Position numbers and translations under genes: made by a program. Below are positions 1 to 64,000 of a DNA stretch of 64,000 bases, piece after piece. The stretch comes from Komagataeibacter nataicola (lineage in GTDB: Bacteria > Pseudomonadota > Alphaproteobacteria > Acetobacterales > Acetobacteraceae). The notes below the pieces were generated by a model, which worked only from the letters and a program-made list of their open reading frames with translations, searched no databases and was not told the origin of the DNA. Within the stretch, counting starts at the first letter, position 1; every line of letters starts with the position of its first letter. The stretch covers positions 124,001-188,000 of the forward strand of contig NZ_NIRT01000002.1 of NCBI RefSeq assembly GCF_003207795.1, given 5' to 3'.

Positions 1-2223
1 GCCGGGCGGCAGAACCTGCTGGCCTGCATCATCTGCCCCACCGGGCGCGAAGCGGGCAACCCCGGCCTTGCATGGATCGATATTTCCACCGGCCTGTTCG
101 AGACCGCAAGCGTGCCCGCGCGCGACCTGCACGACCTGCTCGGCCGCCTCGACCCCGCCGAGATCCTGTGCGCGGACAACGTGGAGTTAGGCGACTTCGC
201 CCCCCGTCGCACCCCCATCGTGCCCCCGCCGGGAGCCGAGGCGGCCCGCACCCGCATGGCCGAGGCCTTTGGCGTGGCCAGCCCCGATGCGTTCGGCACC
301 TTCAGCGATACGGAGGCGCAGGCCGCCGCCGCAGCGCTGGACTATATCCGCCGCAGCCAGGCAGGCCAGCTGCCGCGCCTGTCGCACCCCCGCCCCAGCG
401 ACAGCCAGGACGTGCTTGGTCTTGACCCCGCCACCCGCGCCAGCCTCGACCTGCTGCGCACGCGTGATGGCACGACCGAGCACACCCTGTTTGCCGCCGT
501 ATCAAACACCGTTACCGCAGCTGGCAGCCGCATGCTGGCCGACTGGATCGCAGCCCCCCTGACCGACCCCGCGCGCATTGCCCGCAGGCAGGCCGGGTGG
601 GTCTGGCTGCTCGACAGGCCGGGCGTGCGCGATGACCTGCGCACCCACCTGCGCACCGCCCCCGACATGGCCCGCGCGCTCGGCCGCCTGTCGCTCGGGC
701 GCGGGCAGCCGCGTGATGCCGGGGCCATCCGGCTGGCGCTGCGCGTTGCGCGCGAGATCAGGCAGATCCTGAACCAGCAGGCGGAACTGCCGCCATTGCT
801 GGCGCTGGCTGGCGGCCACCTTGATCGTGCGCACGAGCTTCAGGCCCTGCTTGAGCGCGCGCTGAGCGAAAACCCGCCCGCACGCATGGATGAAGGCGGC
901 ACCATTGCCACAGGTTATGATGAGGAACTCGACGCCCAGCGCGAACTGCGCGATGGCAGCAGGCGCATCATCGCAGCACTCCAGAAGGAATATGCCGAGG
1001 AATTTGGCATCTCCAACCTCAAGATCCGCCACCACGCCCAGCTTGGCTACGTGATCGAGGTACCAGCCGCACAAGCCCCCCGCCTGCGCGGGCGTGAAGA
1101 CCTGATCATGCGGCAGGGCACGGCAAGTTCCAGCCGGTTCGCCACCGAGCGGCTCGCCAGCCTCGACCAGCAGATCGCGCAGGCCGCCGAGAACGCCGCC
1201 CTGCGCGAGCGCCACCTGTTTACGCAGGTCGTGGGCCATATCCTTGATGAAACCGCCCTGCCGGACATGGCCGCAGCCCTCGCGGTGATCGATATCGTGC
1301 AGTCCTGCGCGGTGCTGGCGGGCGGGGGCGCATGGTGCTGCCCGGTGGTGGGCGATGATACATCCTTCATCATCCGCGCGGGCCGCCACCCGGTGGTCGA
1401 GGCCGCCCTGCCGCGCAACACCCGCTTCACCCCCAATGACTGCGACCTCGAGCCCGACCACCGCATCATGCTGCTGACAGGCCCGAACATGGCGGGCAAG
1501 TCCACCTTCCTGCGGCAGGCGGCCCTTGCGGTCATCCTGGCGCAGGCAGGACTGCCGGTGGCGGCGGCCAGCATGCGCCTTGGCGTGGTTGACCGGCTGT
1601 TCTCACGCGTGGGTGCGGCCGATGACCTCGCGCGCGGGCGCTCGACCTTCATGGTGGAGATGACCGAGACGGCGGCCATCCTCAACCAGGCCGGCCCGCG
1701 CTCCCTGGTGGTGGTAGACGAGATCGGGCGCGGCACCTCCACGCTCGACGGGCTGGCCATTGCCTGGGCGGTACTGGAAACGCTGCATTCCACGCTGCGC
1801 TGCCGCGCGATATTCGCAACCCATTTCCATGAACTGGCGGAACTCGCCAACACCATGCCCCGCCTCACCCCCCACACCATGAGCGTGCGGGAATGGAAGG
1901 GGCAGGTCATCTTCCAGCATGAAGTCGTGCCCGGCTCGGCGCGGCGCAGCTGGGGCGTGCATGTGGCGCGCCTTGCGGGCGTGCCCGAGCCCGTGGTGCG
2001 CCGCGCGGGCCGCCTTCTGGGCATGCTGGAAAAGGAACGCGGCCGACAGGCTCCGCCGCTGCCCCTGTTCGAGCAGCAGGCCGGAGTGGTGGAAATCGAG
2101 CCCGTGCCGCCCGCCGTGCCACCCGCAGCCCTTGATATGCTCGAAGCACTTGACCCCGATGCGCTTAGCCCGCGCACGGCGCTGGAAATGTTATATAAAC
2201 TCAAAAAACTGCTGAAACCCTGA
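1..2223 (+). CDS. mutS: DNA mismatch repair protein MutS (5' end outside window)
   Basis: MutS recognises mispaired or looped bases and starts methyl-independent or MutL-directed repair. The reading frame is open from base 1, so the start lies upstream; the first residues (ending in WIDISTGLFET) match the end of MutS domain I. About 740 residues are present, and the mismatch-wedging Phe-x-Glu motif must lie before the window. Visible are the connector, lever and clamp regions, then the C-terminal ATPase with Walker A TGPNMAGKST (about 1477-1506) and Walker B VVVDEIGRGTS (about 1708-1740), followed by the ATHFHEL motif near 1817. The gene ends in a lysine- and leucine-rich tail. glnD follows after 85 bases on the same strand. 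No anomaly apart from the truncation by the window edge. Confidence 0.97.
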   Translation, partial: AGRQNLLACIICPTGREAGNPGLAWIDISTGLFETASVPARDLHDLLGRLDPAEILCADNVELGDFAPRRTPIVPPPGAEAARTRMAEAFGVASPDAFGTFSDTEAQAAAAALDYIRRSQAGQLPRLSHPRPSDSQDVLGLDPATRASLDLLRTRDGTTEHTLFAAVSNTVTAAGSRMLADWIAAPLTDPARIARRQAGWVWLLDRPGVRDDLRTHLRTAPDMARALGRLSLGRGQPRDAGAIRLALRVAREIRQILNQQAELPPLLALAGGHLDRAHELQALLERALSENPPARMDEGGTIATGYDEELDAQRELRDGSRRIIAALQKEYAEEFGISNLKIRHHAQLGYVIEVPAAQAPRLRGREDLIMRQGTASSSRFATERLASLDQQIAQAAENAALRERHLFTQVVGHILDETALPDMAAALAVIDIVQSCAVLAGGGAWCCPVVGDDTSFIIRAGRHPVVEAALPRNTRFTPNDCDLEPDHRIMLLTGPNMAGKSTFLRQAALAVILAQAGLPVAAASMRLGVVDRLFSRVGAADDLARGRSTFMVEMTETAAILNQAGPRSLVVVDEIGRGTSTLDGLAIAWAVLETLHSTLRCRAIFATHFHELAELANTMPRLTPHTMSVREWKGQVIFQHEVVPGSARRSWGVHVARLAGVPEPVVRRAGRLLGMLEKERGRQAPPLPLFEQQAGVVEIEPVPPAVPPAALDMLEALDPDALSPRTALEMLYKLKKLLKP

Positions 2224-2308
2224 TACGGCTCTGGACCTGACCCCACCAAGGGCGGCACACTCCCGGACTGGATCACTTTCGCCACTTACAGGACGCCATC
2301 CGCCCACG

Positions 2309-5203
2309 ATGTCGAACGCTGCCCCCCTTCCCGCCTCCTCCGTCGAGGCGATGACCGATGCCCTCCATGCCGCCCTGTTCCCCACAGGGGAGCAGGACGG
2401 CACGCGCGCCCTGCCACCGCGTGAGGAGGCGATCAGGCTGTTCCGCCGCCACCTGTCGCGCTACCAGGCGCATGTGCGCGAGGAATTCGAGCATCACCGC
2501 CTTGGCGGCGCCGAAGCGGGCAAGCTGCTCGCGGCCTATACCGATGGCATGATCCGCGTGCTCGGCGCCTATGCCATGGCGCAGACCGGCATCGATTCGC
2601 AGCATGAGGCCCCGTTCGCCATCGCGGCCACCGGCGGCTACGGGCGCGGGCTGCTCGCCCCGTTCAGCGATATCGACCTGCTGTTCCTCACCCCCGATGC
2701 GCAGGGCGAGGACATGCGCGCCTGCGTGGAATACATCCTGTACTTCCTGTGGGATCTCGGGCTGAAGGTGGGCCACGCCACGCGCACCATCAACGAGTGC
2801 ATTGCCGAGGCGGAAGCCGACACCACGGTGCGCACCACCCTGCTTGATGCGCGGATCCTGACCGGCAGCGAATCGCTGTTCTCCATGTTCCAGGCCCGTT
2901 ACATCGTGGCCTGCGTCAAATCCGGCGCCGACCGCTTCATTACCGACAAGCGCCGCGAGCGCGCCGCCCGCCACCAGCGCTTTGGCGACAGCCCCTACCT
3001 TGTCGAACCCAACGTGAAGGAAGGCCGCGGCGGCCTGCGCGACCTGCAGACGCTGTACTGGATGTGCCGCTACACCTTCGGCACACGCCATGTGTCAGAC
3101 CTGCTGGCGCCCGGCTTCAGCGAGCTTGGCCTGCTGACCGAGCCCGAAGCCAAGCGCGCCCGCCGCGCGTGGGACTTTCTGTGGCGGGTACGCTTTCACC
3201 TGCATTACGTGTCCGGCCGGGCGGAAGAGCGCCTGACATTTGACGTGCAGCCCGTGGTGGGCGGGCGCATGGGCTACACCCGCCACGGGCGGCAGGTGGG
3301 GGTGGAGCGCTTCATGCGCCACTACTTCCTGACCGTGCGCGAGGTCATGCGCCTCACACTGGTGCTCGAGCCCGCCGTGCTGCGCCAGGCGCTCGGCCCC
3401 GTGGCCAACGCGCCCGAGGCCGACAGCCAGATGCGTGATGCGGGCTTTACCGTAATCGATGGCCGCATCCTGCCCCAGCGCGGCACGTCGTTCGAGAATG
3501 AACCCATCCAGATGATGCGCCTGCTGGACTGGGCCAACAAGCGCAAGCTGCCGATTCACCCCATGGCCATGCACCAGCTCATCCGCTGGGAGCGCAAGGC
3601 CGCCAGCCTGCGTGGCGACCCCGAGACCGCGCGCATCTTCCTCGACCTGATGTGTGGCGCGCCACCCGAGCGCCCGCAGCGCGCCCCGCGTGCGGAAGAA
3701 GAAAAGCCCGATGCCATACCAAGCTTCCACCTGATGGATGAGGGGCGGCGCAAGGGCAACGCCTACTGGCTGCACATCCTCAACGAGACCGGGCTGATGG
3801 GCCGCCTGCTGCCCGACTGGTCGCGCGTGGTGGGGCAGATGCAGTTCGACACCTACCATGTGTTCACGGTGGACGAGCACATCATCGACGCGCTGCGCAT
3901 CCTTGGCCGGGTCGAGCATGGCCACATGGCCGACGAGATTCCCATAGCCTACGACCTTGCGCGCAACCTGCATTCACGCCGGGCGCTGTACGTGGCGGTG
4001 ATGCTGCATGACATCGCCAAGGGGCGCGGAGGTGACCATTCGGAAATCGGCTCGCAGATCGCGCTGTATGTCTGCCCCGAACTGGGCATGGACAGCGAGG
4101 AGACGGAAACCGTGTCGTGGCTGGTGCTGCACCACCTGCTGCTCAGCCACACCGCCTTCCAGCGCGATATCGACGACCCCAAGACCATCCTTGACCTGGC
4201 CGACATCATCCAGTCCCCCGAGCGGCTGCGGCTGCTGCTGCTGCTGACCATCGTGGACATGCGCGCGGTCGGCCCGCGTGTGTGGAACGCCTGGAAGGCG
4301 ACGCTGCTCAACGAACTGTATATGCGCGTGGCCGAAGTGCTCGAGGGCAGCCTCGCCACCACCGAGCGCGACGTGCGCGTAGAACGCGCCAAGGCCGCCA
4401 CCGCCGCGTGGCTGGTGGAAGACGGCATGAACGAGGCCGACGTGCAGCACTTCATGGGGCTGGGCTATGGCAGTTACTGGCTGTCCTTCGACCACGACAC
4501 CCACGCCCGCCATGCCCTGCTGATTGGCGAATCCGAGCGACTCCACTCCCCTCTTACGGTCGAGACCCAGCCCCTGCCCGCGCGCGGCGTGACCGAGGTG
4601 ACCATCTACGCTGCCGACCATCCCGGCCTGTTCTCGCGCATTGCGGGGGCGGTGGCCATTGCCGGGGCCTCGATCGTGGATGCGCGCATTCACACCATGA
4701 CCAACGGCATGGCGCTCGACACGCTGTGGATTCAGGATGCAGGCGGTGCGGCCTTTGAGGAACCGCAGCAGCTCGCCCGCCTGTCGCTGCTGATCGAGCA
4801 GGCGCTGACCGGGCAGATCAACATCAACCGCGAGATTGCGCAGTGTGGCCGCAGGGTGGCGGGGCGGCGCATGCGGGCGATCCACGTGCCGCCGCGCGTG
4901 GTGATCGACAATCGCGCGTCGAACACCTGCACGGTCGTCGAGATCAACGGACGCGACCGCCCCGGCCTGCTGCATGACGTGACTGCGGCGCTGAGCGAGC
5001 AGAAACTCCAGATCGCCTCCGCCCACATCACCACCTATGGCGTGCGGGCGGTGGACGTGTTTTACGTCAAGGACCTGTTCGGGCTGAAAATTACCGACAA
5101 GGGGCGCCTCGACCGCCTGCGCGCGGCCCTGCTGTCGGGCCTGCAGGAAGCGGAAGCCGCGGCCCAGCGCCGTTCATCCGAACTCGAATCCATCACTATC
5201 TGA
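2309..5203 (+). CDS. glnD: Bifunctional PII uridylyltransferase/uridylyl-removing enzyme GlnD
   Basis: GlnD senses glutamine and adds or removes UMP on PII proteins, setting nitrogen regulation. The 964-residue length fits the family. The nucleotidyltransferase signature GGYGRG...SDIDLLFL lies near residues 108-125, the HD phosphohydrolase motif VMLHDIAKGRGGDHS near 562-576, and two ACT glutamine-sensing domains begin near 762 (VTEVTIYAADHPGLFSRIAG) and 873 (TCTVVEINGRDRPGLLHDVT). All catalytic and sensing parts are present. The start follows a weak AGGACG about 14 bases upstream, so a slightly different start is possible. Its last 30 bases overlap the 3' end of the opposite-strand gene ending at 5174. 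The gltDB operon in this window is a plausible metabolic partner in ammonia assimilation. Confidence 0.97.
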   Translation: MSNAAPLPASSVEAMTDALHAALFPTGEQDGTRALPPREEAIRLFRRHLSRYQAHVREEFEHHRLGGAEAGKLLAAYTDGMIRVLGAYAMAQTGIDSQHEAPFAIAATGGYGRGLLAPFSDIDLLFLTPDAQGEDMRACVEYILYFLWDLGLKVGHATRTINECIAEAEADTTVRTTLLDARILTGSESLFSMFQARYIVACVKSGADRFITDKRRERAARHQRFGDSPYLVEPNVKEGRGGLRDLQTLYWMCRYTFGTRHVSDLLAPGFSELGLLTEPEAKRARRAWDFLWRVRFHLHYVSGRAEERLTFDVQPVVGGRMGYTRHGRQVGVERFMRHYFLTVREVMRLTLVLEPAVLRQALGPVANAPEADSQMRDAGFTVIDGRILPQRGTSFENEPIQMMRLLDWANKRKLPIHPMAMHQLIRWERKAASLRGDPETARIFLDLMCGAPPERPQRAPRAEEEKPDAIPSFHLMDEGRRKGNAYWLHILNETGLMGRLLPDWSRVVGQMQFDTYHVFTVDEHIIDALRILGRVEHGHMADEIPIAYDLARNLHSRRALYVAVMLHDIAKGRGGDHSEIGSQIALYVCPELGMDSEETETVSWLVLHHLLLSHTAFQRDIDDPKTILDLADIIQSPERLRLLLLLTIVDMRAVGPRVWNAWKATLLNELYMRVAEVLEGSLATTERDVRVERAKAATAAWLVEDGMNEADVQHFMGLGYGSYWLSFDHDTHARHALLIGESERLHSPLTVETQPLPARGVTEVTIYAADHPGLFSRIAGAVAIAGASIVDARIHTMTNGMALDTLWIQDAGGAAFEEPQQLARLSLLIEQALTGQININREIAQCGRRVAGRRMRAIHVPPRVVIDNRASNTCTVVEINGRDRPGLLHDVTAALSEQKLQIASAHITTYGVRAVDVFYVKDLFGLKITDKGRLDRLRAALLSGLQEAEAAAQRRSSELESITI

Positions 5204-7171
5204 GCCCCCGCCCTGCGCGACCCACGCGCGCAGGGCGGGCACAAGACCAGCAATAACAGGCTGCCATGCGGGGCCGGGCGATTGCAGGACTGGCTGGCGC
5301 AGCACGCGCACGCAGTCATACCACTGGCTGAGCGGAGCCCCCGCGGCTGCACCAGAAACGGACACGGGCGGGCAGATGCCCTCCGCCTGGCCGGCTTCAG
5401 CCGCGTCAAATGCCGCTGACCACCGCCAGTCCCCCCCAAAACGGCTGAGCAGCCAGACCGGGCAGCCCATGGCCCCTGCCAGATGGGCTGCCAGCGTATC
5501 CACGCTGATGACCAGATCCAGCGTGGCGACAAGGCGGGATGTTTCAAGCAGGTCCGCATCAGCCGCCAGTTCATGCCGCATGAACGCCGGGTCCGTACCG
5601 GGATTGCGACCGGGACGCAGCGAAATGAATGTCACTCCCTCCACCTGCGCCAGCGGGGCCAGCGCTTCAGCCGCAACCGAGCGCCGCGCATCAAAACGAT
5701 AGGCGGCATTGCCCGCATGGCACAGCCCAACGCGCAACGGACCCGCACGCTTTCGCCGGGGCTGCCACGCCGCCTGTCCCAGATAGGGCCGGAACGGGGC
5801 CACTGCACGCACGCCAAGCAGGCCAGGCAGGCTGAACAGGTCGCACTGGCAGGCTACACCCCGATATTCATTTTTATCGGGGGTGATAATTTCAATGCGG
5901 CAGAGTTCACTTTCATCCGCCGCCTGCCCCAGCGTTGCCGCCAGGCGGCGCAGGGCGGGCAGCACCTCCAGCACCACCGGCACGCGCATGGCCGCAAGCA
6001 GCACATAGCGCAGGAAATGCACCGCATCGCCCAGCCCCTGCCCCATCGTGACCAGCAGCCTGCGCCCATAAGGCAGCACCTGACCCTGCCAGCGCGGCAG
6101 GCGGTGCGCGGCAGGGTGCTGTGGCATGAAACCGAGGCGGGATTCCCACAACGCCCAGCCCTGCGCCAGATGCCCCTGCGCCAGCGTTGCCACGCCCATA
6201 TTGAACCGCGCCCGCGCCAGCGTGGCCGGATCGGGCGCGGGACTGCGGGCAAGCAAAGCCTCATAGGCCGCGCGGGCCTGCGCATGCTGGCCGGACTCGA
6301 ACAGGGTGGTGGCATGGTTGAGGGCAATGCGGGCATCACCCGGCTGTGCGCGGCAGGCATCGGCCAGCACGGCCTGCGCCTGCGCCATTTCTCCAAGCGC
6401 CATCAGGGTCAGGCCGAGATTGTTTGCGGTTCCGGGTGCGGGGTCATGGCGCAGGGCCGCGCGGAGCATGGTGGCAGCCGGGCGCAGGCGGCCCGTGGCG
6501 AACAGGAGCGCGCCAAGCGTGGAACGCGCCTGCCCGTCGCGCCCGTCACGGGCCAGTCGTTGGCGCAGAATGGTTTCAGCCTCGGCCCTGTGGTCGCGGG
6601 CCAGCAGCATGCCCACCAGTTCATGCGCAGCGATGCCATCATGAGGGGCGCTGGCCGCCACATGGCGCATCTGTGCCAGCGCTACCTCACCCCGCCCGCG
6701 CCGCCACCAGAAGCGCGCCTGCGCCACCCGCGCGGGCACCCCGCCCAACGCCACGCCGCGCGCATGGGCGGCCTCGGCCGCCGCGATATCTCCTGTGCGC
6801 TCCATGATCTCGGCCAGCGCCAGCACGATCGCGCCATCATCGGGGCTGTGCAGGCAGGCGGCCCGGATCGCAGCACGCGCGGCATCACCGTGCCCACAGG
6901 CCAGCAGCGCACGCGCCAGCACCTCATGATACTGCCCCAGATGCGGATGCCCCGGCGCGGCCAGACACCGCGCGCGCCCGGCAAGGCTTATGGCGCGATC
7001 CGCCTGGCCAAGGGCCAGCGCAATACAGGCCAGGCCATGCAGGGCGTCAGGATCATCGGGCCAGAACCCCCGCATGGTGGCAAAACAGGTGCGCGCGCCC
7101 GCCATGTCGCCCGCCCGCAGCGCCGCCTGCCCCCGTGCGAGCAGGCCTGCCCGACCCGTAATCGCGTTCAT
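5174..7171 (-). CDS. TPR-repeat protein with C-terminal glycosyltransferase-like (GT9/heptosyltransferase-type) domain
   Basis: The N-terminal two thirds (about residues 1-400) consist of repeated helix pairs rich in A, L and R with TPR-like spacing. The C-terminal third (about 400-650) resembles the GT9-like domain often fused to bacterial TPR arrays, with GLCHAGNAAYRFDARRS, a FISLRPG strand, a LDLVISVDTLAAHLAGAMG segment and VWLL..GGDWRW. No signal peptide or membrane helix is seen, so it is probably cytoplasmic. ATG at 7171 is chosen over the GTG at 7180 because AAGGAG lies at a suitable distance upstream. Such fusions are often placed near surface glycosylation or cellulose genes, but none adjoin here, so acceptor and donor are unknown. 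Its final ten codons run antisense through the end of glnD. Confidence 0.8.
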   Translation of the reverse strand: MNAITGRAGLLARGQAALRAGDMAGARTCFATMRGFWPDDPDALHGLACIALALGQADRAISLAGRARCLAAPGHPHLGQYHEVLARALLACGHGDAARAAIRAACLHSPDDGAIVLALAEIMERTGDIAAAEAAHARGVALGGVPARVAQARFWWRRGRGEVALAQMRHVAASAPHDGIAAHELVGMLLARDHRAEAETILRQRLARDGRDGQARSTLGALLFATGRLRPAATMLRAALRHDPAPGTANNLGLTLMALGEMAQAQAVLADACRAQPGDARIALNHATTLFESGQHAQARAAYEALLARSPAPDPATLARARFNMGVATLAQGHLAQGWALWESRLGFMPQHPAAHRLPRWQGQVLPYGRRLLVTMGQGLGDAVHFLRYVLLAAMRVPVVLEVLPALRRLAATLGQAADESELCRIEIITPDKNEYRGVACQCDLFSLPGLLGVRAVAPFRPYLGQAAWQPRRKRAGPLRVGLCHAGNAAYRFDARRSVAAEALAPLAQVEGVTFISLRPGRNPGTDPAFMRHELAADADLLETSRLVATLDLVISVDTLAAHLAGAMGCPVWLLSRFGGDWRWSAAFDAAEAGQAEGICPPVSVSGAAAGAPLSQWYDCVRVLRQPVLQSPGPAWQPVIAGLVPALRAWVAQGGGSDSDGFEFG

Positions 7172-7260
7172 GGCACGCACCTCTCCTTATGCATGGCACA
7201 ACTGGGCTGCATACAGCGTGGGTGGTTAAGGAATGGTTTGCAGGCAATGCCCAGTGTCCG

Positions 7261-7335
7261 GGCAGCGTCTTTTTTGAATAAAATGGCGTTCTTCGATGCG
7301 TTTTGAAAAAAGCTTCACCAAAAACTTTCTTATGA
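7261..7335. repeat. Dispersed AT-rich hairpin element, copy A
   Basis: This lies in the divergent gap between the TPR/glycosyltransferase gene and the M32 peptidase gene. It carries the core TTTTGAAAAAAGCTTCACCA followed by AAAACTT, shared almost base for base with the copies at 8926-9000 and 39826-39895. Here the left arm of the second hairpin is degraded (CGATGCGTTTTG). The element stands out as AT-rich in GC-rich surroundings. It is non-coding and within reach of both divergent promoters. Confidence 0.7.
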
Positions 7336-7374
7336 TTTACAGACAATGTGCATGATTTTTACGCAGGAGCGCGC

Positions 7375-8895
7375 ATGAACATCCCGTCCCGCCCGACCGG
7401 CCAGCAGGCCTATGACATCCTGCGCCAGCGTTTTGCCCGCATGGGACAGATCCGCAACGCGCTCGGCATTCTGGGGTGGGACAAGGACACCATGATGCCC
7501 GCAGGCGCTGCCGACAGCCGCGCCGAGAGCATCGCCGCCCTTGCCGTGCTCTCGCACGAACTCATGACCGCGCCCGACATGCCCGACCTGCTCGCCCGCG
7601 CCCATGCCCCCGATGAGGCCATGGCCACCGCCAACCTGACCGAGATGCGCCGCCAGCACGCCCATGCCGCCGCCGTGCCCGGTGAACTGGTGGAAGCCAC
7701 ATCCCGCGCGGCCTCGCGCTGCGAGATGGCATGGCGCACCGCACGGCAGGATAGCGATTTCGCCGGACTGCTGCCGCACCTGCAAACGGTGCTCGACTGC
7801 ACGCGCGCGGTGGCGGTCGCCAAGGCCGAAGCCCTCAACCTTTCCCCCTATGACGCACTGCTTGACCAGTATGACCCCGGCACGCGGCAGGCGGATATCG
7901 ACCCCGTGTTTGCCGAACTGGCCAGTGAACTGCCCGACCTGATCGCAACCGCGCTGGACCACCAGAAAAACCTGCCTGCCCCCATCGCCCTCACCGGCCC
8001 CTTTGCCGTGCCCGCGCAGGAAAAACTGGGCCGCGAAACCATGGCCGCCCTGGGCTTTGACATGCAGCGCGGGCGGCTTGATGTCAGCGTGCATCCGTTT
8101 TGCGGCGGGGCGGAGGATGACGTGCGCATCACCACCCGTTACGAGCACGATGACTGCATCAACGCGCTGATGGGCATCGTGCATGAAACCGGCCATGCGC
8201 TGTATGAGCAGGGCCTGCCGAAAGCATGGCGCGCCCAGCCCGTGGGCGAGGCCCGGGGCATGAGCCTGCATGAAAGCCAGTCCCTGCTGATGGAAATGCA
8301 GGTGGCGCGCGGCCGCCCCTTCATGGAGTGGATGGCCCCGCGCCTGCGCGCAGCCTTTGCTGGCAGCCCGGGTGATGCGGCATGGAGCACGGATAACCTG
8401 CACCGCCTGGTCACCCGCGTGCGGCCAGGCTTCATCCGCGTAGATGCCGATGAGGTCACCTATCCCGCCCACATCCTCGTGCGTTACGAGATGGAAACCG
8501 CGCTGATCGCGGGCAAAATGAAACTGGCCGACCTGCCCGAAGCCTTCAATGCCCGCATCCATGACCTGCTGGGCCTGAAAGTGCCCGAGGACCGTCTGGG
8601 CTGCCTGCAGGATATTCACTGGCCATCGGGCTCGTGGGGGTATTTCCCGACCTATACGCTGGGCGCGATCATTGCTGCGCAGTTGCGCGAGGCCGCCGAG
8701 CGCGACACCCCCGCCATCATGCCTGCCATTGCAAATGGCGATTTCACGCCCCTGCTCGACTGGCTGCGCCCGCGCATCCATGCCCGTGCCAGCGGGGCGA
8801 GCACAAAGGAGATCGTGCGCGACGCAACCGGGGCCGTGCCCAATACCGGGCCTTACCTGCGCCACCTGCGGCAGCGTTACTGCGCGCAGGTCTGA
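7375..8895 (+). CDS. M32 family metallocarboxypeptidase (carboxypeptidase Taq-like)
   Basis: M32 enzymes are zinc carboxypeptidases that trim C-terminal residues from peptides in the cytoplasm. The 506-residue protein carries the zinc site HETGH (His270, Glu271, His274) followed by the MSLHESQSLLMEMQ stretch that holds the third ligand, and the family-typical segments IRVDADEVTYPAHILVRYE and DIHWPSGSWGYFPTYTLGA. ATG at 7375 is preferred over an upstream GTG at 7348 because CAGGAG precedes it at normal spacing. No signal peptide is seen. It stands alone, flanked on both sides by copies of the dispersed hairpin element, so it is probably its own transcription unit. An 8-bp perfect inverted repeat spans its stop codon. 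Confidence 0.95.
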   Translation: MNIPSRPTGQQAYDILRQRFARMGQIRNALGILGWDKDTMMPAGAADSRAESIAALAVLSHELMTAPDMPDLLARAHAPDEAMATANLTEMRRQHAHAAAVPGELVEATSRAASRCEMAWRTARQDSDFAGLLPHLQTVLDCTRAVAVAKAEALNLSPYDALLDQYDPGTRQADIDPVFAELASELPDLIATALDHQKNLPAPIALTGPFAVPAQEKLGRETMAALGFDMQRGRLDVSVHPFCGGAEDDVRITTRYEHDDCINALMGIVHETGHALYEQGLPKAWRAQPVGEARGMSLHESQSLLMEMQVARGRPFMEWMAPRLRAAFAGSPGDAAWSTDNLHRLVTRVRPGFIRVDADEVTYPAHILVRYEMETALIAGKMKLADLPEAFNARIHDLLGLKVPEDRLGCLQDIHWPSGSWGYFPTYTLGAIIAAQLREAAERDTPAIMPAIANGDFTPLLDWLRPRIHARASGASTKEIVRDATGAVPNTGPYLRHLRQRYCAQV

Positions 8896-8904
8896 AACCT
8901 GCGC
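8884..8904 (+). terminator. Perfect inverted repeat spanning the stop codon of the M32 peptidase
   Basis: The arms GCGCAGGT and ACCTGCGC surround a five-base loop that contains the start of the TGA stop codon. It is a stable hairpin at the very end of the transcript, but no T tract follows at once (ATTCATGAAAATTTTC comes next). It may act as a 3' stabilising or terminating structure. Confidence 0.45.
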
Positions 8905-8925
8905 ATTCATGAAAATTTTCGGGGG

Positions 8926-9000
8926 CCGCCTTTTCTCAAAAAGGCGGTGTCTTCCGAAGCTTTTTGAAAAAAGCTTCACCAAAAAACTTTTGTGGTTTTT
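8926..9000. repeat. Dispersed AT-rich hairpin element, copy B (best preserved)
   Basis: Two consecutive hairpins are seen. The first has arms CCGCCTTTT and AAAAGGCGG (8926-8934 and 8939-8947). The second has arms GAAGCTTTTT and AAAAAGCTTC (8956-8965 and 8968-8977). The common tail ACCAAAAAACTTTT follows. It is located between the M32 peptidase gene and the secreted royal-jelly-type gene. It is the reference copy for the family; compare 7261-7335 and 39826-39895. Confidence 0.75.
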
Positions 9001-9094
9001 ATCGGCCAGCCTCAAGGGCACGGTTATCGGTCGGGGCGGGCATGCCGCATCATACCCTTGCCATTCGCCCCCGTTCGTGACGAGATAAGGCGCG

Positions 9095-10246
9095 ATGCAC
9101 GCCATGATCCCTACAGCCTTCCGCCGCCTGCGCCATGCGGGCTTTCTCCTTGCCTGCGGCACCAGCCTGCTGGCCATGCCGCCCGCTGCCCATGCCGCCA
9201 AGCCCGCGCCGCCGCTCAACCCGCCCGCAGTGCTTGAGGATGTCGCCTCATCCTCCACCAGCGCATGGGACCGCGTGGTAGTGCTGCCCGATGGCAGGCT
9301 GCTCGTCGAACTGCCGCGCTGGGCGGGCAATAGCGGGCCGGGGCTTGCCGTGCTCGATGCCAGCGGCAACCCGCAACCCTATCCTGACGCCACATGGAAC
9401 GACCCCGCTGCCCCGGCCTCGTCGCGCCTCGTGGCGCCAGCCGACATGCAGCTCCAGCCCGATGGCACGCTATGGGTGCTCGATAGCGGCCAGCCCGACC
9501 CTGCGGGCAAACCGCTCGAGGGCGGGCCCAAGATCGTGAAACTCGACACAAAAAGCCAGCGCGTGCTCCAGACCTGGCCGCTCAACCCCGACATGCTGCG
9601 CACGGGCAGCTACGCCGCCACCATGCGCGTGGCGCGTGGCCATGCCTTTGTGGGCGATGCCGGCATTCCGGCCATGATCGTGGTCAGGCTCGACACCAAC
9701 ATCCAGCGCCGCCTGATGGAGCACACGCCAGCACTCACCGCCCACCAGCCCATAACGGTGGAGGGCAAGGTGGCGACCAACCCCGCAGGCCACACCGCCA
9801 TTGTCAATATCAGCCAGATGGATGTCAGCGCCGATGGGCAGTGGCTGTATTTCGAGCCGCTCTGTGGTCCGGTCTACAAGCTCGACACCGACCTGCTCGT
9901 GGACCCCGACGTCACCCCTATCGAACTCGAGGAAGGGCCGACGCTGTGGTACAAAACGCCCCCGCTCGGCGGCATTACCGTGGGGCCGGATGGCACGCTG
10001 TATTTCAATGACGTATCCACCGGCAGCATCTTCCGCCTGATGCCTGATCGCGTGTACCAGAAAATCGTGACCGACCCGCGCCTGCACTGGCCCGCGGGCT
10101 CGTTTGCCACAAAGGACGGCCAGCTTTACGTGCCCGCCGCCCAGCTTGACCGCACGGCTCCGCTCAATGGGGGCGCCAACGCCATACAGTGGCCGGTCCA
10201 TATCTACCGCATCAATATCGGCACCCTGCCCCCGCCGAAATTCTGA
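9095..10246 (+). CDS. Secreted major royal jelly protein/Yellow-family beta-propeller protein
   Basis: The 383-residue product begins with a clear signal peptide (arginines near residues 9-12, hydrophobic core, AAHAA cleavage region near 33), so it is exported. The body matches the royal jelly/Yellow propeller family: LQPDGTLWVLDSGQPDP near residues 120-140 and GPKIVKLDTKSQRVLQTWPL, plus NISQMDVSADGQWLYFEPL and GGITVGPDGTLYFNDVSTGSIFRL. Bacterial members are annotated variously as gluconolactonase-like or Yellow-like and their substrates are mostly unknown; a periplasmic sugar-lactone role is conceivable in an oxidative bacterium but is only a guess. AAGG sits just upstream of the chosen ATG. 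A second ATG nine bases later is an alternative. thrC follows after 76 bases, separated by a GC-rich self-complementary stretch. Confidence 0.8.
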   Translation: MHAMIPTAFRRLRHAGFLLACGTSLLAMPPAAHAAKPAPPLNPPAVLEDVASSSTSAWDRVVVLPDGRLLVELPRWAGNSGPGLAVLDASGNPQPYPDATWNDPAAPASSRLVAPADMQLQPDGTLWVLDSGQPDPAGKPLEGGPKIVKLDTKSQRVLQTWPLNPDMLRTGSYAATMRVARGHAFVGDAGIPAMIVVRLDTNIQRRLMEHTPALTAHQPITVEGKVATNPAGHTAIVNISQMDVSADGQWLYFEPLCGPVYKLDTDLLVDPDVTPIELEEGPTLWYKTPPLGGITVGPDGTLYFNDVSTGSIFRLMPDRVYQKIVTDPRLHWPAGSFATKDGQLYVPAAQLDRTAPLNGGANAIQWPVHIYRINIGTLPPPKF

Positions 10247-10322
10247 CACACCCCACCCGGAATCGCCCGCGCGGGGTCCGCGCCCCCTTCGCGCGGGGGG
10301 CGGTTGGGATTATGATGGCGCA

Positions 10323-11723
10323 ATGCGCTATATTTCTACCCGGGGGCAAGCCCCCGTCCGCGATTTTTCGTCCGTTCTGCTGGCGGGGCTGGCAGAGGAC
10401 GGTGGCCTGTACCTGCCGGAAAGCTGGCCCGAGCTTTCGGTGGATGACTGGCGCGCCCTGCGTGGCCTGCCCTATCCGGAGCTTGCGGCCCGGATCATAG
10501 CCCCCTTCGCCGAAGGCTCGATTACGCACGATGTGCTGCTCAGGCTGTGCCGCGAGGCCTACAGCCGATTCGATCACCCCGCCATCGTGCCGCTGACTCA
10601 GGTGGAAGACGGGCTGTTCGTGCAGGAACTGTTCCACGGGCCTACGCTGGCCTTCAAGGACATGGCCATGCAGCTGCTTGGCCGCCTGTTCGACCACGTG
10701 CTGACCGAGCGCGACCAGAAGGTAACCATTGTGGGCGCAACATCGGGTGATACCGGCTCGGCGGCCATCGAGGCATGCCGGGGCCGCGAGCGCCTGCGCG
10801 TGGTGATCCTGCACCCCGAGGGCCGCACATCGGAAGTGCAGCGCCGGCAGATGACCACCGTGCTGGAACCCAACGTGACCAACCTTGCGGTCAAAGGCAC
10901 GTTTGATGACTGTCAGGACCTGGTCAAGGCGATGTTCGCCGACCTGCCCTTCCGCACGGACATGAACCTCTCCGCCGTCAACTCCATCAACTGGGCGCGC
11001 ATTGCAGCCCAGGTGCCCTATTACGTCTATTCCGCCCTGGCCCTTGGCGCACCCGACCGCGAGGTGTCATTCGCCGTGCCCACCGGCAATTTCGGCAACG
11101 TGCTCGCCGCCTGGGTGGCCCGCCGCATGGGGCTGCCCATCCGCGCGCTGTGCGTTGGCTCCAACCGCAACGACATCCTGAGCCGCTTCCTCAACGAGAA
11201 CGACATGAGCATCCACGGCGTGGTGCCCAGCCTGTCGCCCTCGATGGATATCCAGGTCTCGTCCAACTTCGAGCGCCTGCTGTTCGAACTGCTTGACCGC
11301 GATGCGGAAGCCTGCGCGCGCATCATGACCGATTTCCGCAAGACCGGCGTAATGAAGGTTTCCAACTCCGTGTGGGACCGCGCCAATGCCCTGTTCCACG
11401 GCATGGCGCTTGATGATGACGCGACGGCCGCCGAAATCCGCACGCTCAACACCCGCAGCCACTACCTGGCCGATCCGCACACCGCCATCGGCATTGCAGC
11501 GGGCCGCGCCTTCCGCGAGCCCGGCATTCCCATGGTGGCCATGTCCACGGCGCACCCGGCCAAGTTCCCCGATGCGATGGCGCGGGCGACCGGCATCCGC
11601 CCGGCCCTGCCGGACACGCTTGCCGACCTGTATGACCGGCCCGAGCGCTACACCGTGGTGCCTGCTGATCTGGGCGTGATCGAGGACAAGGTGCGCGCCG
11701 CCGTGCTGACCAACGCGCCCTGA
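10323..11723 (+). CDS. thrC: Threonine synthase
   Basis: ThrC is the PLP enzyme that converts O-phosphohomoserine to threonine. The 466-residue protein starts MRYISTRGQAP, the usual N-terminus, and carries the PLP lysine in FHGPTLAFKDMAMQ (Lys112), followed by the conserved GATSGDTGSAA phosphate-binding loop and VNSINWARIAAQ. Its length fits the longer, proteobacterial/fungal-type threonine synthase. The frame is open upstream, but ATG at 10323 matches family starts; the ribosome-binding site is weak. The gene lies upstream of an M16 peptidase and pmbA on the same strand with short gaps, a neighbourhood common in alphaproteobacteria. Confidence 0.97.
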   Translation: MRYISTRGQAPVRDFSSVLLAGLAEDGGLYLPESWPELSVDDWRALRGLPYPELAARIIAPFAEGSITHDVLLRLCREAYSRFDHPAIVPLTQVEDGLFVQELFHGPTLAFKDMAMQLLGRLFDHVLTERDQKVTIVGATSGDTGSAAIEACRGRERLRVVILHPEGRTSEVQRRQMTTVLEPNVTNLAVKGTFDDCQDLVKAMFADLPFRTDMNLSAVNSINWARIAAQVPYYVYSALALGAPDREVSFAVPTGNFGNVLAAWVARRMGLPIRALCVGSNRNDILSRFLNENDMSIHGVVPSLSPSMDIQVSSNFERLLFELLDRDAEACARIMTDFRKTGVMKVSNSVWDRANALFHGMALDDDATAAEIRTLNTRSHYLADPHTAIGIAAGRAFREPGIPMVAMSTAHPAKFPDAMARATGIRPALPDTLADLYDRPERYTVVPADLGVIEDKVRAAVLTNAP

Positions 11724-11796
11724 GCCTTTCCCCCATCCATCTTACGTAAACAAGGGGTTGCTGGCGCTCAGGCGCCATGCCGCCCGCAGGACCAGC

Positions 11797-13062
11797 ATGA
11801 CCGACCTGATCAATGTGACCCGACTGGACTCCGGCCTGACCATCGTGACCGAACGGATGGACAGGGTGGAAACCATTTCGCTCGGGGCGTATGTCGCCGC
11901 GGGCACCTGTAACGAGAGTGCGGCAGAAAACGGGGTTTCCCATTTTCTCGAGCACATGGCCTTCAAGGGCACGGGCACCCGGACCGCCGTGGGCATTGCG
12001 GAGGAAATCGAGAACGTGGGCGGCCACATCAACGCCTACACCGCGCGCGAGCATACGGCCTATTACGTCAAGCTGCTCAAGGAAAACCTTGATCTGGGTG
12101 CCGACATCATCGGCGATATCCTGACCCATAGCAGCCTCGCACCCGATGAACTCGAGCGTGAGCGCGGCGTGATCCTGCAGGAGATCGGCCAGGCCAACGA
12201 CACGCCGGATGACATCGTGTTCGACCATTTTCAGGAAACCGCCTTCCCCGACCAGCCGATGGGCCGCCCCACGCTGGGCAAGGAAGCGGGCATCCAGTCC
12301 ATGGCGCGCGAAACGCTGGTCAACTACATGGGCACCCACTACCGGGCGGGCAACACCATCGTGGCGGCGGCGGGCAACCTCGAGCATGGCCGCGTGGTGG
12401 ATCTGGTGCAAAAGCACTTTGCCGACCTGCCCACCGGCACCGTGCCGCCGCAGCCGGGCGTGAATTATGTGGGCGGCGCGTTCGTGCAGGAGCGTGAACT
12501 CGACCAGGCGCATATCGTGCTTGGCTTTCCCTCCATGCCGTATGGCGACCCTGATTATTACCCCGCCCTGCTGCTCTCCACGCTGCTCGGCGGTGGCATG
12601 TCCTCGCGCCTGTTCCAGGAAATCCGTGAAAAGCGCGGTCTGGTCTATTCGGTCTATTCCTTCAACGCGCCGTTCCGCCAGGGCGGCCTGTTCGGCATCT
12701 ATGCCGGCACGGGCGAGGCGCAGGTGGCCGATCTGGTTCCGGTCACGCTGGAGGAACTGCGCAAGGTGCGCCACACGGTCAACGCTGGCGAGCTTGCGCG
12801 GGCACGCGCGCAGCTCAAATCCTCGCTGCTCATGTCGCTCGAAAGCACGGGCAGCCGCTGCGAGCAGCTGGCCCGCCAGTTGCAGGTGTTCGGCCGCCTG
12901 ATCCCGACGAGCGAGACCGTGGGCAAGATCGACGCGGTCACCATTGAAGACGTGCAACGTGTCGCCACCCGCATCTTCAGCGGCAGGCCCACCCTGGCCT
13001 CGCTCGGGCCGGTCAGTCACCTGCCTTCGCTCGACAGCATTACGGGAGCGCTCGCGGCATGA
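11797..13062 (+). CDS. M16 family zinc peptidase (mitochondrial-processing-peptidase-like)
   Basis: This 421-residue protein belongs to the pitrilysin/MPP family of zinc peptidases. The inverted zinc motif HFLEH (His49, Glu52, His53) is intact, and the third glutamate ligand lies in the following ELERERGVILQEI helix. The glycine-rich LLGGGMSSRLFQEIREKRGL segment matches the bacterial MPP-beta-like proteins. ATG at 11797 is preceded by AGG at suitable spacing; an in-frame TTG upstream at 11758 is less likely. No signal peptide is visible, so it is probably cytoplasmic. Its stop overlaps the pmbA start by four bases (ATGA), which suggests translational coupling. Confidence 0.93.
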   Translation: MTDLINVTRLDSGLTIVTERMDRVETISLGAYVAAGTCNESAAENGVSHFLEHMAFKGTGTRTAVGIAEEIENVGGHINAYTAREHTAYYVKLLKENLDLGADIIGDILTHSSLAPDELERERGVILQEIGQANDTPDDIVFDHFQETAFPDQPMGRPTLGKEAGIQSMARETLVNYMGTHYRAGNTIVAAAGNLEHGRVVDLVQKHFADLPTGTVPPQPGVNYVGGAFVQERELDQAHIVLGFPSMPYGDPDYYPALLLSTLLGGGMSSRLFQEIREKRGLVYSVYSFNAPFRQGGLFGIYAGTGEAQVADLVPVTLEELRKVRHTVNAGELARARAQLKSSLLMSLESTGSRCEQLARQLQVFGRLIPTSETVGKIDAVTIEDVQRVATRIFSGRPTLASLGPVSHLPSLDSITGALAA

Positions 13063-14399
13063 GTGCCAATCCCCTTGACCTGATCGCAGCCCTCATCGCC
13101 CGCGCCCGCGCGGCAGGGGCCGATGCGGCGGATGCCATATACGTCAACCGCGTGGCCCACGGCGTGCAGGTGCGCAATGGCTGCACGGAAGACCTTGAAC
13201 GCTCGGAGACCTGTGACCTCGGGCTGCGGGTGTTCGTGGGCCAGCGCGCGGCCATCGTCTCGGCCACAGCACTCGATCCCGAACGCTTCGACACGCTGGC
13301 CGCCCGCGCGGTGGCCATGGCCCGCGTGGTGCCCGAGGACCGTTTTGCCGGGCTGTGCGAACAGGCGCAGCACGGTTTTGTCGATGCGGCGGGCCTTGAC
13401 CTGTTCGACCCCGCCACCCCCACCACCACCGACCTCATGGCCCGTGCCCGCACGGCGGAGGAAGCAGCCCTTGCGGTGGGCGGCGTATCGAACAGCAACG
13501 GGGCCTCGGCCAGTTTTGGCCTGTCTGACATCATCCTCATGACATCGGCCGGTTTCTCGGGCCGCTACGCCCGCACCAGCCATTCGGTCTCGGCCAGCGT
13601 GGTGGCGGGTTCAGGCACGCAGATGCAGCGTGATTACGACTACCACGCCACCGTGTACCTGTCCGACCTTGAGGATGCTGGCCTGATCGGCCGCCGCGCG
13701 GGCGAGCGCACGGTCGCCCGCCTCAATCCGGTGCGCCCGCGCACGGGGCGGCTGCCCATCGTGCTCGACCCGCGGGTTTCCACCTCGCTGCTCGGGCACC
13801 TGTCAGGCGCGATCAATGGCATTTCGATCGCGCGCGGCACCTCCTTCCTCAAGGAGAAGATGGGCCAGCAGATCATGCCTGCGGGCATCACCATCATTGA
13901 TGACCCGAGGCGGGTGCGTGGCCCCGGCGCGCGCCCGTTTGATGGCGAGGGCATGCTGACCGCCACCCGCACGCTGGTGGAAAATGGCGTGCTGAAAACC
14001 TGGGCGCTTGATTCACGCTCCGCCCGCCAGCTTGGCCTTACCCCCAATGGCTGCGCCAGCCGGGGCACATCCGGCCCGCCCGCGCCCTCGCTGGGCAACA
14101 TGTACATGCAGCCCGGCACGCTCACGCCCACCGAACTGATGGCCGATATTACGGAGGGCATCTACATCACCGAGATGATGGGCTCGGCCATCAACGGCAT
14201 TACCGGCGACTACAGCCGCGGTGCGGCAGGCTTCATGATCCGCGACGGCGTGCTGGCCGAGCCGGTGGCCGAGCTGACCGTGGCGGGCAACCTCAATGAC
14301 ATGTTCGCCCGCCTTGTGCCCGCAAACGACCTGATCTTCCGCCAGTCCACCAACGCGCCGACCATCCGCATTGATGACATGGTGATCGCCGGGGCGTAA
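13059..14399 (+). CDS. pmbA: TldE/PmbA family protein (metalloprotease partner subunit)
   Basis: PmbA (TldE) works with TldD in a cytoplasmic peptidase complex that processes modified peptides and contributes to antitoxin turnover in enterobacteria. The 446-residue protein has the family layout: an N-terminal ERSETCDLGLRVFVGQRAA segment, a central VSNSNGASASFG, and the C-terminal GDYSRGAAGFMIRDG and VAELTVAGNLNDMF motifs. It lacks the HExxxH zinc motif of TldD, as expected for TldE. No tldD is present in the window, so its partner would be encoded elsewhere. The start overlaps the stop of the M16 peptidase gene by four bases. A stem-loop follows the stop. Confidence 0.93.
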   Translation: MSANPLDLIAALIARARAAGADAADAIYVNRVAHGVQVRNGCTEDLERSETCDLGLRVFVGQRAAIVSATALDPERFDTLAARAVAMARVVPEDRFAGLCEQAQHGFVDAAGLDLFDPATPTTTDLMARARTAEEAALAVGGVSNSNGASASFGLSDIILMTSAGFSGRYARTSHSVSASVVAGSGTQMQRDYDYHATVYLSDLEDAGLIGRRAGERTVARLNPVRPRTGRLPIVLDPRVSTSLLGHLSGAINGISIARGTSFLKEKMGQQIMPAGITIIDDPRRVRGPGARPFDGEGMLTATRTLVENGVLKTWALDSRSARQLGLTPNGCASRGTSGPPAPSLGNMYMQPGTLTPTELMADITEGIYITEMMGSAINGITGDYSRGAAGFMIRDGVLAEPVAELTVAGNLNDMFARLVPANDLIFRQSTNAPTIRIDDMVIAGA

Positions 14400-14428
14400 T
14401 CGTTGCCTTTCCGTGATTTCATGTTTCT

Positions 14429-14466
14429 GTAAGCCCGTTGCCCCTGTTATGGGGGCGCGGGCTTAC
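14429..14466 (+). terminator. Stem-loop after pmbA
   Basis: Arms GTAAGCCCG (14429-14437) and CGGGCTTAC (14458-14466) pair perfectly, and the interior adds a GCCCC/GGGGC stem. It is followed by TTATATCT, not a solid T tract. It probably ends the thrC-M16-pmbA unit. Confidence 0.6.
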
Positions 14467-14553
14467 TTATATCTGGGTAAAGGCGGCCCGATCTCATGCA
14501 GGCTGCATGGATAATGATGGTTCCCATACAGGATTGCAGATACCCTGACCCAG

Positions 14554-15528
14554 ATGAAACAGAATTTCTCGCGCCTGATGCCGCGTAAAAGCATCATCCT
14601 CGCCGCTGGCGCAGCCCTGAGCATGCTCTCCCTCGTGGCGCATCCCGACGTGGCCGATGCCCGCGCGGGTGGCGGCATGTCGATGGGGAGTCGTGGCTCG
14701 CGCACCTACAGCGCCCCTGCCCCCTCACAGACCGCCCCGTTTGGCGCAACGCCTTTCCAGCGCACCATGACACCACGCCAGCAGGCGCCCGCCTATGGCG
14801 CGCGGGCACCGTTTGGCGCTGGTGCGGGCATGGCCATGGCGCGGCCCCGCCACCCGTTCATGAGCGGGTTCATGGGGGGGCTGATCGGTGCCGGGCTGTT
14901 TGGCATGATGTTTGGCCATGGCATGTTCAACTCGGGCATGGGCGGCGGCGGCTTCCTTGGCCTGCTGATCCAGCTGGCGCTGGTCTTCTTTCTGGTGCGG
15001 TGGGCAATCCGCCGTTTTAGCAACAGGGGTGGTGGCACTGCTGGCGGGCCCGTCGCAAGCCCCTTTGGCGCAGCCGGGTCCGCCGGTCCGCAACAGGGTG
15101 GCCCGCAGAATACCGGCGTAGCCATCACGTCTGCGGACTACCAGGCCTTCCAGCAGGCGCTGATCAACATCCAGACCGCCTGGAGCCAGCAGAACGTGGA
15201 CGCCATGCGCCACATGGCCACGCCGGAGATGGTGTCCTACTTCAACAACCAGCTCACCGAGCTTGCCAGCCGGGGGGCACGCAACGTGGTGTCCGACCTG
15301 CGCTTCGAGCGGGGCGACCTGGTGGAAAGCTGGCGTGAAAACGGGGCCGACTACGCCACCGTGGCCATGCAGTATTCCATGATCGACATCACCACCGACA
15401 TGACCGGCCGCGTGATCGAGGGCGATCCTTCAAACCGCACGACCGTGACTGAGCTGTGGACCTTCGTGCGCGCGGCCGGACTTGGCACATGGCTGCTCTC
15501 GGCCATTCAGCAGACACCGCGCCGCTGA
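14554..15528 (+). CDS. Tim44-like domain membrane protein
   Basis: The 324-residue protein opens with a basic N-terminus and hydrophobic signal-like segment (residues 9-35), followed by a low-complexity G/M/A/P-rich region with SMGSRGSRT. Hydrophobic glycine-rich segments are seen near 108-130 and 133-150 (LLIQLALVFFLVRWAIRRF). The C-terminal domain (about 185-322) resembles the Tim44-like fold: ITSADYQAFQQALINIQTAWSQQ, MRHMATPEMVSYF and VTELWTFVRAAGLGTWLLSAIQQ. Bacterial Tim44-like proteins are widespread in alphaproteobacteria and their role is not settled. The gene stands alone and ends in a strong intrinsic terminator. The ribosome-binding site is weak. Confidence 0.82.
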   Translation: MKQNFSRLMPRKSIILAAGAALSMLSLVAHPDVADARAGGGMSMGSRGSRTYSAPAPSQTAPFGATPFQRTMTPRQQAPAYGARAPFGAGAGMAMARPRHPFMSGFMGGLIGAGLFGMMFGHGMFNSGMGGGGFLGLLIQLALVFFLVRWAIRRFSNRGGGTAGGPVASPFGAAGSAGPQQGGPQNTGVAITSADYQAFQQALINIQTAWSQQNVDAMRHMATPEMVSYFNNQLTELASRGARNVVSDLRFERGDLVESWRENGADYATVAMQYSMIDITTDMTGRVIEGDPSNRTTVTELWTFVRAAGLGTWLLSAIQQTPRR

Positions 15529-15543
15529 CGCCAGCCCAACTGG

Positions 15544-15578
15544 AAAAGGCCTGCATCCTATGATGCAGGCCTTTTTTT
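15544..15578 (+). terminator. Rho-independent terminator after the Tim44-like gene
   Basis: A 13-bp perfect stem (AAAAGGCCTGCAT at 15544-15556 against ATGCAGGCCTTTT at 15563-15575) with a six-base loop runs straight into a T tract. It is the clearest intrinsic terminator in the window. Confidence 0.92.
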
Positions 15579-15692
15579 ATGTTCCGTGCTGCGCCATCGG
15601 TTGCGCAGGCAATCGGGCTTTAAGGCAAGAGCCTCTGGCATCCTCTTTTCTCAAGCAGGCAGCATTCCCCTGAAGCTTTTGCACTGTTTTCT

Positions 15693-15839
15693 TTATAAGG
15701 GGGCGAGGCTGAGCGCGTAGAGAATGGCCGCCAGCGCCGAAAGCGTAACGGCCACGGCCTTGATACGCCCCTTGTGCCGACGCAGCGCCTCCTGCGCTTC
15801 CTGCTGCGGGGTCGCCTGTGCGGTTACTGCTGGCTCCAT
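15693..15839 (-). CDS. Small single-span membrane protein downstream of ctaB (CoxF-like?)
   Basis: A 48-residue protein beginning MEPAVTAQATPQQEAQ. An acidic and glutamine-rich head is followed by a basic RRHKGRIK patch and one hydrophobic helix (about residues 28-47) that ends the protein. This layout, and the position directly after ctaB (36 bases), match the tiny CoxF-like proteins found in cytochrome c oxidase operons of other alphaproteobacteria; sequence similarity was judged by eye only. The AGGATCAGGCTC sequence upstream offers AGG-type ribosome binding. It would be the last gene of the unit that begins with the COX subunit I homologue. Function unproven. Confidence 0.65.
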   Translation of the reverse strand: MEPAVTAQATPQQEAQEALRRHKGRIKAVAVTLSALAAILYALSLAPL

Positions 15840-15875
15840 GAGCCTGATCCTCCCGTATGGATGAAAACGGCCCGC

Positions 15876-16829
15876 TTAGTGGGCAATGAAGGCGTGGTCA
15901 GCCAGCAGGCCAAGGAACAGGAAAAACAGATAGGCCAGCGAATAGCGGAAAGAGCGGCGTGCCGGGCCATCGCCCGTCAGGCTGACCCCGTTGGCATCCT
16001 GTTTGTCGCGCAGCACGCCTATGGCGCACAGGATGAACCCCGCGCCGAGCACGCTGGCCACGACCGTGTACAGCCAGCCTGCAAGATGCATGAAAGATGG
16101 CACCAGCGAGATGGCGGTCAGAATGATGGTGTACCACAGGATCTGCCAGCGCGTGTGTCGAGCGCCCCTGACCACGGGCAGCATGGGAATGCCTGCCCGC
16201 CCGTAATCCTTGCACGCATAAAGCGACAGCGACCAGAAATGCGGCGGCGTCCACAAAAAGATGATGCCGAACATGACGACCGGCATGATGGCTATCGACC
16301 CCGTGGCCGCCGCCCAGCCGATCATGGGCGGAAAGGCGCCCGCAGCCCCCCCGATCACGATGTTCTGCGGTGTCGAGCGCTTGAGCCACATCGTGTAGAT
16401 CACGGCATAGAAGAAGATGGAAAACGCAAGGATGCCCGCCGCCAGCGCATTGGTGGCCAGCCACAGCAGGATGACCGAGGCCACCGAAAGGCCAATGCCG
16501 TAGCCCAGTGCCGCATCCGGCGCGATCCGCCCATCGGGGATGGGGCGGGTGACGGTGCGCTTCATCACCGCGTCGATGTCGCGGTCATACCACATGTTGA
16601 TGGCGCCCGCCGCACCCGAGGCCATGCAGACGCACAGGATGCTGACAGCGGCAACCAGCGGATTGATCGGCCCTGGCGCCATGGCCAGGCCGGCCGCACC
16701 GGTAAACACCACCAGCGAGATGACGCGCGGCTTGAGCAGCAGCAGCCAGTCACGCGCCAGCGTGCCGACCCGGCTGGAATCATAGGCAAGGGCGGCCTCG
16801 CTGGCCGGGTTGGTTACGGTGCCGCTCAT
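15876..16829 (-). CDS. ctaB: Protoheme IX farnesyltransferase (heme O synthase)
   Basis: CtaB/CyoE adds a farnesyl chain to heme b to make heme O, needed by bo3 ubiquinol oxidase and as precursor of heme A. The 317-residue protein is a UbiA-family prenyltransferase with several membrane helices and the Asp-rich motif NMWYDRDIDAVMKRT followed by RPIPDGRI, plus the second loop around TMWLKRSTPQNIVIGGAAGAFPPMIGWAA. ATG at 16829 is favoured by an AAAAGG at good spacing; ATG at 16835 overlaps the upstream stop codon as ATGA and is possible. It is translationally close to the degenerate COX subunit I gene. Because acetic acid bacteria depend on ubiquinol oxidase, this gene is probably essential even if the upstream oxidase-like gene is not. 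Confidence 0.96.
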   Translation of the reverse strand: MSGTVTNPASEAALAYDSSRVGTLARDWLLLLKPRVISLVVFTGAAGLAMAPGPINPLVAAVSILCVCMASGAAGAINMWYDRDIDAVMKRTVTRPIPDGRIAPDAALGYGIGLSVASVILLWLATNALAAGILAFSIFFYAVIYTMWLKRSTPQNIVIGGAAGAFPPMIGWAAATGSIAIMPVVMFGIIFLWTPPHFWSLSLYACKDYGRAGIPMLPVVRGARHTRWQILWYTIILTAISLVPSFMHLAGWLYTVVASVLGAGFILCAIGVLRDKQDANGVSLTGDGPARRSFRYSLAYLFFLFLGLLADHAFIAH

Positions 16830-16831
16830 GG

Positions 16832-18193
16832 TCATGCCTTTTCGCGCGCGGGGGAGGATACCTGCCATTCAGCCGTGCGGGCGCCTGGCCCCCAGTAATT
16901 ATCCGGCAGGGGACGGCCCGGACGCAGGCCTGCCTGCACCACGATGCCTGCGAACACCAGCACCGACAGGCCCATCAGCACCGCACCCAATACGCCCGGC
17001 GCTCCATGGAACGCCAGCAGCGACAGCACGGTTCCGCCGACCGTCAGCCCGAAATGCAGGCGGCTTGCGCCCACCGGGGCCACATGGCCCACCATCTTGC
17101 CAATCCAGTAATAGAAACCTGCGAACAGCGCGAAAACGGCAGCATACAGCGTTGCGGCATGCACATCGGCCATGCCGCCGGGCCGCAGTGACATGACGGA
17201 GCCAGCCAGCAGCAGGGCAACAAAGCCCACCGCCCATTCCATCGGCACGGAGGCGCGCATGTGCCCCAGCCGCACCGTCTGCGCCCATGCCACCAGCACG
17301 ACCAGCACCGGCACCACGATCAGCCCGAGCTGCACCGCAGGCGAAGGAGCAGCCAGATGCGCAAGCCCGCCATGCAGCAGGTCATGCACCCATACGGAAC
17401 CGCCACCCACCGACATGACCACCAGCGCCCCCAGCACAAGGCGCGGCATCTGCAGCGGGCGGTCACAGAAGGTCTCGACAACCTGCGATACGATGCCGAT
17501 GGAAGGCAGCAGCAGCAGCGCGATCTCGGGGCCGGAAAAGGCATGCAGCAGCACATCGATATGGGTGGAGATATCGCCGCCCCCCAGCCAGATGCGCGTC
17601 AGCCCCCCCGCCATGACCGGCATGACCATGACCGCCATCATGCCCGCAAGCCCCTGCGCCCATACAAACAGGGGCAGGTCGCGCAGGCGCTGGCCCATCG
17701 GGCCCATGTTGAGCACGGTGGCCACCATGCAGATGCCCTGCATCAGCATGCCCAGGCACCAGCCCAGCAGCGCCAGCAGGGAAACCTGTGCGGGGAGTGC
17801 GGGCGAAAGCCCGGCCAGCACGGCCACGAAACTGGCCGCGACCAGCCCCCACCCCGCCAGCGCCAGACGCGGCAGCGCAAGCGCGCGGGCGCGCAGCAGC
17901 AGCGGCACGAACCAGTTGCCAAATCCGCCCGTAAGGGCTGGCAGCGCACAGAAAAAGACCATCATCATGCCATGGCGCCGCGCAATGCGCTCCATGGCGC
18001 CCGGGGTGTCGCCGCCGGCCCAGGCCTCGATCAGGGCATGGGGCAGCAGACCTGCCTGCAGCCCCACCGCCAGCAATCCGCCCACAAGACCCGCCACAAT
18101 GGCCATGACGAGGTACAGCATGCCGATGGTCCTGTAGCGACAGGCCACCGTGCCCTGCACCGCATCTGCCCCGAACTGTGTGCCTGTGGGCAT
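16832..18193 (-). CDS. Degenerate cytochrome c oxidase subunit I homologue lacking the oxygen-reduction centre
   Basis: The 453-residue polytopic protein is plainly homologous to COX subunit I: TIGMLYLVMAI at the start, HGMMMVFF..PALTGGFGNWFVPL in helix II, PLFVWA, LPSIGIVS and FAGFYYWIGKM. By hand alignment the low-spin heme ligands are kept (His74, His345). The heme a3 ligand is Asp343, the CuB His of HPEVY is Gly221 and its cross-linked Tyr is Ala225, and the His-His pair is His270-Asp271. The D-channel Asp of the helix-III entry and the K-channel Lys are also gone (Val299). Oxygen reduction is therefore not expected. The open frame is intact. ATG at 18193 has GGGAG at ideal spacing. No subunit II or III gene is nearby; ctaB follows. 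Confidence 0.85.
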   Translation of the reverse strand: MPTGTQFGADAVQGTVACRYRTIGMLYLVMAIVAGLVGGLLAVGLQAGLLPHALIEAWAGGDTPGAMERIARRHGMMMVFFCALPALTGGFGNWFVPLLLRARALALPRLALAGWGLVAASFVAVLAGLSPALPAQVSLLALLGWCLGMLMQGICMVATVLNMGPMGQRLRDLPLFVWAQGLAGMMAVMVMPVMAGGLTRIWLGGGDISTHIDVLLHAFSGPEIALLLLPSIGIVSQVVETFCDRPLQMPRLVLGALVVMSVGGGSVWVHDLLHGGLAHLAAPSPAVQLGLIVVPVLVVLVAWAQTVRLGHMRASVPMEWAVGFVALLLAGSVMSLRPGGMADVHAATLYAAVFALFAGFYYWIGKMVGHVAPVGASRLHFGLTVGGTVLSLLAFHGAPGVLGAVLMGLSVLVFAGIVVQAGLRPGRPLPDNYWGPGARTAEWQVSSPAREKA

Positions 18194-18322
18194 ACGATGT
18201 ACTCCCTGCTGCCATGCGCCGGTTATGGCATGGCCAATCGTTACCATGATTTCATCATATACCGCGACTTATACACAAAAACGACCCTGTGGGCCGCCTG
18301 TGTGGTCGCGCAATTGTCATTT

Positions 18323-18347
18323 CAGCCCTGCCGCTGGGGCAGGGCTG
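18323..18347 (-). terminator. GC-rich stem-loop between pmtA and the COX I-like gene
   Basis: A 10-bp perfect stem (CAGCCCTGCC against GGCAGGGCTG) with a five-base loop lies just after the pmtA stop. No T tract follows on the minus strand, so termination may be factor-assisted or only partial. Confidence 0.5.
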
Positions 18348-18359
18348 TGCCTGCGTGGT

Positions 18360-19073
18360 TCAGGCCACCATCGGGCTGGCGCAGTCATCCGCCTCACGCT
18401 CGAGCGTGACGAGGGTGAACAGGCCCGCGGGGGGAACCGACTGCAGGGTGGCGCGGCGCAGGTCAGCAGGGGGCAGCAGGGATTCAATGGCGAAATCAGG
18501 ATGCCAGCCCAGCGAGTGCGAAGCCCGCGCCATGCCGCGCTCGACCGCAAGCCTGACCCCGCCTTCAGCAAGGAAATGGTTGACGAACAGGATATGCCCG
18601 CCCGGCTTGACCACGCGCTTGAGCTCGGCTAGCAGCGCGCGCGGGTGCGGCACCACCGAGGCCACGAACATGGCCACCGCAATATCGAACGCGCCATCCT
18701 CGAAGCCGGTGGCCTCGGCATCCATTTCAAGCAGGGCGTCGACATTGGACAGCTTCATGCGGGCCACGCGCTGGCGGGCGCGCTCGAGCATGTCACCCGA
18801 CAGGTCGATGCCGGTAATATGCTTGTCGGCCCGGTAATACGGCAGGGCAAGGCCGGTGCCCACGCCCACTTCCAGCACCCTGCCGCCAGGCAGACGGTTC
18901 ACCGCCTCGACCGCGCGCTTGCGGCCAAAGGCGGAAATGCTGCCAAACAGCGCATCATACACACTGGCCCAGCGGCGATAGGCCGCCTTGACCGCGTTTG
19001 CATCCATCGCGGAACGGGGGGACGGGATATCCACAACCCTCTCGGCGGCTTCATTGGGCAGGACATCGCTCAT
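18360..19073 (-). CDS. pmtA: Phosphatidylethanolamine N-methyltransferase (Rhodobacter-type PmtA)
   Basis: PmtA methylates phosphatidylethanolamine three times with S-adenosylmethionine to give phosphatidylcholine, a major lipid of acetic acid bacteria. The 237-residue protein has the Rossmann motif LEVGVGTGLALPYY and the pattern of the Rhodobacter-type soluble family: YRRWASVYDALFGSIS near residue 35, GIDLSGDMLERARQRV, AVAMFVASVVPHP and LKPGGHILFVNHF-like KPGGHILFVNHFLAEGG. It is not a membrane-type Opi3 enzyme. ATG at 19073 is preceded by GGGAG. A stem-loop separates it from the COX I-like gene. A general ubiquinone-type methyltransferase is the only realistic alternative. Confidence 0.88.
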   Translation of the reverse strand: MSDVLPNEAAERVVDIPSPRSAMDANAVKAAYRRWASVYDALFGSISAFGRKRAVEAVNRLPGGRVLEVGVGTGLALPYYRADKHITGIDLSGDMLERARQRVARMKLSNVDALLEMDAEATGFEDGAFDIAVAMFVASVVPHPRALLAELKRVVKPGGHILFVNHFLAEGGVRLAVERGMARASHSLGWHPDFAIESLLPPADLRRATLQSVPPAGLFTLVTLEREADDCASPMVA

Positions 19074-19296
19074 CGGGCTGCTCCCATGTCGTGGCCATGG
19101 AAAAGGGCATGGCCAGCCCCCTTCCGTGCTGCATCTGCCATGATCAAATCCGTCCCATCGTGCTGCATTACAATTCCACCTGACCTGCCCACGCGCCACA
19201 CGGCCCGCGCAACTGCCTGTAATCCCTATCCGGTGTCACGCCACAGGGCGCTACAGCCACGACCACCGTGCCTGTCATGAACACCGGTTCAATTCT

Positions 19297-20304
19297 CTAC
19301 GCGTTCACGCCGCCCGCGACCAGACGGGATGTGATGGCATCCCATATCAGGCCAGCGGTATTGATGCCGTCAAAACGGTCAATTTCCTGCAGGCCGGTAG
19401 GCGATGTGACATTGATCTCGGTCAACCATTCCCCGATCACGTCAATTCCAACAAAGATCAGCCCCTGCTCGCGCAGCATCGGGCCGATCGTGTCGCAGAT
19501 CTCACGGTCGCGCGCGGTCAGTTCCGCCCGCACGGGTTTGCCACCCACATGCATGTTCGAGCGTGTCTCGCCCTCGGCGGGGATGCGGTCGATCGCGCCT
19601 ACGGGCTGGCCATCAACGAGGATGATGCGCTTGTCACCCTTGCGCACGGCGGGTTCGTAGCGCTGGATCATCAGTGGCTCGCGCGAGCGGGCGAAGTGCA
19701 TTTCCAGCAGGGCGTTGAGGTTGGGGTCATCCTCGCGGATGCGGAACACACCGGCACCCCCGTTGCCAAACAGCGGCTTGACGATGATGTCGCGCCATTT
19801 CGCGCGGAATTCCAGAATCGCCTTCACATCCCATGTCACCAGCGTGGGGGGCATGAGGTCGGGATAATGCGTGACCAGGATCTTCTCGGGCGCGTTGCGC
19901 ACGGCAGCGGGGTTGTTCACCACCAGCGCGCGGTCCGGGCCAATGCCGTGGATATGCTCGAGAATATGGGTGGCGGTGATGTAGGCCATGTCGAATGGCG
20001 GGTCCTGGCGCATCAGGATCACGTCCATGCCTGCAAGGTCGATCACCTGCTCGGGGCCGAAGGTGGCATGGTCGCCCGCCCTGCGCTGCACCGTAACCGG
20101 GCGCGCGCGGGCGCTTACGCGGTCCGTGCGGTGGCCCTGCGGGCTGGCGCGCCCCTCGCTCAGGCTCAGCGCCTCGACCTGATAGACAAACAGCTCATGG
20201 CCTCTGGCCTGCGCCTCGAGCATCATGGCGAATGTCGAATCACCGTTGATGTCGATGGCACCAAGCGGGTCCATCTGGACGGCAACCTTCAGGGGGCGTG
20301 ACAT
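19297..20304 (-). CDS. gshB: Glutathione synthetase
   Basis: GshB is the ATP-grasp enzyme that joins gamma-glutamylcysteine and glycine. The 335-residue length fits the family. It starts [19 protein letters not shown], and carries the family segments [51 protein letters not shown] (ATP-grasp loop) and [16 protein letters not shown] near the end, where metal and substrate are bound. About 50 residues after the start an extra R-rich insert ([20 protein letters not shown]) enlarges the N-terminal domain slightly. It stands between pmtA and greB with gaps of 223 and 112 bases in which nothing further was recognised. Confidence 0.96.
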
Positions 20305-20416
20305 AGGATCAGTTTCTCCGCGCGGAACAGGTCCGGTTCGAGCCGACGGTAACAAAGGGCAACCATCAGCAGCCAAATGTCATAATATGCCTTCCGCCCC
20401 ACGGCCAGCCCCCCTT

Positions 20417-20940
<524 letters not shown>

Positions 20941-20947
<7 letters not shown>

Positions 20948-21834
20948 CGCGCCACCGTCATGCGGATATGCCCTTCCATCTTCTGGCCAGGTGCCAGCAC
21001 GCGCACGCCGCTATCGGCAATGGCCATGCGGTTGAAGCCATCATTCATGTTGCTGACCGGCTCCAGCCCGATATAGGGCTGGCCGGGCGGCGTAAACAGC
21101 ACCAGATGGCGCAGTTCGGGGCTGCCCTCGAGCGTCAGGGCATAGCCCTCGCGCGGCCAGCGCAGGAAGGCGCTGCCCGACCAGCCAGCGTAGCAGTTGT
21201 CGATGGCTGCCTCCCCCACGTCACGCATATGGGCGAATGACCACTGCCCCTCCGCCGGGATGCGCAGAAGCGGCAGGTGATCGGGCGCGCTGGTCCATAC
21301 ACTGCTGGCCGCGAACCCGACCCTGAGCCCGGCATGACGGGGAAAATACGGATGAAACCCCATGCCCACCGGCTGGCTGCGGGTATCGGTGTTCTCGATC
21401 AGGATGCCAATCGAAAGCCCGGCCTCACGCAGGTCATAGCGCAGCTGGGCGCGGTAGCTGAACGGCCATTCTCCCCCGCGCGGGCCAAGGGGAGCGTAGT
21501 CGAGCGAGAGTGTTGCGCTACTGTCGGACAGCATGGCGATTCGCCACCGGTGCTGCCAGCCATTGCCATGAATGGCGCAGTTCTCGCCCGCAAAATTGGG
21601 GGTGAGGTGATAATCCACCCCCTCGAAACGGAACTGGTCGCCCGCTACCCGGTTGGAAAACGGCACGAGCGGATACCCCGCCACGGCGCGCCCGTGCTGC
21701 GCCACAAGGTGAGGATCGGCCACCGGGCGCAGGAAATCCATCGTGCCGCTGCGCCAGAAGGCGATGCTGCCGCCCATGTCGGGCAGCAGGCCGAGGCGGG
21801 CGGCTCCGGCGGTAAGTTCCAGCGTTGCGGACAT
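20941..21834 (-). CDS. Aldose 1-epimerase family protein
   Basis: Members interconvert alpha and beta anomers of hexoses or bind related sugar phosphates. The 297-residue protein has the family N-terminus LLPDMGGSIAFWR, the VPFSNRVAGDQFRFEG segment, GENCAIHGNGWQHRW with the catalytic-type His, and MGFHPYFPRH. The downstream FTPPGQPYIGLEPVSNMNDGFNR stretch is characteristic of the Gal mutarotase superfamily, with Glu as the candidate base. ATG at 21834 gives the normal N-terminus but has a weak ribosome-binding site; ATG at 21867, eleven codons upstream, is an alternative and would leave only four bases after the uvrB stop. It precedes and overlaps greB. Confidence 0.88.
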
Positions 21835-21871
21835 CTCGCGTTCATGCTGCCCCGCGCATGGCGGCATGGCC

Positions 21872-24115
<2,244 letters not shown>

Positions 24116-24184
24116 GGCTACACCAAGTGGGGCGCCACCGGCCATGGCGCAAGGGCCATGGCCGGTGGCTTTCCGCCCTCCCCT

Positions 24185-25576
24185 TTAATGCTGCGCGCCA
24201 AGCGGCGGCGGCACGCGGGCCGCGCGCAGGGCTTCGGCCTGACGCGTGGCAAGGGCCGCCTCGCTGAAGTCGCCTGCAAGTTCCTGGAACAGCGCATGCC
24301 AGTTCACCTTGGCCTTGAGCCGCAGGAACACGCTGCCCAGCCCCACGGCGGAGCGGTCAACCAGCACGAATTCACGCGGAGGCTGCACGCCGCCGGTGCG
24401 CTTGAGGCCGTTATAGACCCGCTCGGCCACGGCGCGGCCGTATTGCGGGTCGTTATCTTCCTGAATGAAGCGCTCGCGGTCATCGAGCAGCGGGCCGTAG
24501 ATGAAGCGCGCCCACTCATTGAGCACCCGCACCGTATCACGCGACAGGTTGACAAAGCCCCATGCCTCGTAAGCCTGCATGGCCAGATCCTCGTCATCCG
24601 TCTCGATTGCCTTGTGCAGATCGATGATGCCCTGCACGAAACGCGGGCGGAAAATGCGGATGGCGCCAAAGTCGAGCAGGTTGATGCCGTAATCATCGCG
24701 TATGGTGAAATTGCCCATATGCGGGTCGCCATGGATCACGCCATAGCGGTACAGCGGCGCATACCACGCGCGGAACAGGGCGCGCGCCATGCTGTTGCGC
24801 TGCTCCTGCGTGGGGTTGGCGTCGAGCACCTTCTGCAGGCCCTGACCGTTGACCCATTCCATGGTCAGCAGGCGGGTCGTGCACAGGCTGTCGATGGGTT
24901 CGGGAATGGTCACATCGGGCCAGTCCGCCATCATGATGCGATACAGCCGCATGTTGGCGGCCTCGCGCTGGTAGTCGAGTTCCTCGTACAGGCGGTCCTG
25001 CAGTTCCTCGAGCACGTCATCCTGGCAGATGGTGCTGTCGAGGCGATAGAACAGACCCACGGCCATGCGGAACTGGCGCAGATCGGACTCGACGGTTGAT
25101 TTCATGTCCGGGTATTGCAGCTTGCACGCCACCTGCCGCCCGTCGGGCAGCACCGCGCGATGCACCTGCCCAAGGCTTGCCGCAGCCGAGGCCGTGCGGT
25201 CGAACGAGCGGAAGTTACGCTCCCAGTTCGGGCCGAGTTCGGCGGCCATGCGGCGGCGCACGAAGGTCCAGCCCATGGGTGGCGCGTTGGCCTGAAGCTG
25301 GGCCAGTTCCTTGGCATATTCCTCGGGCAGGGCGCCGGGAATGGTGGAAAGAAGCTGCGCGCCCTTCATCAGCGGGCCTTTAAGCCCGCCGAGCACGCTT
25401 TTCAGGTCCTCGGCATGCACATTCTGATTGGAGCGGAAGCCCATCTTGTGCCCGGCAATGCGCGCGGCAATGCCGCCCACCGTGCCCGAGGTGCGCACCA
25501 TGCGGCGGAATTCACCAAACAGGCCGGTATTATCGAGATTCCGTTCATCCGCCACGTCAGACACGCTCCAGTTCAT
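24185..25576 (-). CDS. ABC1/UbiB family atypical kinase
   Basis: The 463-residue protein belongs to the ADCK/UbiB atypical kinases that support ubiquinone biosynthesis or lipid handling. It shows the family landmarks: LKGPLMKGAQLLSTIPGALP (variant of the KxGQ segment), SLGQVHRAVLPDGRQVACKLQYP with the lysine, EELDYQREAANM, GVIHGDPHMGNF (catalytic loop) and LLDFGAIR (metal-binding DFG). The C-terminus lacks the two transmembrane helices of E. coli UbiB, so it is closer to the soluble ABC1 group. Its start lies 20 bases inside the pepF coding end, implying one transcript and coupled translation. Confidence 0.92.
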   Translation of the reverse strand: MNWSVSDVADERNLDNTGLFGEFRRMVRTSGTVGGIAARIAGHKMGFRSNQNVHAEDLKSVLGGLKGPLMKGAQLLSTIPGALPEEYAKELAQLQANAPPMGWTFVRRRMAAELGPNWERNFRSFDRTASAAASLGQVHRAVLPDGRQVACKLQYPDMKSTVESDLRQFRMAVGLFYRLDSTICQDDVLEELQDRLYEELDYQREAANMRLYRIMMADWPDVTIPEPIDSLCTTRLLTMEWVNGQGLQKVLDANPTQEQRNSMARALFRAWYAPLYRYGVIHGDPHMGNFTIRDDYGINLLDFGAIRIFRPRFVQGIIDLHKAIETDDEDLAMQAYEAWGFVNLSRDTVRVLNEWARFIYGPLLDDRERFIQEDNDPQYGRAVAERVYNGLKRTGGVQPPREFVLVDRSAVGLGSVFLRLKAKVNWHALFQELAGDFSEAALATRQAEALRAARVPPPLGAQH

Positions 25577-27392
25577 CTATAAATCCGGCGATCACATCCA
25601 GCCCCTTCTGCCAGAAACCCGGATCGGCCGCATCCAGCCCGAAGGGGGCCAGCAGTTCGCGGTGCCGCAGGGTTCCACCAGCCTTGAGCATGTCGAGATA
25701 CTTGTCCTGAAAACCAGGGTGCCCGGACCGGAACACCCCGTATAGCGCGTTTACCAGGCAATCGCCAAAGGCATAGGCATACACATAAAATGGTGAATGG
25801 ATGAAATGCGGAACATATGTCCAGTACACATCATAATCTGGCGTGAAGTTGAAGGCGGGGCCAAGGCTCTCGGCCTGGGTCTGGCGCCAGATCTCGCCAA
25901 TGCGCGCGGGGAGCAGTTCACCCTTGCGGCGCTCCTCATGCACCAGCATCTCGAAGCGGTAGAACGCGATCTGACGCACCACGGTGTTGAGCATGTCCTC
26001 CACCTTGGCGGCCAGCATCAGCCTGCGCCGGGCCGGGTCGGTCTGGGCATCGAGCAGGGCGCGGAAGGTCAGCATCTCGCCAAACACGCTGGCGGTCTCG
26101 GCCAGGGTGAGCGGCGTGCTGGACATGAGGTAGCCCTGCCTGCCCGCCAGCACCTGATGCACGCCGTGACCGAGTTCATGCGCCAGCGTCATCACATCGC
26201 GCGTGCGGCCACGGTAGTTGAGCAGCAGATAGGGGTGGACGGACGGCACGGTGGGGTGGGCAAACGCGCCTGACGCCTTGCCCGGCACGGGCGGCGCGTC
26301 GATCCACGCATGATCGAAGAACTGACTGGCCACTTCGCCCATGCGCGGGTCAAAGCCTTCATAGGCGCCGAGTACCTGTTTCGTCGCCTCCGCCCAGGGA
26401 ATCAGCGGTTCATCCTGCGTGGTCAGGGGCGCGTTGCGGTCCCAGTATTCCAGCTTTTCAAGGCCGAGCCATTTGGCCTTGAGCGCATAATAGCGGTGCG
26501 ACAGGCGGGGATAGGCTTCGGTCACGGCCTGCACCAGCGCGTCCACCACCTCGTCTTCCACCATGTTGGCGCAGTTGCGCGCCGATGTGGGGCGCGGGTA
26601 ATGGCGCAGCCCGTCCATGATGGCCTTGTCCTTGGCCAGCGTGTTGGTAACGAGCGAGAACAGCTTCACGTTCTGGCCCAGCGTCTCGCCAATGGCGCCC
26701 GCCGCCGTGGCGCGCTGCTTGCGGTCTGGACTGGACATGGTGTCGAGCGCATTGCCCAGCGTGACCTGCTCGCCGCCAAGGCGCACGCGCAGACCGGCCA
26801 TCGTCTCGTCAAACAGGCGGTTCCACGCCGCGGCCCCGGTGACCGATTTCTCGTGCAGGACCGCCTCGACCTCATCGGAAAGCTGATAGGGGCGGAACAC
26901 CCGCAGGTCGCGCAGGAAAGGCGCCCAGTGCGCCAGCGCCGGGTCGCTCATCTGGGCTGCCAGCACTCCATCGTCAATGCGGTTGATCTCGAGCGTGAAG
27001 AACAGCAGGTGGGTGGAAATTGTGGTCAGCCGCTCATTGACCGACTGCGCGAACCGCGCCACGCCTGAATCAGACGTATTGGCCGCGAACAGAAGCTGGG
27101 CATATGACCCCGCCCGGCCCAGCACCTCGTCAATGCGCTGATATTCGGCAATGGCCTGTGCAAGTTCCGCCCCCGGCAGACCGGCCAGCCTGCCCTGCCA
27201 TGCATTGCTGAAGGCCTGCGCATCGGCCTCGGCCTGATCGAGGTCGGTAGCCAGTTCGGGGGCATCCGGCCCGGCATACAGGTCCGACAGATCCCACCGC
27301 GGCAGGCCGGCAAGGCCAGTCGTGGTTGCGGGGGCCTGGGCATCAGCGCTGCGCGGGGCAGACGGGGAGGCGGGAAAATTCGCTTTGAACAT
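25557..27392 (-). CDS. pepF: Oligoendopeptidase F (M3B family)
   Basis: PepF is a cytoplasmic zinc endopeptidase that degrades short peptides. The roughly 611-residue protein has the zinc site HELGHGVHQ in LAHELGHGVHQVLA, followed by the LTLAETASVFGEMLTF helix that carries the third ligand, and FHPDY-type C-terminal family segments (YWTYVPHFIHSPFYVYAYAFG). ATG at 27392 starts MFKANFPASP; ATG at 27410 would add six residues and cannot be ruled out. The N-terminal 35 residues are A/P/S-rich. The end overlaps the UbiB-like gene by 20 bases. A stem-loop separates it from gltB upstream. Confidence 0.96.
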   Translation of the reverse strand: MFKANFPASPSAPRSADAQAPATTTGLAGLPRWDLSDLYAGPDAPELATDLDQAEADAQAFSNAWQGRLAGLPGAELAQAIAEYQRIDEVLGRAGSYAQLLFAANTSDSGVARFAQSVNERLTTISTHLLFFTLEINRIDDGVLAAQMSDPALAHWAPFLRDLRVFRPYQLSDEVEAVLHEKSVTGAAAWNRLFDETMAGLRVRLGGEQVTLGNALDTMSSPDRKQRATAAGAIGETLGQNVKLFSLVTNTLAKDKAIMDGLRHYPRPTSARNCANMVEDEVVDALVQAVTEAYPRLSHRYYALKAKWLGLEKLEYWDRNAPLTTQDEPLIPWAEATKQVLGAYEGFDPRMGEVASQFFDHAWIDAPPVPGKASGAFAHPTVPSVHPYLLLNYRGRTRDVMTLAHELGHGVHQVLAGRQGYLMSSTPLTLAETASVFGEMLTFRALLDAQTDPARRRLMLAAKVEDMLNTVVRQIAFYRFEMLVHEERRKGELLPARIGEIWRQTQAESLGPAFNFTPDYDVYWTYVPHFIHSPFYVYAYAFGDCLVNALYGVFRSGHPGFQDKYLDMLKAGGTLRHRELLAPFGLDAADPGFWQKGLDVIAGFIDELERV

Positions 27393-27522
27393 AGATCGGG
27401 CACCAACCATCAGATCGGGCGAAGCCTGTGCACCGGCACCAGCCCCGCGATTCCATGATGTGAATCTAGTGCGTCACGCCCCGCTATGCGACCCCACTGC
27501 CCGATATTATGCCCCGAACGCA

Positions 27523-27554
27523 GGCGGGGCCGGACATTGCTGCCCGGCCCCGCC
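27523..27554 (-). terminator. GC-rich stem-loop between gltB and pepF
   Basis: An 11-bp perfect stem (GGCGGGGCCGG at 27523-27533, CCGGCCCCGCC at 27544-27554) with a ten-base loop lies about 30 bases after the gltB stop. No T tract follows on the minus strand, so it may be a rho-assisted or partial terminator of the gltDB transcript. Confidence 0.6.
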
Positions 27555-27583
27555 GTTGTGTAACCCGATAAAAACCGCCCGGC

Positions 27584-30500
27584 TTACGCGCCTATGGCAA
27601 GGGCCGGAGCCTCGAAGCCGATGACCCTGGCATATTCCTTGGGCACGACATGCCAGAAGCGCGGCAGCGTCTTGTCCCAGTTATGCAGCAGCAGTTCGGC
27701 ATAGCGGCTGCCGGTCTCGCGGGCATGGGTCTCGACGTGTTCACGCAGCACGGCCTCCCACTTGGGGTCATGCACGCGGCACCACATGACCGTATCGGGG
27801 TTTACCCGCTCGGCAAACGTGCCGCTGGCGTCATACACAAAGGCCATGCCGCCGGTGAAGCCCGCGCCGAAATTGTCGCCAATCTCGCCAAGGATCACCA
27901 CCGTGCCGCCGGTCATGTATTCACACCCGTTCGACCCGCAGCCCTCGACCACGCCAATGGCGCCCGAATTGCGCACGGCAAAGCGCTCGCCCGCCTGCCC
28001 TGCGGCATACAGCGCACCTGCGGTTGCGCCATACAGCACCGTGTTGCCCACGATTGCGTTCTCGTTCGATACGAGGCTTGAGGAAGGCGAAGGCCGCACC
28101 ACGATGGTCGCCCCCGAGAGTCCCTTGCCCACGTAGTCGTTCGCATCGCCCAGCACCTCGAGCTTGAGGCCCTGTACCGCGAACGCGCCAAGCGACTGCC
28201 CCGCCGAGCCGCGCAGCCGCGCCGTCAGGTGACCCGGCGCGAGCTTGGCCATGCCGAACTGCCGCACGATGAGCGAGGAAATGCGCGTGCCAATGGCGCG
28301 GTGCGTGTTCTGCACGTTGTACTGCAGCTGCATCTTCTCGCCATGGTCGAACAGCGGGCGCGCATCGGCGATCATCTGCGCATCCAGCGTCTCGGGCACC
28401 TCGTTACGGCCCTCACGCGTGCAGTAGCGGCCATAGGGGCCGGGATCGGCCTGGGCCAGCAGCGAGTTGAGGTCGAGGTCATCGAGATAGTCCGCCCCGC
28501 GCAGCACCTGATGCAGCAGGTCGGTGCGGCCAATGATCTCGTTCAGCGTGGTGAAGCCCAGGGAGGCAAGAATGTTGCGCACGTCCTCGGCAATGAAGGA
28601 GAACAGGTTGATGACCTTCTCCGGCGTGCCCTCGAACTTCTTGCGCAGTTCCTCATCCTGCACGCACACGCCCACGGGGCAGGTGTTGGAGTGGCACTGC
28701 CGCACCATGATGCAGCCCATGGCCACGAGACTGGCCGTACCGATACCGAACTCTTCCGCGCCCAGCATGGCGGCGATCACCACGTCACGCCCGGTTTTCA
28801 GGCCGCCATCGGTGCGCAGCTTTACGCGGTGGCGCAGGCGGTTGAGCATCAGCACCTGATGCGCCTCCGCCAGCCCCAGCTCCCACGGCATGCCCGCGTA
28901 TTTGACCGAGGACTGCGGGCTGGCACCCGTGCCGCCCGAATGGCCCGAGATCAGGATCGCATCCGCCTTGGCCTTGGCAACGCCTGCCGCGATCGTGCCG
29001 ATGCCCGAGCGCGCGACGAGCTTCACGGTCACGGTGGCCTCGGGGTTGATCTGCTTGAGGTCGTAGATCAGCTGGGCCAGATCCTCGATCGAGTAGATGT
29101 CGTGGTGCGGCGGCGGCGAGATCAGGGTCACGCCCTCCGTCGCATGGCGCAGCTTCGCGATCAGGCCGGTCACCTTGAAGCCGGGCAACTGCCCGCCCTC
29201 ACCGGGCTTCGCACCTTGCGCCATCTTGATCTCGATCTCGCGGCAGTCGTTCAGATACTGCGCGGTCACGCCAAAGCGGCCCGAGGCGATCTGCTTGATG
29301 GCGGAAGATGCATTATCGCCATTGGGGCGCGGCTTCGCGCGGGCGGGATCTTCACCACCCTCGCCCGAATCGGACTTGGCGCCGATGCGGTTCATGGCGA
29401 TCGACAGCGTCTCGTGCGCCTCGGGGCTGAGGGCGCCGAGCGAGATGCCCGGAGCAATCAGGCGCTTGCGCAGTTCGGTGATGCTCTCGACCGATTCCAC
29501 GGGTATGGGCGTGCGCCCGCCACGGAAGTCGAGCAGGTCGCGCAGGGCCACCGGCGGCTGGCGGCGCACCGCATCGGCATAACGCTGGTAGATGGAAAAG
29601 CTGCCGGTGCCCACGGCGGTCTGGAGCATGTGGATCAGGTTGCCATCAAAGGCATGCACTTCCCCGCTGCGGCGCAGCTTGTAGCGCCCGCCGACGGACA
29701 GCGTCTCCACCTGTCTGTTCCACGCCTTGTGGTGGAAGCTGAGCACATTGCGCGCGATGCCGGTCAGGCCGATGCCCGAGATGCGCGAGGGCATGCCGGG
29801 GAAGAACTCCGCCGTCAGCGCACGGGAAAGCCCGATGGCCTCGAAATTGTAGCCGCCACGATACGACGCCACGATGGAGATACCCATCTTGGACATGATC
29901 TTGAGCAGACCCTTGTTGACCGCCTTGCGGTAGCGCTCCACCGCCTCGCTCAGCGTAAGCTGGCCGAACAGGCCGCGACGGTGGCGGTCGGCAATGCTTT
30001 CCTGCGCCAGGTACGGGTTGACCGTGGTCGCACCCACGCCAATGGTCACCGCAATGGCATGCACGTCGAGCGCACCGGCCGAGCGCACGTTGAGCGAGGT
30101 GAACGTGCGCAGCGACTGGCGCACAAGATGCGTGTGCACCGCCGCCGTGGCGAGGATCATGGGGATATAGGCCCGCTCGCTGGACTGGTGCTCATCGGTC
30201 AGGAACACATGGGTGCAGCCCTGGCGCACGCGGTCCTCGGCCTCGGCGCGGATGCGCGCGATGGCGGCGCGCAGCCCGGCCTCGCCCTCGGCGGCGGGGA
30301 AAGTGCAGTCAATGATGCAGGCATTCTTGCCACAGAATTCGACCAGCGCCTGGAACTCGCCCGTGGTCAGCACCGGAGAGGGAAGCTGGAGCAGGTCGCA
30401 CTGGCTCTCGCTTTCCTCAAGGATGTTGCCAAGGTTGCCAAGGCGGGTCACGAGGCTCATCACCCGCGTTTCACGAAGGCTGTCGATGGGCGGATTGGTG

Positions 30501-32116
30501 ACCTGGCTGAAGGCCTGACGGAAGTAATGCGCCAGCCCCCGGTAACGGGAGGAGAGCACGGCAAGCGGCGTGTCATCACCCATCGAGCCAATGGCCTCGG
30601 CGGCGTTTTCCACCATGGGCTGCAGGATTGTCTCGAGATCCTCGAGCGTCAGGCCCACGGCAAGCTGGCGGCGACGCAGCATCTCGGCCTCATACAGCAC
30701 CGGCTCGCTGCCATCGGGGCGGACAATGCTCGAGATTTCCTGCGTGCGCTTGACCCAGCTCGAAAAGTCCTGCCGCTGCGAAAGCTCATTGAGCAGCTCT
30801 TCATTGCTGTAGAGCTTCGCGGTTTTCAGGTCGAGTGCAAGCGACTGCCCCGGCCCGAGGCGGCCACGGCTGACGATCTCGGCCTCGGGCACCTTCACCA
30901 TGCCTGTCTCGGAACCCACGATCAGCAGGCCGCCCTGGGTCAGGGTGTAGCGCAGCGGACGCAGGCCGCTGCGGTCGAGGCCAGCCACCATCCAGCGGCC
31001 ATCGGTGGCGCACAGGGCGGCGGGGCCATCCCATGGTTCCATCACCGCATTGCAGTAGGAATACATATCCTTGTGGCGCTGCGGCATGGCGGAGTTGCCA
31101 CCAACACTTGCCGGAATCATCAGGCAGCGCGCCATGGGCGCGTCACGGCCTGCGAAGGTCAGCAGTTCGAACACGTTGTCGAAGCATGCGGTGTCCGACC
31201 CCTGCGCCTGCACCACGGGCTTGAGGTCATCCATGTAGGGGTCAAGGATGGGGTCGGCGAGGCGCGTCTCGTGGCTCTTCATCCAGTTCACGTTGCCCGA
31301 GATGGTGTTGATCTCACCATTATGGGCAAGGCGGCGGAACGGCTGGGCCAGCTTCCATGTGGGGAAGGTGTTGGTCGAGTAGCGCTGGTGATAGATGGCA
31401 AAGCGGCTGACAAAGCGCGGGTCGAGCAGGTCGGGGTAGAACTCGGTCAGGTGCTCGGCCAGAAACATGCCCTTGTAAATGAGCGAGCGGCATGACAGCG
31501 AGCACACATACAGGTCAACCTGATTGGCGATCGCACTCTTCTCGATCTTGCGGCGGATCACGTACAGGTCGCGCTCGAACTCCTCCTCCCCGCTGCCGGG
31601 CAGGTTGCGGATCAGGATCTGCTCGATCTCGGGGCGGGTGGCATTGGCCTTCTCGCCGATGCAGTCGGTGTTGATGGGCACCTGACGCCAGCCATAGATG
31701 CTATAGCCAAACGCCAGAATCTCGCTCTCGATGATCTGGCGGCAGCGCTCCTGGGCCGCGATATCGGTCTTGGGCAGGAAGATCATGCCCACCGCGATCT
31801 GGCTGTCCACGCCGCTTTCCGCGCCACCGGCATGAATCGCGTCGGCAAAGAAATCCTGCGGAATCTCGACATGGATGCCCGCGCCATCGCCGGTCTTGCC
31901 ATCGGCATCGACAGCGCCACGGTGCCACACGGCCTTCAGGGCTGCGATGCCAGCTTCCACCACGTCGCGACGCGGCTTGCCATCAAGAGCGGCCACCATG
32001 CCCACGCCGCAGGCATCATGCTCATCGGCAGGAGTGTACAGGCCCGAGATGGCCTGCGCGTTATCGCGCCATTCCTGAACGAAATCGGCGGACTGGTTTT
32101 TGAACTGATCCATCAT
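27584..32116 (-). CDS. gltB: Glutamate synthase (NADPH) large subunit
   Basis: GltB transfers the amide nitrogen of glutamine to 2-oxoglutarate, giving two glutamates. The 1510-residue protein has a 35-residue propeptide before the catalytic Cys36 (DACGVGM), the N-terminal glutaminase domain, the FMN-binding synthase domain (SGHSGGTGASPQSSVKYAG), the 3Fe-4S cysteine loop in CIMVRQCHSNTCPVGVCVQ, and the C-terminal beta-helix domain (GGTVVILGEIGDNFGAGFTGG). Start MMDQF at 32116 has GGAG at good spacing and follows the gltD stop by two bases. The order gltD-gltB is the reverse of E. coli. With GlnD-controlled glutamine synthetase it completes ammonia assimilation. Confidence 0.98.
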   Translation of the reverse strand: MMDQFKNQSADFVQEWRDNAQAISGLYTPADEHDACGVGMVAALDGKPRRDVVEAGIAALKAVWHRGAVDADGKTGDGAGIHVEIPQDFFADAIHAGGAESGVDSQIAVGMIFLPKTDIAAQERCRQIIESEILAFGYSIYGWRQVPINTDCIGEKANATRPEIEQILIRNLPGSGEEEFERDLYVIRRKIEKSAIANQVDLYVCSLSCRSLIYKGMFLAEHLTEFYPDLLDPRFVSRFAIYHQRYSTNTFPTWKLAQPFRRLAHNGEINTISGNVNWMKSHETRLADPILDPYMDDLKPVVQAQGSDTACFDNVFELLTFAGRDAPMARCLMIPASVGGNSAMPQRHKDMYSYCNAVMEPWDGPAALCATDGRWMVAGLDRSGLRPLRYTLTQGGLLIVGSETGMVKVPEAEIVSRGRLGPGQSLALDLKTAKLYSNEELLNELSQRQDFSSWVKRTQEISSIVRPDGSEPVLYEAEMLRRRQLAVGLTLEDLETILQPMVENAAEAIGSMGDDTPLAVLSSRYRGLAHYFRQAFSQVTNPPIDSLRETRVMSLVTRLGNLGNILEESESQCDLLQLPSPVLTTGEFQALVEFCGKNACIIDCTFPAAEGEAGLRAAIARIRAEAEDRVRQGCTHVFLTDEHQSSERAYIPMILATAAVHTHLVRQSLRTFTSLNVRSAGALDVHAIAVTIGVGATTVNPYLAQESIADRHRRGLFGQLTLSEAVERYRKAVNKGLLKIMSKMGISIVASYRGGYNFEAIGLSRALTAEFFPGMPSRISGIGLTGIARNVLSFHHKAWNRQVETLSVGGRYKLRRSGEVHAFDGNLIHMLQTAVGTGSFSIYQRYADAVRRQPPVALRDLLDFRGGRTPIPVESVESITELRKRLIAPGISLGALSPEAHETLSIAMNRIGAKSDSGEGGEDPARAKPRPNGDNASSAIKQIASGRFGVTAQYLNDCREIEIKMAQGAKPGEGGQLPGFKVTGLIAKLRHATEGVTLISPPPHHDIYSIEDLAQLIYDLKQINPEATVTVKLVARSGIGTIAAGVAKAKADAILISGHSGGTGASPQSSVKYAGMPWELGLAEAHQVLMLNRLRHRVKLRTDGGLKTGRDVVIAAMLGAEEFGIGTASLVAMGCIMVRQCHSNTCPVGVCVQDEELRKKFEGTPEKVINLFSFIAEDVRNILASLGFTTLNEIIGRTDLLHQVLRGADYLDDLDLNSLLAQADPGPYGRYCTREGRNEVPETLDAQMIADARPLFDHGEKMQLQYNVQNTHRAIGTRISSLIVRQFGMAKLAPGHLTARLRGSAGQSLGAFAVQGLKLEVLGDANDYVGKGLSGATIVVRPSPSSSLVSNENAIVGNTVLYGATAGALYAAGQAGERFAVRNSGAIGVVEGCGSNGCEYMTGGTVVILGEIGDNFGAGFTGGMAFVYDASGTFAERVNPDTVMWCRVHDPKWEAVLREHVETHARETGSRYAELLLHNWDKTLPRFWHVVPKEYARVIGFEAPALAIGA

Positions 32117-32118
32117 GC

Positions 32119-33573
32119 TTACTCCGCCACCTCGGCCTGTGCCGCCGTCATTTCCTCTAGCCATGCGTGCATCTGCGCTGCCGCATCGCGCCCATCGCGG
32201 ATGGCCCACACCACAAGGCTGGCCCCGCGCACGATATCGCCTGCGGCAAACACGCCGGGCAGGCTGGTCATGAAGCTTTTGCGATCAACCATGAGCGTGC
32301 CCCAGCGCGAGACCTCAAGCTCCGGCTGACCCCACAGCGTGGGCAGCGGCTCGGGGTCGAAGCCGAGCGCCTTGACCACGAGGTCGGCCTCGAGCGTGAA
32401 TGCGCTGTCCTCTACCGGCTCGACCGACTGGCGGCCCGAGGCATCGGGCAGGCCGAGCTTCATGCGGATGGCGCGCACGCCGCTCACGCTGCCCTCGCCC
32501 TCAAATGCCTGCGGGGCCGCGAGCCAGACGAACTCAACACCTTCTTCCTCGGCGTTCTTCACCTCACGCACCGAGCCGGGCATGTTGGCACGGTCGCGGC
32601 GGTAGAGGCACCTGACCGACTTCGCCCCCTGCCGGATGGCGGTGCGCACGCAGTCCATGGCCGTATCGCCACCGCCAATGACCACGACCGACTTGCCAGC
32701 CGCGTTCAGCGCGCCATTGTCATATTCGGCAACCTGATCGCCCAGCGAGACGCGGTTGGAGGCGGTCAGGTAATCGAGCGCGCGCACGATGCCGCCAAGG
32801 CCCGCGCCGGGGCCGCCAATGTCACGCGATTTGTACACGCCGGTGGCGATCAGCACGCCATCATGACGCGCGCGCAGGGTGGAAAACGCAATGTTGTCCG
32901 CGCCATCCGTATCGCCAATGCCCTTGCCAAGATGGAAATGGATGCCCGATTCCACCAGCAGCTTATGGCGGCGCAGCACGATGTCCTTCTCCAGCTTGAA
33001 GCCGGGGATGCCATACATCAGCAGACCGCCGATGCGGTCGTAGCGGTCATAGACATGCACCTGATAGCCCTGCTCGCGCAGCTGCACCGCGGCAGCCAGC
33101 CCGCCGGGGCCCGCGCCGATGATGGCCACGCTCTCGTCGCGCTCGGCCACGGGCTTTACCGGCCTGACCCAGCCGTTATCGAAGGCGTTATCGGTAATGT
33201 AGCGCTCGACCGCGCCGATGGTGACGCTCTCGAATCCTTCCTCGATCACGCAGTTGCCTTCGCACAGGCGGTCCTGCGGGCAGATGCGGCCACAGATTTC
33301 GGGGAAGGTGTTGGTGGCGGAAGACAGTTCATATGCCTCCTCCATCCGGCCTGCCGCCGTCATCATCAGCCAGTCGGGGATGTTGTTGCCCAGCGGGCAG
33401 TGCACCGAGCAGAACGGCACGCCACACTGCGAGCAGCGCGAGGCCTGCGTCTCGGCCTTCGCGGGCACGAACTCGTCGTAAATTTCGTTAAAGTCCTGGC
33501 GGCGCGCCTCGGCAGGCCGTTTGTCGGGCTGCTCCTGCGCCACGGAGACGAATTTCAGCATGCGCTCGGCCAT
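32119..33573 (-). CDS. gltD: Glutamate synthase (NADPH) small subunit
   Basis: GltD takes electrons from NADPH through FAD to the large subunit. The 484-residue protein has two N-terminal 4Fe-4S cysteine groups (CSQCGVPFCSVHCP and CGRICPQDRLCEGNC), the FAD motif IIGAGPGGLAAA and the NADPH motif VIGGGDTAMDC, and ends with the AGDIVRGASLVVWAIRDGRDAA flavin segment. ATG at 33573 follows AGGGGC at normal spacing; the alternative at 33594 would add seven residues. It is the first gene of the gltD-gltB operon, two bases upstream of gltB. No clear promoter was identified in the 148 bases separating it from the end of the next upstream gene. Confidence 0.97.
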   Translation of the reverse strand: MAERMLKFVSVAQEQPDKRPAEARRQDFNEIYDEFVPAKAETQASRCSQCGVPFCSVHCPLGNNIPDWLMMTAAGRMEEAYELSSATNTFPEICGRICPQDRLCEGNCVIEEGFESVTIGAVERYITDNAFDNGWVRPVKPVAERDESVAIIGAGPGGLAAAVQLREQGYQVHVYDRYDRIGGLLMYGIPGFKLEKDIVLRRHKLLVESGIHFHLGKGIGDTDGADNIAFSTLRARHDGVLIATGVYKSRDIGGPGAGLGGIVRALDYLTASNRVSLGDQVAEYDNGALNAAGKSVVVIGGGDTAMDCVRTAIRQGAKSVRCLYRRDRANMPGSVREVKNAEEEGVEFVWLAAPQAFEGEGSVSGVRAIRMKLGLPDASGRQSVEPVEDSAFTLEADLVVKALGFDPEPLPTLWGQPELEVSRWGTLMVDRKSFMTSLPGVFAAGDIVRGASLVVWAIRDGRDAAAQMHAWLEEMTAAQAEVAE

Positions 33574-33742
33574 CGGTCTGCCCCTGGTCTGCATAATGGA
33601 AGGAAGGCGTCAGGCACGGCATACGCGCCCTGTGCTTGACCACTGACCTACGCAACCCCCTGCCCAAAGAAAAGACAGCAGTACTGACCTTAATGCAGGA
33701 AAAGACCAGAAATACGCGAAATTCTCCCCCTCCGCGCAGAAA

Positions 33743-34636
33743 TCATTCCATAACCAGATCCATGGGCGAAGGCGTGATGCCCAGCATCTCGAGCGTGCGG
33801 GCGCCGGGGGCCACGACGTTATCAATGTAAAGCAGCTTCACCTGGTCACGGGTCAGCACCCTGCCCGGCAGGCGCTCGAGCACGCTGGCCTGAACATTGG
33901 CAAGCCAGCGCGGCACCTCGATGAGCGGGCGCGGATGCCCGCCCCACCGCGCGGCCCAGGCCACGAGCTGGCGCATGGTCATGACCACGGGGCCGCCGAA
34001 CTCGAATATGGCGCCCTCCATGCCCTCGCTGGCGGCAATGCGCAGCATGCCCTCGGCCACATCCCCCACCCACACCGGCTGGAAGCGCGTGGCCGGGCCA
34101 AAGACCGGCACCACCGGCATGAAGCGCGCCATGCGGGCGAACATGGCGGGAATGGCCCCCTCCACACCAAAAATGAGCGAGGGCCGGATGATGATCGCCT
34201 GCGGCATGTGTCGGCTGACCACGGCCTCCCCCTCGCCCTTGCTGCGGGCATAGGCCGAAGGGCTGGCTGCATCCGCCCCGATGGCCGAGACATGGATCAG
34301 CCGCGTAACGCCCGCGGCGGCACTGATCCGCGCCACGCGCGCGGCGCCAGCCACATGGATCGCCTCGAAGGTTGCCGCCCCGTGGGGAGCGAGGATGCCC
34401 ACAAGGTTGATGACCAGCGTGCTGCCCTCGATGGCGGCGACGCAGGCGGCCTCATCGGTTACGGAGGCAACGACGGGCACCACCTGCCCCACATCGCCCA
34501 GCATGCGCAGGGTTGCGGCATGCGCCGCCGTGCGGCCGGCCACGCGCACCACGTAGCCTGCCCGCGCCAGCCGCCCCACCACGGAACGGCCCACGAATCC
34601 GCTCCCGCCAAATACCGTTGCCACCTTGCGTGCCAT
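33743..34636 (-). CDS. NAD(P)-binding, complex I NDUFA9-like SDR-type protein
   Basis: The 297-residue protein is an atypical short-chain dehydrogenase with the N-terminal dinucleotide motif VFGGSGFVGRSVVGRLARAGY. It matches the bacterial relatives of the 39-kDa complex I subunit NDUFA9: INLVGILAPHGAATFEAIHV, LIHVSAIGADAASPSAYARSKGEGE and IIRPSLIFGVE are typical. The usual SDR catalytic YxxxK appears as YARSK. In bacteria the role is not firmly known; a link to quinone or respiratory-chain function is often inferred. ATG at 34636 has GGAG at seven bases. It lies upstream of gltD with a 169-base gap, so co-transcription is uncertain. Confidence 0.85.
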   Translation of the reverse strand: MARKVATVFGGSGFVGRSVVGRLARAGYVVRVAGRTAAHAATLRMLGDVGQVVPVVASVTDEAACVAAIEGSTLVINLVGILAPHGAATFEAIHVAGAARVARISAAAGVTRLIHVSAIGADAASPSAYARSKGEGEAVVSRHMPQAIIIRPSLIFGVEGAIPAMFARMARFMPVVPVFGPATRFQPVWVGDVAEGMLRIAASEGMEGAIFEFGGPVVMTMRQLVAWAARWGGHPRPLIEVPRWLANVQASVLERLPGRVLTRDQVKLLYIDNVVAPGARTLEMLGITPSPMDLVME

Positions 34637-34799
34637 GGCCTGCTCCTGCCCGTGATTCATGAATGTTTTCCTGCCCCTGTTCTCGCATCTTTGCCCGGCG
34701 GCTTCCCAGCCATTTTGTTCGCGCGGTCATGCCGGACGGCCGGCTTCTGGCCGGGTGGAGAAAAAACGCGCCTGATTTCAAAAAAATGCATTTCCCCTG

Positions 34800-34828
34800 T
34801 TGACCGCTCCCGCCTGCCGGACTAAACA
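34800..34828 (+). promoter_or_regulatory. Sigma-70 promoter of tRNA-Leu
   Basis: TTGACC at 34800-34805 and TAAACA at 34823-34828 are separated by 17 bases, close to the housekeeping consensus. Transcription would start near 34835, about 35 bases before the tRNA. It stands out as one of the few near-consensus promoters readable by eye here. Confidence 0.7.
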
Positions 34829-34870
34829 GCGCTCACACCACCCCGGCGGCCTCCGCTGGGGAGCCTCTGA

Positions 34871-34957
34871 GCCCAGATGGCGGAATTGGTAGACGCGCAG
34901 GTTTCAGGTACCTGTGGCCGCAAGGTCGTGGAAGTTCGAGTCTTCTTCTGGGCACCA
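34871..34957 (+). tRNA. tRNA-Leu (anticodon CAG)
   Basis: An 87-base class II tRNA with encoded CCA. The acceptor arms GCCCAGA and TCTGGGC pair, the D region is GGCGGAATTGGTAGACGCG, the anticodon stem CAGGT/ACCTG encloses loop TTCAGGT giving anticodon CAG, which reads the abundant CTG codon, and the T arm holds GTTCGAGTC. The long variable arm expected for leucine is present. It has its own promoter and terminator. No integrase or attachment duplication is attached to it. Confidence 0.97.
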
Positions 34958-34997
34958 TCTCTTAAAACTAAATATCATTCCCCTCCGGGGGCGATCA

Positions 34998-35033
34998 GGA
35001 CAGCCCGTCACGGGACTGTCCCGTTATCTTTTT
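34998..35033 (+). terminator. Terminator of tRNA-Leu
   Basis: GGACAG (34998-35003) pairs with CTGTCC (35016-35021), with an inner CCC/GGG stem, and is followed by CGTTATCTTTTT. The T-rich tail makes intrinsic termination likely. Confidence 0.75.
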
Positions 35034-35198
35034 GCCTGTTCCACGGGCGGAATTGGTGTAAACCGCCCCGAACACATCATTCACGGCCTCCGCCGCCCAA
35101 GGCACAGGCAGGCGCTACGACACAACGGATTGCGCTGCTTGCGGTTGCGTTGCAGACCTGCCACCGTGAATTCAATTGCGTGACGGAGCATTTTACAT

Positions 35199-35846
35199 AT
35201 GGCTACAAGCCCATCACCCGACGCCATTCACTTCTATCGTGGCGACCTGCCCGCGCATGTCACCTTCAGCGGCAGTGTTGCGGTGGATACGGAAACGATG
35301 GGCCTCAACCCGCACCGCGACCGGCTGTGCCTCGTGCAGCTTTCCGGCGGCGATGGCCACGCCCACCTTGTGCAGATGCCAAAAGGTGCCAGCGCCGCTG
35401 ACTGCCCCAACCTCGTGCGCGTGCTGGCCGACCCCGCCCTGCCCAAGCTCATGCATTTCGCCCGCTTTGACGTGGCCATCCTGCAATACACGCTGGGCAT
35501 TACGGTGGCCCCCGCCATCTGCACCAAGATCGCCTCAAAGCTGGTGCGCACCTATACCGACCGCCACGGCCTCGCCCATCTGTGCCGCGAACTGCTCGGC
35601 GTGGAACTGAGCAAGCAGCAGCAGTCATCGGACTGGGGGGCGGACGTGCTCAGACCCGAACAGCTGGCCTATGCCGCCTCTGACGTGCTGTACCTGCATG
35701 CGCTATGGGCAAGGCTCGAAGCCCTGCTGCACCGCGAAGGGCGGCGTGAACTGGCACAGGCCTGCTACGATTTTCTGCCCACGCGCGCGCGGCTTGATAT
35801 ACTGGGCTACGAGGATCCGGACATTTTCGCGCATCGGGCCGCCTGA
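35199..35846 (+). CDS. Ribonuclease D-like 3'-5' exonuclease (short form)
   Basis: The 215-residue protein contains only the DEDDy exonuclease domain: ExoI VAVDTETMGL with Asp and Glu, ExoII LMHFARFDVAIL with Asp, and ExoIII YAASDVLYLHALW with Tyr and Asp. The HRDC domains of full-length RNase D (about 375 residues) are missing, as in a short family common in alphaproteobacteria. It probably trims structured RNA 3' ends in the cytoplasm. GGAG lies nine bases upstream of the ATG. It stands alone between tRNA-Leu and kdsD; pre-tRNA trimming would be an apt substrate, but that is inference from neighbourhood only. Confidence 0.9.
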   Translation: MATSPSPDAIHFYRGDLPAHVTFSGSVAVDTETMGLNPHRDRLCLVQLSGGDGHAHLVQMPKGASAADCPNLVRVLADPALPKLMHFARFDVAILQYTLGITVAPAICTKIASKLVRTYTDRHGLAHLCRELLGVELSKQQQSSDWGADVLRPEQLAYAASDVLYLHALWARLEALLHREGRRELAQACYDFLPTRARLDILGYEDPDIFAHRAA

Positions 35847-35898
35847 TGGTCCGTGCCCGGTTTGACCGGGAACCCATTCAGACCGATACAGATCGTGC

Positions 35899-36945
35899 AT
35901 GAATAGCAGCCCCCTTTCCCCTCCCTCCGCCACGGGCGATGACACTGGCCAGCCCGCGCGCATGCTGCGTGAGGCGCGTGCCGTGCTGCGCGCCGAATCC
36001 GCCGGGCTGCAGGCCATGATTGCCGCGATGGAAGATGGCAATGCGGACGGTGGCGGGCTGGGGGCGGCCTTCATCGCGGCGGTTGAGGGCATCTGGTCGG
36101 GCAACCGGCGCGTGGTGGTGACCGGCATGGGCAAGTCGGGCCATATCGGGCGCAAGATCCAGGCCACCCTTGCCTCGACCGGCACGCCCGCCATTTTCGT
36201 GCACCCGGCCGAGGCCTCGCACGGGGATCTGGGCATGCTGCAGAAGGGTGACGCGGTGCTGGCCATATCCAACTCCGGCGAGACGGCGGAGATGGCCGAT
36301 ATCATCTCGCACGCCCGCCGTTTCGGGCTGCTGCTCATCGCCATGACCGCGCGCGCGGGCTCCACGCTGGCGCAGGCGGCCGATATCGTGCTGCTGCTGC
36401 CCCATGCCCCCGAGGCCTGCCCCATTGGCCTCGCTCCCACCACCAGTTCCACCATGCAGCTTGCGCTCGGCGATGCGCTGGCCATCGTGCTGTTGCAGCG
36501 CCGGGGCTTCAGCGCCAGTGACTTTGGCATCTTCCACCCCGGCGGCCGGCTGGGCACGCGACTGCGCCGGGTGCGCGAACTGATGCATACCGGCACGAGC
36601 ATGCCCCTTGGGCCGCCCGACATGAAGCTGCGGCGTGTGATCGTGGAAATGACCCGCAAGGCATTCGGCTGCATGGGCGTGGTGGACGCGCAGGGCCGGC
36701 TGCTCGGCCTGATTACGGACCACGACCTGCGCCTTGCCCTCGGGCGCGACCTTGACCACACCCTTGCCGCCGACATCATGAACTCCACGCCCCAGACCAT
36801 CAGCCCCGACCTGCTGGCCGCCGAGGCGCTGCGGGTCATGAATGACCGCCCGCGCCCGATCTCGAGCATTTTCGCCCTTGATGAAGGAGGGCATGTGGTG
36901 GGCATCCTTCACCTTCACGACCTGCTGCGCGCGGGCATTGCATGA
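35899..36945 (+). CDS. kdsD: Arabinose-5-phosphate isomerase (KpsF/GutQ family)
   Basis: KdsD interconverts ribulose-5-phosphate and arabinose-5-phosphate, the first step towards Kdo for lipopolysaccharide. The 348-residue protein has an N-terminal SIS domain with GMGKSGHIGRKIQATLASTGTP and ISNSGETAEM, followed by two CBS domains from about residue 225. It is the first gene of kdsD-lptC-lptA-lptB, a close-packed set whose starts and stops overlap (four bases with lptC). The context supports the LPS role over sugar alcohol use. The first 20 residues are an unconserved S/P-rich extension. Confidence 0.95.
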   Translation: MNSSPLSPPSATGDDTGQPARMLREARAVLRAESAGLQAMIAAMEDGNADGGGLGAAFIAAVEGIWSGNRRVVVTGMGKSGHIGRKIQATLASTGTPAIFVHPAEASHGDLGMLQKGDAVLAISNSGETAEMADIISHARRFGLLLIAMTARAGSTLAQAADIVLLLPHAPEACPIGLAPTTSSTMQLALGDALAIVLLQRRGFSASDFGIFHPGGRLGTRLRRVRELMHTGTSMPLGPPDMKLRRVIVEMTRKAFGCMGVVDAQGRLLGLITDHDLRLALGRDLDHTLAADIMNSTPQTISPDLLAAEALRVMNDRPRPISSIFALDEGGHVVGILHLHDLLRAGIA

Positions 36946-37676
36946 CCGACCGCCCCGAAGACAGGGACGACACCGATCCCAACCAGATCCAGCGCGAGGA
37001 TTATGCCCGCAGCGCCGCCGATATCGAGCGCCAGCGCAGCATATTCGACCAGGGCGCGCGCACCCGCCTGCTGCCCAATGCCGCCGACCAGGCGCGCAGG
37101 CAGGCCATCATGCGCTCGGCCAAGTGGATGCTGCCGCTGCTCGCCCTCGTGCTGCTCGGCTCGATTGCCGCATGGCCCGCCGTCGAGCGCGCCGTAATCA
37201 TGCATACCGGCACCATGGCGCAGATGAGTCGCGTGCGCGTGAAAAGCGGCAGCATGCTCAACCCCACCTATCGCGGGCTCGACGATCATGGCCGCCCCTA
37301 CATGATCACCGCCGACGAGGCCCGCCAGGTCGACCCCGAGCGCATTGACCTGACCAACCCCGCCGCCGATACCCTGACCGATAACGGCAACTGGCTGTAT
37401 GTTACCGCGCGCGATGGCGTGTATATGCAGCACACCCAACTGCTGGACCTCACGCGTGACGTCACCCTCTACCGCAATGACGGAACCCTCATGCTCAGCC
37501 CCACCGCCGATGTCGACATGCGCCACAACATCATCGTAACCGATAGCTGGGTTCATGCCGAAGGCCCGGTTGGCGTGCTCGACGCGCGTGGCGGCATGGT
37601 GGATACACGCGGCGGCATCATGCTGTTTCGCGGTCCGGGCCGCATGATCCTCAATGCAGCGGAAAGATCGAACTGA
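36942..37676 (+). CDS. lptC: LPS export ABC transporter periplasmic protein LptC
   Basis: LptC passes lipopolysaccharide from the LptBFG extractor to LptA. The 244-residue protein has a polar cytoplasmic head, one membrane helix (about residues 61-80, KWMLPLLALVLLGSIAAWPA) and a periplasmic beta-jellyroll domain with NPTYRGLDDHGRPYMITADEARQ and DVTLYRNDGTLMLSPTADVDM. ATG overlaps the kdsD stop by four bases, and the stop overlaps the lptA ATG by one base. The extra polar head of about 60 residues is longer than in E. coli. lptF and lptG are not in the window. Confidence 0.93.
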   Translation: MTDRPEDRDDTDPNQIQREDYARSAADIERQRSIFDQGARTRLLPNAADQARRQAIMRSAKWMLPLLALVLLGSIAAWPAVERAVIMHTGTMAQMSRVRVKSGSMLNPTYRGLDDHGRPYMITADEARQVDPERIDLTNPAADTLTDNGNWLYVTARDGVYMQHTQLLDLTRDVTLYRNDGTLMLSPTADVDMRHNIIVTDSWVHAEGPVGVLDARGGMVDTRGGIMLFRGPGRMILNAAERSN

Positions 37677-39022
37677 TGGCGCGCCTCTTCCCTCATCTGC
37701 CGCTTGGCGGCGTCCTGCTCGGGCTGGTGGCGGCAGGCCCCGCCATGGCGCAGGGGCTCGACATGTCGCATGGCCAGCAGATCAATGTCACCGCAGCCGG
37801 TGGCTTCGACTGGGACCAGAACGCGCAGACCGTCACCGCCTATGACCGTGCGCAGGCCATCCGTGGCGACGTGACCGTGCGCGGTGACAAGCTGGTGGCC
37901 TTCTACCGCAAGAAAGCCGCGACCACGCCCGCGCCGGGGCAGGCCGCGCCCGGCGCGAATGCGCCCGCCACCCCGGGCGCCTCGGCCGCCAACAGGCCAC
38001 CCGGCCCCGACGCGCCACTGGCCGCCCATCTCGGTGTTGCCCCCCCGCCCGAGACACGCAGGCCCCATATCGTTGATGACACGCCCGCTGGCGCCCCCGG
38101 CACGCCCGCACCGGCCAGCACGCCGGCCACCACGGCCCCCGCCACCGACCCGGACGTGGATACGAACCTCGCCACCCCATCCGACGTGCTGCCGCAGGAC
38201 CTGCCCATTCCCGACCGGCCCGACCCCATCGGCGCGCCCGGCAACGGTCCCGCCACCGGGGCTGCGGGCACAGCCCAGGGGGCGGCGCAGGGCGGTGATG
38301 CGGCAGGTGGCGGCGCTGCGGGCGATGGTGGCGGGTCGAGCGAGGTCTACCGCCTTGAGGCCATCGGGCATGTGCACGCCTTCAACCTCACTGACCAGGC
38401 CTGGGGCGACCATGCCGTGTATGACGTCGATCAGGCCATTCTGGTCATGACCGGCGAACACCTGAAGATGACCGCGCCGCAGGATATCCTGACCGCACGC
38501 GACGTGCTGGAATATCACTCGCGCGAGCACATGTCGGTCGCGCGCGGCAATGCCACCATGACCACCAATGACGGCCGCCAGATCCGCGCCGACGTGCTGG
38601 TCGGCTATGACAAGCCCAAGACGCAGCGCACCAACAAACGCAAGGAATGGCGGGAGACCCACCCCAACGGCAGGACTCCCCTGCCCGACGACGCCACCAC
38701 GCCGGAGGAAGCGGCGGCGGATGACAAACCCTCCCCCGGCGCGGGCACGATGGACCATGTCGATGCCTTCGGCCACATCATCATCCGCACCCGCACCGAG
38801 ACCATAACCGGAGATCGTGGCGTGTACGTGCCCGATACGGGCATTGCCCGCCTCGTGGGCAACGTGCATATCACCCGTGGGGAAAATCAGGTCAGCGGCA
38901 CGTCGGCCATCGTGAACCTGCATACCGATATCTCGACCCTGACCGACAACCCCGGCTCGCGCGTGAGTGGCCTGGTCATTCCCAACCAGGCTGGCAAAGG
39001 TGGCAAGGCACAAGGCAAATGA
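37676..39022 (+). CDS. lptA: LPS transport protein LptA with a long disordered insert
   Basis: LptA forms the periplasmic bridge that carries LPS to the outer membrane. The protein has a signal peptide (to about residue 25), an OstA-like beta segment (about 26-80), a Pro/Ala/Gly-rich stretch of about 140 residues (81-222) without evident fold, then the rest of the OstA domain (VYRLEAIGHVHAFNL, ILVMTGEHLKMTAP, DHVDAFGHIIIRTRTETITGDRGVYV). A second polar loop lies near 325-365. At 448 residues it is more than twice the size of E. coli LptA (185). The frame is continuous on both sides of the insert, so this is not a frameshift artefact. Overlaps lptC by one base and lptB by four. Confidence 0.9.
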   Translation: MARLFPHLPLGGVLLGLVAAGPAMAQGLDMSHGQQINVTAAGGFDWDQNAQTVTAYDRAQAIRGDVTVRGDKLVAFYRKKAATTPAPGQAAPGANAPATPGASAANRPPGPDAPLAAHLGVAPPPETRRPHIVDDTPAGAPGTPAPASTPATTAPATDPDVDTNLATPSDVLPQDLPIPDRPDPIGAPGNGPATGAAGTAQGAAQGGDAAGGGAAGDGGGSSEVYRLEAIGHVHAFNLTDQAWGDHAVYDVDQAILVMTGEHLKMTAPQDILTARDVLEYHSREHMSVARGNATMTTNDGRQIRADVLVGYDKPKTQRTNKRKEWRETHPNGRTPLPDDATTPEEAAADDKPSPGAGTMDHVDAFGHIIIRTRTETITGDRGVYVPDTGIARLVGNVHITRGENQVSGTSAIVNLHTDISTLTDNPGSRVSGLVIPNQAGKGGKAQGK

Positions 39023-39801
39023 ACATGACCCCCCCGACCGACAGCCCCGACCCCACGGAACAGCCCATTCCCGCGCCCTCGGCCGGGCTGATCGCCAGCG
39101 GAATCGGCAAGAGCTACAAGAAGCGGCAGGTGGTGCGTGACGTGTCGCTACAGGTGCAGCGTGGCGAGGCGGTGGCCCTGCTTGGCCCCAACGGCGCGGG
39201 CAAGACCACCAGCTTCTACATGATCGTGGGGCTGGTGCGGCCCGACATGGGCACCATCACGCTTGATGGCGCGGACATCACGCAACTGCCCATGTACCGC
39301 CGCGCGCGCATGGGCATTGGCTACCTGCCGCAGGAGTCGAGCATCTTTCGCGGGCTCAATGTCGAGCAGAACATCATGGCCGCCCTCGAGATCGTGGAAC
39401 CCGACCCCGACCGCCGCCAGACCATGCTTGACGGGCTGCTTGGCGAGTTCGGCATCACGCGACTGCGGCATTCCTCCTCGCTGGCCCTTTCGGGCGGTGA
39501 GCGGCGGCGGCTGGAAATTGCCCGCGCGCTGGCCAGCCAGCCGCATTACATCCTGCTTGATGAGCCGCTGGCAGGCATTGACCCCATTGCAGTGGGCGAA
39601 ATCCGCGACCTCGTGGCCCACCTGAAGGACCGGGGCATTGGCGTGCTGATTACCGACCATAACGTGCGCGAGACGCTGGAAGTGATCGACCGCGCCTACA
39701 TCATGCATAGCGGGCAGGTGCTGACCGAGGGGCGGCCAGAGGAAATCGTGGCAAACGAGGATGTGCGCCGCGTCTATCTGGGTGAAAAATTCACCCTTTA
39801 A
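39019..39801 (+). CDS. lptB: LPS export ABC transporter ATP-binding protein LptB
   Basis: LptB powers LPS extraction with LptF and LptG. The 260-residue protein has Walker A GPNGAGKTTSFYMI, signature LSGGERRRLEIARAL, Walker B YILLDEPLAGIDP and the switch His in TDHNVRETL. The MGIGYLPQESSIFRGL segment is typical of LptB. It overlaps lptA by four bases, and about 25 polar residues precede the ABC core. In many proteobacteria rpoN follows; here the next gene is hpf, after 378 bases containing a copy of the dispersed hairpin element. Confidence 0.97.
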   Translation: MNMTPPTDSPDPTEQPIPAPSAGLIASGIGKSYKKRQVVRDVSLQVQRGEAVALLGPNGAGKTTSFYMIVGLVRPDMGTITLDGADITQLPMYRRARMGIGYLPQESSIFRGLNVEQNIMAALEIVEPDPDRRQTMLDGLLGEFGITRLRHSSSLALSGGERRRLEIARALASQPHYILLDEPLAGIDPIAVGEIRDLVAHLKDRGIGVLITDHNVRETLEVIDRAYIMHSGQVLTEGRPEEIVANEDVRRVYLGEKFTL

Positions 39802-40179
39802 AACAAAATGACAGAAGTTTCTGAGTGCCGCTTTTTTTAAAGGCGGCATTCTTCTGAATGCTTTTTTGAAAAAAGCTTCACCAGAAACTTCTTCCCTCTA
39901 CCAGCAACGCCAGCCCTGTATCCGTTACGCTTTACGCAAGGGCTGGAGGCAGAAAAAAGCACCGCTCTCACATGCAAGGAAAGCATGGACAGCAAGGGGG
40001 CAACCATGCCCAAATACATCCGTTCGCTGTCATGTGCCCCCAAGGGCACGACGCAACAACCACTGTCACGCAGACCTTGCGGGAAGGATCGTCCCCTTAA
40101 TTCATAGCCATTCGCTCAAAGCACGTCTTCCTTCTGCCCGTAAGCCACCGCGTTACGACCATGTAAGGAGTTGCCCCTT
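39802..40179. other. 378-base intergenic region between lptB and hpf
   Basis: No convincing gene is seen on either strand. The left part holds copy C of the dispersed hairpin element (39826-39895); the right part has the hpf ribosome-binding site TAAGGAG at 40164-40170. No promoter could be assigned with confidence. In many alphaproteobacteria the rpoN gene occupies this place; no rpoN remnant was recognised. Confidence 0.7.
39826..39895. repeat. Dispersed AT-rich hairpin element, copy C
   Basis: The first hairpin GCCGCTTT...AAAGGCGGC has one bulged base. The second, around CTTTTTTGAAAAAAGCTTC, has one mismatch (GAATGC for GAAGC). The tail ACCAGAAACTTCTT matches the tails of copies A and B. 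It follows lptB by 25 bases, in the same orientation as copies A and B relative to the plus strand. Confidence 0.72.
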
Positions 40180-40800
40180 ATGCACATCAGTGTCGCCGGA
40201 AAGCAGATCGCCCTGTCCGATGCCCTGAAACACAGGGTAAGCGCCCATCTGGACCGCATATCGGAAAAATATTTCGGACAGGCCATGGAAGCCCGCGTTA
40301 CCTTCAGCCGCGCGCGGTCATTCTTTACATGCGACATCAACCTCCACGCCACGCGCGGGCTGACCCTGCGCGGCGAAGGCGAGGCCGCCGATGCCCATTC
40401 GGCCTTTGATGATGCCGCCGAGCACATTGCAAGCCGCCTGCGCCGCTACCACCGCAAGGCCACCAAGCATGGCCACCAGAAAGCCCGCCAGCAGGTGCCC
40501 GAAATCGGTCGCGGCTATGTCCTGCGGCCCGGCATGCCCGCCTTTTCCGCTACGGAAGACGATGCCACGGTTGAGGATGAGGACAGCGCGCTGCCCGCCA
40601 CCGGCCCCTACGCCACCATCATTGCCGAGCACCCGACCGAGATCCCGACCCTGAGCGTGAGCGAAGCGGTCATGCGGCTTGACCTTGCCGACTGCCAGAT
40701 CCAGCTCTTCCGCAACAGCAAGACCGAGACGATCAACGTGCTCTATCGCCGCCCTGACGGCAATATCGGCTGGCTCGACCCCTCGCTGCGCCCCAACTGA
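40180..40800 (+). CDS. hpf: Long-form ribosome hibernation promoting factor
   Basis: Long HPF dimerises and silences ribosomes in stationary phase. The 206-residue protein has the N-terminal RaiA-like fold (MHISVAGKQIALSDAL..HRVSAHLDRISEKYF to about residue 100), a variable linker rich in acidic residues, and the C-terminal dimerisation domain (about 150-206) with LSVSEAVMRLDLADCQIQLFRN and INVLYRRPDGNIGWLDP. ATG at 40180 is selected over TTG at 40171 by the TAAGGAG nine bases upstream. Location after lptB is usual in alphaproteobacteria but rpoN, which normally lies between, is absent. Confidence 0.95.
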   Translation: MHISVAGKQIALSDALKHRVSAHLDRISEKYFGQAMEARVTFSRARSFFTCDINLHATRGLTLRGEGEAADAHSAFDDAAEHIASRLRRYHRKATKHGHQKARQQVPEIGRGYVLRPGMPAFSATEDDATVEDEDSALPATGPYATIIAEHPTEIPTLSVSEAVMRLDLADCQIQLFRNSKTETINVLYRRPDGNIGWLDPSLRPN

Positions 40801-40837
40801 CCCCTGAGCGGCAGCGCCCCACAAGGGCCTGCTCCCA

Positions 40838-40885
40838 ACAAAAAAGGCCCTGCCCCCGGATATGGGGACAGGGTCCTGTGTTATT
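40838..40885. terminator. Bidirectional terminator between hpf and the DUF1150 gene
   Basis: AGGCCCTG (40845-40852) pairs with CAGGGTCCT (40868-40876, one bulged base), with an inner CCCC/GGGG stem. On the minus strand the stem is followed by a run of T (40839-40845 read in reverse), and on the plus strand by GTGTTATTTT. It serves convergent transcripts of hpf and hsp20-DUF1150. Confidence 0.82.
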
Positions 40886-40899
40886 TTGAGCACATGATG

Positions 40900-41163
40900 C
40901 TAGTGCAGCGGCACCAGCATCATGTCGTGCTGGACGATTGCATTGACCGCATCATCGCGGTCCTCGGCTACAGCAAGCGGCGTGCCATCAGCGGCATGGA
41001 TGGCGAAGGCGTCCTCGCCCTCGACCTGCACCGCGCGGATATAGGCAACCGCTTCCATGCCCAGCCCGCGCAGTTCGCCCGTGCTGATCATGTGGGGGCC
41101 TGTTGTGGGCTCTGCCGGTTCGCTGTGCAGCAGCACCCGGCCATTGCGTGTCGTGACTCTCAT
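40900..41163 (-). CDS. DUF1150 family small protein
   Basis: An 87-residue protein of the DUF1150 family, found in alphaproteobacteria almost always next to an Hsp20 gene. Visible family features are the ISTGELRGLGMEAVAYIRAV core and the C-terminal GTPLAVAEDRDDAVNAIVQHDMMLVPLH. No membrane helix or signal. It lies 78 bases after hsp20, on the same strand, with a clear AGGAG nine bases before the ATG. The consistent pairing suggests a role in heat-shock or small-chaperone function, but the molecular function is unknown. A stem-loop in the gap could reduce read-through or protect the hsp20 message. Confidence 0.88.
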   Translation of the reverse strand: MRVTTRNGRVLLHSEPAEPTTGPHMISTGELRGLGMEAVAYIRAVQVEGEDAFAIHAADGTPLAVAEDRDDAVNAIVQHDMMLVPLH

Positions 41164-41206
41164 GGCGTCATCTCCTGCATCATGAAGGGTCCGTTTCCCT
41201 TCGTCT

Positions 41207-41238
41207 CCGCATGGCGAACAGGGGGCCTGGCCATGCGG
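41207..41238 (-). terminator. Stem-loop between hsp20 and the DUF1150 gene
   Basis: A 9-bp perfect stem (CCGCATGGC at 41207-41215, GCCATGCGG at 41230-41238) lies directly after the hsp20 stop. No T tract, so it more likely sets the hsp20 message 3' end or lowers expression of the downstream gene than acts as a full terminator. Confidence 0.4.
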
Positions 41239-41241
41239 GGA

Positions 41242-41751
41242 TCAGTCCTCGTCAATCACCCTGACAACACGTTGCTTGCGCCCGGCAGGCACATCAACCA
41301 CCGGCGCAACACGATCATGCGAGGATGGGGACGTGACCGAGGGGGCGCGGGCAATCTCGATCTTGCGCACGCGCACTTCTGGCTGCGGGCGGGCGAGTTC
41401 GATATGCAGCAGCCCGTTATCCATCCACGCGCCGCCAACCTCGATTCCCTCGGCCAGGACGAACGCCTTCTGGAACTGCCGCGCCGCAATACCACGATGC
41501 AGGAAAATACGCCCCTGTCCATCGTCGCTCTGGCGGCCGCGGATGACAAGCTGGTTGTCTTCCTGCGTTATGTGCAGGTCTTCCATCACGAACCCCGCCA
41601 CCGCGAGCGTAATGCGCAGCGTGGTGGGGCTGACCTGCTCTATGTTGTAGGGCGGATACCCGTCCGAGGCATTCTTTGATGCCCGTTCAAGCATCTGCTC
41701 CAGATGGTCGAACCCAAGAAACATGGGCGACCCGAAAACTCTTCCCGACAA
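41242..41751 (-). CDS. Hsp20 family small heat-shock chaperone
   Basis: Small heat-shock proteins bind unfolding proteins in the cytoplasm. The 169-residue protein begins LSGRVFGSPMFLGFDHLEQML (IbpA-like), has a central alpha-crystallin domain (YPPYNIEQVSPTTLRITLAVAGF to the GLLHIELARPQPE strand) and a C-terminal tail with alternating V-R-V-I. The start is set to TTG at 41751 because AGGAGG lies five bases before it; the first ATG is nine codons further in and has no such site. The message begins at a sigma-32-like promoter and carries a hairpin that pairs the whole Shine-Dalgarno sequence. Followed by the DUF1150 gene. Confidence 0.92.
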   Translation of the reverse strand: MSGRVFGSPMFLGFDHLEQMLERASKNASDGYPPYNIEQVSPTTLRITLAVAGFVMEDLHITQEDNQLVIRGRQSDDGQGRIFLHRGIAARQFQKAFVLAEGIEVGGAWMDNGLLHIELARPQPEVRVRKIEIARAPSVTSPSSHDRVAPVVDVPAGRKQRVVRVIDED

Positions 41752-41756
41752 ATCGG

Positions 41757-41781
41757 CCTCCTCTGCTGTGAGCGAGACAGG
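41757..41781 (-). promoter_or_regulatory. Candidate ROSE-like RNA thermometer of hsp20
   Basis: Read on the minus strand, a 25-base segment can fold so that all six bases of the Shine-Dalgarno AGGAGG are paired. The stem has 10 pairs in three short blocks with a bulged G opposite the Shine-Dalgarno, one U-G pair, a bulged A and a three-base loop (CAC). A weak stem with a bulged G facing the ribosome-binding site is the design of ROSE thermometers upstream of small heat-shock genes in rhizobia. The fold was drawn by hand. Confidence 0.5.
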
Positions 41782-41831
41782 AAACGAAAAAAAGCGGACC
41801 CGAAACAGCATCCGCCCTCCGTTCCCCTACG

Positions 41832-41859
41832 ATATGGGAGAATAATAGAAATGCACAAG
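41832..41859 (-). promoter_or_regulatory. Sigma-32 (RpoH) type promoter of hsp20
   Basis: CTTG (41859-41856) and CCCATAT (41838-41832) are spaced by 17 bases, close to the alphaproteobacterial RpoH pattern CTTG-N17-CYTATWT (one mismatch). Transcription would start near 41825, giving a leader of about 75 bases that contains the candidate thermometer. It points away from def. Confidence 0.75.
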
Positions 41860-41939
41860 GGAGCAGCCTGCACCGTGCATGCGCATTTTGCCTGCATCAC
41901 CACTGGTATCACGCGGGCGGAAACGCTAAATGGCGATCT

Positions 41940-42482
41940 ATGATTGATCATGATGTCATCGCTCAGGCGACCCCCATGCCGATCCTGGTCGCGCCCCAGG
42001 CGGTCCTGCGCCAGAAAACCCGCCTTGTCCGCCCCGAGGACATGGACGACCTGCGCACCACCATCCCCCGCATGTTCGCCGCCATGTACGCAGCCCCCGG
42101 CATCGGGCTGGCCGCGCCCCAGGTGGGGCTTGGTATGCGCTTCGCCATTGTGGACGTGTCCGACAAGGACGAGGCCCGTAACCCGCTCGTGCTGATCAAC
42201 CCCGAGGTGATCGCCGAGACCGAGGACATGGCCGTGCGCGAGGAAGGCTGCCTGTCGCTGCCCAACCAGTATGCCGAGGTCATCCGGCCCGAGGCCGTGC
42301 GCGTGCGCTATCAGGACATGGAAGGCAAAAAGCACGAGCTGGAGGCCAATGGTCTGCTGGCCACCTGCCTGCAGCATGAGATCGACCACCTTGAGGGCAT
42401 CCTGTTCGTCGATCATCTTTCCACCCTCAAGCGCAACATGATCATGCGCCGCCTGGCCAAGGAACAGCGCCTCAAGCACTGA
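41940..42482 (+). CDS. def: Peptide deformylase
   Basis: Def removes the N-formyl group from new proteins. The 180-residue protein has all three metal-site motifs: GIGLAAPQVG, EGCLSLP (Cys ligand) and HEIDHLEG (two His ligands and the catalytic Glu). It is followed after 81 bases by fmt, the formyltransferase whose product it acts on, and then truA, on one strand. The start ATG has no strong ribosome-binding site directly upstream. It is divergent from the hsp20 heat-shock unit. Confidence 0.98.
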   Translation: MIDHDVIAQATPMPILVAPQAVLRQKTRLVRPEDMDDLRTTIPRMFAAMYAAPGIGLAAPQVGLGMRFAIVDVSDKDEARNPLVLINPEVIAETEDMAVREEGCLSLPNQYAEVIRPEAVRVRYQDMEGKKHELEANGLLATCLQHEIDHLEGILFVDHLSTLKRNMIMRRLAKEQRLKH

Positions 42483-42563
42483 GTGCGCAGCGCGGATCAC
42501 CGCCGCCGGAACCCGACCTGTCCCGCCAAGGGTTCCAGCCCAGACAGAACGGACCCACCCGAT

Positions 42564-43487
42564 ATGCGACTGGCCTTCATGGGCACGCCCGATTTTGCAG
42601 TGCCCGCCCTGCGCGCCCTGCATCAGGCCGGGCATGACATTGTTACCGTCTACAGCCAGCCCCCCCGGCCCGCAGGCCGTGGCAGGAAGCTGCGCCCCTC
42701 GCCGGTGCACCTTGCGGCTGATGCACTCGGCATTCCCGTGCGCACGCCCCTGTCGCTGCGGCGCAATGCAGAAGAACACGCGGTTTTCCGTGACCTCAAG
42801 CTCGATGCGGCAGTGGTGGCCGCCTACGGGCTGATCCTGCCCGTGGAGATGCTCGACGCCCCTGCCCGCGGCTGCCTGAACATCCATGCCAGCCTGCTGC
42901 CGCGCTGGCGCGGGGCCGCTCCCATCCAGGCCGCCATTTTAGCCGGTGACAGTGAAAGCGGCGTGACCATCATGCAGATGGATGCCGGGCTGGACACCGG
43001 GGCCATGCTGCTACGCGACCATGTGGCGCTGACCGACCACACCACGGCCACCACCCTGCATGATGACCTTGCCGCGATGGGCGGCCGCCTGATCGTGGAC
43101 GTGCTGGCGCAGCCGCCCCACCCCGGCACGCCCCAGCCCGAGAGCGGCGTGACCTATGTGCAGCGCCTGAGCCGTGAGGACGGTCGCATCGACTGGACCC
43201 GTCCCGCCGCTGAAATCGACCGGCAGGTCCGCGCACTGACCCCCTGGCCCGGCACATTCACCACGCTGGACGGGCAGGTCATCAAGATCGGGGCCGTGAG
43301 CCTGACGCAGGGCAACGCGCAGGCCACGCCCGGCACGGTGGTGGATGACGGGCTGCGCGTGGCCTGCGGCGGGGGCACGACCCTGCTTGTTACGCGCCTG
43401 CAGCGCCCCGGCCGGGGCATGATGGAGGCGGCCGACTTCCTGCGCGGGCAGACCGTGGAAGCTGGCACGCGACTGGGCGTGGCGTAA
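42564..43487 (+). CDS. fmt: Methionyl-tRNA formyltransferase
   Basis: Fmt formylates initiator Met-tRNA with 10-formyltetrahydrofolate. The 307-residue protein starts MRLAFMGTPDFAVPALRAL and has the folate-site LNIHASLLPRWRGAAPIQAAILAGD and the downstream VTIMQMDAGLDTGAML segment, then the C-terminal tRNA-binding barrel. ATG at 42564 matches family starts; the frame is open upstream to 42483. Between def and truA, which start 7 bases after it. Confidence 0.97.
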   Translation: MRLAFMGTPDFAVPALRALHQAGHDIVTVYSQPPRPAGRGRKLRPSPVHLAADALGIPVRTPLSLRRNAEEHAVFRDLKLDAAVVAAYGLILPVEMLDAPARGCLNIHASLLPRWRGAAPIQAAILAGDSESGVTIMQMDAGLDTGAMLLRDHVALTDHTTATTLHDDLAAMGGRLIVDVLAQPPHPGTPQPESGVTYVQRLSREDGRIDWTRPAAEIDRQVRALTPWPGTFTTLDGQVIKIGAVSLTQGNAQATPGTVVDDGLRVACGGGTTLLVTRLQRPGRGMMEAADFLRGQTVEAGTRLGVA

Positions 43488-43494
43488 CCCTCCA

Positions 43495-44337
43495 ATGACC
43501 GAAACCACGCCCCCGCTCCCCGCCATCCCCACGATCCGCCCTGATGACATCGCCCCGCCTTCCGTCTGCCGCTGGGCCGTGCTGCTCGAATATGACGGGC
43601 AGGGCCTTGTCGGCTGGCAGCGCCAGTCATCGGAGGAACTCGTATCCGTACAGGGTCTGCTGGAAGGGGCCGCGCGGAACCTGACCGGTGGCCGCACGGT
43701 GCGCAGCATTACCGCAGGCCGCACCGATGCGGGCGTGCATGCGGCCGGACAGGTCGCGCATCTGGATTTTCCCGCCGATGTCACACTGTCGAGTGCGACG
43801 GTGCGCGACGGGCTTAATTTCTACATGAAACCCCACCCGGTGGTGGTGCTCATGGCGCGCCCGGTGCTGCCAAACTGGAATGCCCGTTTTTCCGCCTGCG
43901 CACGTGCCTATCGCTACCGTATCCTCAACCGTTCGGCGCGCCCGGCCCTTGATGAGGGGCGGGTGTGGCACATCAAGGCCCCGCTCGATGTGGACATCAT
44001 GCAGCGCGCGGGGCGCTGCCTGCTCGGGCGGCATGACTTCACGTCCTTCCGCGCTTCCGCCTGCCAGGCGCGCAGCCCCGTGCGCTCGCTCGAACGGCTT
44101 GATGTACGCCGCGAGGGCGAATACGTGGTGGTGGAAACCGCGGCCCGTTCCTTCCTGCACCATCAGGTGCGCAACATGGTCGGCACGCTGAAAATGGTGG
44201 GCGAAGGCCGCTGGGAGCCAGAGCGGGTTGCCGAGGCCCTTGCCGCCCGCGACCGCCGCGCCGCAGGCCCCACCGCCCCGCCAGACGGGCTGTGCCTGAC
44301 GGCGGTGGGGTATGAGGATAATCCCTTCAGCCGATAG
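43495..44337 (+). CDS. truA: tRNA pseudouridine(38-40) synthase
   Basis: TruA makes pseudouridines 38-40 in the anticodon arm of tRNAs. The 280-residue protein has the catalytic Asp78 in AGRTDAGVHAAGQVAHLDF, the N-terminal LLEYDGQGLVGWQRQ and the C-terminal SFLHHQVRNMVGTLKMVGEGR. Compared with the usual start (about RWAVLLEYDG), an N-terminal extension of some 25 residues, Pro- and Thr-rich, is present; a start further in cannot be excluded, but the ATG is only seven bases after fmt. Last gene of def-fmt-truA. Confidence 0.96.
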   Translation: MTETTPPLPAIPTIRPDDIAPPSVCRWAVLLEYDGQGLVGWQRQSSEELVSVQGLLEGAARNLTGGRTVRSITAGRTDAGVHAAGQVAHLDFPADVTLSSATVRDGLNFYMKPHPVVVLMARPVLPNWNARFSACARAYRYRILNRSARPALDEGRVWHIKAPLDVDIMQRAGRCLLGRHDFTSFRASACQARSPVRSLERLDVRREGEYVVVETAARSFLHHQVRNMVGTLKMVGEGRWEPERVAEALAARDRRAAGPTAPPDGLCLTAVGYEDNPFSR

Positions 44338-44365
44338 GTGGCTGCTGCAAGACAATCCGCGTTTC

Positions 44366-44401
44366 CGGGTGCTGTCTTTTTTTAATAAATGACGTCTTTA
44401 T
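44366..44401. repeat. Degraded copy of the dispersed hairpin element
   Basis: The stretch GTGCTGTCTTTTTTTAATAA followed by ATGACGTCTTTATGCTTTC resembles the left half of copy A (GTCTTTTTTGAATAAAATGGCGTTCTTCGATGC). The conserved right part with AAAAAAGCTTCACC is missing. It lies between the ends of truA and the AT-richer glycosyltransferase gene. Confidence 0.4.
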
Positions 44402-44405
44402 GCTT

Positions 44406-45893
44406 TCAGGGCTGCTCGCGCCCGGCCGGGGCGTCAAGCCTGTACAGGACCAGAAAGCCTTTGCCCTGCCGCTCACGATACGCCTCGGTATAGGCCTGCC
44501 TGATCCGGTCATATAGAATGGCCCGGACCGCCTCGTTCTCATCAGCTGCCGGGGGCGCATAGGCCATGATGTAGGTGGGGTTCTGGCGCAGCACTTTCCT
44601 GATTTCCGTAGCCGGGTCCATGCCGGTTGCCCTGTTTTCAACAACAGAATGGAAATGACCGGGAAAAGGATGATCCGTCAGCCTGCATGGCGGCAGGAAA
44701 TCGTAAAATATTGCTGATCCGTTATAAATGAACAGACAGCCTTTTTCTTTTGAAATGACATCCATAATATTATGAAACGTCCGGGCATTGCCATAGCGCT
44801 TCTGGTTTTCAAGAACCATGACCTGCCCTGCCACCGTGCCTGCCGCCAGAAGCACCATGAGCCAGACCCGGCCGACAGAACTGGTGAACAGGGTAGCAGA
44901 AGCAATGGAAAGCGGCAGAAAGGCAGGGATGGCATAATGGTTGAACCATTCCCCGATCAGAAACACCCCGATCACCGCGCAGACCGACCAGGCATTGAAA
45001 AAGAAGGCACATTTACGCTGCACGGCAGTCCGGTTCCGGCACAGGAACATCTGTAGCACAATATTCAGCAATAGCGGGCCGATCAGAAGCGCAATATTCC
45101 TGAAATTATGCGCCAGAATGGCTGGCGGTTCCTTGGTGCGGTAAAATATGGATATGATATTGGCAAACCACCACTGGCTGCCATAACCGCACAGCCAGTA
45201 TGTGCCCCCCACCACCACGGTGGGCAGCAGGGCAATGGTGGCGAAAAGTGTCAGGTCTCGACCCGTGTCAGGCCACGAAATCCGGTGCCGCTTCAGGATA
45301 TATCCCAAAAAAAGGCCCGCGAAGCAGCCTTCAAAAACCGTTGTGTACTTGATCTGCAGGGACAGGCCAAACAGCAGCATGGCCATGCTGCCTCTTTTGA
45401 TGATCTCGGCCTGCGTGAGCGTTTCCGCGCGGATGAGCCTGACGATGTTCAGCATCGCGCACCCCACCAGCAGGTTATAGAATACAGGTGACTGCCCCCC
45501 CTGCCCGCCTGCAAGGTCCAGCCAGGCCACATAGAGCAGGGCCGCAAACAGCGCCCCCGTTGCCGATGCAACGCACCGCGCCATCTTCATGACCACGATG
45601 GCGGTCAGGCATACGCTGAGCAGCGCGCCAAGCTGATAGGCCCAGAGCTGGTAGGGGGCGAACAGATGAAAAAAGGCGTAGATGATGAACAGGCCCAGGG
45701 GCTTCCTGTCCCATACATCCACAAAGGGGATGGCCCCATGCAGCATGTCGCCGCCAACAAATAAGTAAAACCCTTCATCCACATTAATCAGCGGATTACC
45801 GAAGGACGAAAATCGGCAGAAAACGCAAAAAACAGCAATTATGATGAAATAATTTAATGATCCATAACCGTCAGAAGCTTTTTTCGTGCCCAT
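44406..45893 (-). CDS. GT39/ArnT-like polytopic glycosyltransferase, AT-richer than neighbours
   Basis: The 495-residue protein has some ten membrane helices and the early loop motif NPLINVDEGFYLFVGGDML, with the acidic pair near residue 40 typical of the GT-C glycosyltransferases (dolichyl-phosphate-mannose or ArnT type), which move sugars from lipid carriers in the periplasm. The C-terminal part is soluble. The donor and acceptor are unknown. Codons are clearly more A/T-rich than in neighbouring genes, and both borders carry fragments of the dispersed hairpin element (GAAAAAAGCTTC at 45874-45885 falls in the first codons). ATG at 45893 follows AGGA at nine bases; a GTG at 45923 is possible. 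Likely acquired, by composition. Confidence 0.75.
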   Translation of the reverse strand: MGTKKASDGYGSLNYFIIIAVFCVFCRFSSFGNPLINVDEGFYLFVGGDMLHGAIPFVDVWDRKPLGLFIIYAFFHLFAPYQLWAYQLGALLSVCLTAIVVMKMARCVASATGALFAALLYVAWLDLAGGQGGQSPVFYNLLVGCAMLNIVRLIRAETLTQAEIIKRGSMAMLLFGLSLQIKYTTVFEGCFAGLFLGYILKRHRISWPDTGRDLTLFATIALLPTVVVGGTYWLCGYGSQWWFANIISIFYRTKEPPAILAHNFRNIALLIGPLLLNIVLQMFLCRNRTAVQRKCAFFFNAWSVCAVIGVFLIGEWFNHYAIPAFLPLSIASATLFTSSVGRVWLMVLLAAGTVAGQVMVLENQKRYGNARTFHNIMDVISKEKGCLFIYNGSAIFYDFLPPCRLTDHPFPGHFHSVVENRATGMDPATEIRKVLRQNPTYIMAYAPPAADENEAVRAILYDRIRQAYTEAYRERQGKGFLVLYRLDAPAGREQP

Positions 45894-46035
45894 TTTGGCA
45901 ATCCTGAACCTGGCTTGAAACACATGGACGCAAGGGGGCGAGCATACGCTACGGATCGATTGAAATCTGCGCTTTATTGACCGACAAACTGTTTGAAAAC
46001 AAATTATTGATGAAAACGATAATGGCCTCCGGGCA

Positions 46036-46056
46036 CTGCCTCTTTAAAACAGGCAG
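46036..46056 (-). terminator. Short stem-loop after the unknown membrane protein gene
   Basis: CTGCCT (46036-46041) and AGGCAG (46051-46056) enclose a nine-base A/T-rich loop, three bases after the stop codon on the minus strand. It could be a weak terminator of the dapD-dapE unit, or another worn copy of the first hairpin of the dispersed element. Confidence 0.4.
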
Positions 46057-46059
46057 CCC

Positions 46060-46707
46060 TTAATGCGGCTGCGGCTGTGTCTGCTGGACCATAAGCGGGT
46101 AGAGAAATTCATGCCATGCCCGCTGATGGGGAGACAGCAGCCCCGTCGCAGCCACCAGCAGCCCGAGGCTGCCCAGAATGGCGATGACCAGCACCATGGC
46201 CTGCCCACGCCGCAGCAGCAGCCCCACACGGGCGACGTACCACGTCAGCCACAGGCTGTAGCCAAACTCCACACCGTTGAGAATGCCCGCCCCCGTGGCC
46301 GACTGCAGCAGCCTAGGCGAGGCGATCGCCATGAGCAGCGCCACCATAAGGCCGACGAACAGGGTGAGCCAGTCCGTCCACCATGTTGCGGTGATATAGC
46401 GCATCCACAGGCCTTCACGCTTCCAGTGGCGGGCCAGTGCATTGGTCACAACCGCAGGCAGCAGGATCAGGCACAGCGCGAACAGCACCTTGACGCCGCT
46501 GATGGCCTGCGGCGCCGCGCCCAGCGTCAGGCCGCCGAGCACCAGCCACATCGCCAACCGGGGTGCGAGGGCAGCCAGTACGGAATCGCGCGTATTACCA
46601 AAATAGGCGATCCCTTCCGCGCGCCCCCGTCCCAGCAGCATCATGCCTTTGAGAATACCGCCAAACCCTGATGCGTTCGGGGTTGGAGAGGGGCCGCGAT
46701 CGGACAT
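46060..46707 (-). CDS. Unknown polytopic membrane protein coupled to dapE
   Basis: A 215-residue protein with a polar, P/S/N-rich start and about five hydrophobic helices (for example LAMWLVLGGLTLGA, VLFALCLILLPAVVTNALA, TLFVGLMVALLMAIA, VGLLLRRGQAMVLVIAILGSLGLLVAATGL). I do not recognise the family. Its ATG overlaps the dapE stop by one base (TAATG), so it is translationally coupled to dapE and should be co-expressed with lysine/diaminopimelate synthesis. No catalytic motif stands out. Yip1-type or DUF-type membrane proteins are possible relatives; this is a guess from topology. The short helix-rich tail ends in QTQPQPH. Confidence 0.75.
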   Translation of the reverse strand: MSDRGPSPTPNASGFGGILKGMMLLGRGRAEGIAYFGNTRDSVLAALAPRLAMWLVLGGLTLGAAPQAISGVKVLFALCLILLPAVVTNALARHWKREGLWMRYITATWWTDWLTLFVGLMVALLMAIASPRLLQSATGAGILNGVEFGYSLWLTWYVARVGLLLRRGQAMVLVIAILGSLGLLVAATGLLSPHQRAWHEFLYPLMVQQTQPQPH

Positions 46708-47876
46708 TAGCCCATTACCTTTTCAAGAAAACCAGAATAGATCGCCGCCAACTGCTTCAGGTCGGCGAGCGCCACATGCTCATCCACCTTGTGCATGCTG
46801 GCCCCGACAAGACCGAACTCGGCCACCGGGCAGTAGCGGCTGATGAAGCGGGCGTCAGACGTGCCGCCCCCCGTATCAAGTCTGGGCACATGGCCCGTCA
46901 CCGCGCGCACGGCCCGGCGCAGGGCCTCGACCTGAGCATCGGGACTGGTGAGGAAGGATTCCCCGCTGATGGCAATGGCCACGTCGGCCCCGGGCGCATG
47001 CCGCGCCGCCACCGTGCGGATCCAGCCTGCCAGGTCGGCGCCGGTATGCAGGTCGTTGAAACGGATGTTGAGCCGCGCCTGCGCCCGTGCCGGTATGACA
47101 TTGGTGGCCGTATTGCCCACGTCAAGGCTGGTGACCTGCAGGCTTGAGGGCTCGAACCATTCGCTGCCCGCATCAAGCGGGGCCGCCGTCAGTTCACCAA
47201 GCAGCGGAAGCAGCCGGTGGATGGGGTTATCCGCCCGGTGCGGGTAGGCCACATGCCCCTGCGTGCCGTGAACGGTAATGCAGGCGTTGAGGCTGCCGCG
47301 CCGCCCGATCTTGATGACCTCGCCCATCTCGCCCGGATTGGTGGGCTCGCCCACAAGGCAGAAATCGGGGATCTGCCCGTTGGCCTGCATCCACTCCAGC
47401 ACGCGCACGGTGCCGTTGGTGGCCGGACCTTCCTCATCGCCCGTAATCAGCAGGCTGATCGTGCCCTGTGGCTCGGGCGTCTTTTGCAGGTACAGGCGCA
47501 CGGCGGCGACAAAGGCGGCAATGCCACCCTTCATGTCACACGCGCCGCGACCGAACAGGATGCCGTCGTGTATTTCCCCGCCGAAGGGGTCATGCGCCCA
47601 GGTGGCATCCCCCACCGGCACCACATCCGTATGGCCCGCGAAGCACAGATGCGGCTGCCCCGCGCCAAGGCGGGCGAACAGGTTGGGGGTGCGGGCCGCC
47701 CCCTCGCCAAAGGGCAGCAGGGTCACGCTGAAACCGATGCCCTCGAGCACGGCGGCGAGCGCATTGATGCCACACCCGTCATCAGGCGTGATGGAAGGGC
47801 AGCGGATCAGTTCGCGCGCCAGGGCGACAACGCCACCGGGGTCGTGTTCCAAACCAGCCATTCCATCATCCGCCAT
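46707..47876 (-). CDS. dapE: Succinyl-diaminopimelate desuccinylase
   Basis: DapE hydrolyses N-succinyl-LL-diaminopimelate, giving the precursor of meso-diaminopimelate and lysine. The 389-residue zinc enzyme (M20 family) has the first metal segment LCFAGHTDVVPVGD, then GRGACDMKGGIAAF, the catalytic Glu pair in ITGDEEGPATNGT and the distal His in GASMHKVDEHV. It follows dapD by 22 bases, and its stop overlaps the start of an unknown membrane protein gene. The N-terminal MADDGMAGLEHDPGG is a small extension; GTG or later starts are conceivable. Confidence 0.96.
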   Translation of the reverse strand: MADDGMAGLEHDPGGVVALARELIRCPSITPDDGCGINALAAVLEGIGFSVTLLPFGEGAARTPNLFARLGAGQPHLCFAGHTDVVPVGDATWAHDPFGGEIHDGILFGRGACDMKGGIAAFVAAVRLYLQKTPEPQGTISLLITGDEEGPATNGTVRVLEWMQANGQIPDFCLVGEPTNPGEMGEVIKIGRRGSLNACITVHGTQGHVAYPHRADNPIHRLLPLLGELTAAPLDAGSEWFEPSSLQVTSLDVGNTATNVIPARAQARLNIRFNDLHTGADLAGWIRTVAARHAPGADVAIAISGESFLTSPDAQVEALRRAVRAVTGHVPRLDTGGGTSDARFISRYCPVAEFGLVGASMHKVDEHVALADLKQLAAIYSGFLEKVMG

Positions 47877-47898
47877 CAGGTTGTGTCTCCGTTGCCGA

Positions 47899-48747
47899 TC
47901 AGCCGCGCAGCAGTTCGTTGATCGAGGTCTTGGAGCGGGTACGCTCGTCCACGCGCTTGACGATCACGGCGCAGTCCAGCGACGGCAGCGGCTTGCCATC
48001 GGTCGAGGTGGCCTGGCGCGGCGGCAGGGTGCCGGGCACCACCACCGAGTAAGCCGGAACCCGGCCCATGAAGACCTCGCCCGTAGCGCGGTCCACGATC
48101 TTGGTCGACGCGCCAAGGAACACGCCCATGGACAGCACGCTGCCGCGCTCGACCACAACGCCCTCGGCCACTTCCGACCGCGCGCCAATGAAGCAGCCAT
48201 CCTCGATGATGACGGGAGCAGCCTGCAGCGGCTCGAGCACGCCGCCAATGCCCACGCCACCGCTGATGTGGCAGTTCTTGCCAATCTGCGCGCAGCTGCC
48301 GATCGTGACCCACGTATCGACCATCGTGCCGCTATCGACATACGCACCGGCATTGACGAAGCTCGGCATCAGCACAACACCCGGCGCGATATAAGCCGAA
48401 CGGCGCACGACGGAGCCGGGCACCGCGCGGAAACCGGCGGCGGCAAAGGCGGCCTGATCCCAGCCGGCGAACTTCAGCGGCACCTTGTCATAGCTTGGCG
48501 CGCCCGCGCCACCGCCTTCAACCAGGCGGTTGTCATTGAGGCGGAAGGACAGCAGAACCGCCTTCTTGAGCCATTCATTCACCACCCAGCCGCCAGCGCC
48601 CGGCGTGGCCACGCGCAGCTTGCCCGAATCCAGCGCCAGGAGGGCGGCTTCAACGGCATCACGGTCGGCGCCTGTCGTGGTGGTGGACAGCGTCTCGCGA
48701 CGCTCCCACAGGGCCTCGATCTGGCTCTGGAGGGATGTATCGGTCAT
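47899..48747 (-). CDS. dapD: Tetrahydrodipicolinate N-succinyltransferase
   Basis: DapD succinylates tetrahydrodipicolinate with succinyl-CoA in lysine and peptidoglycan precursor synthesis. The 282-residue protein has an N-terminal helical domain ([16 protein letters not shown]), then the left-handed parallel beta-helix of hexapeptide repeats ([47 protein letters not shown]), and the C-terminal strand with [24 protein letters not shown]. Together with dapE it forms the succinylase branch. Upstream, 140 bases separate it from argB; no promoter was clearly read there. Confidence 0.97.
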
Positions 48748-48887
48748 ATCTGCAAAATCCTGTCTGGGCTGGTTTTTCCGGCCTGTGATGGCCGCAAACC
48801 TGTATTAATTTGCCAGCGGACCATGCGGAGGATCAGGGGGAATGTCAACGCACCCCCCCAGCCCTCCAGCCCGCGTGGCATCGCACA

Positions 48888-49793
48888 TCATGTGCTGCGA
48901 ATAAGGGTTCCGGGCCCGGCCTCGGTAAAGAGCTCGAGCAGGCAGGCATGCTGCACCCGGCCATCGAGAATGACCGCGGCCTTGGCGCCGGCCCGCACGG
49001 CCTCGAGGCAGGTTTCCACCTTGGGGATCATGCCGCCCGAGATCATGCCGCTGGCAATGCCCCTGCGGGCGTCCTCGGCGGTGAGTTCGGGGATCAGTTT
49101 GCCATCGCCATCGAGCACGCCCGGCACGTCGGTCAGCATCAGCAGGCGGCTGGCATTGACCGCGCCCGCGATGGCGCCGGCAGCCGTATCGGCATTGATG
49201 TTGTAGGTCTCGCCATTCGCACTGCTGCCAATGGGGGCAATGACCGGAATCAGCCCCGAGCCCGACAGCGCATAGATCACGCGCGGGTCGATGCGCTCGG
49301 GCTCGCCCACAAAGCCAAGGTCGAGCAGGCGGTCGGTTTCCACACCATTTTCACGCGCGCGGCGCTGAAGCCTGCGCGCGGTAATCAGCCCGCCATCCAG
49401 CCCCGAAATGCCCACGGCCAGCGCACCGGCGCGGTTGATGAGGCCCGCCACCTGCTTGTTCACCTTGCCACCAAGCACCATCTCGATCACGTCGATCATG
49501 GCGGCATCGGTCACGCGCAGGCCATCGATGAAGGTGGATTCGATCTGCAGGCGCCTGAGCATGGCGCTGATCTGCGGGCCACCGCCATGCACCACGACCG
49601 GATTGACCCCCACCTGCTTGAGCAGGGCGATGTCATGGCCGAACGCAGTGGAGAGCGTGGTGTCGACCATGGCACTGCCGCCATATTTCACCACGACCGT
49701 ATCACCCGCATAGCGCCGCAGATAAGGCAGCGCCCTGGCCAGAACCCCGGCGCGTGCCTGTGCGTCCCGATCAGCCGATCCTGTTCCTGTCAT
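48888..49793 (-). CDS. argB: Acetylglutamate kinase
   Basis: ArgB phosphorylates N-acetylglutamate in arginine synthesis. The 301-residue amino-acid kinase has VVKYGGSAMVD, the VVVHGGGPQISAML loop, GGKVNKQVAGLINRAG and the C-terminal GGMIPKVETCLEAVRAGAKAAVILDGR. The N-terminal helix of about 25 residues (LARALPYLRRYAG) is typical of the arginine-sensitive, hexameric enzymes, so feedback inhibition is likely. The gene lies in the order engB-argB-dapD found in many alphaproteobacteria. Confidence 0.97.
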   Translation of the reverse strand: MTGTGSADRDAQARAGVLARALPYLRRYAGDTVVVKYGGSAMVDTTLSTAFGHDIALLKQVGVNPVVVHGGGPQISAMLRRLQIESTFIDGLRVTDAAMIDVIEMVLGGKVNKQVAGLINRAGALAVGISGLDGGLITARRLQRRARENGVETDRLLDLGFVGEPERIDPRVIYALSGSGLIPVIAPIGSSANGETYNINADTAAGAIAGAVNASRLLMLTDVPGVLDGDGKLIPELTAEDARRGIASGMISGGMIPKVETCLEAVRAGAKAAVILDGRVQHACLLELFTEAGPGTLIRST

Positions 49794-49872
49794 CCGAACG
49801 GTTCCTTCGCTCCTGACTGCTTCATATCCATTACCCCCGCCCTGTCAGCGCGGAAGCAGGCCCGCATGCGGC

Positions 49873-50538
49873 CTAGACCGGGTTGGCCAGGCGGGCGAGT
49901 TCGGCCCGCAGTTCCTCAATCCCGGCCCCGGTCGTGCTGCTCGTGGCCAGCACATCGGGGAAGGCGGCTGCATGCGCGCGCACGATCTCGCCCACAGCGC
50001 GCAGCTTGGCTTCCAGCGCGGGCGGCTTGGGCACGTCGCACTTGGTCAGCACGACCTGAAAGGTCACGGCCGCACGGTCCAGCATCTTCATGATTTCTTC
50101 GTCGCTGGCCTTGAGTTCCACCCGGCTGTCAAGCAGCAGCACCACGCGGCGCAGCGTGGGCCTGCCGCGCAGGTAGGAGAACATCATGCCCTGCCAGTCT
50201 TCCTTCACCGCCTTCGCCGCCTTGGCGAAGCCGTAGCCCGGCATGTCAACGAGCGTGAGGCGGTCGGCAAGTTCAAAGAAGTTGAGCTGCTTGGTCCGCC
50301 CCGGCTCGGACGAGGCGCGCGCCAGCGCCCGCCGCCCGGTCAGCGCGTTGATGAGGCTGGACTTGCCCACGTTGGAGCGGCCGGCAAACGCGATCTCGGG
50401 CAGGATCGGGTCGGGCAGTTGCCCGAGCTTCTGCGCGCCGAACACGAAGTTGAATTCACCGGCAAACAGCACGCGACCGATCTCACGGTCGCGTTCCATT
50501 TCCTCTGGCGTGGGGGCTGGGGTCGAAAAATCCACCAT
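49873..50538 (-). CDS. engB: Ribosome biogenesis GTP-binding protein EngB/YsxC
   Basis: EngB is a small GTPase needed for 50S subunit assembly. The 221-residue protein has G1 AFAGRSNVGKSSLIN, G2/switch GRTKQLNFFEL, G3 LVDMPGYGFAKA and G4 VLTKCD. The first 40 residues (MVDFSTPAPTPEEMERDREIG) are an extension seen in alphaproteobacteria. ATG at 50538 has AGGGA at five bases and lies 14 bases after the yidC stop; longer in-frame starts run into yidC and are rejected. Confidence 0.96.
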   Translation of the reverse strand: MVDFSTPAPTPEEMERDREIGRVLFAGEFNFVFGAQKLGQLPDPILPEIAFAGRSNVGKSSLINALTGRRALARASSEPGRTKQLNFFELADRLTLVDMPGYGFAKAAKAVKEDWQGMMFSYLRGRPTLRRVVLLLDSRVELKASDEEIMKMLDRAAVTFQVVLTKCDVPKPPALEAKLRAVGEIVRAHAAAFPDVLATSSTTGAGIEELRAELARLANPV

Positions 50539-50552
50539 GTTGGTCCCTGCGC

Positions 50553-52307
50553 TCACTTCTTCCCGGCGGGAAGCTTGGGCTGGCTGGTCGCGGCGGCCTT
50601 CGTGTTCATGCGGCGCTGGATCACGGTCTGCTGCAGCATGGTCAGCAGGTTGTTCCAGCAATAGTAGATCACGAGGCCCGCGGGCTGGCGCGCCATGAAG
50701 AAGGTGAAGATGATCGGCATGAACTGGAACATCTTCTGCTGCGCCGGATCAACGGAAGGCGCGGGGTTCAGCTTCTGCTGGATGAACATGGTCAGGCCGA
50801 ACGCCATCGGCCACAGGCCAAGCTGGAGCATGGGCGAGATGACCGCAGGATCCCACGGGATCAGCCCGAACAGGGTGAAGATGTTTGTCGGGTCAAACGC
50901 CGACAGGTCATGGATCCAGCCAAAGAACGGGGCATGACGCATCTCGATGGTCACGTACAGATCCTTGTACAGGCACCAGAACACGGGGATCTGCAACAGC
51001 ATGGGCAGGCAGCCGCTGGCGGGGTTCACGCCTTCCTGCTTGTACAGCCCGATCATCTGCTGGTTGAGCGCCATCTGGTCGTCCTTATAGCGCTCGCGCA
51101 GGGCTTTGATCTTGGGCTGGAGCTGGCGCATCTTGCCCATGGAATGGAACTGCTTGGTGGCCAGCGGGAAGAACAGCGCCTTGACCAGCAGGGTGAACGC
51201 CATCAGGGCCAGGCCAAAATTGCCCAGCATGGTGTTCAGCCAGTCCAGCACCGTGAAGATGGGGCGCGTCAGGAACGCAAACCAGCCAAAATCAACCGCT
51301 TTCCAGAAATCGGGGATATGCAGGCTGGCCTCGTATTTCTCCAGCAGCGGCACTTCCTTCGCACCGGCAAAGACATGGCTCTCGGTGCTGGCCTCGCCGC
51401 CTGCCGCCACAACAAGCGGCGCACGCGCGGTAAAGCCGACATCATAGATGCCCTTGTCCCCGCCCTGCGAGAGGAAGGCGTAGTTGGCCGCCACATCGCT
51501 ATCCTGCTGCGGAATGACGGCAGCCAGCCAGTATTTGTCGGTAATGCCAGCCCAGCCACCCTGGCCGGACTTGGACCACGCGATGTTGCCCGGCGGCACC
51601 GCCCCCTTGCGCAGCGACTTGTAGGAGCTTTCATCAAGCCTGTGGTCAATGACGGAAATCGGCCCCTCATGCACCAGGTAGCCACCGGTCTCGACCGGCG
51701 TGTAGCCGCGCTCCACGCGTGAGAACGGATAGAGGGAAACCCCCTCTCCACCATGGTTGACCACCTTCTGCGTCACCGAGAACATGTAGTTCTGGTCAAT
51801 GGCGATGGCGATCTGGAACACCTGCCCCTGGCCGTTATCCCAGCTCAGGGTTACGGGCTGCGCCTCGGTCAGCTTTTCATGGTCGGCAGTCCATATCGTA
51901 TTGGCGTCGGGCACGCGCACCTGGCCACCGCTGACATTGGTCCAGCCAACCTCGACAAGGTTGGGCTGCTCTTCGCCACGCGGCTCGAGCACGCGCACCA
52001 GCGGGCTGCCGTCCTTGACGGTTTCATGGTAATTCTTGAGCACGAGGTCATCGAGCCGCGCGCCACGCAGGTCAAGCGAACCGCCCACCCGGCCGGCATC
52101 AATCGTAACCCGCGGGTCAGGCGCGTCAGGCTTCGCCGCCGGTTCGGCAGCCGGGCTGGCCGCGCCATCGGCGGCAGCCGTTACCGGCGCGGGCGCGGGA
52201 GCCTGCTGCTCGACCGTCTTATGGTTCTGCTGTGGCAGGAAATATTCGAAACCGACCAGCACCACGGCAGACAGTGCCGTTGCCACCATAAAACGCTTGA
52301 TATCCAT
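50553..52307 (-). CDS. yidC: Membrane protein insertase YidC
   Basis: YidC inserts and folds inner-membrane proteins. The 584-residue protein has an N-terminal helix, a large periplasmic beta-sandwich domain (about 60-340) and five C-terminal helices with the PLATKQFHSMGKMRQLQPKIKALRERYKDD coupling segment and MLLQIPVFWCLYKDLYVTIEMRHAPFFGWIHDLS. A basic tail follows. It overlaps yidD by one base (TGATG). An A/P-rich linker (residues 32-62) follows the first helix. Confidence 0.98.
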   Translation of the reverse strand: MDIKRFMVATALSAVVLVGFEYFLPQQNHKTVEQQAPAPAPVTAAADGAASPAAEPAAKPDAPDPRVTIDAGRVGGSLDLRGARLDDLVLKNYHETVKDGSPLVRVLEPRGEEQPNLVEVGWTNVSGGQVRVPDANTIWTADHEKLTEAQPVTLSWDNGQGQVFQIAIAIDQNYMFSVTQKVVNHGGEGVSLYPFSRVERGYTPVETGGYLVHEGPISVIDHRLDESSYKSLRKGAVPPGNIAWSKSGQGGWAGITDKYWLAAVIPQQDSDVAANYAFLSQGGDKGIYDVGFTARAPLVVAAGGEASTESHVFAGAKEVPLLEKYEASLHIPDFWKAVDFGWFAFLTRPIFTVLDWLNTMLGNFGLALMAFTLLVKALFFPLATKQFHSMGKMRQLQPKIKALRERYKDDQMALNQQMIGLYKQEGVNPASGCLPMLLQIPVFWCLYKDLYVTIEMRHAPFFGWIHDLSAFDPTNIFTLFGLIPWDPAVISPMLQLGLWPMAFGLTMFIQQKLNPAPSVDPAQQKMFQFMPIIFTFFMARQPAGLVIYYCWNNLLTMLQQTVIQRRMNTKAAATSQPKLPAGKK

Positions 52308-52591
52308 CAGCGACCCGCCAGACTTTTACTGTTTTGCATGCCACAGCCGCAGGCCGTGCCGGGAACAGGGTCGTGACCGCCCGCATTCCACGGGTTGCAG
52401 CGCAGGATGCGCCACCCGGCCAGCACGCTGCCACGCCCTGCCCCATGAAGGGCAATCGCGTCACGCGCATAATGACTGCATGAAGGAGAGAAACGGCAAT
52501 GCGCGCCCCAGATGGGGCGGATCACCAGTTGATATGCGCGAATCATCGCGCGCAGCACATGGGCAGGCAGGCTGATGGAAGACGTGCTCAC
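52307..52591 (-). CDS. yidD: Membrane protein insertion efficiency factor YidD
   Basis: YidD assists YidC-dependent insertion. The 94-residue protein shows the family core RAYQLVIRPIWGAHCRFSPSCSHYARDAIALHGAGRGSVLAGWRILRCNPW with the conserved Cys residues. The start is GTG at 52591, which overlaps the rnpA stop by four bases (GTGA), and the stop overlaps the yidC ATG by one base. Gene order rpmH-rnpA-yidD-yidC is highly conserved. Confidence 0.96.
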   Translation of the reverse strand: MSTSSISLPAHVLRAMIRAYQLVIRPIWGAHCRFSPSCSHYARDAIALHGAGRGSVLAGWRILRCNPWNAGGHDPVPGTACGCGMQNSKSLAGR

Positions 52592-52968
52592 GATCCTTCC
52601 TTCACCCCGGCCTTGCTCAGGGCCTTGCGGTAATCGGCCAGAAGCGACTCGAACCGCCGCCCCCGCGTGCCGGAACGGCCTATGACCACGATATCGACGC
52701 CCTCAAGCGCCTGCTCGCGGCCCAGAATCCGCACCACCTCGCGCAGGCGCCGCCGCACGCGGTTGCGCACAACGGAATTACCTACTTTTTTGGTAACGGT
52801 AAAACCAAAACGGGCGGCATCCGCATCACCGCGTTCAAGCGCCTGCAGCACCAGCCCCGGCATGGGGGCCTTGCGGCCTTTGGCCGCGACCCGCAGGAAC
52901 TCGGCGCGTTTTTTAAGACGCGTGGACTGATCGGCCACTTCAAGCCGCCCCTTTGTAGAGACATTCAT
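52588..52968 (-). CDS. rnpA: Ribonuclease P protein component
   Basis: RnpA binds RNase P RNA and precursor tRNA leaders. The 126-residue protein has a basic RNR signature in FTVTKKVGNSVVRNRVRRRLREVVRI, preceded by the LKKRAEFLRVAAKGRKA start of the fold. ATG at 52968 follows GGAG at nine bases; upstream in-frame extension would overlap rpmH and is rejected. It lies 46 bases after rpmH. The RNase P RNA gene itself is not in this window. Confidence 0.97.
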   Translation of the reverse strand: MNVSTKGRLEVADQSTRLKKRAEFLRVAAKGRKAPMPGLVLQALERGDADAARFGFTVTKKVGNSVVRNRVRRRLREVVRILGREQALEGVDIVVIGRSGTRGRRFESLLADYRKALSKAGVKEGS

Positions 52969-53014
52969 CGTTGCGGACTCCTGGAAGCCCGTAACGTTAA
53001 AGACGTCACCTGCC

Positions 53015-53149
53015 TCAGGCAGAAAGACGCTTGCGGCCCTTGCTGCGACGGTTTGCAACAATCTTGCGGCCACCAACGGTTTCCATACGCGAACGGAAGC
53101 CGTGGCGACGCTTGCGGACCAGCTTCGAGGGTTGATACGTGCGCTTCAC
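53015..53149 (-). CDS. rpmH: 50S ribosomal protein L34
   Basis: A 44-residue basic protein, starting from GTG: (M)[17 protein letters not shown], then [17 protein letters not shown] and SKGRKRLSA, which is canonical L34. GGGAG precedes the GTG at eight bases. It begins the rpmH-rnpA-yidD-yidC-engB-argB run. A small palindrome (CTGCCTCAGGCAG) covers its stop codon. The 150 bases upstream are shared with the divergent DHp-like gene and should hold the promoter, which I could not read with certainty. Confidence 0.97.
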
Positions 53150-53301
53150 AACGGCACTCCCAGATTGACAATGACAGACAGGTTACGGAATAAATTCCAC
53201 CAGGCCCCGCACCATGCACAAGACCCGAGCGGCGCCTTATACTGCCGCTTTCGGGCAACGTCAATGCTGCCCGCCCTTTGAGCCCGAACCGGATGATTTC
53301 C

Positions 53302-53529
53302 ATGCCCAGCCCAACCCCCGACTCCGCCGCCGCCATGACCGAAGCGCTCAGGCGGCACATCCACGACATTCGTGGTCACCTCTCTCCCGCCATGCTGCGG
53401 GCGGATTCGCTGGCCCTGAGCAAGGATGAGCGCATCCGGGCCGCCGCGCATGACATCATCGCGGCGCTCGAGGCCACCACAAAGGAACTCAGCGCCATGC
53501 GCCGCCTGCTGCCCGCGCGCCAGCCCTGA
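53302..53529 (+). CDS. Small free-standing DHp-like helical protein
   Basis: A 75-residue, all-helical protein. Residues 18-35 (RHIHDIRGHLSPAMLRAD) resemble the phosphoacceptor helix of histidine kinases (H-D-I-R-x-x-L-S/T-P), with His21 as the candidate phosphorylated residue. A second helix (RIRAAAHDIIAALEATTKELSAM) would complete the hairpin. There is no ATPase domain or sensor domain and no response regulator gene nearby. The start is uncertain: ATG at 53302 has GGAT at eight bases; 53293 is an alternative. It ends seven bases before the convergent gloA stop. Annotated elsewhere, if at all, as hypothetical; the kinase-fragment idea is inference. Confidence 0.6.
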   Translation: MPSPTPDSAAAMTEALRRHIHDIRGHLSPAMLRADSLALSKDERIRAAAHDIIAALEATTKELSAMRRLLPARQP

Positions 53530-53535
53530 GGGAAA

Positions 53536-53931
53536 TCAGGCGGCGTGCTTTTCGATCAGTTCGATCTTGTAGCCGTCCGGGTCTTCCACAAAGGCGATGA
53601 AGGTGGTGCCGAATTTGACCGGCCCCGGCTCGCGCGTGACCTTGCCGCCGCCCGCGCGCACTTTCTCCACCAGCGCCTTCACATCCGGCACGCCCAGCGC
53701 AAAATGGCCGAAACCGGTGCCCACGTCATAGCCGTCATCCTGACCCCAGTTATAGGTCAGCTCGATTTCAGCCTGGCCCGAGGCATTGTCGCCATAGCCA
53801 ATGAACACGAGGGTGTATTTGCCTTCCGGCACGACCTTGCGCCGCAGTTCCTGCATGCCCAGCAACTGATAGAAGGCAAGGCTTGCCTCGAGGTCGCGCA
53901 CGCGCACCATGGTATGGAGGTAGGTTCCCAC
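53536..53931 (-). CDS. gloA: Lactoylglutathione lyase (glyoxalase I)
   Basis: GloA isomerises the methylglyoxal-glutathione adduct, protecting the cytoplasm. The 131-residue protein starts from GTG at 53931 ([18 protein letters not shown]), needed because metal ligand His6 precedes the first ATG. All four metal ligands are visible: His6, Glu57, His76, Glu124. It has AAGGGA ten bases upstream. gshB in this window supplies glutathione. It lies between the DHp-like gene (convergent) and lpxI. Confidence 0.96.
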
Positions 53932-53945
53932 TGGCGTTTGTCCCT

Positions 53946-54815
53946 TCAGGTTGTTTTTACGTCCCCGCCCGCAAAGCCGGTCAGGAACAGTCCGGCCTCG
54001 TCCGCCATGGCGATGCAGGCGGCGGGATCGGTCATGAGCGTGGCCCCGGCCTCGATGGCAATGCCACGCAGCCCTGCCGCGACCGCGCCAGACACCGTGC
54101 GCGGCCCGATGGTGGGCAGGTCGGCGCGGCGCTCCTGGCCGGGCTTGGCCATTTTGACCAGAACGCCACCGGGTCGGTCGGGTTGCCGCAACGCGCCCAC
54201 GCGCCCGAGCATGCGGTCGGTGCCTTCGAGCGCCTCGACCGCCAGCACCAGCCCCCCCTGCACCACGCAGCCCTGCCCGATATCGAGCACGCCCAACTGG
54301 CGCACCACCCGGCGGCCGAGTTCCATGTCAGCCAGGGCGACCTTGTCGGGCATATGCCGCCCCATCGCGCCCTGACGGGCTATGGAACCGGCAAGATATT
54401 CATGCGCGCCGCGAATGGTGAAGCCTTCCTCGCCCAGCACCCGCACGATCGCGCCGAGCAGGCCGTCATCCCCCGCGAACAGGGCCTTGCCGATGCGCGC
54501 GAGAATGCGGGCACCCGTGGCGTCAGGCCGTAGATTGACAAGGGAGGGCCGCCGCACCGGGCCGATCAGCACCAGGTCGCGGCAGCCGTGTTCATGCAGG
54601 GCGGACAGGATTTCACCCGCCGCGGCAAGGCGGATCATGCGGTGGGGCCAGGAGCCGATCACATCCGGCTCGGCAAACCCCTGAAAACCCACGATAAATA
54701 CCTGTCCCCCGGCCTGCGTTACCGCACGGGCCACCTGGCCGGGCAACGGGCCGCCACCGGCAAGGATGCCGACACACTGCCCCGCAAGCCGACCGGCTTC
54801 TTGCTCAGGCGCCAT
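53946..54815 (-). CDS. lpxI: UDP-2,3-diacylglucosamine pyrophosphatase LpxI
   Basis: LpxI cleaves UDP-2,3-diacylglucosamine to lipid X, the step done by LpxH in E. coli. The 289-residue protein has the DUF1009-type layout: [17 protein letters not shown] at the start, [13 protein letters not shown], and the C-terminal [60 protein letters not shown]. It follows lpxA and overlaps its end by 11 bases. Many alphaproteobacteria have lpxI here in place of lpxH. lpxB, usually next, is not present in this window between lpxI and gloA. Confidence 0.95.
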
Positions 54816-55698
54816 CGCTCTCGATCATGTCGCCGCCCTGCACGCGTACAAGCCCGCGATGGCTGGGGGCTGCGATAAAATCGAGAATTTCAACCACGCG
54901 CGCATCATCGGCATAAGCCTGGCGCACATGCTCGAGCCGCGTCTGGAACACGGTGCCGGTGGCATGAGCCGCCTTGGGGTACAGACCGCGGAAGGCCTGG
55001 CGCATGCGCCGGATCTCATCAGGCTGCACGCCGTTGCGCCGCAGCCAGATCCAGTGCAGCCCCACCAGCCGCGCCCGGTTGCCCAGCACGCTGCCATACG
55101 GGATCACGTCGGCTTCCACGCCACACACGCCGCCCACAAGGGCCGCATGGCCGATGCGCACGAACTGGTGCAGCGCTGCCGCCCCCATGATGCGGGCATC
55201 ATCGCCAATCGTAACATGACCACCCATGACCACGTTGTTGACGATGATGACGCCGCGCCCGAGCGTGCAGTCATGCGCCACATGGGAGTTGGCCATGATA
55301 AGACAGTCCGCCCCGATACGGGTGACGCCCGTGCCGGTGGCCGTGCCGCGATGAATGGTTACGTTTTCACGGATGATGGTGCGCGGCCCCACCACGCATG
55401 CGGTCGGCTCGCCCCTGTATTTCAGGTCCTGGGGCGCCATGCCCACGGTGGTGAACGGGTAGCACACCACTCCTTCACCCAGCGTGGTATGGCCGTCAAT
55501 CACCACATGCGAGATCAGTTGGGCATTATCGCCAATCTCGACATCAGGCCCGACCGTGCACCACGGCCCGATCCGGACCCCGCTGCCAATGCGCGCCCGG
55601 CTGGAAACAATGGATGACGGATGGATTTCAGGCGCTTTGTCACGCCGTTCATCCAGTTGGGTACCGTTAGATGAACTTCCTGCCAGAATAGCCTCCAT
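54805..55698 (-). CDS. lpxA: UDP-N-acetylglucosamine O-acyltransferase
   Basis: LpxA transfers a hydroxyacyl chain to UDP-GlcNAc, the first step of lipid A synthesis. The 297-residue protein is a left-handed beta-helix with hexapeptide repeats, the catalytic His in LIMANSHVAHDC and the IHRGTATGTGVTRIGAD segment. A 25-residue N-terminal extension (SSSNGTQLDERRDKAPE) precedes the normal start IHPSSIVSSRARIG. Ends inside lpxI by 11 bases; 68 bases follow the fabZ stop. Confidence 0.96.
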   Translation of the reverse strand: MEAILAGSSSNGTQLDERRDKAPEIHPSSIVSSRARIGSGVRIGPWCTVGPDVEIGDNAQLISHVVIDGHTTLGEGVVCYPFTTVGMAPQDLKYRGEPTACVVGPRTIIRENVTIHRGTATGTGVTRIGADCLIMANSHVAHDCTLGRGVIIVNNVVMGGHVTIGDDARIMGAAALHQFVRIGHAALVGGVCGVEADVIPYGSVLGNRARLVGLHWIWLRRNGVQPDEIRRMRQAFRGLYPKAAHATGTVFQTRLEHVRQAYADDARVVEILDFIAAPSHRGLVRVQGGDMIESDGA

Positions 55699-55766
55699 CC
55701 CCGCAAGTAACTATGGCCTTGGAAACCGGAGCCGCGCAGGCGCGCAGCGGCCCGTTCCCTGCGGGA

Positions 55767-56294
55767 TTACCCCATGATCATGGCGCTGAACGTTGCCTCG
55801 GCAACGGACACGCCATCAACGCGCGCAACGCCCTTGAACTTCCAGACATTGGCGCGGCTGCGTTCCTTCTCCACATGAATGTGCAGCTGGTCGCCCGGGC
55901 CTACGGGGCGGCGGAACTTTGCACCATCAATGGTCATGAAATAGACCAGCTTGCCCTCAAAGGCCTGCCCGAGCGTCAGCACCACAAGGGTTGCTGCGGT
56001 CTGGGCCATCGCCTCGATGATGAGCACACCCGGCATGACGGGGCGGGCAGGAAAATGCCCCTGGAAATGCGGCTCGTTGACCGTGACATTCTTGATGCCA
56101 ACCGCCGACTGCCCCAGCACGATATCGACCATGCGGTCAATCAGCAGGAACGGATAGCGATGGGGAATCGCTTCCATGATCCGCATGATGTCAATCGATT
56201 CCAGGGTCGCGGGCTTTGCGTCCGCTGGCAGTGCCTCTACTTCTTTATCCACGTCGTCCAACCACTTGTTCGGTAAGGAGGGAAAACCTGCCAC
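55767..56294 (-). CDS. fabZ: 3-hydroxyacyl-ACP dehydratase FabZ
   Basis: FabZ dehydrates beta-hydroxyacyl-ACP in fatty acid synthesis and competes with LpxA/LpxD for hydroxyacyl-ACP. The 175-residue protein has the hot-dog fold motif [26 protein letters not shown] with catalytic His and Glu. The conserved part starts near residue 35 ([19 protein letters not shown]). The frame opens at GTG 56294, giving an N-terminal extension of about 30 residues ([20 protein letters not shown]), but the AGGAGG lies 15 bases before it, too far. The true start may differ. Confidence 0.92.
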
Positions 56295-56345
56295 CAGACG
56301 GGCCAGGCGCCTCCTACCGGTTGAATATCTGATGACGTCTGGCGA

Positions 56346-57428
56346 TCAGGCCTTGTCAGCCTTTTCCCCGCCGCCATCCTGCGTCGTTTTCCTGGCCATT
56401 CGACGCAGAAAGGCCACGTTCCGGAAGAATTCCCGGAAAGGCATCGCCGGACTGCCGATCACATCGGCCCCGGCATCCACATCGGACATGACACCACACT
56501 GCGCCCCGATCCGGGCCTTGGTACCGATCTTGATATGTCCGATCAGCCCGGCCTGCGCCGCGACGGTCACGAAATCACCCAGTTCGGTGGAACCGGAAAT
56601 TCCCGCCTGGGACACTACGATACAACAGCGCCCCAGCCGCGCATTATGGCCAATCTGCACCAGATTGTCGAGGCGCGAGCCCGCGCCGATCACGGTATCA
56701 CGGATCGACCCGCGATCCACCGTGGAATTGGCGCCGATCTCCACGCCATCTTCCAGGATGACACGACCAAGCTGCGGCACGTTCTCGAAACCCTCGGGCG
56801 TTACGGCAAAGCCGAACCCGTCCTGCCCGATGCGCGCGCCAGGCAGCAGGGTCACCCGCTCACCCAGCAGCGCATGCGAGATGGCGACATGCGCGCCGAT
56901 GCGGCAGCGCGCACCGATCTCGACACCCGCGCCAATACTGGCATGGGTGCCGATATCCACCCCCGCCCCCACGCGCACCCGCTCACCGAGCACGGCAAAC
57001 GCGCCAATCGCGGCGGTGGGATCGATCTCGCAGCCCGCGCCGATCACGGCGGTAGGGTGGATGCCCGGCACAACCGGCGGCGCGGGATAGAACAGGGTAG
57101 CAATGCGCGCCCAGGCCTGATACGGCGCACGCGACACCAGCACCGCCGCATGCGCGGGCACCTTGTCCGCAAAGGCGGGAGCCACGATCACGGCACCTGC
57201 GCCCGTGCCTTCCAGCAGGGGCAGGTAACGCCGGTTATCAAGAAAGCTGACCTGCGTGCGCGTGGCGGATTGCAGCGGGGCTATGCCGGTAAACCGGCGC
57301 ACCTCGCCACCATCCTTCGCCGCACGCAGTTCGACCCCGCCGCACCGGGCCAGATCAGCCAGCTCGAACGGCCCCTGCGTGACAAAGAAACGTGGATCGC
57401 CCGGTATGTTGTCCGGCGTCACTGTCAT
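56346..57428 (-). CDS. lpxD: UDP-3-O-(3-hydroxyacyl)glucosamine N-acyltransferase
   Basis: LpxD adds the second acyl chain in lipid A synthesis. The 360-residue protein has an N-terminal uridine-binding region (FFVTQGPFELADLARCGG), then hexapeptide repeats (IGAGVEIGARCRIGAHV), the catalytic His in LDNLVQIGHNARLGRCC and the helical C-terminus with VIGSPAMPFREFFRNVAFLRRM. ATG at 57428 has AAGG at eight bases and is ten bases after the ompH stop. Length agrees with the family. Confidence 0.97.
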   Translation of the reverse strand: MTVTPDNIPGDPRFFVTQGPFELADLARCGGVELRAAKDGGEVRRFTGIAPLQSATRTQVSFLDNRRYLPLLEGTGAGAVIVAPAFADKVPAHAAVLVSRAPYQAWARIATLFYPAPPVVPGIHPTAVIGAGCEIDPTAAIGAFAVLGERVRVGAGVDIGTHASIGAGVEIGARCRIGAHVAISHALLGERVTLLPGARIGQDGFGFAVTPEGFENVPQLGRVILEDGVEIGANSTVDRGSIRDTVIGAGSRLDNLVQIGHNARLGRCCIVVSQAGISGSTELGDFVTVAAQAGLIGHIKIGTKARIGAQCGVMSDVDAGADVIGSPAMPFREFFRNVAFLRRMARKTTQDGGGEKADKA

Positions 57429-57438
57429 GAAACGAACC

Positions 57439-58287
57439 TTAATGCTTGGCGGGCGCGGCGGCGGCCGGGGCGGGCCTGTCGGCATCGGCCGTGGTGGGCA
57501 TGGTGCCTGATTTGGCCAGCACTTCAGGGTCGGCATCCGCTGCGGGAATGAAGACGGTGGGCAGCACCGCGTTAAGCTGGGTTGCCACCTGCTGCGTAAC
57601 GTCAAGAGGCTCCTGGCTCAGGGCCACCTGCTCACGGTGCAGCACAAGGTTCATGCTGCGGCTGGCCGCCACCTGGCGAATGATCTGGACCAGTTCGCGC
57701 TCGATCTGGCCAAGCGCCACCTGGGCCGCCTCCTGGATCACGCGGTTGCGGTTGCGGAAATCCTTCTGCGCCGCCATGACCCGCTCCTGCAGCTTGCGCT
57801 CCTGGGCCTGGATCTGGTCGGACGCCATGGTCTTCGCCTGGCCCTGGAGCTTCTGCTGCTCATCGCGCCAGCCAGCCTGTTCCTTCTGCGCCTCGCGGGC
57901 GAGATCATCACGCCGGGCGCCCAGCACGCGCTCGGCCTGCTGGGCCGCACTCGACAGGCGCATCACTTCCGGCACGCTAATTACGCCGATAACCGGTGCC
58001 GGCGGGGGCGCGCTCTTGGGCACATCAGGCGCCTTGGGCACGGGCGGCAACGGCAGGATCGGTGGATTCTGGGACTGCGCCTCCTCGGTATCAGCCGGGG
58101 CAGCGGCGAGCGGCATGGGGGGGGGCGCCTCATGCTGGGGGGCGCGGGCCGCTGGCTGCGAGGCCTTGGGCACGAACCACCCGGCATTGCCGCCAGTTCC
58201 CTGCGCATGGGCGCTCGATACGGCCTGATATCCCCACCCGAGCAGAGCGGTTGCGGCAAGCAGACGGATGCCGGATTTACGCAACAT
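57439..58287 (-). CDS. OmpH/Skp family periplasmic chaperone with Pro-rich N-terminal insert
   Basis: OmpH/Skp holds unfolded outer-membrane proteins in the periplasm. The 282-residue protein has a signal peptide (to AHA, about residue 28), a proline- and alanine-rich region (residues 30-105), then the Skp core: VIGVISVPEVMRLSSAAQQAERV, a long helix with QAKTMASDQIQAQERKLQERVMAAQKDFRNR, and VLHREQVALSQEPLDVTQQV. An alanine-rich tail follows. E. coli Skp has 161 residues. GAGGTG precedes ATG at 58287. It sits next to bamA in the usual order. Confidence 0.92.
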   Translation of the reverse strand: MLRKSGIRLLAATALLGWGYQAVSSAHAQGTGGNAGWFVPKASQPAARAPQHEAPPPMPLAAAPADTEEAQSQNPPILPLPPVPKAPDVPKSAPPPAPVIGVISVPEVMRLSSAAQQAERVLGARRDDLAREAQKEQAGWRDEQQKLQGQAKTMASDQIQAQERKLQERVMAAQKDFRNRNRVIQEAAQVALGQIERELVQIIRQVAASRSMNLVLHREQVALSQEPLDVTQQVATQLNAVLPTVFIPAADADPEVLAKSGTMPTTADADRPAPAAAAPAKH

Positions 58288-58294
58288 TATCACC

Positions 58295-60754
58295 TCAGAA
58301 TTGTTGGCCGAAGCCGAAGCGGAGCAGCTGGGTCCTGTCATTGGTTCCCTTGTGCAGGGGAACACCCAGATCGATATTCACGAGACCGAACGGACTCTTC
58401 CACGCAATGCCCACGCCTGTCGAGACAACAGGCGTCAGCGTATCGTCATAGACCGGCGTATATTTCGGCCAGTCCTTCATGGAGGTGTAGCGACGGCGCA
58501 CGCGCAGGCCATCGAGGCCACCCATATCCACGAAGTAACGCCCCTTGATGCCCATGGCCGAAGCGAATGGAATGGGGAAGTCCACCTGCGCCGAGGCCGT
58601 GTACATGAACCGGCCACCAAGGAAGTCCTGCTGCGAATGCATCGGGTTGCCGTCACGCGCGGGAATCGCGTAGCTTCGCGGCCCGACGCCACCATCCATG
58701 AAGCCGCGCAGGGAGTTACCACCAAGATAGAAGTTATCGATGATGTCGCTGCGACCACCACCCCAGTTCACGATTTCGCCTGCGCCGCCACGGAAGCTGA
58801 CGGTCCATTCATGGTTGCCCATCAGGCTGTCGAGCGGAATATAGTAGGCGGCATCGATCTTGCCACGCACATAGCGCTCGTTGCCGCCAATACCCGCGAA
58901 GTCACCGCCCACACGTACCACGAAACCTTTATGCGGCTGCTGTCGCCGGTCGCGTGTATCGTATGTCAGGGTGGTACTCAGCTGCGACAGCAGCGACCAG
59001 CCGGACTGATCCTGCACGTAATACGACGAATCCGACCATGTATCGTCCACCTGCCGGTCGGTCAGCGTATAGTTCCACGACTGCGAAAGGTGGTTGTTGT
59101 AGGAATAACCCATGCGCAACGTGATGCCATACCGGCCTTCAGAATAGCTCTGATAGGTCATGTAATGGTTCTGCATGCCGAAGATGTCGATACCGGCCAC
59201 GAGGTTGCGGTTGAGGAAATACGGGTCGGTCAGCGAGATGTCGGCCTGGTCTTCATAATAGGCGGCGGTGCCGGTAAAGCCGGCGTCGATGCCGGTGCCG
59301 AGCAGGTTATGCTGTTTGAGGCCAAGGTTGCCGAGCACGCCAGCATCGGTTGAATAACCGCCGCCGAGCGAGAACTCGCCGGTGGGCTTTTCCACCACGT
59401 CTGCCGAGATGTTGACCTTGTCCGGCGCGGAACCCGGGGTCTGGTCGATCGACACGGTCTTGAAGAAGCCGAGGTCTTCAAGAATCATCTTGGAATACTT
59501 GCGGTCGAGCGGGGTGTACGGGTCGCCTTCGGCCATGGGCAACTGGCGGCGGATCACCTTGTCCTCGGTAATGGTGTTGCCGTTGATGTCGATGCGCTCG
59601 ACATACATCCGCGGCCCTTCGCTGATGTCGAACAGCAGGTTGACGGTGCGCTTTTCAGGGTTGCGGGCAATTTCGGGATGCACCATGGCGAAGGGGTAAC
59701 CCTTGCCCTGCAGCAGTTCCTGCATGTTGGTGGCGTTATGCTGGATCGCGCTGCCGTCGTACCACTGCCCGTGAAAGAGCGAGATGTATTTCTTCATCGA
59801 ATCCGCCGAGACATGCCGCAGCGAAGACTGCACGCTCATCTTGTTCAGGCGGTAGCGCGGGCCTTCTTCCATCGTATAGGTGATGTAGAAGCTCTTGCGA
59901 TCCGGCGAGAGTTCACCCGTGGCGTTCTTGACCTGGAAATCGACAAAGCCGTTCTTCAGGTAGAAACGATGCAGCAGCTCGGCATCATATTTGATGCGGT
60001 CGGGGTTGTACTGGTCGCTTGAGGCAAAGAAGCGGTACCACGCCGTCTCCTTTGACGAGACGATGCCCGCGAGCTGCGCGCTGCTGAACGACTTGTTGCC
60101 AACGAACGTGACCTTCTTGATCAGGGTCTTCTGCGCTTCGTTGATATGGAAGATCACATCCACCCGGTTATGCGCGAGCCGGATGATCTGGGGGGTGACG
60201 GTGGCGGCGTAACGCGCCTTCTCGGCATAGACGGCCAGGATTTTCTGGCGGTCGGCCGAGATGCCCTGCGGTGAGTACACCGCGCGCGGGCGCAGCGAGA
60301 TGACCTTGGTCAGGTCCTCATCCTTGGCGGCGTGATTGCCCTCGAACACGATGCGATTGACGATCGGATTCTCGACCACATGCACTTCAAGCACGTTGCC
60401 CACGCGCTTGAGCGTTACATCATGGAACAGGCCGGTGGCGTAGAGAGTCTTGAGAGAACGGTCGAGCAGATCCTGATTGAACCGGTCACCGGGCTGCACG
60501 ACCATGTAGGACAGGATGGTGCTGGTCTCGATCCGGCTGTTGCCCTTGATGTCAACCGCCTCGATCGGGTCCTCCAGCGGGGGAGGCTTGATCGCCTCGA
60601 CCTGCGGGGCCTGCGCGTCTTCCCCGCCGCCTGGCGCTTCCTCTCCACCGAATGGCGTGTTCTGTGCCGCTTCATCCTGTGCGTAGGCGCCAGCGGTCCA
60701 GAACAGCGGCACAACGCAGACAGACGCAAGCAGCGCTGAACGTTTACTCGACAA
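58295..60754 (-). CDS. bamA: Outer membrane protein assembly factor BamA (TTG start)
   Basis: BamA is the core of the machine that folds outer-membrane proteins. The 819-residue protein has a signal peptide ending near AYAQ, five POTRA domains (first: IEAVDIKGNSRIETSTILSYM) and the beta-barrel with the VRGF-type loop (NSLRGFMDGGVGPRSYAI) and the C-terminal aromatic signature ending QQF. The chosen start is TTG at 60754: AGGA lies about ten bases before it and it gives a normal signal peptide MSSKRSALLASVCVVP. It is seven bases before ompH. An acidic Glu/Gly-rich stretch follows the signal peptide. Confidence 0.96.
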   Translation of the reverse strand: MSSKRSALLASVCVVPLFWTAGAYAQDEAAQNTPFGGEEAPGGGEDAQAPQVEAIKPPPLEDPIEAVDIKGNSRIETSTILSYMVVQPGDRFNQDLLDRSLKTLYATGLFHDVTLKRVGNVLEVHVVENPIVNRIVFEGNHAAKDEDLTKVISLRPRAVYSPQGISADRQKILAVYAEKARYAATVTPQIIRLAHNRVDVIFHINEAQKTLIKKVTFVGNKSFSSAQLAGIVSSKETAWYRFFASSDQYNPDRIKYDAELLHRFYLKNGFVDFQVKNATGELSPDRKSFYITYTMEEGPRYRLNKMSVQSSLRHVSADSMKKYISLFHGQWYDGSAIQHNATNMQELLQGKGYPFAMVHPEIARNPEKRTVNLLFDISEGPRMYVERIDINGNTITEDKVIRRQLPMAEGDPYTPLDRKYSKMILEDLGFFKTVSIDQTPGSAPDKVNISADVVEKPTGEFSLGGGYSTDAGVLGNLGLKQHNLLGTGIDAGFTGTAAYYEDQADISLTDPYFLNRNLVAGIDIFGMQNHYMTYQSYSEGRYGITLRMGYSYNNHLSQSWNYTLTDRQVDDTWSDSSYYVQDQSGWSLLSQLSTTLTYDTRDRRQQPHKGFVVRVGGDFAGIGGNERYVRGKIDAAYYIPLDSLMGNHEWTVSFRGGAGEIVNWGGGRSDIIDNFYLGGNSLRGFMDGGVGPRSYAIPARDGNPMHSQQDFLGGRFMYTASAQVDFPIPFASAMGIKGRYFVDMGGLDGLRVRRRYTSMKDWPKYTPVYDDTLTPVVSTGVGIAWKSPFGLVNIDLGVPLHKGTNDRTQLLRFGFGQQF

Positions 60755-60904
60755 TATCGCTATTCCTCACCACTCGGCATGCGGATCAGCCATGCATTAA
60801 GACCGGATGGAGGGCCGGCTCCCTTCCTGTCATGTATCAGTCTTGGTGGCGCACCTATCCGATATACACCACAATGTGCAAGCACTTGTATCACTCAGTG
60901 CACC

Positions 60905-62014
60905 TTACCCGTGTCCAGCGCGCGAGGCGAGCCACTGAAACAGCCCAAAATGTGACAGATCGTTAAATGTTGAAAACAGGAACAGTCCGGCAATAAGGGC
61001 AAAGCCAACCTGAAAGCTGACCTCCTGCACCCGGCGCGAAACCGGTCGCCCCAGAATAGCCTCAAAAATATAAAATACCAGCCGCCCGCCATCAAGAATC
61101 GGCACCGGAAACAGGTTGATCAGCCCAAGGTTGATTGACAGCAGCGCCATGAAGGAAACGAGGCTCGCCACCCCGTACTGCGCTACCTGCCCCGACATCT
61201 GGGCAATGCGCAGCGGGCCGCCAAGATCCTTGGCGCTGTGCTTGCCGGTAATCATCTGCCACAGCCCGTCGAGCGTCTGGACCGAGACGTTCCACGTTTC
61301 CTTCACCGCCGAGATAAAGGCGCCCGGCAGGGATTGCGGCCTGCCCATATCAACCGCGAAGACGACGCCAAGCTGACCGTGCGGCGTACCGCCCTTTTCC
61401 GTCACGCTACCGATATGGATGGGCAGTGTGCTGTCACCGCCATTGCGGTGAATGCCCAGCGTGGTGTCCACGTCCGGCAGGCCGCTTACAAAGCTGCGCA
61501 GGTCGGTCGCGTCACGCACCGCATGGTCGCCCACGCGCGTAATCACGTCGCCCTTTTCCACTCCGGCTGCCGCAGCCGAACTTCCCGGCGCCACCATATC
61601 AACCTGATTGAGCACATGGGGCTGGCCAGACGTGGCGAACAGCCCGGTAAACAGCACGATGGCAAGCAGGAAATTAAAGACCGGCCCCGCCAGGATCACG
61701 ATGGCCCGCGAGCCGACCGGCTTGTCATGAAAGGTGCGCCCGGGCTGCCATGCGGCCTTCTGTTCCTCGGTCGCGTCTTCCGGGCCTTCGAATCCATGCG
61801 GGCGCACGTAGCCGCCAAGCGGCACCGGACACAGCCGCCATTCCGTACCCACGCTGTCATGCCAGCGCAGCAGCGGGCGGCCGAAGCCGATCGAAAACAC
61901 CTCGACATGCACGCCACGCCAGCGGGCGGCAAGATAGTGACCAAGTTCGTGGATGAAGACCAGCACTCCCAACACAAGGGAGAACGCCAGAAGGGTCCGG
62001 ATCAGATCATGCAT
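60905..62014 (-). CDS. rseP: Site-2 protease RseP
   Basis: RseP cleaves membrane-spanning anti-sigma factors or signal peptides inside the inner membrane. The 369-residue protein has the zinc motif HELGH near residue 23 (VFIHELGHYLAARW), one PDZ domain (about 130-210) and the C-terminal NLFPVPILDGGRLVF motif that supplies the third ligand. Membrane helices are at both ends. It is followed after 150 bases by bamA, in the conserved dxr-rseP-bamA order. The single PDZ domain fits alphaproteobacterial forms; E. coli has two. Confidence 0.96.
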   Translation of the reverse strand: MHDLIRTLLAFSLVLGVLVFIHELGHYLAARWRGVHVEVFSIGFGRPLLRWHDSVGTEWRLCPVPLGGYVRPHGFEGPEDATEEQKAAWQPGRTFHDKPVGSRAIVILAGPVFNFLLAIVLFTGLFATSGQPHVLNQVDMVAPGSSAAAAGVEKGDVITRVGDHAVRDATDLRSFVSGLPDVDTTLGIHRNGGDSTLPIHIGSVTEKGGTPHGQLGVVFAVDMGRPQSLPGAFISAVKETWNVSVQTLDGLWQMITGKHSAKDLGGPLRIAQMSGQVAQYGVASLVSFMALLSINLGLINLFPVPILDGGRLVFYIFEAILGRPVSRRVQEVSFQVGFALIAGLFLFSTFNDLSHFGLFQWLASRAGHG

Positions 62015-62062
62015 GAATGCTAAGCTATCCCCCGATGGCCGCCGTGACCATCCACAATCACA

Positions 62063-63220
62063 TCATGCCGCGCGAGCAGCAGTACGCAGGCGGGCGACGC
62101 GACGGGCCTCGCCATCCCAGTGCAGGACTTCTTCCAGCGTATCCGCGCGCTGCGGCCCGATGGACTGCATCACGTCCTCGACGATGCGGGCAATATCGAG
62201 AAAGCCGATCTCACGCTTGAGGAAGGCCTCGACCGCAATTTCATTCGCCCCTGACAGGATGGCGGGCATGGCGCCGCCCGCGCGCAGGGATTCGCGCGCA
62301 AGGCGCAGCGCGGGGAAGCGGACCTCGTCAGGCGCTTCAAAATCAAGCCGCGCCAGGGCCGCAAGGTCGAGCCGGGGCGAGTTGGTGGGCATGCGCTTAG
62401 GCCAGGCCAGCGTATGGGCAATGGGGATGCGCATGTCGGCCGAGCCAAGCTGGGCCACGATGGAGCCATCGGTATACTGCACCATGCCATGCACCACCGA
62501 TTGCGGATGCACGACCACGCCGAGCCTGTCCTCGGTCACGTTGAACAGGCGGGCAGCCTCGATCAGTTCCAGCCCCTTGTTGAACATGGTGGCGGAATCG
62601 ATGGTGATCTTGGCCCCCATGGTCCAGGTCGGGTGCTTGAGCGCGGCTTCAAGCGGGGCTTTTTCCATTTCCTCCAGCGTGGCGCGGCGGAACGGGCCGC
62701 CCGACGCGGTGAGGATGATCTGCTCGACCTCATCGGCCTGCTTGTCGGCCATGGACTGGAATACGGCGTTATGCTCGGAATCGACCGGCAGCAGCGTCGC
62801 TCCCGCATCGGCCACGGCCTTGAGCATGACATCGCCCGCGCAGACCAGTGCTTCCTTGTTGGCAAGGGCCACGGCATTGCCGTTCTTCACCGCCGCCAGC
62901 GTGGGCTCAAGGCCGGTTGCCCCTGTAATGGCCGCCATGGTCCAGTCAACCGGCAGGCTTGCCGCCTCGATCACGGCGCTGCGGCCACCAGCCGTCTCGA
63001 TATCCGTGCCTGCCAGCAGGGTTTCCAGTTCCGGCAGCAGGCTTTCATCGGCAATGACCGCGCGGCGCGCGCCCAGAGCACGGGCCTGCTCGGCCAGCTT
63101 GGCCACATTGCGGCCGCCCACAAGCGCGCCTGTGCTGAACTGCCCGGGCGCCTGCAGCAGCAGGTCTACCGTGGAGCAGCCAATGCTGCCCGTACTGCCC
63201 AGAACGGAAACTGTCTTCAT
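62063..63220 (-). CDS. dxr: 1-deoxy-D-xylulose-5-phosphate reductoisomerase
   Basis: Dxr makes methylerythritol phosphate, the committed step of bacterial isoprenoid synthesis (hopanoids and ubiquinone included). The 385-residue protein has the NADPH motif VLGSTGSIG, the metal-binding VDSEHNAVFQ region and the flexible-loop ASGGPFRRATLEEMEKAPLEAALKHPTWTMG. ATG at 63220 has AAGG at five bases; a TTG at 63238 is less likely. It follows cdsA by 44 bases and precedes rseP by 48. Confidence 0.97.
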   Translation of the reverse strand: MKTVSVLGSTGSIGCSTVDLLLQAPGQFSTGALVGGRNVAKLAEQARALGARRAVIADESLLPELETLLAGTDIETAGGRSAVIEAASLPVDWTMAAITGATGLEPTLAAVKNGNAVALANKEALVCAGDVMLKAVADAGATLLPVDSEHNAVFQSMADKQADEVEQIILTASGGPFRRATLEEMEKAPLEAALKHPTWTMGAKITIDSATMFNKGLELIEAARLFNVTEDRLGVVVHPQSVVHGMVQYTDGSIVAQLGSADMRIPIAHTLAWPKRMPTNSPRLDLAALARLDFEAPDEVRFPALRLARESLRAGGAMPAILSGANEIAVEAFLKREIGFLDIARIVEDVMQSIGPQRADTLEEVLHWDGEARRVARLRTAARAA

Positions 63221-63264
63221 TGCAACCTTATTCCCCAAAACGTCCCATGGCCGGGGCCATGACT

Positions 63265-64000
63265 TCAGTGCTGGCCCACATACCAGAAAGCCGCGCGCCC
63301 TGCCGCCCCCAAAGACAGCAGGGCCGCCATGGGAGCCGCGACCAGCAGCCCGTCAAAACGGTCGAGCAGGCCGCCATGGCCGGGCAGGATGGTGCCCGAA
63401 TCCTTTACGCCGCGCGCCCGCTTGAGCGCGCTTTCCGCCAGGTCGCCCACCTGGGCCGAAAGGGCGATCACCCCGCCAAATACCGCCCCGCGCCACAGCA
63501 CGCCCGGCTGGGCCGCGGGCATGAGGCCTGCGATCAGCATGCCGCCCAGCACCGCGCACACAAGGCCGCCGATGGAGCCGGACCAGGTCTTGGCGGGTGA
63601 AATGCGCGGCGCCAGCCTGGGCCCGCCAAACAGGCGGCCCGTCATATAGGCCCCGGTATCGCTCAGCGCCACGCAGGATACGACAAACAGGACCACGCCC
63701 GCCCCCGGGTCGCTCATGGTGCGCAGCCACAGAAGCGACAGCCCGGCACAGCCAATGGCCACCTGCCCCGCCCCGAGTGCGGGGCCAAGAACGAGACCCG
63801 CCGCCATGACCAGCAGCGCGCCCCACCACTGCCCGGCTACAGCGGCAATACCGATGCAGGCGGCCCATGCCACGCAGAGCTGGCCGCGCCGCGTCTCGCG
63901 CCCGAAGCCGAACATCCGCGCCCATTCGGCCGCCATGCCCGCCATGGCCAGCACGATCATCGCACCATAAAGCAGGCCGCCATACCACACGCACAGCCCG
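63265..64000 (-). CDS. cdsA: Phosphatidate cytidylyltransferase (5' end outside window)
   Basis: CdsA makes CDP-diacylglycerol, the precursor of phospholipids. The frame is open to the window end, so the N-terminus is missing. The visible 245 residues are hydrophobic helices ending in the family signature: SPAKTWSGSIGG and SALKRARGVKDSGTILPGHGGLLDRFDGL, followed by a short tail. It heads the visible part of the cdsA-dxr-rseP-bamA-ompH-lpxD-fabZ-lpxA-lpxI run; uppS is expected just upstream. Confidence 0.95.
   Translation of the reverse strand, partial: GLCVWYGGLLYGAMIVLAMAGMAAEWARMFGFGRETRRGQLCVAWAACIGIAAVAGQWWGALLVMAAGLVLGPALGAGQVAIGCAGLSLLWLRTMSDPGAGVVLFVVSCVALSDTGAYMTGRLFGGPRLAPRISPAKTWSGSIGGLVCAVLGGMLIAGLMPAAQPGVLWRGAVFGGVIALSAQVGDLAESALKRARGVKDSGTILPGHGGLLDRFDGLLVAAPMAALLSLGAAGRAAFWYVGQH

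Follow-up and report, generated by a model that had tools for sequence, protein, structure and literature searches.

A COX1 homologue encoded beside ctaB in acetous Acetobacteraceae keeps its low-spin heme ligands and lacks the oxygen-reducing centre

The window analysed here, a stretch of 64,000 nucleotides from Komagataeibacter nataicola (contig NZ_NIRT01000002.1), contains a homologue of heme-copper oxidase subunit I (COX1/CtaD) followed directly by ctaB, the gene for heme O synthase. We refer to the first gene as the pseudo-oxidase. Its residues are numbered from the start at 18193 and were aligned residue by residue to the COX1 chain of R. sphaeroides, whose numbered residues are given the roles that we take them to have (low-spin heme, CuB, heme a3, tyrosine and K-channel). 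The features are as follows, with counts referring to the 111-row alignment of pseudo-oxidases.

16832..18193, minus strand: pseudo-oxidase, a COX1/CtaD homologue of 453 aa read as a putative single-heme protein (Pfam match, structure-chain alignment, 111-row alignment, predicted model)
17972..17974, minus strand: codon of His74, equivalent to the low-spin heme ligand H102 in helix II (His in 110/110 rows covering the position)
17531..17533, minus strand: codon of Gly221, at the lost CuB ligand H284 (His in 0/111)
17519..17521, minus strand: codon of Ala225, at the lost cross-linked Tyr288 (Tyr in 0/111)
17381..17386, minus strand: codons of His270-Asp271, at the CuB pair H333-H334 (His in 54/111 and 10/111)
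17165..17167, minus strand: codon of Asp343, at the lost heme a3 ligand H419 (His in 2/111)
17159..17161, minus strand: codon of His345, equivalent to the low-spin heme ligand H421 in helix X (His in 110/110 rows covering the position)
16832..16835, minus strand: four-base ATGA overlap of the pseudo-oxidase stop and the likely ctaB start, seen in the sequence
15876..16835, minus strand: ctaB, heme O synthase (TIGR01473), with the reading frame open from 16868 and the likely start at ATG 16835

The original prediction had given the right coordinates for the pseudo-oxidase and no strand; the gene is on the minus strand, where a single frame of 453 aa is open from the ATG at 18193 to 16832. A strand or frame error was rejected, as in this interval frame 1 of the plus strand contains a stop, unlike the minus-strand frame. 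The same interval is also overlapped by antisense ORFs, the longest of 382 aa, for which we found no support as real genes. An alternative ATG at 18247 would give a protein of 471 aa; the start at 18193 is favoured because the N-terminal Met-Pro is invariant in 11 pseudo-oxidase sequences from three genera (start codons chosen by hand). Upstream on the same strand (18360-19199) lies a gene for a methyltransferase resembling the phospholipid N-methyltransferase PmtA, which scored below the curated cut-off.

The pseudo-oxidase has both the sequence homology and the fold of a heme-copper oxidase subunit I. The COX1 domain (PF00115, E = 1.1e-36) was the only Pfam match, and the closest solved relatives were the COX1 chains of R. 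sphaeroides and Paracoccus (best profile E = 5.1e-75). The predicted model showed the 12-helix COX1 fold, consisting of the helix bundle only, with a mean pLDDT of 81.4, and the 31-row alignment behind it included 22 ordinary COX1 rows and may lean the model towards them. A model built from nine pseudo-oxidases alone was weaker, with a mean pLDDT of 68 and much of helix II below 50. The protein fell far short of the curated models for active oxidases, scoring 153.4 bits against a cut-off of 670.75 for CtaD (TIGR02891) and 79.7 bits against 1020.35 for CyoB. CyoB, subunit I of the bo3/ba3 oxidase, is encoded in the same genome by a separate full-length gene. Compared with the CtaD/COX1 chain of about 530 aa, the pseudo-oxidases are shorter (388-493 aa across 90 sequences).

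The heme ligands had been assigned by hand in the original prediction, and residue-by-residue comparison with the R. sphaeroides COX1 chain showed these assignments to be correct. His74 and His345 align with the low-spin pair H102 and H421, and both are histidine in every row that covers them; the rows missing one of the two positions are the broken copy L181 and the contig-end fragment L211, one each. The loss of the oxygen-reducing centre was likewise borne out: Asp343 aligns with H419, Gly221 and His270-Asp271 with the three CuB ligands H284 and H333-H334, of which H333 alone is kept in the window protein, and Ala225 with Tyr288. Val299 occupies the position of the K-channel lysine K362, also as predicted, and the D-pathway residue E286 is kept as Glu223 in the window protein and is Glu in 66/111 rows of the clade. 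Compared with the COX1 chains of R. sphaeroides (1m56) and Paracoccus (1ar1), the pseudo-oxidase has no heme a3 ligand, no cross-linked tyrosine, no K-channel lysine and no full CuB site. We rejected the idea that misalignment hides intact ligands elsewhere in the protein, since separate MAFFT alignments, the alignments to solved chains and the constant spacing around the ligands all agree. In 89/90 pseudo-oxidases, the propionate-binding Arg pair of COX1 is deleted along with its loop, and thus a bound heme would sit differently, in a site not identical to that of COX1.

We searched 60 relatives and 397 Acetobacteraceae genomes with protein queries, 46 genomes with a profile, and all 397 for CtaB. 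The pseudo-oxidase was found in 111 Acetobacteraceae genomes from 21 genera (Lichenicoccus excluded); 19 of these genomes are Komagataeibacter, five of which came from the draw of relatives and not from the family draw. In order to reduce selection by the oxidase itself, 37 further loci were chosen by CtaB similarity among genomes that had not been fetched. An intact pseudo-oxidase lay upstream of ctaB in 34 of these, and the remaining three were L181 with a broken frame, L177 at a contig end and L209 (Lichenicoccus) with an ordinary intact COX1. Among the 110 loci uncut by a contig end, 109 have a single open frame. In the sole broken copy, L181 (G361, g109), the gene runs across two frames; the genome is a draft, 85% complete, and the break may reflect either misassembly or genuine loss. 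The 111-row count takes in near-duplicates, fragments and L181, all of which are omitted from the 90-row alignment used below. In addition, another COX1 homologue was seen in six of the 19 Komagataeibacter genomes (G001:C134, G003:C3, G004:C1, G011:C268, G012:C1 and G017:C25); its open frame spans 548-577 aa and its identity to the window's pseudo-oxidase is 31-33%. This is apparently a separate oxidase, and it was not found in the window's own genome.

The pseudo-oxidases have diverged widely, with a median pairwise identity of 28% among the 56 sequences of an earlier set. The only invariant columns in the 90 sequences (20 genera) are H74, H345, W178 and W268, and these four sit at the floor of the site rates, as does column 58; the lost CuB position (H284) ranks 376 of 453. 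Six of the 259 columns that are invariant in eight ordinary COX1 proteins are kept in 56/56 pseudo-oxidases, and they include both heme ligands, which would happen by chance in about 1 in 2,200 draws if relatedness is ignored. Within 7 and 8 genera the two His codons alternate between CAT and CAC, with zero amino-acid change at either histidine in the 90 sequences, and neither the H74-P85 nor the H345-Y361 spacing varies in any of the 90. COX1-invariant residues are best kept in helix II (0.51) and helix X (0.42), followed by helix XII (0.39, four columns) and helix IV (0.37).

Codon models were run for six of the 21 genera on fixed trees, with gap-free columns, the last 13 codons dropped and one omega per gene and genus (9, 4, 11, 9, 7 and 8 sequences for g1, g97, g67, g65, g55 and g79; the Komagataeibacter model used 9 of 19 sequences). 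The omega of the pseudo-oxidase was 0.117 in g1, 0.123 in g97 (Novacetimonas), 0.156 in g67 (Gluconacetobacter), 0.094 in g65, 0.108 in g55 and 0.074 in g79. These values are about two to four times those of ctaB from the same loci (0.033-0.064), yet they are far from neutral, and omega = 1 was rejected in all six genera (2dlnL 440 to 1254). The dN/dS values are thus far below 1 and do not indicate decay, and apart from L181 no broken copy was seen. As judged from these sequences, the pseudo-oxidase is under purifying selection and not decaying, in agreement with the prediction that it is not a simple pseudogene.

The adjoining ctaB is a heme O synthase gene (327 bits against the TIGR01473 cut-off of 210.3), and its position is nearly fixed: it lies directly downstream of the pseudo-oxidase on the same strand in 110/111 genomes, the exception being a contig-end fragment. 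In a set of 56 loci, ctaB was on the pseudo-oxidase strand in 56/56, with its first possible start between -124 and +16 bases from the pseudo-oxidase stop. Exactly one heme O synthase match was found in 43 of 46 genomes and none in three. This linkage is partly inherited because it reproduces the ancestral COX operon order, which counts against linkage alone as evidence for a joint function.

No ctaB match at 1e-100 was obtained in 26 of the 397 genomes, and in the six of these that were tested (G071, G076, G107, G111, G157 and G249) a profile search did not find the pseudo-oxidase; the same search recovered three genomes that have it. A bo3-type CyoB was not found in the same six genomes either. 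Three of them have no COX1-family gene, and three have a single one of 785-833 aa scoring far below CyoB. The G076 assembly is only 82% complete and the G249 genome is small (1.7 Mb). G076 retains ctaA and SURF1. In the same family, G073 has ctaB and no pseudo-oxidase; its ctaB lies at the end of a contig that also carries SURF1, there are three other COX1-family genes, and in these respects G073 resembles a genome with the usual COX system. In the sampled acetous group, the presence and absence of CtaB, the bo3 oxidase and the pseudo-oxidase thus coincide.

A ctaB tree was built from eight genomes with an ordinary COX1 plus 42 of the 90 that have the pseudo-oxidase. A single branch (support 95/78, present in 96% of bootstrap trees) separated all the pseudo-oxidase genomes from the rest, and therefore one loss suffices. 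Based on this tree, the oxygen-reducing centre was probably lost once, in an ancestor of the acetous Acetobacteraceae. Among the intact relatives drawn, Lichenicoccus (g110) is the nearest, with a weak placement (83/53). Lichenicoccus has an intact COX1 together with both SURF1 and CtaG/Cox11, the latter for CuB insertion. SURF1 was not found in 30/30 pseudo-oxidase genomes tested, and CtaG/Cox11 was not found in 16/16 tested, unlike in CtaD/COX1 systems. In the window's genome a single COX2-domain gene was found, adjoining its CyoB, and no partner subunit II other than CyoA was seen. To judge from gene content, the copper side of the COX operon is gone, and the heme site and ctaB stayed.

Of the 21 pseudo-oxidase genomes tested, 11 yielded a match to the heme A synthase gene ctaA (PF02628) and 10 did not: it was found in g1, g97, g67, g55, g65, g81 and g14 and was not found in g79, g47, g50, g9, g57, g62, g71, g85 and g103 (one or two genomes each). 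This patchiness might separate users of ba3 from users of bo3. Both low-spin histidines are kept in genomes with and without ctaA. At the COX1 position that we take to be the Arg binding the formyl group of heme a, Arg is present in 9/90 pseudo-oxidases. Because both histidines persist where ctaA was not found and the formyl-position Arg is rare, heme B or heme O is the likelier ligand than heme A alone, and a role specific to heme A is unlikely.

A deranged COX1-like protein of Acetobacter reportedly goes back to Matsutani et al. 2014, a study that is also said to have found the ctaB of A. pasteurianus functional in E. coli. The passage of PMC10715153 that deals with this protein describes it in Acetobacter spp. 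as lying beside ctaB and lacking all metal ligands, and offers a guess that it stabilises CtaB. The pseudo-oxidase and the protein of that passage share the position next to ctaB and the lost oxidase function, a match made by position and description and not through a named Acetobacter sequence. They differ in that the published protein is described without any metal-binding residue, whereas the pseudo-oxidase keeps both low-spin ligands throughout, and on the alignments presented here the published view does not fit. Other papers report that the ctaB and ctaA of A. pasteurianus are functional (PMC6915089), list its ctaB and ctaD under successive tags (PMC5158111) and count the species as having cytochrome c oxidase (PMC4596401). 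We found no report of kept low-spin ligands in this gene in the open-access literature searched.

Beyond what the sequences themselves display, namely homology to COX1, loss of the CuB, heme a3, Tyr and K-channel residues, retention of the low-spin ligands, selection and ctaB linkage, we consider it very probable that the pseudo-oxidase binds heme. On this view, a COX1 (CtaD) whose oxygen-reducing centre disappeared was retained as a membrane protein, with a single bis-histidine low-spin heme site left to it, and would bind one heme, B or O, and not heme A alone. The best reading, held with about even confidence, is that this protein may cooperate with CtaB in handling heme O: it would hold heme beside CtaB and help to hand heme O towards CyoB of the bo3/ba3 ubiquinol oxidase, in a lineage in which no Surf1 was found. 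Such a cut-down function is plausible, as it would keep just the low-spin heme step, and this heme is described as the first to form in subunit I (PMC9145763). The same paper states that for E. coli bo3 no specific assembly protein is known besides heme O synthase. Surf1c is described as a heme chaperone in PMC5249081; the proposed role of the pseudo-oxidase resembles that of Surf1 in recruiting heme between a heme synthase and an oxidase subunit I, and Surf1 (PF02104) belongs to an unrelated family. A stronger version, in which an oxidase subunit turned heme O carrier loads at CtaB, passes heme to the bo3/ba3 oxidase and replaces Surf1 throughout the acetous Acetobacteraceae, is a tentative extension with the balance somewhat against it. 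Besides the deleted propionate-Arg loop, the inherited operon order and the ctaB of G073 without a pseudo-oxidase, two further points count against heme O handling: CtaB may not need the pseudo-oxidase to work, since the ctaB of A. pasteurianus was reported to be functional, and to our knowledge E. coli bo3 has no such pseudo-oxidase. The predicted CtaB-linked heme role is thus retained here as the best fit among the readings, with the identity of the heme and its handover stated conditionally.

The fixed adjacency and the close or overlapping ctaB starts would also suit a heme-free structural partner that stabilises CtaB in the membrane, as suggested in the cited passage of PMC10715153, or that keeps ctaB translated through stop-start coupling. 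We regard this as rather unlikely, as it leaves unexplained why, amid drift at most other positions, it is precisely the two heme ligands that do not vary, and an omega near 0.1 along the gene would not be expected from coupling alone. Another unlikely reading is an electron-carrying b-type (or o-type) cytochrome of the membrane, unrelated to heme handling. The bis-His low-spin site is the electron-transfer site in COX1 and is the very part that is kept; however, no subunit II partner besides CyoA was found in the window's genome, no second redox centre was recognised, and neither the lasting ctaB linkage nor the joint absence with ctaB in the six genomes tested would be expected of such a protein. 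A heme sensor that sets CtaB activity by heme supply would draw on the same heme site and fixed ctaB link as the handover reading, but nothing specific to regulation was seen in a protein with a COX1 domain only and a model of a helix bundle only, which makes a sensor quite improbable. Finally, the high divergence, the lost active site, the loop deletions and an omega above that of ctaB could suggest a relict under relaxed selection, as the original prediction had allowed, but the open frame in 109/110 loci and the synonymous-only change at both His codons speak against this, and the omega of 0.07-0.16 refutes it for six genera, which leaves it hardly credible.

Returning to a single-heme protein that may act in heme O handling beside CtaB, the prediction of a new use of the COX1 fold needs qualifying, as the gene's existence was already known (PMC10715153, in the passage cited above); what appears to be new, at the level of aligned sequences, is that selection acts on its low-spin ligands, which are preserved across the genomes examined. 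The finding matters as a case of a heme-copper oxidase subunit that survives under selection in 21 genera (omega tested in six) with its low-spin ligands and without its oxygen-reducing centre. If the heme O carrier reading were true, it would be, as far as we know, the first catalytic heme-copper oxidase subunit turned cofactor chaperone. As a naturally occurring form of the COX1 fold with putatively one heme, the pseudo-oxidase may provide material for studying heme insertion. Little is understood of how heme O gets from the enzyme that makes it to bo3-type oxidases, and the pseudo-oxidase makes this question testable in a setting of industrially important vinegar and cellulose bacteria.
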